From positions 1 through 20,350 of the IMG/VR virus record IMGVR_UViG_3300043783_000115: DNA of 20,350 nucleotides. One strand, given 5' to 3'. A program made the translations under genes and the position numbers. The notes beneath the pieces were generated by a model. That model worked only from the letters and a program-made list of their open reading frames with translations. It was not told the origin of the DNA and ran no database searches. Position 1 is the stretch's first letter, and the number at the start of each line of letters is the position of its first letter. The stretch is from a virus. Below, one piece after another: positions 1 to 20,350 of this stretch.

Positions 1-134
1 TCCTAGTCACCAGGATTCAATCCACGGCCTCTGACAGGGACGAAGGTAGACCAGACAGAATTTCTGATGTTCGCGGTTATGGCGCGTGGGACGGTAGCGG
101 CGATGGCACTCAAGGGCCCTTAGCGGGGTGGTAG
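1..134 (+). CDS. C-terminal end of an upstream phage gene (partial)
   Basis: An open frame enters from the left edge (third base of the window) and ends at a TAG at 132-134, giving the last 43 residues of a protein. The visible tail is hydrophilic and Asp/Gly-rich, ending in GDGTQGPLAGW. The other two forward frames close within about 35 bases, so this is the only plausible coding frame. It ends 4 bases before the next start, in the same tight spacing as the rest of the operon, so it is probably the preceding late gene. By position it could be a head-tail adaptor or other virion protein, but the fragment is too short to assign. Confidence 0.6.
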   Translation, partial: LVTRIQSTASDRDEGRPDRISDVRGYGAWDGSGDGTQGPLAGW

Positions 135-138
135 ATAT

Positions 139-426
139 ATGAATTCATTATCTAAAAGTCTTACCTGGAACCTCGCCTCAACCCGATGGGCATCTACACT
201 AAACAATGTATTAGCGAATCCATTAACGAATCCAGTGATTATTGAAGAAATTAAACTAGTTACAGGTGAAAATACTATTAATCATACCATTGGACGTCAG
301 CTACAAGGATGGTTTCTGACAGATCTTAACGCTCCGGTATCGGTTTACCGCAGCCAGCCGCTGAATCCTCTAACCCTAACCTTGACTAGCAGCGGACCCG
401 CTACTTGTAACATAGTAGTTTTTTAA
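139..426 (+). CDS. Small conserved-type phage protein next to the tail fibre
   Basis: This is a 95-residue protein with no signal peptide or membrane segment. The N-terminal part is helical and polar (SLTWNLASTRWASTLNNVL). It is followed by a beta-rich part with NHTIGRQLQGWFLTDL near residues 48-63 and an end of the type LTLTLTSSGPATCNIVVF. From memory, this NHxxGRxLQGW...LTLxLTS...VF pattern occurs in small uncharacterised podophage proteins next to tail genes; no function is established. The start is preceded by GGGGTGG (125-131), an imperfect Shine-Dalgarno. The gene starts 4 bases after the upstream stop and ends 1 base before the fibre start. A structural or fibre-attachment role is inferred from position only. 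Confidence 0.75.
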   Translation: MNSLSKSLTWNLASTRWASTLNNVLANPLTNPVIIEEIKLVTGENTINHTIGRQLQGWFLTDLNAPVSVYRSQPLNPLTLTLTSSGPATCNIVVF

Positions 427-427
427 T

Positions 428-1513
428 ATGCCTAATACTATTTTGTCGACTAATATGTCACTTCCAGTCCCTCAGGTAGGGACAGAAACTTCCCCGCAGT
501 GGGCGTCAGATTTAAACGCCTGCATGGCTATTATTGATCAGCACAATCACGCCCCAGGCAGTGGTGTGCAGATCAATCCATCGGGTTTGCTCATTAATTC
601 AGACCTAACGTTTGGTAATAACAACCTAACAAACGTTAGGTCTGTTCGTTTTCAATCTCAACCAAGCGCTTTAGACCTTCCTACCGACTTAGGCTGTATA
701 TACGAGTCGGGTGTAGATCTTTGGTACAACGACGGTAACGGCAACCAAATAAAGATAACCGCCGGTGGGGTAGTAAACGCCACCTCTTCCGGTATTTCAA
801 GCGGGACGGCCTCTGCCTCATTTTCTTCAGGTGTCCTGGTAGTAAACGCTGCTCCAAACACACCGGCGGATATTCAAGTTGCCTCTGTGCTTCTGGGTAA
901 TAATGTAGTGAACAGCAAGTACCTAACATTATCTCCTCCTCCTTCAATGGCGGCTAATTTCACCATAACCTTACCTACGTTGCCGGCCTCAACTAGCTTA
1001 CTTACGATTGATAATAGCGGAAACGTAGCTGCCACCACCAGTCCGCAAAGTCTTGTACTTCCTGGCTTTATAAGTATGTATGGCGGCTCTAGTGCGCCTG
1101 TGGGTTATCTACTTTGCGACGGCACCAGTTATTTGCAAGCTACCTACCCAAATCTATTTGCAGCCATCGGCACTGCGTATGGCTCTGTTGACGGAACACA
1201 CTTCAATGTCCCCGACTTAAGGGGCTTATTCCCCCGTGGTGTATCTGGAATCTCCGGCAATGATCCAGACGCCTCTAGTCGTACTGCACAAAACACGGGG
1301 GGCAACGCGGGCAATAACGTAGGTTCTGTGCAAGCAGACGCTTTTGCATCACATAACCATCTCAGTAATAATACCCAGGAAGCCGGTAACATTGGAAGCG
1401 TGTTTGGCGGCGGCAACGGTGTTTCTACCGGAAGTAATGCGGCCACCACTAGTACCGGCGGTGATGAGACTAGACCTAAGAACGTGTATGTAACCTTCGT
1501 TATCAAGGTTTAA
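428..1513 (+). CDS. Tail fibre protein with phage tail-collar domain
   Basis: This 361-residue fibre protein probably acts at the baseplate or tail tip in adsorption. Residues 40-75 show the repetitive NSDLTFGNNNLTNVRSV type common in phage fibres. A beta-rich shaft with LTLSPPPSMAANFTITLP follows. From about residue 211 there is a clear tail-collar domain (Pfam Phage Tail Collar family): LPGFISMYGGSSAPVGYLLCDG, then YPNLFAAIGTAYG and FNVPDLRGLFPRGV. The end is Gly/Asn-rich and closes with the usual GGDETRPKNVYVTFVIKV type. The start has no evident Shine-Dalgarno and lies 1 base after the previous stop (TAATATG), suggesting translational coupling. A perfect 15-bp inverted repeat lies inside codons 58-73. 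The domain assignment is firm; the exact place on the virion is inferred. Confidence 0.92.
   Translation: MPNTILSTNMSLPVPQVGTETSPQWASDLNACMAIIDQHNHAPGSGVQINPSGLLINSDLTFGNNNLTNVRSVRFQSQPSALDLPTDLGCIYESGVDLWYNDGNGNQIKITAGGVVNATSSGISSGTASASFSSGVLVVNAAPNTPADIQVASVLLGNNVVNSKYLTLSPPPSMAANFTITLPTLPASTSLLTIDNSGNVAATTSPQSLVLPGFISMYGGSSAPVGYLLCDGTSYLQATYPNLFAAIGTAYGSVDGTHFNVPDLRGLFPRGVSGISGNDPDASSRTAQNTGGNAGNNVGSVQADAFASHNHLSNNTQEAGNIGSVFGGGNGVSTGSNAATTSTGGDETRPKNVYVTFVIKV
600..644. repeat. Perfect 15-bp inverted repeat inside the collar-fibre gene
   Basis: The arms 600-614 and 630-644 are exact reverse complements (left arm cagacctaacgtttg), separated by a 15-base loop. The transcript would form a strong hairpin. 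It is followed on the + strand by TTCGTTTTC, a moderately T-rich stretch like a weak intrinsic terminator. Its role is unknown; it may be an attenuator, a processing site or a recombination site. Confidence 0.8.
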
Positions 1514-1517
1514 CGTT

Positions 1518-4500
1518 ATGCCTTTGATGAAACAGGCAATCCCAATCAACTTTGCTAAGGGCTTAGATCAAAAAAGTGATCCTAAGCAACTTCAGATAGG
1601 CAGCTTCTTAGAACTAGAGAATTCTGTATTCACTAAGGCAGGTCTCCTTCAAAAGCGAAACGGCAACGCTCAGCTGACTTCTCTTCCTAATACAAACTCT
1701 GATTATCTAACTACTTTCAATAATAATCTCACGGCTATAGGAAATAATATCTTAGCATATAGCCAAAGTAATGATGTGTGGGTTACTAAAGGCACAATAG
1801 CTCCAGTAAGTGTGTCTACACTTCCTTTGATCAGGAATAGTGTTAACCAGACCGCGTGTGATTCAGTCGTCGCTAGCAATGGTTTAGTACTTACAGCCTA
1901 TACTCAGACAAACGATACATTGAGTGCAGTTAACACTCAGTATTTATTTGTCATAGCAGACTCAACAACTGGTCAGAATATTATTGAACCCACGCTAATT
2001 CCTCCGCTTGCTTCGGGGCTCATCTCCGGGTCTTCTAGAGTATTTATTGTAGAAAACTTTTTTGTAATTATATCTACGGTAACTGTTGCAGGAAATTCAT
2101 TTTTACAATATGTTTCTATCCCGATGTTTAATCCGAACAATATTTCTGCTCCACAGAATGTCTATCCAGAAGCTTATGCACCATCTCATGCCTTAGCTTG
2201 GGACGGCGTGTCTTACGGCGGAAACCTTGTCGTAGCATACAACACTACGGTAGGAGGTCAAAGCATACACGTTACTTTTTTAACCGCCGCTCAGATTGCC
2301 CTTAACTCAGATAGTAGCGTGGTTAAGACTTATGCGGGTCAATCGGCCACTGTAGTCTCTGTATCGGTAGACACCACCAACCCCACACTCCCTATATACT
2401 ACGTGGCTTATTACAGCTCCAATACTACAAACGGCTTCGTTTTAGCAGTTAGTACTTCCGTAGGTATAATTAATACTGCCCTCGCGCCCACGCAAGTTAT
2501 CACGGGGATGTCAGCGGTAAACATTGCCTCTGCTGCACAAAATGCTGTATGTACGATATTTTACGAGGTATTAAATTTTTATACTTACGATACCACAATA
2601 CCAACCCATTATGTAAGCACAGTAACTTGCACGCAAGCAGGCGTCGTTGGACCCACCTCGGTGTCTATACGGTCCGTCGGTCTCGCATCGAAGGCATTTA
2701 TTGTAGATAAGACTATATATTATCTAAGTGCATTTCAATCAACTTACCAGGATTCCTATTTTCTTATCAACGGCACATTGTCAGTAGAGACTTCGCCTGT
2801 AGTTGTTGGCAAGCTTGCGTATGAGAATGGCGGAGGCTACTTAACCCTAGGGCTACCCTCGGTGTCTGTTATTGGAAGTAGTGCGCAGATAGCTTATTTG
2901 TATAAAGATTTAATCGAAGCGCTTACTACTATTGCAAACCCCCAGCAAACAACCGCCGGCGGTATCTATAGCCAAGCCGGTATAAACCTATCGACCCTTA
3001 CATTAGGCACACAAAATATAGATACCGCTGAAATAGGTGCAAATCTTAACATTTCAGGCGGCTTTGGGTGGATGTATGATGGGTATCTCCCGGTGGAACA
3101 AGACTTCTTTGTCTGGCCAGACAATATTGAGGCGACTTATACAGAGGTATCGACCGTAACTCCCACAGGAACGGCGGCTAGTGGCTCATTTACAATTGTA
3201 GTTTCCTCAGCTACAGGCATATCCCCCGGCATGAGCATAGCCGACACCACAAACCCTACGTTTATTCCTACAGGAACCCTAGTTACTCTGGTGAATGGGA
3301 CCACATTAACTATGAGTGCAGCTACCACAAGCGCAATAGCTGGAGACACCCTGTCCATTCAGGGTAATATAGCCGCACAACCGGATTCTATTACAAATAC
3401 AGATGCTTATTACTATCAAGCCTTATACGAATGGATGGACAATCAAGGAAATATCTTTAGATCAGCCCCAAGCATCCCTATTGCCGTAACGACTGTAGGC
3501 ACGGGCACCTCCGGTACTATTACAATAAACGTACCCACTCTGAGGCTTACTTACAAAGTACCAAACCCTCTAAAAATTGTAATATACAGATGGAGCGTTG
3601 AAAATCAGGTTTATCACCAAGTGACCTCTGTAATTGCGCCTTTGCTAAACAACACCTCGGTAGATAGCGTGTCGTTTGTGGATACACTTTCAGACGCCGA
3701 CATCGAGGGTAACAGTATTATCTATACGAACGGCGGGGTAGTAGAAGACGTTAACCCTCCCGCTTATAATATAACGACTCTATTCGACACCAGGCAGTGG
3801 ATTGTGACTTCAGAAGATCCCAACTTAATGTGGTTTTCAAAGCAAGTGATCGAAGGAACACCTGTAGAGTTTTCTGACTTATTCACGTTCTATGTTCCGC
3901 CTACTACTGCGGCAGAAGGTAGTACAGGTCCTATAACCGCTATAGCGCCGATGGATGATAAGCTCATCGTATTTAAACAGAACGCCCTTTATTACATTAA
4001 CGGCACAGGGCCCGACAACACGGGCGCCAACAACGCCTACTCACCAGTGACTTTTGTAACGGCTACGGTAGGCTGCACAAATCAGCAAAGTATTGTATTT
4101 ACGCCCGCGGGCCTCATGTTTCAGTCTAATAAAGGCATCTGGCTACTCGGCAGAGACTTAAACACGACTTACATTGGCGCCCCGGTTGAGGACTTAACTA
4201 CTGGAAATTCCGTGTTATCCGCCATCGGCGTACCTGGAACTAACCAAGTAAGGTTTACCATGTCCTCCGGCGTAACCCTCATGTACGACTACTACTTCCA
4301 GCAATGGGGAACGTTTTCAGGAATACCGGCTATTTCTGCTTGTATTTACCAGGGGTTACAGACCTATCTAAACAAGTTTGGCGCTGTCTACCAAGAGACG
4401 CCCGGACTGTATCTAGACGGCACAAACCCGGTGCTTATGTCCTTCCTAACTGGATGGTTAAACCTAGCCGGTCTGCAGGGCTTTCAACGCGCATATATGT

Positions 4501-4859
4501 TCTTCTTACTCGGGCAATATATATCTCCACATTTCTTAACAATTTCAATTGCTTATGATTATAATCCCTCGCCTACGCAAGGAAATATCATACAGCCCAC
4601 TAATTACTCTCCTAATTATGGTTTGCAGCCAGGTCCGTACGGTTCAGGCCCTCAATATGGCGGCCCCGGTAACGTAGAGCAGTGGAAAGTTCATATGGAT
4701 CAGCAGAAATGTGAGGCTTTTCAAATCGGCCTGCAAGAGTCCTATGATCCGAGCAAAGGCATCCCATCCGGTGCGGGTTTCACGCTTTCTGGCATTGATT
4801 TAGTTGTGGGCAAGAAACTTGGCTACCCGAAACTGGCGGCAAGCCAGCAGATTGGCTAA
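1518..4859 (+). CDS. Very large tail nozzle / stabilisation-type protein
   Basis: This 1113-residue beta-rich protein has very few charged residues and no signal peptide. The N-terminus (INFAKGLDQKSDPKQLQ, then LENSVFTKAGLLQKRNG) is of the type seen in podophage tail proteins. The C-terminal half has a recognisable nozzle-like core: DTRQWIVTSEDPNLMWFSK, MDDKLIVFKQNALYYI (about residues 810-830), VGCTNQQSIVFTPAGLMFQSNKG, and IGAPVED. Such motifs occur in P22 gp10-like stabilisation proteins and T7 gp12-like nozzles. It is longer than either (472 and 794 residues from memory). Residues about 548-616 look like a separate inserted beta domain. AAGGT at 1505-1509 sits 8 bases before the start. It is followed by a GNAT-like gene and three internal proteins, as T7 gene 12 is. 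The nozzle role is inferred from motifs and gene order. Confidence 0.75.
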   Translation: MPLMKQAIPINFAKGLDQKSDPKQLQIGSFLELENSVFTKAGLLQKRNGNAQLTSLPNTNSDYLTTFNNNLTAIGNNILAYSQSNDVWVTKGTIAPVSVSTLPLIRNSVNQTACDSVVASNGLVLTAYTQTNDTLSAVNTQYLFVIADSTTGQNIIEPTLIPPLASGLISGSSRVFIVENFFVIISTVTVAGNSFLQYVSIPMFNPNNISAPQNVYPEAYAPSHALAWDGVSYGGNLVVAYNTTVGGQSIHVTFLTAAQIALNSDSSVVKTYAGQSATVVSVSVDTTNPTLPIYYVAYYSSNTTNGFVLAVSTSVGIINTALAPTQVITGMSAVNIASAAQNAVCTIFYEVLNFYTYDTTIPTHYVSTVTCTQAGVVGPTSVSIRSVGLASKAFIVDKTIYYLSAFQSTYQDSYFLINGTLSVETSPVVVGKLAYENGGGYLTLGLPSVSVIGSSAQIAYLYKDLIEALTTIANPQQTTAGGIYSQAGINLSTLTLGTQNIDTAEIGANLNISGGFGWMYDGYLPVEQDFFVWPDNIEATYTEVSTVTPTGTAASGSFTIVVSSATGISPGMSIADTTNPTFIPTGTLVTLVNGTTLTMSAATTSAIAGDTLSIQGNIAAQPDSITNTDAYYYQALYEWMDNQGNIFRSAPSIPIAVTTVGTGTSGTITINVPTLRLTYKVPNPLKIVIYRWSVENQVYHQVTSVIAPLLNNTSVDSVSFVDTLSDADIEGNSIIYTNGGVVEDVNPPAYNITTLFDTRQWIVTSEDPNLMWFSKQVIEGTPVEFSDLFTFYVPPTTAAEGSTGPITAIAPMDDKLIVFKQNALYYINGTGPDNTGANNAYSPVTFVTATVGCTNQQSIVFTPAGLMFQSNKGIWLLGRDLNTTYIGAPVEDLTTGNSVLSAIGVPGTNQVRFTMSSGVTLMYDYYFQQWGTFSGIPAISACIYQGLQTYLNKFGAVYQETPGLYLDGTNPVLMSFLTGWLNLAGLQGFQRAYMFFLLGQYISPHFLTISIAYDYNPSPTQGNIIQPTNYSPNYGLQPGPYGSGPQYGGPGNVEQWKVHMDQQKCEAFQIGLQESYDPSKGIPSGAGFTLSGIDLVVGKKLGYPKLAASQQIG

Positions 4860-4875
4860 GACGCCACGACAATGT

Positions 4876-4881
4876 AGGAGG
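4876..4881 (+). promoter_or_regulatory. Shine-Dalgarno AGGAGG with ambiguous start
   Basis: A perfect AGGAGG lies only 2 bases before the ATG at 4884 but 5 bases before the in-frame GTG at 4887. Spacing favours the GTG, codon preference favours the ATG. The difference is one residue. The next ATG (4899) is 17 bases away and less likely. Confidence 0.6.
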
Positions 4882-4883
4882 CA

Positions 4884-5228
4884 ATGGTGCGCACTCCTAT
4901 GTCTGATTATGGTAAGTATATTCAAGAGCGGGAAGCCTTCGAAATCGTCGAAAACTCTAAGGGTTTTGCTACCTTCAAGACCGAGGGCGAAGAATGCTAC
5001 ATCCGCGACATCTACGTTAGTCCCGACCACAGGAAAGAAGCGGTAGCCTCTGACATGGCGGACAAGATTGCTGAAATTGCTAAGCAAAGAGGCTGTAAAT
5101 TCTTAACTGGCAGCATCTGCCCCACTACCAGAAACTCCACTGTAGGTTTAGCAGTTCTAATTAGCTACGGCTTCGAGCTACACAGTGCTGGCAATAATTT
5201 TATATTAATGAAGAAAGTTCTAGGATAG
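4884..5228 (+). CDS. Small GNAT-fold protein, positional analogue of T7 gp13
   Basis: This 114-residue protein has the core of a GNAT acetyltransferase fold. It shows a strand CYIRDIYVSPDHR at residues 38-50, a helix ASDMADKIAEIAKQRGCKFL, a mid-region with STVGLAVLISYGFEL, and a final strand NNFILMKK. Active GNATs carry Q/R-x-x-G-x-G/A for acetyl-CoA pyrophosphate binding. Here it reads R50-K-E-A-V-A, so the first glycine is Ala, suggesting weakened or lost catalysis. As I recall, T7-like phages have a small GNAT-like internal virion protein (gp13) directly after the nozzle, exactly where this gene lies. It may therefore be a structural or assembly factor rather than an enzyme. An active acetyltransferase cannot be excluded. 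The fold is fairly confident; the function is inferred. Confidence 0.8.
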   Translation: MVRTPMSDYGKYIQEREAFEIVENSKGFATFKTEGEECYIRDIYVSPDHRKEAVASDMADKIAEIAKQRGCKFLTGSICPTTRNSTVGLAVLISYGFELHSAGNNFILMKKVLG

Positions 5229-5244
5229 TCAAATAGGTGCCATT

Positions 5245-5249
5245 GGAGG
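5245..5249 (+). promoter_or_regulatory. GGAGG almost abutting the ATG
   Basis: GGAGG lies 1 base before the ATG at 5251, normally too close for efficient initiation, and no downstream ATG/GTG/TTG is nearby. AGGTG at 5236-5239 (preceded by A5235) could serve instead with about 11 bases. The frame is also open upstream back to a TAG at 5221, with non-canonical ATA (5233, spaced 7 bases from AGGA) and ATT (5242) as conceivable starts giving an N-terminus rich in Ile and Gly. Confidence 0.4.
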
Positions 5250-5250
5250 A

Positions 5251-6627
5251 ATGTTTGGTCTTGGCGGGGGAGCATCTGGCACCGGTATTTCCGGTCCTCA
5301 AGGTACTAACTTAATCAACACAACGAACGCGGGGCAAGTAAACCAAGCATATAACGGCGCCCAAAACGCCCTCGGTCAACAGCAAAGCCTACTCGCCGCT
5401 CTCCAAGCTCAAAATGGGCTAGGAAACCAATCGAATGTTTATGGACAGCTACAGGGCATCGCTGCGGGCACTGGGCCCAATCCCGCGCAAACCATGCTCA
5501 ACCAAGCTACTGGCCAAAACGTGGCTAATACAGCGGCGCTACAAGCAGGTCAGCGCGGTGCCTCTCAGAATGTAGGCCTAATCGCGCGCCAAGCAGGACA
5601 ACAGGGAGCGGCTACACAGCAACAAGCGGTAGGACAAGCCGCTACAATGCAAGCCAATCAGTCACTAAACGCTATTGGGCAGGCTGGTAGTATTGCTAAT
5701 ACACAAGCTGCTAATCAGATTGGATCAACACAAGCTCTTAACGCAGCCGCTCAAGGTGAGCAAGCCAATATTTTAGGTGCAGGAAGTAATCTTAATAGCG
5801 CTAACGTTGGCATGCAGGCCAACATGAATAGTGTTAATGGACAGCTAGCAAATACGGGCATGCAGGGGCAACAGAACCTTATAGGCGGAGCTATCGGTGG
5901 TGTTGGCACCGCCCTTGGGCTAGCTAAGGGCGGTGTTGTTAGAATGGCCGATGGTGGTTCCCCTTCTTTAGGTGCGAACACCCAACTGCCTGTTCCCACG
6001 CTTGCGCCTCTTCAAGGCGCAACAGCTTCTACCACTAATCCCAGCGGCCCTAAAAGTGCAGCGGGTCAACACCTATCGAGTCTAAGTTCTACCCCTGCAC
6101 AAGGTATGTCAGGGGCCGGTAACACTCTAGGCAACGGCATTGGAAAAGCTATTGGAAGTTTATTTAGTTCAGGTAAATCAGCACCGGGGTCTGACAACAC
6201 GGCTAGCCCCACTGCAACCACAGCCGACTGGGCAGCATACGCCGGAGCGCCTGGAACTTCTGAGGAAGACCAAGAGGCGTCTATGAATCAAACCGGCGGC
6301 AGTAATAACTTTGCCAAAGGGGGCAAAGTTCCAGCCCTCGTCTCCCCTGGTGAAAAAGTAATTCCAAAACATGAAGTTGCTAAAGTAGCTCAAGGCAAGA
6401 AAGATGCCATGGAAGCCGGCAAGACCGTCCCCGGTAAAGCCCGGGTCAAAGGGGCGAAGAACACAGAAGTCAACGATACAGTTCCTGCAACGCTTAACGA
6501 AGGTGACATTGTCCTCCCCCGCAGCGTCACTCAGTCTAAGAACCCACACTGGGCGGCGCACTCGTTCGTAAGCGCGATTATGAAACGCAAAGGACTACCA
6601 ACGCGTAAGGCTAAGGAAGTCGCCTAA
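5251..6627 (+). CDS. Gln/Ala/Asn-rich internal virion protein with SPGE motif
   Basis: This 458-residue protein has two halves. Residues 1-230 are rich in Gln, Ala, Asn and Gly, with many NA/QA repeats typical of long helical phage internal proteins (for example QQSLLAALQAQNGLGNQ, QAGQRGASQNVGLIARQAG). A short glycine-rich hydrophobic segment (GGAIGGVGTALGLAKGG) lies near residues 210-228, followed by RMADGG. After a Ser/Pro/Thr-rich linker comes a basic C-terminal module: VPALVSPGEKVIPK (360-373) echoed by VPATLNEGDIVLPR (411-424), then NPHWAAHSFVSAIM. From memory, this VPALVSPGE...VLPRSV arrangement recurs in environmental podophage proteins of unknown function. It occupies the place of T7 gene 14, so an ejected internal protein is the best guess. 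The start is uncertain because the Shine-Dalgarno is too close. Confidence 0.7.
   Translation: MFGLGGGASGTGISGPQGTNLINTTNAGQVNQAYNGAQNALGQQQSLLAALQAQNGLGNQSNVYGQLQGIAAGTGPNPAQTMLNQATGQNVANTAALQAGQRGASQNVGLIARQAGQQGAATQQQAVGQAATMQANQSLNAIGQAGSIANTQAANQIGSTQALNAAAQGEQANILGAGSNLNSANVGMQANMNSVNGQLANTGMQGQQNLIGGAIGGVGTALGLAKGGVVRMADGGSPSLGANTQLPVPTLAPLQGATASTTNPSGPKSAAGQHLSSLSSTPAQGMSGAGNTLGNGIGKAIGSLFSSGKSAPGSDNTASPTATTADWAAYAGAPGTSEEDQEASMNQTGGSNNFAKGGKVPALVSPGEKVIPKHEVAKVAQGKKDAMEAGKTVPGKARVKGAKNTEVNDTVPATLNEGDIVLPRSVTQSKNPHWAAHSFVSAIMKRKGLPTRKAKEVA
5904..5938. repeat. GC-rich hairpin over the AKGG/ADGG-coding segment
   Basis: caccgccctt (5907-5916) and aagggcggtg (5926-5935) are exact reverse complements, and three further outward G-T pairs extend the stem to 5904 and 5938. 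The loop is 9 bases. It is followed by TTAG, so there is no terminator-like T run. Gly and Ala codons are complementary, so it may be a by-product of coding. Confidence 0.55.
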
Positions 6628-6629
6628 TC

Positions 6630-9005
6630 ATGAAGATGGATCTAAATAAGTTCAAGATCACTCATTCGGATGAGAACACCACTACTCTTCAACATCCTCG
6701 CGGCCACAAGATCACAATTGCGCACAATTCTCTTAATCCCGAGCATAAGGAAATGTTTAAGGCTATGAACGCAGCCCCTAAAGCTACAAAACTATGCGGT
6801 GGCGGATATATGGCGGATGGCGGGGTGGCGGAAAACGATAAAAATGGCATGGAATATGATCCAATGAAGGATCCTGATCTTAACCCCAATGCCAAAAAGG
6901 CACCGATCGGGGATAAAAACCCCAACACCCGGCCAAGTCCTACCCCATCGGGTATAAAGATGGCAGGCGGCGGAACTCCTCCGTCTCCAACGCCTAAGGA
7001 CGATGTTCCGGCACCAATTCCCACAAATGCCGCTCCTTTTGTTAAGGGCTTTGAATCTGGCGCAACGCCGCTAGCGGATGCTTGGAAGAACTTTAAGGCG
7101 GGATTCAGTTCCGATGAACCCCAAAAGAAGGCGGATGGCGGTGAGATGCAAGGCGGAGGAGGCGGAAATACTGGCGGCCCAGCTCCAGCTATCGCGCCTG
7201 ACCCCCTCAAACAATACTGGCCTACGCCTCAGGAAGAAGAAGCTTCAGGCTATCCTCCAGATCCAAGGCGAGCGCAGTACATAGCTGCTAAGCGCCAAGC
7301 TGCCGCATCAACCATTCAAAACCAAGCGCAAGGTGGAGAGATTAAGCAATCTAATCCTAAACTTGAACAAAGCAGGGTGCAACCGCCTATTCCAAAGCGG
7401 CACTATGCAGACGGCGGTAACGCCTCTAATATTCAAGACTCCCCAGATCAAATCGCTAGCGATGCGGCCGCCAGCGCTCCCAACAACCCGGTATCCCCAG
7501 ACAGTTCAACTCCTCAAGATTCTAGGCCTTTTGCTCAACAAATCGGAGCGCATGTAGGAAAAGCGGTAAGAGATGCGATCGCAGACACTCTAGGCGCCGC
7601 TAAAAGTATTGCAAGTCCTGTAGGCGATCTAGTAAAAGGCGGTGTTCAAGGGCTTAATGGGCAGAACACCGCGGTGCCCACTCCTGGTCTGCCGCCCTCC
7701 GCGCCGGGTCTCCCGCAAAATCCTCAATTTACGGCGGCTAATACCGTCGTTCCCACCGCACCTACCACTACCCCACCATCATCTGGTCCAAACACTGCTC
7801 AGCCTACCAGCGATGCCGCTTCAGACCCAATGCTTCAAGCCATTAATACCGAACAAGCTAATTACAAAGCCGGATTGGCTCAGCAAAAGGCCGGATTACT
7901 GAATGAAGCGGCCGCCACGGGTCAACAAGGAAAAGCAGAGGCCGCAGCACTCACTTCTACTATTGCGGGACAGCAGCAGACTGCACAAACCTACCAAGAC
8001 CATTACAGTGCACTAGAGCAAGAACGACAGAACTTCATGTCTGACATTGAGAATCAGCACATTGATCCTCAGCATTATCTGAATTCCATGGGAACTGGAT
8101 CAAAGATTGCCACGGGTATTGGCCTCATCCTTGGCGGGATGGGCGGAGGTCTTAGTCACCAAGGTAATCCGGCTTTAGATTTTCTTAACAAACAGATTGA
8201 CCGCGACATTCAGGCACAGCAGACTAATCTAGGTAAGTCAGAAAATCTTTTATCAGCTAATCTTAAGCAGTTCGGTAACTTACGCGACGCCACTGATATG
8301 ACTAGAGTCATGCAAATGGATATAGTGGGTAACCAAATGAAACAAGCCGCTGCTACTGCCATGAGTCCTCTTGCAGCGGCCAGAGCACAACAAGGTATCG
8401 GCGCTCTTCAAATGCAGTCTTCCCAGATCCTAGGCCAAATGGCCATGCGCAAAACCTTGATTCAAGGGATGACTTCACAGCAGAACATTCCTCCATCCCA
8501 AATGGTGAGGAAGATGGAATTATCCGGGCTAATGAGTCCAGAAGAAGCTAAACAAGGTATGAAAGAAGCGTCAGAAGCTTCTATGCTTAATGCTTCTAGG
8601 GATAATGCGGTGAAAGCCTTTGATAAGATAGCGGCATTACAGACTACAGGCAATTACCTGAGTAGTCCTATACAGACTAGCCAACAGATAAAGGCGCTTA
8701 AGGATCCCGTTGTGGCGGGGCTATCAAAGGAAACCGCAGGTCGGTATACTGAACAAGACTCTAAAGCGCTGGATTCTATATTCGGTAGGGTTACTAGCAA
8801 CGCTAAAACTAATGCCTTACAAAGGCAGGCTCTTCTAGACTTATATGCACAAAAGCATAATCCAGGGGCATACGCAACGCTACAGTCTAGGAACATAAAC
8901 CCCGTTACACCTCCGCCAGAGCCGCCTGCTTCCGCCGCTCAGACTCAAACACGCAATGGCATTACCTACAAGCAAGTCCCCGGGGGCTGGCAGAAGGTTA
9001 AGTAG
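6630..9005 (+). CDS. Internal virion / ejection-type protein, 791 residues
   Basis: This is a large low-complexity phage protein. The N-terminal about 55 residues form a small domain (MDLNKFKITHSDENTTTL, then HPRGHKITIAHNSL). A long disordered Pro/Ala/Gly/Asp-rich region (55-410) follows, studded with GG motifs: YMADGGVA, KMAGGGT, KKADGGEM, QAQGGEI, HYADGGN. Residues about 410-480 are coiled-coil-like (AINTEQANYKAGLAQQ, ALEQERQNF). At about 490-515 there is a glycine-rich hydrophobic segment, ATGIGLILGGMGGGL, followed by NPALDFLNKQIDRDIQAQQ and more helix. The end, NGITYKQVPGGWQKVK, is a common phage terminus. Position and size resemble T7 gene 15. The start may be ATG 6630 or ATG 6636 (MDLNKF); neither has a strong Shine-Dalgarno. 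No enzymatic motif is visible; a role in DNA ejection is inferred. Confidence 0.72.
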   Translation: MKMDLNKFKITHSDENTTTLQHPRGHKITIAHNSLNPEHKEMFKAMNAAPKATKLCGGGYMADGGVAENDKNGMEYDPMKDPDLNPNAKKAPIGDKNPNTRPSPTPSGIKMAGGGTPPSPTPKDDVPAPIPTNAAPFVKGFESGATPLADAWKNFKAGFSSDEPQKKADGGEMQGGGGGNTGGPAPAIAPDPLKQYWPTPQEEEASGYPPDPRRAQYIAAKRQAAASTIQNQAQGGEIKQSNPKLEQSRVQPPIPKRHYADGGNASNIQDSPDQIASDAAASAPNNPVSPDSSTPQDSRPFAQQIGAHVGKAVRDAIADTLGAAKSIASPVGDLVKGGVQGLNGQNTAVPTPGLPPSAPGLPQNPQFTAANTVVPTAPTTTPPSSGPNTAQPTSDAASDPMLQAINTEQANYKAGLAQQKAGLLNEAAATGQQGKAEAAALTSTIAGQQQTAQTYQDHYSALEQERQNFMSDIENQHIDPQHYLNSMGTGSKIATGIGLILGGMGGGLSHQGNPALDFLNKQIDRDIQAQQTNLGKSENLLSANLKQFGNLRDATDMTRVMQMDIVGNQMKQAAATAMSPLAAARAQQGIGALQMQSSQILGQMAMRKTLIQGMTSQQNIPPSQMVRKMELSGLMSPEEAKQGMKEASEASMLNASRDNAVKAFDKIAALQTTGNYLSSPIQTSQQIKALKDPVVAGLSKETAGRYTEQDSKALDSIFGRVTSNAKTNALQRQALLDLYAQKHNPGAYATLQSRNINPVTPPPEPPASAAQTQTRNGITYKQVPGGWQKVK
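7639..7672. repeat. 9-bp inverted repeat in the 791-residue ORF
   Basis: gcggtgttc (7639-7647) and gaacaccgc (7664-7672) are exact reverse complements with a 16-base loop. It lies in the disordered region of the protein at the last KGG motif. No T tract follows. It may be incidental. Confidence 0.45.
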
Positions 9006-9011
9006 AGTATC

Positions 9012-11813
9012 ATGGTTAATGCCCCTGATTTCATTCCAGACGCACAGTTTACTCCAGATTCGACCCCTCAAAACGGATCGGACGCCTCCTCTCCAGACTT
9101 CATTGCGGACAAAGACTTTCAGTCCGATGAAGACAAGTACGGCGGCCTTGGACAATCCGCAGCCGCATTTGCTGAGGGTGTGGGTCAGGGAGCTATCCCC
9201 GGTGCAGTAACTACCGCCGCAGAAGCGGCTTCCGGTGTTCCTAGCCAAGATATCAGGGGCAGAGAGTCGGCTCACCCATACCTAAACGCCATAGGACAAG
9301 CGACAGGGCTTGTGGGGTCAACTCTAATCCCGGGCATAGGTCAGGCAGGATTGCTTGAGCGTGCGGGCGCTGCAGCAGCCGAGGGCGTTGTATCAAAGAT
9401 AGGCTCTGCTGCAGTCAAAGGCGCCATTGAGACGGCAATCCTTGGCGGCAACGATGAACTAGCCAAAATGATTATGCAAGATCCAGGCCAAACTCAGGGT
9501 ACTGCGGCGGCCAGCATTGGCCTATCCGGTATGATTGGTCTTGTTGCAGGTCCTGCAGGTTACGGAGCAAGCCAACTATGGAAGTCTACTGTAGGTCCTA
9601 AGGCCTCTCAGTTTCTACAAGCTATAACCAATCACATGGGGGGTATCGATGGCGAAACAGCGGCCAAGGTTGCTGAGTCCCCCGCGGTGCAGGCTATTAA
9701 CAAGCTCGGCGTAGACATAGATCCAGAAGTTAAAGCGGCATTGTCTGACATACCCGAAGCCAATATGGCAGGGTCGACTCTTAATCAATCAGACGAAACC
9801 GCCTCTGGCTTGTCTTATCAGAAGTCCATGAAAGAGTTCCGTTCTAACATGAACGACTCTGTTATCGGCAGTTTAGGTAAGACACCGGAGCAGGTCGCTG
9901 CATTGCCAGATGAGCTTTCTAAATACGATTACGGCAAGCGAATTGGTAATACCCTTGCAGATGAGTATCAGAAACAAATTGATCCAATCTCCGAAGAGTT
10001 TGAGGATAAAAAAGCCAAATATGGTTCATTAGAACTTCAGCCAGATCAAAAGATTGAAGTTAGAGGCCCTAACCCCTACCAACTCCAGGGGACCTTTGAG
10101 ACTCTACCCGGTACTACCAGCAAGATTGCACAAGACATTGGCGATTTGGCGATTAAACAGGGATGGACGCAGTCTGCTGACTCTGACATCATGCGCGAAG
10201 TTAACCGAGTAATGAAAGAAGTTGGTGGTCTTAAGACTGTTAAGGATCTTGGAAGTTACATAACTCGCATTGGCGAGAACACCGCAAGCACCCTCCCCTT
10301 TGGGGCACAAACTCCTTTATCTAGAGCAGGTTCCTTGATGAAAAATGTACTTAAAGAGGCAGAGTCAAATACTGTCCTTAATGCCGTCGGGCAAAAAGAA
10401 GGAGGAGTAGCGGCAGTAGCTAAGTTTTCGGCGGCTAGAGACGCTTATAGAGCCCAGTCAGTTTTAAAAGACGCCATAGACGATAGTCTTCACGCTGGCG
10501 GCAGTACTAGCGGCTTTAGTAAATCCGTTCGTGCCATGGCGCAGACCGACGGCGAGGCTGTTCTTAACCGACTATCCGGCAAAGGTAACGCGGCATTACT
10601 GCAAACCCTTCAAGACAAATTTCCGCAAACCGCTGACCTAGTTCGCCAATGGCATATTGACAATGCACTTAATACGGCCTCCAAAGCCGCTAAGGGCGAG
10701 GACACAATATCTGCGAGTAAGCTTTTGTCCCATGTCTCCGGTATGGAACCTGAGCTTAGAAACTTCGTTTTGTCAGGAGACGCTCAAGCCAAGATTAATG
10801 CCGTCGGCACAGTGATGGATAAGATAGAGTCTATGCCTTATAACTTCAGTAACACAGCCCGAACTGCCGAACGCCTTATGGGGCACATACCGGGGTCTGC
10901 CATCGGCTCTGCGGCTATGCTCTTGGGACACGGTAGCGAACGGTTTTTAGGACTTCTGGCGGCGCCTTTAACGAAGTATTTTGGTAAAACTCTCCCAGAC
11001 GCACAGAAACTTACGATGCTTAGACTTTTGGGTTCGGGTAAGTCGGTAGAGTCTGGCGCCTTTAAATCAATGCTTAACTACATGCAAGCCGTAGTAAAAG
11101 GCGATAGCGATATAACCAAAGGTGTTAAGAACGTCTTCAAGGTCGGCGGCGCAGCGGTTGCTCAGCAAGTTTCCTCCACCAGTACTGCCTCCACAGCGGC
11201 CCTGGATAAGTCCCTTAAAAGCATGATGGTAGCTGGTAACCCTACAAACGATATGGACGGCGACCTAGGCCACTATATACCGGAGCACGCCACTGCCGTA
11301 GCGTCAGCGACCACAGCCGCGGTGCAATATGTTAATAGTCAAAGGCCGTCGGAAGCAAAGCAAAGTCCTTTAGACACTAAACCCACTCTTACATTCGCGC
11401 AAAAAGCCGCATGGCGACGTACTTTGACTATTGCAGACGAACCATTAATAGTTCTTAACAGTTTGAAAGAAGGACGACTAACACCAAAAGACGTCGTAGA
11501 TCTACGAAACACCCATCCGGGCACATATGCAGCAATATCGTCTAAATTGACTAATGAAGTCATGGACATGGCAAGTAAGGGTAAAGACGTTCCGTACAAG
11601 GTTAGACTGGGTCTTTCTATGTTCCTTGGACAGAACCTGGATAGCACGATGGCGCCCCAGTCTATTATAGCCGCTCAGCCGCAGCCCACTACGCCTCCAA
11701 TGCCCACATCAGGTACTCAAAAGCCTAAGAAAGGTACCGCAACTCTTAGCAAATTGCCGGGGCAGTACATGACCAAAAACCAAGCGCGGGAAGCGCCGAG
11801 TGAAAAAAGCTAG
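9012..11813 (+). CDS. Internal virion / ejection-type protein, 933 residues
   Basis: This is a large, mostly helical protein. The N-terminus carries two copies of PDFI(P/A)D, at residues 5-10 and 28-33, followed by SDEDKYGG. Several Ala/Gly-rich hydrophobic stretches follow (GQGAIPGAVTTAAEAASG; IGQATGLVGSTLIPGIG; ASIGLSGMIGLVAGPAG). Similar ones recur later (GSAIGSAAMLLGHGSERFLGLLAAPL). They could insert into or lie on a membrane. The C-terminal part (TIADEPLIVLNSLKEGRLTPKDV; LTNEVMDMASKGKDVPYKVRLGLSMFLGQ) is a block I recall in other uncharacterised phage proteins. Its place, after the 791-residue protein and before the fibres, is that of T7 gene 16. However, I see no lytic transglycosylase motif at its N-terminus, which T7 gp16 has. 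A channel or ejection role is inferred. The Shine-Dalgarno is weak. Confidence 0.72.
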   Translation: MVNAPDFIPDAQFTPDSTPQNGSDASSPDFIADKDFQSDEDKYGGLGQSAAAFAEGVGQGAIPGAVTTAAEAASGVPSQDIRGRESAHPYLNAIGQATGLVGSTLIPGIGQAGLLERAGAAAAEGVVSKIGSAAVKGAIETAILGGNDELAKMIMQDPGQTQGTAAASIGLSGMIGLVAGPAGYGASQLWKSTVGPKASQFLQAITNHMGGIDGETAAKVAESPAVQAINKLGVDIDPEVKAALSDIPEANMAGSTLNQSDETASGLSYQKSMKEFRSNMNDSVIGSLGKTPEQVAALPDELSKYDYGKRIGNTLADEYQKQIDPISEEFEDKKAKYGSLELQPDQKIEVRGPNPYQLQGTFETLPGTTSKIAQDIGDLAIKQGWTQSADSDIMREVNRVMKEVGGLKTVKDLGSYITRIGENTASTLPFGAQTPLSRAGSLMKNVLKEAESNTVLNAVGQKEGGVAAVAKFSAARDAYRAQSVLKDAIDDSLHAGGSTSGFSKSVRAMAQTDGEAVLNRLSGKGNAALLQTLQDKFPQTADLVRQWHIDNALNTASKAAKGEDTISASKLLSHVSGMEPELRNFVLSGDAQAKINAVGTVMDKIESMPYNFSNTARTAERLMGHIPGSAIGSAAMLLGHGSERFLGLLAAPLTKYFGKTLPDAQKLTMLRLLGSGKSVESGAFKSMLNYMQAVVKGDSDITKGVKNVFKVGGAAVAQQVSSTSTASTAALDKSLKSMMVAGNPTNDMDGDLGHYIPEHATAVASATTAAVQYVNSQRPSEAKQSPLDTKPTLTFAQKAAWRRTLTIADEPLIVLNSLKEGRLTPKDVVDLRNTHPGTYAAISSKLTNEVMDMASKGKDVPYKVRLGLSMFLGQNLDSTMAPQSIIAAQPQPTTPPMPTSGTQKPKKGTATLSKLPGQYMTKNQAREAPSEKS

Positions 11814-11870
11814 ATAATCCAACATTAGTGAGCGTACTGGGGTAATCTGCCCCTAACCTACGAGGAGTAC
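11814..11870 (+). promoter_or_regulatory. Largest gap in the + strand operon, possible control site
   Basis: This 57-base non-coding gap sits between the internal-protein and fibre modules. It holds a small GGGG/CCCC hairpin (11839-11853) without a following T run, then the Shine-Dalgarno GAGGAG at 11862-11867. I see no convincing -35/-10 promoter. Every other + strand junction is 24 bases or less, so this is the likeliest place for a control element, though nothing proves one. Confidence 0.3.
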
Positions 11871-12284
11871 TTGAGAGTGTCTGGAAGAAAAAATAATCTT
11901 AGGCTATTCCAATTAGTTACAGCCGGCTCCATGACAGGAACCGGCGTTATTACATCGCCAGTAACTTGCATCCAGTGGCTTGATAATATTGGAGTTCAAT
12001 TTAATTTTTCAGGCTCTCCTGTAGGAACCTTTCAAGTACAAGTTTCTGCGGACTATTCTCAGGACGCTCAAGGAAATGTAACTAACCCCGGCAATTGGGC
12101 AGCCGTTCCCCTTACCTACCTACTAACAGGCGCCTCCACTACGGCCACCACTGTGCCCACTTCAGTTGGAAGTCCTATCTATTTAGACTTAAATCAACTT
12201 TCAGCTCCTTGGGTTCGAGTTGTGTACACCAATGCATCTGGAACCGGAACGCTTAATGCCTTTATAACCGCGAAGCAATTGTAG
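11871..12284 (+). CDS. Small beta-sandwich protein, copy 1 of fibre cassette
   Basis: This 137-residue, largely beta-strand protein has no signal peptide. Key stretches are IQWLDNIGVQFNFSGSPVGTFQVQVSADY, a Thr/Ser-rich centre, then YLDLNQLSAPWVRVVYTNASGTGTLNAFI. It is a paralogue of the 128-residue protein at 14297-14683: both share SG..PVGTF.(V/L)Q.S.D, an NW near the centre, and WVR(V/L)VYT..SG. Each sits directly in front of a long fibre, suggesting a partner or attachment protein. Such proteins occur beside fibres in environmental phages as I recall, without a defined function. The start is ambiguous: TTG 11871 is 3 bases after GAGGAG, while GTG 11877 has a better 9-base spacing. The paralogue's N-terminus (MRQS versus MRVS) favours TTG. 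Confidence 0.75.
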   Translation: MRVSGRKNNLRLFQLVTAGSMTGTGVITSPVTCIQWLDNIGVQFNFSGSPVGTFQVQVSADYSQDAQGNVTNPGNWAAVPLTYLLTGASTTATTVPTSVGSPIYLDLNQLSAPWVRVVYTNASGTGTLNAFITAKQL

Positions 12285-12286
12285 TC

Positions 12287-14284
12287 ATGTCACTTTACGC
12301 AAGCAACAGAAATAATAGTGGCGGTGGTGTTCCGATATACCCCACTCTTGCTGACTTTCCCGCAACTGCACCTAAAGGCTCTCTAGCGGTTGCCGCCGAC
12401 TCCGGTATATTATATGAATTTAATGGGACTACCTGGGTAGCAATTGGCGGTCCCGGTTCTGTTCTGTCCGTAGGCCCCATAGATAGCGTACCGCCCTCTT
12501 CAAACGGCGCTGTAATATCTGCTGATGTTCTCATCATGCAAAGCGCCAGCGCGTCGGACCCCGGCCTGGTGAATCTCACTACACAGACCTTTGCGGGGCA
12601 AAAGACTTTCAGCACCGGGTTGACAGGTACACTAACTGGACACGCCTCTCTTGATGTCCCTTTGACTGAAGTAGGCGCCGCAAACGGTGTTGCGTCTTTG
12701 GATGGGTCTGGCAAAGTTCCTGCCTCCCAACTTCCCTCCACTGTACTAGAATACCAAGGGCTTTGGAATCCTACTACTAATACTCCCACTCTACAAGATA
12801 GTACTGGAACTAACGGGTTCGTATACCAAGTTAGTGCTGCGTTTGCAGGCCCTATTGCAGGCCTTTCTAACGCTACGATGGTTAATTTTCAAGTAGGTAA
12901 CCTAATTATATACGCAGGATCTATTAGCCAGTGGGAGCAAGCAGCGTCGCTTTCCGGTGTTACATCCGTCAACGGCTCCGTTGGAGCAGTGACAGTAAAC
13001 GCTATTAACCAATTGACCGGGGATATTACTGCGGGCCCTGCGAGTGGCTCTCAATCACAAGTATCTACTCTAGTGGCTACTACCAATTCCACACTCACTA
13101 CATTATCTGCACTAAGTTTACCGTCTAGCCAGCTTACTGGGCAAGTTTCCATAGCACACGGCGGAACTGGCCAAGCAACAGCTTCGGCTGCGTTTACCGC
13201 TTTGTCCCCAATAACGACTACTGGGGACATTATTTACAGTTCAAGCGGGACCACAAACTCTAGATTAGCTATTGGATCTACCGGTAACGTCCTCACTGTA
13301 TCCGGCGGAGTTCCTACTTGGGCCGCTCCGGCTACCGGGGGTACAGTAACTTCAGTGGGTCTGACCGTTCCATCGTTCCTAAGCGTTACTCCCGCTTCAA
13401 TTACGACCTCAGGCACATTCGCGGTATCTTTATCTGGAACTGCATTACCCAACACCAGTGGTGGGACAGGGCAAGTAAATGCGTGGAACGCGCAGGGGGT
13501 TATCTATGCTTCTAACACCTCTACACTAGCTAGTACAGCGGTAGGAACTTCTGGATATACTTTCCAAAGTCAAGGGGCAGGGAGTGCCCCACATTTTGCC
13601 CAATTTGTTGCAGTGGCCAATGGCGGAACAGGCGTAGGTACGGCTGCTGCTGCTTATAATGCTTTGTCCCCCATGACCACTACGGGAGACATAGAGTACG
13701 AGTCTGGAACAAACACGGCATCCAGGCTTGCAATAGGAACTACAGGACAGGTTCTGACAGTATCTGGGGGAATACCCGTTTGGGCGGCGAGTGGAAGCGC
13801 CACTACCGCTAATAGCTACTCAGGTTATCACAATAATAACGCTGCGTGGTCACAAACTGCAACGTCGTATGGGGCTATGACCTCAACCGGCGCCACTCCT
13901 ACGCTTACTAAAACCTTTGGATCGGGCATTACCGTAACTACAGCTGGCAGCAACGCCCCTGGCATTACGTTTACTCCTACGACAACCACAGCGACTTACT
14001 TAATTTCAGCAAAGATATTTGCTCAGACTTCTGCGTCAAGTGTCGTAGGTAACTATAGACTAACTGATGGAACTAATATAGTTGACTATGCCCAGATATA
14101 TTCAGGAAGCGCGGGAGCATTAGACTGTGTAACTTTAACCGGGGTATACACGCCCGGAGTCACTAGCGCGGTGAGCTTAACAGTAGCGGCAGCGGTGTCT
14201 GGCACTACCGGAACGTGTTTTATAGAGCCCTCCGGGACGCTAACGCCTTCTATTACATGGACTATTGTCCAAATTGCCGTTTAA
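12287..14284 (+). CDS. Long tail fibre with GGTG repeats and C1q-like tip
   Basis: This is a 665-residue trimeric-fibre-type protein. The N-terminal 70 residues (YPTLADFPATAPKGSLAVA, LYEFNGTTWVAIGGPG) are a small adapter-like unit. The shaft follows, with FAGQKTFSTG, VASLDGSGKVPASQLPS and SVNGSVGAVTVNAINQLTGD, motifs common in phage fibres. It then carries two copies of a roughly 60-residue GGTG module (residues about 287-347 and 441-500). Each runs from GGTG through AL(S)PxTTxGD and RLAIGxTG to VLTVSGGxPxWA. The C-terminal 130 residues (ITFTPTTTTATYLISAKIF, then TLTPSITWTIVQIAV) look like a C1q/TNF-type jelly roll, a usual receptor-binding tip. There is no clear Shine-Dalgarno; the start lies 2 bases after the previous stop. 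A receptor-binding role is well supported; the receptor is unknown. Confidence 0.88.
   Translation: MSLYASNRNNSGGGVPIYPTLADFPATAPKGSLAVAADSGILYEFNGTTWVAIGGPGSVLSVGPIDSVPPSSNGAVISADVLIMQSASASDPGLVNLTTQTFAGQKTFSTGLTGTLTGHASLDVPLTEVGAANGVASLDGSGKVPASQLPSTVLEYQGLWNPTTNTPTLQDSTGTNGFVYQVSAAFAGPIAGLSNATMVNFQVGNLIIYAGSISQWEQAASLSGVTSVNGSVGAVTVNAINQLTGDITAGPASGSQSQVSTLVATTNSTLTTLSALSLPSSQLTGQVSIAHGGTGQATASAAFTALSPITTTGDIIYSSSGTTNSRLAIGSTGNVLTVSGGVPTWAAPATGGTVTSVGLTVPSFLSVTPASITTSGTFAVSLSGTALPNTSGGTGQVNAWNAQGVIYASNTSTLASTAVGTSGYTFQSQGAGSAPHFAQFVAVANGGTGVGTAAAAYNALSPMTTTGDIEYESGTNTASRLAIGTTGQVLTVSGGIPVWAASGSATTANSYSGYHNNNAAWSQTATSYGAMTSTGATPTLTKTFGSGITVTTAGSNAPGITFTPTTTTATYLISAKIFAQTSASSVVGNYRLTDGTNIVDYAQIYSGSAGALDCVTLTGVYTPGVTSAVSLTVAAAVSGTTGTCFIEPSGTLTPSITWTIVQIAV
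13145..13330 (+). repeat. Fibre GGTG module, copy A
   Basis: The encoded unit starts VSIAHGGTGQ, passes ALSPITTTGDIIY and RLAIGSTGNVLTV, and ends PTWAAP. It is similar to copies B and C at the protein level but diverged at the DNA level. It is followed by GGTVTSVGL, which also recurs at 14829-14858 and (as GGTVTSVSV) near 15270. Confidence 0.8.
13607..13789 (+). repeat. Fibre GGTG module, copy B
   Basis: This is the second module in the same fibre: VAVANGGTGVGT, ALSPMTTTGDIEY, RLAIGTTGQVLTV, PVWAA. It joins directly to the C-terminal tip domain. Confidence 0.8.
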
Positions 14285-14296
14285 AGGATTGAAATT

Positions 14297-14683
14297 ATGA
14301 GACAGAGTAGTATAGCGTTAAAGATTGGTGGAGTTTCGATGGTAGGAACTAGTATGACAACTAGTTTTATCTCAGACCCACAAAACTTAGTTAGTATCTA
14401 CGCCTATTCTATCCAAGTAGTTTGGTCTGGGGGCGCGGCACCGGTTGGAACTTTCAGTTTGCAAGGTAGCGATGATCCAGGAGATATCGGTAGCGGACAG
14501 GCAGTATCGCTTCCAGTGAACTGGACTAACATCACTAGCTCCCCCCAAGCCATAAGTGGAACCCCAGGAAGCATCTTATACGATGTCGTGGAGTGCTCTT
14601 ACCGCTGGGTTCGCCTAGTGTACACGGCTGTTTCAGGCTCGGCTACTGTCACTGCAGCTACTATTAATGTAAAGGGAGTGTAA
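14297..14683 (+). CDS. Small beta-sandwich protein, copy 2 of fibre cassette
   Basis: This 128-residue beta-rich protein is paralogous to the one at 11871-12284. Shared landmarks are VWSGGAAPVGTFSLQGSDD, then NWTNI, and YRWVRLVYTAVSGSATVTAA. The N-terminal half (SIALKIGGVSMVGTSMTT) differs more. AAGGA at 14284-14288 lies 8 bases before the ATG. The gene starts 12 bases after the first fibre and ends 1 base before the second. It is inferred to pair with the second fibre as its paralogue pairs with the first, perhaps as a fibre-anchoring or capping subunit. A decoration protein is an alternative. No enzymatic motif is visible. Confidence 0.78.
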   Translation: MRQSSIALKIGGVSMVGTSMTTSFISDPQNLVSIYAYSIQVVWSGGAAPVGTFSLQGSDDPGDIGSGQAVSLPVNWTNITSSPQAISGTPGSILYDVVECSYRWVRLVYTAVSGSATVTAATINVKGV

Positions 14684-14684
14684 T

Positions 14685-16619
14685 ATGCAGTATTATGTAA
14701 AATTACCCCCTAGCGGAGGAGGAGGGGTTACAAGCGTCAACGGCGCTACGGGCGCCGTTGACATCCTAGCAGGTACAGGTATTACTGTAACCACAGTTGG
14801 CGACAATATTACTATAGCGACTGCTGCTGGCGGAGGAACTGTAACTTCTGTAGGGCTGGCGGACACAAGCACTACACCCATCTACACAGTATCGGGCTCT
14901 CCGGTCACTACATCGGGAACGTTAGACATCACCCTAAATACGCAGTTAGCGAACACGGTGTTTGCTGGTCCTACTTCAGGTGGGGCTAGTCAGCCTGCGT
15001 TTAGGGCTATTGTTCCTGCAGATGTTCCCACTCTAAATCAGAACACCACAGGAACCGCCTCTAACGTTACCGGCGTGGTCGCCATAGTTAACGGAGGTAC
15101 TGGTCAGACTACCGCAAATGCCGGATTTGACGCCTTATCGCCAATGACTACTGCAGGCGATTTGGTTTATGAAAATGCCACGCCAACAGCAGCTAGGTTG
15201 CCTATAGGTAGTACAGGTCAAGTTCTTACTGTCGTGGCAGGTGAACCAGCCTGGGCAGCGCCCGCAACGGGCGGAACTGTAACTTCTGTTTCTGTAGTAT
15301 CCGCAAACGGTTTAGCCGGAACTGTCGCTAATCCGACTACTACTCCGGCTATCACACTTAGTACCACAGTCACCGGGGTTTTGCAGGGTAACGGTACTGC
15401 TATTAGTGCTGCCTCTACTACAGGCACGGGAAGCGTTGTTCTTGCCACTAGCCCCACCTTGGTGACTCCTGCGTTAGGGACGCCCTCAGCATTGGTATTG
15501 ACCAATGCTACTGGATTACCTCTTTCAACCGGTGTAACTGGGGTATTGCCTATAGCTGATGGAGGAACTAACAACAGTTCTGCGTACACTGCGGGATCTA
15601 TTATATTCTCTAATGGAACTTCTCTAACTCAAGACAATGCAAACTTATTTTGGAATGATACTAACTTTTCTTTAGGGTTGAGTAATAATTTACCCGCTGC
15701 CAACGCGTTTATTGATGGCGTGAACAGCACTGCTGCGGCTAAAAGAATTGTCCTGACCGGCTACGGTGTTGGCTCTACTGTAGGATTTAGAGGCAGGTTT
15801 GGGCGCGGCACCTCTAGCTCTCCTTCCGCCGTTCAAGCTGGAGACACTTTTAATTTTATAAGTGGACAAGGATACGGAACTTCACAGTTTCCTGCCTCAA
15901 GTACAGGCGCTATTAATATTGTAGCTAATGAAACTTTTACAAACACATCCAACGCTACTTTTATTCAATTTCAAGTTACTCCTACCGGATCTACTACTAT
16001 AGCAGAGGCGATGCGGATCAATTCCACAGGTAATGTGTTGATTGATACTATCACAGATAATGGCTTAGACAGTCTGCAAATAGGCTCCGGTATCAGTGCG
16101 GGATATATCAAGCTAACCGGAGCTACCTCAGGAAACGTAGAGCTTATATCTCCCGCCACAGTAACCTCCTATGCTCTTACACTTCCTTCGGCCCAAGGTG
16201 CTGCAAGTTCTGTTCCAATAAATAATGGGAGTGGGACACTTTCTTTTTCTCCAAACGTAGCGGTGGGAGTTATAGGGATAACCATAGACGGCGCTGGAAG
16301 CGTACTCACCACAGGTGTCAAAGGCTACACATCTGTACCATTTGCGTGTACAATTAATAGCGTGACTTTGCTTGCAGATCAGACGGGTTCTGTGGTAGTG
16401 GACATCTGGAAGACGCCATATTCGTCTTTTCCTCCAACCGTGGCCAATACTATTACAGCGTCCGACCTTCCAACTATTTCTAGCGCTCAAAAAAATCAAG
16501 ATACTACTTTAACGGGCTGGACTACAACTGTAAATGCTAATGATACTATAGGATTCAACGTAAATAGTTGTACTTCTATAACTAGACTTAACTTGATACT
16601 AAAAGTAACTAAAATATAA
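14685..16619 (+). CDS. Long tail fibre with GGTG repeat and distinct C-terminal tip
   Basis: This 644-residue fibre opens with a short stretch (MQYYVKLPPSGGGGVTSVNG) and a SVNGATGAVDI unit, lacking the adapter-like N-terminus of the first fibre. One GGTG module lies at residues about 132-193 (VAIVNGGTGQ, ALSPMTTAGDLVY, RLPIGSTGQVLTV, PAWAAP). A shaft follows with LATSPTLVTPALGTPSALVL, GTSQFPASSTGAINIVA and EAMRINSTGNVLI, motifs frequent in phage fibres. The C-terminal about 120 residues (ITIDGAGSVLTTGVKG, then FPPTVANTITASDLPTIS, TLTGWTTTVNANDTIGFNV) form a tip type seen in other phage fibres, as I recall, and unrelated to the first fibre's C1q-like tip. GGGAG lies 6 bases before the start. 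A receptor-binding role is likely. Confidence 0.88.
   Translation: MQYYVKLPPSGGGGVTSVNGATGAVDILAGTGITVTTVGDNITIATAAGGGTVTSVGLADTSTTPIYTVSGSPVTTSGTLDITLNTQLANTVFAGPTSGGASQPAFRAIVPADVPTLNQNTTGTASNVTGVVAIVNGGTGQTTANAGFDALSPMTTAGDLVYENATPTAARLPIGSTGQVLTVVAGEPAWAAPATGGTVTSVSVVSANGLAGTVANPTTTPAITLSTTVTGVLQGNGTAISAASTTGTGSVVLATSPTLVTPALGTPSALVLTNATGLPLSTGVTGVLPIADGGTNNSSAYTAGSIIFSNGTSLTQDNANLFWNDTNFSLGLSNNLPAANAFIDGVNSTAAAKRIVLTGYGVGSTVGFRGRFGRGTSSSPSAVQAGDTFNFISGQGYGTSQFPASSTGAINIVANETFTNTSNATFIQFQVTPTGSTTIAEAMRINSTGNVLIDTITDNGLDSLQIGSGISAGYIKLTGATSGNVELISPATVTSYALTLPSAQGAASSVPINNGSGTLSFSPNVAVGVIGITIDGAGSVLTTGVKGYTSVPFACTINSVTLLADQTGSVVVDIWKTPYSSFPPTVANTITASDLPTISSAQKNQDTTLTGWTTTVNANDTIGFNVNSCTSITRLNLILKVTKI
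14736..14762. repeat. 11-bp GC-rich inverted repeat at the start of fibre 2
   Basis: gtcaacggcgc (14736-14746) and gcgccgttgac (14752-14762) are exact reverse complements around a 5-base loop. It encodes VNGATGAVD, whose codons are themselves complementary in order, so it may partly result from the protein motif. It lies about 50 bases into the gene, where it could slow initiation or early elongation. A shorter imperfect hairpin occurs at the equivalent motif near 12969 in fibre 1. Confidence 0.6.
15078..15263 (+). repeat. Fibre GGTG module, copy C
   Basis: This is the third module, in the second fibre, with the same landmarks as copies A and B. It links the two fibres as paralogous shafts despite their different tips. 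Confidence 0.8.
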
Positions 16620-16628
16620 GGACGTAAA

Positions 16629-16841
16629 ATGTTAGACACTTTAGCTTATGCTTCTAATACTGACGGTAGTGTTCAAAAGACAACCACCAATGTGTCTGAA
16701 ATCTCTGCTGCTAACATAGCGCAGGAAATAACCTGTCTACAAGCGCAGTTAACTGCCTTCCAAGCCGGCGCACAAACATCTGACATTGTAGCCGCAATAG
16801 CTAATTATACTGCACAGATAGCGTTTTTACAGGGATTATAA
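16629..16841 (+). CDS. Small helical protein between fibre 2 and beta-helix protein
   Basis: This 70-residue protein has AAGGA at 16618-16622, 6 bases before its ATG. From about residue 25 it is a continuous heptad-like helix (SAANIAQEITCLQAQLTAFQ, then IVAAIANYTAQIAFLQGL), consistent with a short coiled coil. It has no signal peptide or membrane segment. It starts 9 bases after the fibre-2 stop and ends 1 base before the beta-helix gene, in the same transcription unit. It may be a fibre or tailspike trimerisation or assembly factor; this is inferred from neighbours. No family was recognised. Confidence 0.7.
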   Translation: MLDTLAYASNTDGSVQKTTTNVSEISAANIAQEITCLQAQLTAFQAGAQTSDIVAAIANYTAQIAFLQGL

Positions 16842-16842
16842 T

Positions 16843-18222
16843 ATGGCCTTGTCAGCGAATACTGTTTTTGAAGTGCGCGGGGGGGTTGGATCCGACACCA
16901 ATGGTGGTGGGTTTGTAACCGGCGCTACAGGTACAGACTATTCTCAACAAAACTCTAAAAATTCTGGGGGTACGGACAGCTCCACAACAGACGCTGTAGC
17001 CGCCGGTACAACAACTATTACAAGCGCCACCGCCTCCTTTGGGACTACGATCGTAGGAAATATCATTTACCTGCAAGGGGGTACAGGGTCCTTAGCGGCT
17101 GGATGGTATCAGGTTGTTACGAGAGCTAGTGCCACCACAATCACCGTGGATAGGAATGTCGTTGCTGGGACCGGGATAACAATGAATATCGGCGGAGCGT
17201 TCAACACTATTTCTCAGGCATTTTCTGTAATGACCGTTGCCAACATGAACGTGTATGTCAAAGCTACCGCAACCTACAGTATTTCAACTGCGCTCACGGT
17301 AGGGACCGCAACGGCGGGTTCCTACCAAACACGAGTGATTGGATACAATTCCACCCGCGGAGACAATGGGCGTCCTACAATATCGGTCACAACGGGTATT
17401 AATGGGATCAATGTCAACCAATCGGGATGGACTCTAGAAAATTTAATTATTACTGGGGGAAGTTCTGGACTCATCGGAGTAAACTCAACAGTTCCCTATT
17501 TTGTTATATTCAACGTAAAAGTTTCCGGGTTTACCTCCTACGGTATCTTATTTACAGCTATACCCTCAAAAGCGGTTGCGTGCGAAGTGACGGGATGTTC
17601 AGGGACAGCGGCAATTGGCACTCAAACAGATGCAAACCAACTTTACTATTGTAACATCCATGACAATACCACCACGGGGATAGCATCAACTGATCTTGGC
17701 GCCACAGTCATTGGTTGCGCTATTACGAATAATACGGGTAGTACTTCCGACGGAATCAACCTTTCGTATCAAACTTCTATTATTGGTTGTCTCCTCTATG
17801 GGAATGGAAGAGACGGAGTGAGGCTCACTGCAAATTTAGCATTCGGTATTGCAGGCGTTGTGATCAATAATATTTTCGCAAAAAATACTGGATATGGTTT
17901 CAATTGGACGACAGTAGCGAATACAACCTCTTTTGGTTGGTACAATAACAACGGATATTGGAATAATGGAACCGCGGCGACAAATGGGATCACGAAGGGT
18001 CCTAATGACGTAACGATATCGGGTACCGGGGCTACAAATGATCCATTTGTTTCGGATAGCACTGGGAACTTTGCTTTGAACAGTACGGCGGGAGCGGGCG
18101 CGCTTTTACGCGCTGCTGGTTTTGTCGGTGTTTTAGGTGGAACGACTGGATATCAAGATATAGGGCCATTTCAACATCAATCTACTGCTGCGCCCACTAG
18201 TGCGTACACGTTTATAGGATAA
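16843..18222 (+). CDS. Right-handed beta-helix tailspike-like protein
   Basis: This is a 459-residue protein. The N-terminus (VFEVRGGVGSDTNGGGFV, then TDYSQQNS) is of a type found in phage proteins. It is followed by a small beta unit (AGTTTITSATASFGTTIVG) and then, from about residue 190, repeated short strands with Asn ladders: WTLENLIITGG, VIFNVKVSGF, YYCNIHDNTT, VIGCAITNNTG, IIGCLLYGNGRDGVRL, VINNIFAKNTG. This is the pectate-lyase-like parallel beta-helix pattern of tailspikes. The end has ALLRAAGFVG and GYQDIGPFQHQ, then a short Ser/Thr tail. AGGGA is 7 bases upstream. Catalytic acids for a depolymerase cannot be assigned by eye, so surface-glycan binding or cleavage is inferred. Confidence 0.83.
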   Translation: MALSANTVFEVRGGVGSDTNGGGFVTGATGTDYSQQNSKNSGGTDSSTTDAVAAGTTTITSATASFGTTIVGNIIYLQGGTGSLAAGWYQVVTRASATTITVDRNVVAGTGITMNIGGAFNTISQAFSVMTVANMNVYVKATATYSISTALTVGTATAGSYQTRVIGYNSTRGDNGRPTISVTTGINGINVNQSGWTLENLIITGGSSGLIGVNSTVPYFVIFNVKVSGFTSYGILFTAIPSKAVACEVTGCSGTAAIGTQTDANQLYYCNIHDNTTTGIASTDLGATVIGCAITNNTGSTSDGINLSYQTSIIGCLLYGNGRDGVRLTANLAFGIAGVVINNIFAKNTGYGFNWTTVANTTSFGWYNNNGYWNNGTAATNGITKGPNDVTISGTGATNDPFVSDSTGNFALNSTAGAGALLRAAGFVGVLGGTTGYQDIGPFQHQSTAAPTSAYTFIG

Positions 18223-18225
18223 TAT

Positions 18226-18672
18226 ATGAAAACCCTAACTTTACTTTTAGCTAGCGTGTTTGCGGTATTTGCTCCAGTAAAAGCTGTACTACTCACCACC
18301 TTGGTGCTTGTTGCCGCAGATCTAGTAACCGGAATCATAGCGGCAAAAAAACAAAAAACCCCAATCACGTCGTCTGGCATCGGCCGCACGGTATCTAAGC
18401 TTTTCATATACGAGGTTGCTGTATTGCTGGGCTTTCTGGCTGAAACCTACATGACCGGCGCGGCTATCCCTTTGAGTAAGATCATTTCTGCTTTCATTGC
18501 CTTAACCGAAACTACCAGTATTATTGAAAATTTGAACGCTATTACTGGAACAAATCTGTTCTCAAGCCTTTTGACCTCTATAGGTAGCCAAAATGCTACT
18601 CAAACGTCAATGACTACTGTAGTTCAAACACTTCCGCCTCCTACTACCCCCCAACCCCCTATTGTACCTTAG
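18226..18672 (+). CDS. Holin (phage_holin_4 type)
   Basis: This 148-residue membrane protein would permeabilise the inner membrane to release endolysin. Hydrophobic segments lie at about 3-39, 57-76 and 81-101. The signature fits the phage_holin_4 / toxin-secretion holin family: VLVAADLVTGIIAAKK (27-42), TSSGIGRTVSKL, and ETTSIIENLNAITG (94-107). A Thr/Pro-rich tail (TLPPPTTPQPPIVP) ends it. AGGA at 18216-18219 is 6 bases before the ATG, which is 3 bases after the tailspike stop. It heads a holin-protease-endolysin set. The family assignment is good; function follows from family and position. Confidence 0.85.
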   Translation: MKTLTLLLASVFAVFAPVKAVLLTTLVLVAADLVTGIIAAKKQKTPITSSGIGRTVSKLFIYEVAVLLGFLAETYMTGAAIPLSKIISAFIALTETTSIIENLNAITGTNLFSSLLTSIGSQNATQTSMTTVVQTLPPPTTPQPPIVP

Positions 18673-18678
18673 GAATAT

Positions 18679-19380
18679 ATGAAGAAAGTAATCGTATCTC
18701 TAATCGTCCTTATCGCCTTAGTTTCTTCCACATTTAGTTGTCAGACGTCAGGGGAAAAAGTCAAAGAAAGCGTTGTAAAGCTCACCAGCGCACATGAGCA
18801 GTGCTCAGGAATTCAGGTTAAAGCGCCGAGTGGGATGACATATATCCTAACTGCAGGTCATTGTAAAGGCATTGCAGATGCATCCGGTTCTATATTAGTT
18901 ATGACTGAAGATAAGAAACAGGTTCAGCGTAAGATCATAGCAGAAGATCCCGCATCTGACCTGCTGCTTCTTGAAGGCGCCCCCGGTGTTCCAGGACTCG
19001 ACGTTGCGTCTCACGATCGACGAGGGCAATTTATTAGAACCTTCACTCATGGGCATGGATTAGATACCTACGAGACAGATGGGATTTTGATTGGCGATCT
19101 ATCTATTAAAATTCCCGCAGAAGAAATTGATTTACTAGAATGTGTAAAAATGCCCAAGTATAAAAAAGAAACCATTGATATGTTTTTTGGGATTACTGCT
19201 GATATATGCGCCCTTGAGGTTACAGAAACCGTCACTAACGCTCTGATTATACCGGGGGCTAGTGGGGGCGCCGCTGTTGATTCTAGAGGACACTTGATCG
19301 GTATATGCAGCGCCACGGGCGGCGGCTTAGGCTACTTAGTGACCTTGAAGGACATCAACAAGTTCCTTAAAGGATACTAA
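18679..19380 (+). CDS. Secreted trypsin-like serine protease in the lysis cassette
   Basis: This 233-residue protein has an N-terminal signal (KK, hydrophobic 4-15) ending in STFSC21, a lipobox-like cleavage site, so it may be a lipoprotein or a periplasmic protein. The chymotrypsin-fold triad is visible: His61 in ILTAGHC, Asp94 in PASDLLLL, Ser195 in GASGG. Cys42 and Cys62 bracket the His loop as in trypsin-like enzymes. The C-terminus (GHLIGICS, GYLVTLKDINKFL) completes the second barrel. AGGA is 4 bases before the start. It lies between holin and endolysin genes, overlapping the latter by one base, so it is expressed with lysis. It could act on envelope proteins at lysis or on secreted targets. 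The substrate is unknown, and a role in lysis is inferred from position. Confidence 0.88.
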   Translation: MKKVIVSLIVLIALVSSTFSCQTSGEKVKESVVKLTSAHEQCSGIQVKAPSGMTYILTAGHCKGIADASGSILVMTEDKKQVQRKIIAEDPASDLLLLEGAPGVPGLDVASHDRRGQFIRTFTHGHGLDTYETDGILIGDLSIKIPAEEIDLLECVKMPKYKKETIDMFFGITADICALEVTETVTNALIIPGASGGAAVDSRGHLIGICSATGGGLGYLVTLKDINKFLKGY

Positions 19381-19808
19381 TGCAATTAAACTCTGCTGGT
19401 ATTAACCTTATACGAACCTATGAAGGTTGTCGTTTAGTAGCTTATCAGGACCAAGGGGGTATCTGGACTATCGGTTTTGGGACGACAGGTCCAGACATCG
19501 TAGACGGTATTGTATGGACCCAAGATCAAGCCGAAGCTCGCTTGGAGTCTGACCTCAATCGGTTTGCAGTCGGTGTGAGTAACGTATTGGCTAATGACAT
19601 CGGCGACAACAGATTCTCCGCTTGTGTCTCCTTGGCCTATAATATTGGACTTACTGCATTTGCTACGTCTCATCTTTGCATCCTTTTAAACGGCGGCGAC
19701 TATACTGACGCTGCGGCTGAATTTCCTAAATGGGATCATTGTAATGGGCAAGTTGTTCATGGTCTACTAAACCGTCGTTTGGCAGAGCAGAAATTATTTC
19801 TTTCCTAA
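19380..19808 (+). CDS. Endolysin, GH24 T4-type lysozyme
   Basis: This 142-residue peptidoglycan muramidase carries the E-x8-D-x5-T catalytic motif as Glu15, Asp24 and Thr30 in YEGCRLVAYQDQGGIWTIG, followed by FGTTG. Further family landmarks are RFSACVSLAYNIG and, at the end, GLLNRRLAEQKLF. There is no signal peptide or anchor, so it depends on the holin. The length is typical of the family. The ATG overlaps the protease stop (TAATG) and follows AAAGGA by 5 bases, implying coupled translation. Its last 83 bases are antisense to the 3' end of the HTH gene on the other strand. Confidence 0.95.
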   Translation: MQLNSAGINLIRTYEGCRLVAYQDQGGIWTIGFGTTGPDIVDGIVWTQDQAEARLESDLNRFAVGVSNVLANDIGDNRFSACVSLAYNIGLTAFATSHLCILLNGGDYTDAAAEFPKWDHCNGQVVHGLLNRRLAEQKLFLS

Positions 19809-19992
19809 GCTTTCGCCATTTGTGCGATTCAGCCCAAAGGTCTAAGTCCTCTTTCGCATACCTACACTCTTTTGTTCTCTTACCCATAACCCGGGTGTAA
19901 ACAGGCCCTTCGTGGGCGTGCATTTCATGGCGCATATTGCGAAGATAATAAACTGATATACCTAGGTAAACGGCAGCTTCTTTGGGTGTCAT
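19726..19992 (-). CDS. Excisionase-type helix-turn-helix DNA-binding protein
   Basis: This is an 88-residue protein. Residues 1-55 match the HTH_17 (excisionase/MerR-like) pattern: MTPKEAAVYLGISVYYLRNMR, then VYTRVMGKRTKECRYAKEDLDLW. A basic and acidic helical tail follows (KWRKLRKEIISAL). It starts with a 4-base ATGA overlap with the upstream 76-residue gene, so translation is probably coupled. Its final 83 bases overlap the end of the endolysin gene in antisense. No integrase is in the window, so it may be an excisionase, a repressor-like regulator or a small DNA-binding protein of an early module. The domain is fairly certain; the exact role is unknown. Confidence 0.82.
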   Translation of the reverse strand: MTPKEAAVYLGISVYYLRNMRHEMHAHEGPVYTRVMGKRTKECRYAKEDLDLWAESHKWRKLRKEIISALPNDGLVDHEQLAHYNDPI

Positions 19993-20219
19993 AACATTCC
20001 CACCAACTTGAGCTTTTTAATTTCTTCCTCTTGCTTTTCAATAATAGCCAAGTACATCTTAACCCGGTGTTTGTGGCTGCTTAACCCCCCCGGCCCTTCT
20101 TCAACATTGAGGAGTTCTTGGTACATATCGCGTACAATGTGTTTAACCCAAGCAGAAGCTGGCCAACTATCTACTTTAGTCATAGCAACGGTTATTTCAT
20201 GTCGCCGCTCTAGTGTCAT
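19989..20219 (-). CDS. Hypothetical protein, 76 residues
   Basis: This is a small soluble protein of no recognised family. The N-terminal half is mixed (MTLERRHEITVAMTKVDSWP, WVKHIVRDMYQELLNVEEG). The C-terminal half is a highly charged helix (MYLAIIEKQEEEIKKLKL) with coiled-coil character. It overlaps the HTH gene by 4 bases and follows the CxxC gene by 3 bases. AAAGG within the upstream gene's end, about 8 bases before the ATG, can serve as Shine-Dalgarno. It belongs to the leftward unit. A regulatory partner role is possible but only from context. Confidence 0.7.
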   Translation of the reverse strand: MTLERRHEITVAMTKVDSWPASAWVKHIVRDMYQELLNVEEGPGGLSSHKHRVKMYLAIIEKQEEEIKKLKLVGML

Positions 20220-20222
20220 AAA

Positions 20223-20350
20223 TTATGCCTTTTTCTCATTACGATCTAAAATAGGGCCGATAGTGCTCCCGTCTGGACAATCGCCTTCAACGGAGTCTCT
20301 AAAGTTTTTGTACGAATTACGACAGAAAGAACATTGGTAGTATCTCTTTG
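20223..20350 (-). CDS. CxxC (zinc-ribbon-like) small protein, 5' end beyond window
   Basis: On the - strand a frame enters from the right edge and ends at a TAA (20223-20225), giving 41 residues. It begins KRYYQCSFCRNSYKNFRDSV and includes CPDGS before a charged end (LDRNEKKA). The CSFC pair and the later Cys suggest a small zinc-ribbon or knuckle; the fourth ligand is not visible and may be upstream or absent. The other two - frames close (one after 34 codons, one after 10) and give no comparable pattern. It ends 3 bases before the next gene's ATG, as expected in an operon. A nucleic-acid-binding role is a guess. Confidence 0.65.
   Translation of the reverse strand, partial: KRYYQCSFCRNSYKNFRDSVEGDCPDGSTIGPILDRNEKKA

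Follow-up and report, generated by a model that had tools for sequence, protein, structure and literature searches.

Dual RBPs of the SP6/K1-5 type sit on a shared adaptor. Among the arrangements listed in searches of the open-licence literature, the RcGTA head spike and the N-terminal peptides of Klebsiella phage RBPs come nearest to the locus analysed here. In the RcGTA head spike, a jelly-roll pentamer, Rcc01079, binds residues 2–10 of the fibre Rcc01080; as the available part of that report has it, there is one type of base, a single jelly-roll placed on the capsid pentons, and the first ~10 residues of the fibre, an Ile/Leu-Gly repeat, are the attachment peptide, which leaves most of the fibre body free (PMC7296036). 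In phages SP6, K1E and K1-5, and in Klebsiella phages, two RBPs are each held by their own N-terminal peptide of 7 or 11 residues, and the available part of the source describes no dedicated small jelly-roll per fibre (PMC6872550). The locus studied here is like the RcGTA spike in its predicted single jelly-roll and, as we propose, in an attachment peptide at the start of the fibre. It differs in having two clades of putative bases, with aromatic-Pro and aliphatic-Pro peptides, and it differs from the SP6/K1-5 systems in that a small jelly-roll gene lies directly upstream of a fibre gene.

Two further systems offer comparisons for the small proteins. YomS and XepA, from Bacillus subtilis prophages, are pentameric discs; the part of the paper available places them in lytic cassettes and names no fibre partner (PMC6834076), whereas the proteins studied here precede fibres. 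The cement protein Bbp16 of Bordetella phage BPP-1 (PF21190, 3j4u) is a jelly-roll of similar size, the gene of which adjoins the major head protein gene bbp17. The open-licence literature searches listed no paper on the family described below.

The window, that is, the whole stretch of DNA that was analysed, is a 20,350-base virus record (IMG/VR IMGVR_UViG_3300043783_000115). An earlier note, made from the letters alone, had placed four ORFs of 137, 665, 128 and 644 aa in it, and these are where the note put them. The features that the argument needs are as follows.

428..1513, + strand: tail collar fibre, a separate gene (phrog_523, E 7.9e-23)
9012..11813, + strand: 933-aa conserved protein, immediately 5′ of small protein A; relatives carry the small protein directly downstream
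11877..12284, + strand: small jelly-roll protein A, by predicted fold; A clade (start given as 11871 in the earlier note)
12287..14284, + strand: fibre 1, 665 aa; tail protein matches phrog_13892/31460 at residues 112–255
12287..12328, + strand: fibre 1 N-terminus, MSLYASNRNNSGGG, in the position of the putative anchor peptide; keeps MSLY, departs from the family motif
12317..12631, + strand: fibre 1 adapter-like domain, residues 11–115; matches in L065, L019, L026, L032 and L025
12977..13801, + strand: fibre 1 GGTG-type shaft, residues 231–505, used in the shaft comparisons
13802..14281, + strand: fibre 1 tip, residues 506–665, without a match
14297..14683, + strand: small protein B; B clade, sister to the B of L018 (99/88), aligned to A by hhalign
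14685..16619, + strand: fibre 2, 644 aa
14685..14726, + strand: fibre 2 N-terminus, MQYYVKLPPSGGGG; fits the putative B-clade anchor motif and has a Gly-rich hinge
16248..16616, + strand: fibre 2 tip, residues 522–644, of the phrog_35197 type

The order of genes in the window is the collar fibre, a 1113-aa protein that partly matches an internal virion family (phrog_511), an acetyltransferase, three large proteins reaching to 11813, then A, fibre 1, B and fibre 2, with holin, protease and endolysin genes further downstream. Relatives, designated by L numbers, have the same order behind genes that resemble terminase, portal, capsid and nozzle genes, as named by position and look. From this gene order, the window phage is probably short-tailed (podovirus-like). 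The last of the large proteins, the 933-aa protein, has no match in Pfam or PHROGs and is, by its position, a probable ejection or internal virion protein. The collar fibre gene is the more obvious tail-fibre gene of the window, and it lies immediately 5′ of the gene named by position as nozzle or internal protein.

For the gene of protein A, GTG at 11877 is a more likely start than TTG at 11871, since AGGAG lies 9 nt upstream of the GTG, a normal distance, and the relatives begin MSGRKN. A and B are related, as the earlier note had supposed: BLASTP aligns them at 36% identity (E 1e-10), and a profile alignment in hhalign, with six sequences of the A type and four of the B type, gives a probability of 98.5% (E 2.1e-15). 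The note had also taken the small proteins to be beta-sandwiches, and this agrees with the AlphaFold2 model of A, a prediction built from 10 sequences rather than a solved structure, which has a mean pLDDT of 83. The predicted protein is a single jelly-roll in the size class of ~110–140 aa, as expected for the base protein of an RcGTA-type head spike. In VIA, the model fits best to YomS and to the C-terminal domain of XepA (Z 13.1; rmsd 2.5 over 110–112 residues), although identity is only about 10%. The next VIA matches are unrelated beta-sandwiches along with phage proteins. Phage proteins further down are the Klebsiella phage baseplate protein 9f4b (Z 10.2), the Milano neck/portal vertex 8fwg (Z 9.6), 7-7-1 9hz8 (Z 9.1), and the BPP-1 cement 3j4u_H (Z 8.9); the fold lists also include the Carin1 capsid 8cjz (Z 8.1) and the KHP40 cement 7dou (Z 7.5). 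Because many unrelated beta-sandwiches score Z 8–10, only YomS and XepA stand out. In a second AlphaFold2 model, made with 31 rows from a natural in-frame read-through of the A gene and fibre start of L006, YomS again came first in VIA (Z 10.6), with the BPP-1 cement at 8.6; Foldseek's own ranking of the second model had non-phage proteins on top. The RcGTA base is absent among the best 50 matches of each fold list, which has no bearing on its fold, and PDB profile searches with the small proteins gave nothing; an RcGTA chain was not among the entries listed to E 1. PHROGs, Pfam and NCBIfam, scanned with the small proteins, returned nothing firm.

The fold matches to 7-7-1, Milano, the Carin1 capsid and the BPP-1 and KHP40 cements raise the question of whether the small proteins are jelly-rolls that decorate the capsid as cement, adjacent to fibres by gene order, with the fibre peptides docking elsewhere, for example, on the tail. 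We consider this rather unlikely. A weak likeness to Bbp16 is in its favour: with an E cutoff of 0.1, the Pfam model PF21190 finds 4 of 46 family members, the strongest at 4.8e-4, window A not being one of them, and hhalign of the small family against Bbp16 gives a probability of 19.7% (E 0.0012). Neither the small-family profile nor that of the upstream protein had a match among 15 BPP-1 proteins. The placement of the genes speaks against a cement role. In the window and in its relatives, the small genes are not beside the major capsid gene, where, with names assigned by position, another protein of ~220 aa is encoded; they lie behind the large pre-fibre proteins, between the large upstream gene and the fibres, unlike the gene of Bbp16.

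Two adjacent pairs of small protein and fibre suggest a simple history, and the earlier note proposed one, a tandem duplication of the cassette followed by replacement of the tip. A recent duplication is indeed favoured by the tandem arrangement, in which the small proteins are paralogues and the shafts are related, and yet the evidence from the tree, from DNA and from the shafts contradicts it. For the tree, 57 small proteins were reduced to 48 rows by collapsing loci of repeat contigs and near-copies (≥95%). The maximum-likelihood tree, which is unrooted and so does not tell which clade came first, separates 31 A from 17 B rows with a split support of 99/96. Window A groups with the copies that come first in L002, L006, L017 and L018 (100/99), and window B is the sister of the B of L018 (99/88). 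When window A and window B were forced to be sisters, the tree was rejected (p-AU 0.00013). At the DNA level, the best blastn piece shared by the two cassettes is only 38 nt, at 76% identity and E 0.016.

The shafts of the two fibres, made of GGTG modules, are indeed related (E 6e-25), as the earlier note had said, but they are not each other's closest relatives. The shaft of fibre 1 scores 152 bits with a fibre of L022 versus 97 bits with fibre 2, and the shaft of fibre 2 scores 117 to 99 bits with the fibres of L034, L022, L048, L002 and L036 versus 96 bits with fibre 1. Taken together, the tree, the AU test, the absence of DNA similarity and the shafts that are closer elsewhere indicate an old A/B pair rather than a new copy, and recent tandem duplication was rejected as an extremely improbable history. 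Judged from the protein tree, the A/B split predates the divergence of the sampled phages. A and B are two anciently diverged members of one family of predicted single jelly-rolls in uncultured phages. The lesson is that paralogous cassettes can be neighbours without having arisen by recent duplication.

The other modules of the two fibres bear out the note's description of differing ends. Residues 522–643 of fibre 2 match phrog_35197 (E 1.8e-34), and its tip has relatives in the Synechococcus phages S-CAM1 and S-CAM3 (tblastn, 32–36% identity); the tip of fibre 1, a candidate C1q/TNF-like tip according to the note, found no match when the whole fibre was scanned against Pfam and PHROGs or when modules were compared with relatives. 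Fibre 1 also has an adapter-like domain of ~100 aa that had no match in fibre 2; in other fibres, too, this module comes after the N-terminal peptide. Among relatives, the fibre bodies behind this peptide differ.

How constant is the pairing of small protein and fibre? Because searches with the small proteins found few relatives, the 933-aa protein encoded upstream served as a synteny marker, and an iterated profile then located the small protein beside the 933-aa protein in the relatives. By whole-contig search, the small protein is present in 34 of 34 contigs (two copies in 18, three in 2 and one in 14; the match in L043 is weak, E 1e-4), a count that is partly by construction: the contigs are often fragments, and it was the small protein itself that led to some of them. 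When 50,697 phage records were searched with window A, window B, the B of L003 and the B of L007, no match came up; therefore, all relatives are uncultured IMG/VR contigs. Scanning genome contigs for the small protein found none, and the viral-contig scan found none with window B alone and, with the A1 query, only two contigs already known.

With intervening HNH genes skipped, 31 of 35 A-clade genes are followed by a fibre or another fibre-region gene. In two cases (L003, L033), A is directly followed by B, so that A there lacks a fibre of its own. In the remaining two (L054, L064), no fibre follows and the next gene is small and membrane-protein-like; read over their whole length, these contigs instead encode Gly-rich proteins of ~540–574 aa between the terminase-like and portal-like genes, which lack the A peptide, and no ORF of at least 100 aa anywhere in either contig has an A-type start. 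Among the 19 B-clade genes, one is followed by another B gene. L007 has a 221-aa protein after A and a 116-aa protein after B, neither of them a long fibre. The pairing, which the earlier note called constant, is thus common but not constant, and the case that the note had named as telling against its idea, in which no fibre is linked to the small protein, exists in 2 of the 34 contigs. A fibre-region gene usually follows, and it tends to carry a clade-matched peptide, which agrees with a pair of base and fibre. An obligatory fibre partner was rejected on the grounds that L054 and L064 keep A without a fibre. It follows from the same two contigs that A may also have a structural use of its own, and this point favours a cement role.

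When the follower proteins were compared side by side, a recurring start was seen. Counts were made over 54 small genes (35 A, 19 B), HNH genes between the small gene and its follower being skipped. The followers of A-clade genes begin with an aromatic-x(x)-aromatic(-Pro) motif in 28 of 35 cases (22 strict, 6 more loose) and never with the B motif. The followers of B-clade genes have [YF][IVL]x[LM]P in 6 of 19 cases and the loose A motif in 2; most of them (13 of 19) are without the B motif. Among 111 other downstream ORFs of at least 100 aa, the strict A motif occurs once, the loose A motif 12 times (same rows, at most 13) and the B motif twice, both times in a second fibre whose cluster includes a B gene (L018, L042). 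These motifs were written from the data, and their strict A and B versions were fixed after four late contigs had been seen. With the first version of the motifs, A followers matched in 24 of 31 cases against a background of 44 of 303, and B followers in 7 of 17 against 3 of 303; in the four contigs fetched after that version, the A motif was present in 2 of 4 and the B motif in 1 of 2, judged by eye. In the window, the start of fibre 2 fits the B motif. Fibre 1, which starts with MSLYASN, fails the A motif, and the genes after A in L018 and L032 fail it too.

For four genes, clade and position in the cluster disagree: in L017, L028 and L029, an A gene stands in a later position, and in L042, a B gene comes first. 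In all four cases, the peptide type tracks the clade. If the small proteins are cement, such a link between their clade and the peptide of the follower is left unexplained. At the level of gene sequences, the clade-matched fibre-start peptides behind A and B genes are a new finding.

Conservation at the 5′ end of the follower gene could instead reflect a DNA-level homology arm for the swapping of fibres, as the differing fibre bodies behind the peptide would allow. This is very unlikely in view of the peptide MSLYIRY, which is identical in L002, L006 and L017 although 4 of its 7 codons differ synonymously in each pair. This silent divergence indicates that the peptide is conserved at the level of protein, not DNA, and a DNA recombination arm was rejected as the sole reason for its conservation. 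As a separate point, gene linkage alone could keep a peptide and a small gene together.

The best overall explanation, to which we give about an even chance, is that the A and B jelly-rolls are bases for the N-terminal peptides of fibres. The proposal draws on the clade-linked peptides, on the base–fibre pair of RcGTA and on the 7- and 11-residue peptides of known RBPs. The small protein would be a base, or socket, on the virion, and the N-terminal peptide of ~12 residues would be the plug, often with a Gly-rich hinge behind it. A-clade bases would take aromatic-x(x)-aromatic(-Pro) peptides, such as YIRYP, and B-clade bases, in part of the clade, would take [YF][IVL]x[LM]P, such as YVKLP. The adapter, shaft and tip modules behind the peptide would be exchanged freely, and the window phage would carry two fibres of different kinds, each on one of two related sockets. 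We infer that the small proteins are present in the virion, and, by analogy with RcGTA, that the peptide binds the small protein. In the AlphaFold2 model of the L006 read-through, a monomer chain, the peptide is undocked with a pLDDT of about 50–57, which is uninformative either way. The window phage may have two receptor specificities, as suggested in the earlier note; the branched fibre that it offered as the other outcome found no support.

The putative socket may be on the head, as suggested by the fold neighbours and by a separate collar fibre gene that would already serve the tail, or on the tail, as suggested by the position of the genes. A tail location also fits a different reading, in which the two fibres are mounted on the tail only, like dual spikes of the SP6/K1-5 type, with their peptides bound to a shared tail adaptor and not to the small protein. 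The position behind presumed ejection proteins and the short-tailed gene order agree with it, as do the match to the Klebsiella phage baseplate protein 9f4b and the precedent, in the available part of the source, of short conserved N-terminal peptides on two RBPs (PMC6872550). Nevertheless, the separate collar fibre gene already fills the usual place of a tail fibre, and a shared adaptor leaves two peptide types that follow the clades unexplained, so we think this reading quite improbable.

If the jelly-rolls are sockets, and if the peptide tells the socket, then fibres and their partner proteins would be predictable from metagenomes, and it would be explained how uncultured phages hold several adsorption fibres. 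The comparison with known systems suggests that such a mounting of fibres by plug and socket resembles them in principle and that the A and B clades with matched peptides are new. Since the family has no name of its own in the Pfam, PHROGs and NCBIfam scans, its description allows a recurrent unknown gene to be interpreted. It is tempting to go further and propose a two-key code, in which A and B bases each accept only fibres with their own peptide, although we regard so strict a code as unlikely. Should the bases be pentamers on capsid vertices, it would amount to an adenovirus-like mounting of fibres on bases in tailed phages, in duplicate. Under such a code, fibres could be gained, lost and doubled without confusion of sockets, as the second fibres with a B peptide in L018 and L042 illustrate.

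The small genes, which encode predicted jelly-roll proteins of two ancient clades, A and B, frequently overlap or nearly touch the start of the next gene with their stop codon. Many carry a purine-rich AAGG or similar stretch in their last codons, just 5′ of that start, as in the window:

14663–14685, 3′ end of a small gene with the purine-rich stretch

From this arrangement of the sequence, the ribosome site of the fibre gene may be situated within the small gene. In uncultured IMG/VR relatives L010 and L029, HNH-endonuclease-like genes, assigned by eye, lie between a small gene and its follower:

L010:10061–10555 and 14007–14519, HNH-endonuclease-like genes
L029:11930–12400, HNH-endonuclease-like gene

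The follower's peptide start, the putative anchor, is retained downstream of these intervening genes. A further recurring fibre start, FNPFTGNFD-like (MALSFNFNPFTGNFD and similar), is found in the fibre regions of L007, L010, L015, L022, and L029, where it is carried by the second gene downstream of A.

One B-clade protein is enlarged:

L015:9001–10482, B-clade small protein of 493 residues

About 370 residues with repeated segments appear to be inserted ahead of the last β-hairpin, since the C-terminal end again resembles that of a B protein. This suggests an exposed loop able to carry domains.

The contigs of L054 and L064, which keep A with no fibre behind it, encode Gly-rich proteins of about 540–574 residues (20–23% Gly), flanked by terminase-like and portal-like genes:

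L078:2427–4049 and 5617–7341, Gly-rich proteins
L079:3805–8726, three consecutive Gly-rich proteins

The window also has a gene flanked by those for holin and endolysin:

18679–19380, protease-like protein (phrog_9683, E 2.3e-9)

By eye, genes resembling it are located downstream in L015, L017, and L048.

Follow-up and report, generated by a model that had tools for sequence, protein, structure and literature searches.

A predicted exported, PDZ-less serine protease as a recurrent and optional component of phage lysis modules

The question raised by this locus is why a phage should carry a gene for a serine protease between its holin and its endolysin. The locus lies in an IMG/VR record of 20,350 bases, referred to here as the window, which is probably a fragment of a larger genome. 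The gene (18679–19380, plus strand) begins with ATG and specifies a protein of 233 aa, identified from its PF13365 match, its orthologues and an AlphaFold model as a PDZ-less S1-type (chymotrypsin-fold) serine protease that is predicted to be exported. Immediately 5' is a Phage_holin_4_1 gene (18226–18672, plus strand; 148 aa; PF05105, 1.5e-10; phrog_199 holin), and on the 3' side is the gene for an endolysin of the T4 lysozyme type (19380–19808, plus strand; 142 aa; PF00959, 7.8e-38; phrog_7 endolysin). The first-pass annotation had placed the protease between holin and endolysin and had described a tight coupling to the endolysin start, and both points hold, with one nucleotide common to the protease stop and the lysozyme start (TAATG, 19378–19382). 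This overlap, together with an AAAGGA just 5' of the lysozyme start, is consistent with translational coupling of the two genes. Convergent to the lysis genes is a gene for a small HTH_17 protein (19726–19992, minus strand; PF12728, 3e-07; phrog_66, excisionase-type).

The match to PF13365 (Trypsin_2) extends over residues 42–209 (8.2e-10), with a score of 40 bits that is above the curated cut-off of 27.6. The His-Asp-Ser order and the GxSGG motif required for membership of the S1 family and PA clan are present, the catalytic residues being His61 in ILTAGHC (codon 18859–18861), Asp94 in SDLLLLE (18958–18960) and Ser195 in GASGG (19261–19263), all on the plus strand. The position of the ORF and the numbering of the triad were therefore given correctly at the outset. 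The accompanying description of the protein as trypsin-like is right for the fold, which is of the chymotrypsin type, but not for the specificity. The residue at the floor of the S1 pocket, six positions before the serine, is Leu189 rather than Asp and is variable in the orthologues, so that trypsin specificity is not expected of the window protease.

An AlphaFold model built from eight sequences is a chymotrypsin-type double beta-barrel (pLDDT 88, pTM 0.81). The best matches to the model in the PDB are the protease domains of the HtrA/Deg proteins DegS and DegP, with Z scores of up to 23 and 22–27% identity over some 180 residues. The protease domain of the window protein reaches its C-terminus, no PDZ match is found in Pfam and the NCBIfam HtrA models score far below their cut-off; in the absence of a PDZ domain the protein is not filed as an HtrA. 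Since six orthologues keep the triad and the model has a confident chymotrypsin-type fold, the resemblance is more than chance and the protein is a real PF13365 serine protease, with its activity predicted from sequence.

Searches with the single window protein gave no close relatives, either by tblastn against INPHARED at E 0.01 or in the IMG/VR scan, the plasmids and the GTDB genomes. When E values of up to 10 were allowed, the INPHARED matches were mostly HtrA/DegS-like and have the appearance of cellular contamination, and the others were weak and partial. A DNA pattern for TAGHC followed by GxSGG gave 36 loci with only one real ORF, outside lysis modules, and the seven loci obtained with a stricter GxSGG pattern were mostly accessory or bacterial-type proteases. 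The one real ORF (L041:6658-7911, plus strand) comes from a viral contig of 71 kb, where it lies away from any lysis cassette. It specifies a signal-bearing protein of 417 aa that has the motifs ILTAGHC and GDSGGP and whose similarity to trypsin in Pfam is sub-threshold only.

As the single-protein searches found nothing close, relatives were sought through the large tail-region protein of the window (1518–4859, 1113 aa), by which 79 related viral loci were reached. PF13365 was found in seven of the 50 larger contigs behind these loci, but not in any of the 24 smaller contigs or of the five tail relatives examined first. Three of the seven contigs (G020, G027 and G065) carry orthologues of the window protease, and a further copy of the protease in G030, beside an XhlA-like gene, is cut off by the end of the contig. 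An alignment of the window protein with the three orthologues was then used to search IMG/VR, which gave three more orthologues (L171, L173 and L176) and two distant relatives (L177 and L178). The six orthologues of the window protease are 43–48% identical in the alignment of the family (45–49% for the first three when they were identified), and with the window the family numbers seven, all of them traced through the kinship of tail genes or the sequence of the protease and not by way of lysis genes. Tail-gene kin were also seen in one Burkholderiales (61%) and one Actinomycetales (38%) MAG contig, which is too weak a signal to name a host.

His61, Asp94 and Ser195 are invariant in the alignment of the seven orthologues, and the triad is also intact in 11 more distant phage proteases; inactive triads across the family, which had been named as evidence that would count against the first-pass reading, are thus not what is seen. 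Four cysteines (C42, C62, C155 and C177) are likewise invariant in the seven. In trypsins the Cys42-Cys58 pair flanks the active-site histidine, and the similar placing of C42 and C62 suggests that the protein folds outside the cytoplasm.

The N-terminus points in the same direction. Residues 1–21 (18679–18741, plus strand) consist of MKK, a hydrophobic run of 12 residues and STFSC, with a helix over residues 2–19 in the model, and form a plausible Sec signal. The suggestion that this N-terminus is signal- or lipobox-like stands for the signal but only in part for the lipobox, as the TFSC of the window lacks both the usual Leu, Val or Ile at -3 and a small residue at -2, and the window protease may therefore be secreted without lipid. 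In four of the six orthologues a canonical or near-canonical lipobox is found (LASC in L165, LHAC in L166 and L176, IASC in L171), none of them with Asp at +2, whilst a clear lipobox is absent from the window protease, L170 and L173. With four lipobox-bearing orthologues and three without, export is predicted to be general and lipidation variable.

All seven orthologues are found in lysis modules, the other genes of which differ. The window order of PF05105 holin, protease and lysozyme has its nearest counterpart in L166, where an XhlA-like membrane protein precedes the protease and the same 1-nt overlap joins protease and lysozyme. In L170 the order is XhlA-like gene, protease, small ORF and lysozyme, in L171 the protease is convergent with the lysozyme, and in L173 the protease is followed by a PF05105 holin and an M15 peptidase. 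An XhlA-like gene precedes the protease in both L176 and L165, with the protease convergent with an M15 gene in the former and with a DUF5675 gene, which is no more than a candidate endolysin, in the latter. Profile matches to phrog_689 (holin) and phrog_937 (hemolysin), all of them weak, and mutual similarity are the basis of the XhlA-like label.

Linkage to holin and endolysin clusters is also seen beyond the seven. Two tail-gene relatives, G046 and G040, have distant proteases upstream of a lysozyme, and the distant protease of L178, in a phage contig that does not have the tail protein of the window, overlaps a GH19 endolysin by 4 nt. Distant relatives likewise adjoin lysis genes in the Sulfitobacter phages pCB2047-A, pCB2047-C and NYA-2014a, the order being endolysin, holin, unknown, XhlA and protease in pCB2047-A and the same in NYA-2014a, with no holin annotated. 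In Microcystis phage Mae-JY35 a lysozyme-like gene is followed, at a distance of about 1 kb, by a distant protease. A minority of distant phage trypsins (L060, L063/L065, L177, G018 and G041) are outside lysis modules, and with these may be grouped the trypsin of L066, which comes about 1.7 kb after an amidase and on the far side of the holin. The same neighbourhood, which the first-pass annotation had proposed to look for in the lysis regions of related phages, is therefore shared by all of the orthologues and with different endolysin types, but not by some of the distant trypsins; for the close family, the converse finding of homologues mostly far from lysis genes does not apply. PF13365 and PF00959 co-occur in five of the 50 relatives (Fisher p 0.006) and lie within 1 kb of each other in four of these five (p ~8e-5 under random placement), values to be taken as guides only, given the relatedness of the contigs and the non-random placement of genes in phages. 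Most relatives of the window phage have no protease gene, and G029 has the same holin-lysozyme pair as the window, 16 bp apart and with no protease between, from which it follows that the gene is optional and dispensable.

Several other genes were seen in these contigs. In G032, which has no PF13365 match, a rhomboid intramembrane protease (L196:2307-2906, plus strand; PF01694, 1.4e-18) is encoded directly 5' of a PF05105 holin and a T4-type lysozyme, so that a cassette of this type also occurs with a protease of another class. A partial ORF of 678 bases at the end of locus L169 (contig G046), in opposite orientation to the trypsin gene and a few kb from the lysozyme-linked PF13365 protease, resembles an exported subtilisin-like protease (NGHGT and SGN, by eye). 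In the phage contig G003, portal, terminase and capsid-like genes are accompanied by two type IV prepilin-like ORFs (L020:13098-13694 and 13998-14780, minus strand; GFTLVELMIVV and GFTLIELMIVV).

The conserved triad and the repeated linkage to lysis genes across endolysin types support a lysis-linked exported protease. We conclude that the window gene encodes a PDZ-less S1 protease, predicted to be exported, that is a recurrent but optional component of lysis modules. On balance it is probable that the protease is expressed late together with the holin and endolysin and acts in the periplasm on envelope proteins during lysis. After late co-expression the protein would fold in the periplasm, where several orthologues are predicted to be lipid-anchored, and would cut host envelope proteins, with complete failure of the envelope as soon as the wall has been cleaved. 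More speculatively, the protease could target proteins of the outer membrane or proteins that tether peptidoglycan, and could do the job that is done by spanins in other phages. Against a role in lysis, an active protease exported through Sec would act before the holin is triggered unless it were restrained. Export ahead of triggering would fit a late envelope-remodelling moron, which would ride in the late operon without being needed for lysis and would trim outer-membrane receptors or surface proteins, thereby blocking superinfection or the re-adsorption of progeny to debris. The optional presence of the gene among relatives and the intact holin-lysozyme cassette of G029 agree with such a function, as does the lipoprotein-like trypsin of L060, a lone opposite-strand gene in a moron-like place beside the portal gene. 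However, the gene is more closely tied to endolysin and holin genes, and with endolysins of different classes, than would be expected of a free-roaming moron, and this explanation is considered rather unlikely.

A role in lysis timing, in which the protease would cleave the holin, the XhlA-like protein or the endolysin to activate or limit it, draws on the XhlA-like gene that adjoins the protease in L165, L166, L170, L176, G030 and the Sulfitobacter phages. Yet there is no constant partner, as the holins (PF05105, XhlA-like) and endolysins (lysozyme, M15, GH19) vary between the cassettes that keep the protease, and a signal-anchor segment is absent from the lysozyme of the window; such a role appears improbable. 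Much the same low likelihood is given to a counter-defence or periplasmic housekeeping protease, derived from an HtrA-type host gene and lodged in a lysis region that merely tolerates insertions. The fold is indeed closest to HtrA protease domains and other accessory genes do occur near lysis genes, but the missing PDZ domain and the confinement of all seven orthologues to lysis modules argue otherwise. The PADLOC matches are weak only (RT-Protease_XI, 1.6e-4, in the GxSGG region), and a reading of the gene as part of a defence system, which has no other basis, was set aside.

The preferred reading, a periplasmic protease acting at lysis, leads to the matter of spanins. The window protein itself is not a spanin, two-component or unimolecular, in the usual sense of a lipoprotein, a protein with an N-terminal TM segment or both, bridging the two membranes and having no enzymatic fold, since it has a globular protease fold and its lipobox is non-canonical. 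No small lipoprotein gene lies directly beside the endolysin in any of the protease-bearing cassettes. In G041, which has its protease elsewhere in the contig, a small lipoprotein gene overlaps the lysozyme start. Among relatives without the protease, G038 has a lipoprotein ORF of 99 aa that shares bases with a small gene on its 5' side and stops 10 bp short of the lysozyme, a small lipoprotein precedes the DUF5675 gene in G019 and G002, and G001 has one near a GH25 gene; in four others (G029, G031, G032 and G054) none is found directly beside the lysozyme. In G002 (L019:4240-5398, plus strand), a close relative that lacks the protease, the small lipoprotein ORF upstream of DUF5675 runs out of frame over the end of the ORF before it, in an arrangement like that of spanin genes. 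A six-frame lipobox scan of G090 (52.8 kb), made with a simple pattern rather than with LipoP or SignalP, leaves no free-standing lipoprotein candidate apart from the protease, and in G092 there are three other small lipoproteins, so that spanins are possible there. This pattern of lipoprotein or protease beside the endolysin hints that the protease may stand in for an o-spanin. In a fuller form of the idea, an exported and often outer-membrane-anchored protease would replace the spanin by digesting the tethers between outer membrane and wall, the last envelope barrier thus being breached by proteolysis, which is a tentative proposal and a doubtful one.

In a survey of 677 phage genomes no spanin was found in about 13%, and it was asked whether another route through the outer membrane exists (PMC6139136). 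If spanin replacement were true, it would explain in part the release of phages that have no spanin. An exported protease that recurs in lysis modules is in any case a concrete and testable candidate for a non-spanin route or for a new lysis accessory, and suggests that a protease may serve some phages as an additional break-out tool of a kind not described so far. No paper describing a protease as a component of the lysis module was found in the literature collection searched, which was not complete.

Several known systems resemble parts of this picture. With HtrA/Deg proteases (MEROPS S1C) the window protein shares the chymotrypsin-type double barrel, the His-Asp-Ser triad, GxSGG and export, but it is phage-encoded in a lysis module, is without PDZ and belongs to a family with four conserved cysteines, including the ILTAGHC cysteine pair. 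Distant members of the protease family also occur in phages that are in culture, namely the 'protease' (phrog_9683-type) of Sulfitobacter phages pCB2047-A, pCB2047-C and NYA-2014a, an exported Trypsin_2 protein with the same triad that adjoins an XhlA-type gene close to holin and endolysin. It is only ~26% identical to the window protein, is annotated simply as a protease and was given no lysis role in the Sulfitobacter phage literature found. Spanins (Rz/Rz1 and u-spanins) are similar in having their gene beside the endolysin, in being exported and often lipoproteins, and in the role proposed at the last barrier, but the window protease is an enzyme with a catalytic triad and has no coiled-coil to bridge two membranes. 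Disruptin of phage phiKT has been proposed as a non-spanin route through the outer membrane, and is a small cationic peptide, whereas the window protein is an enzyme.
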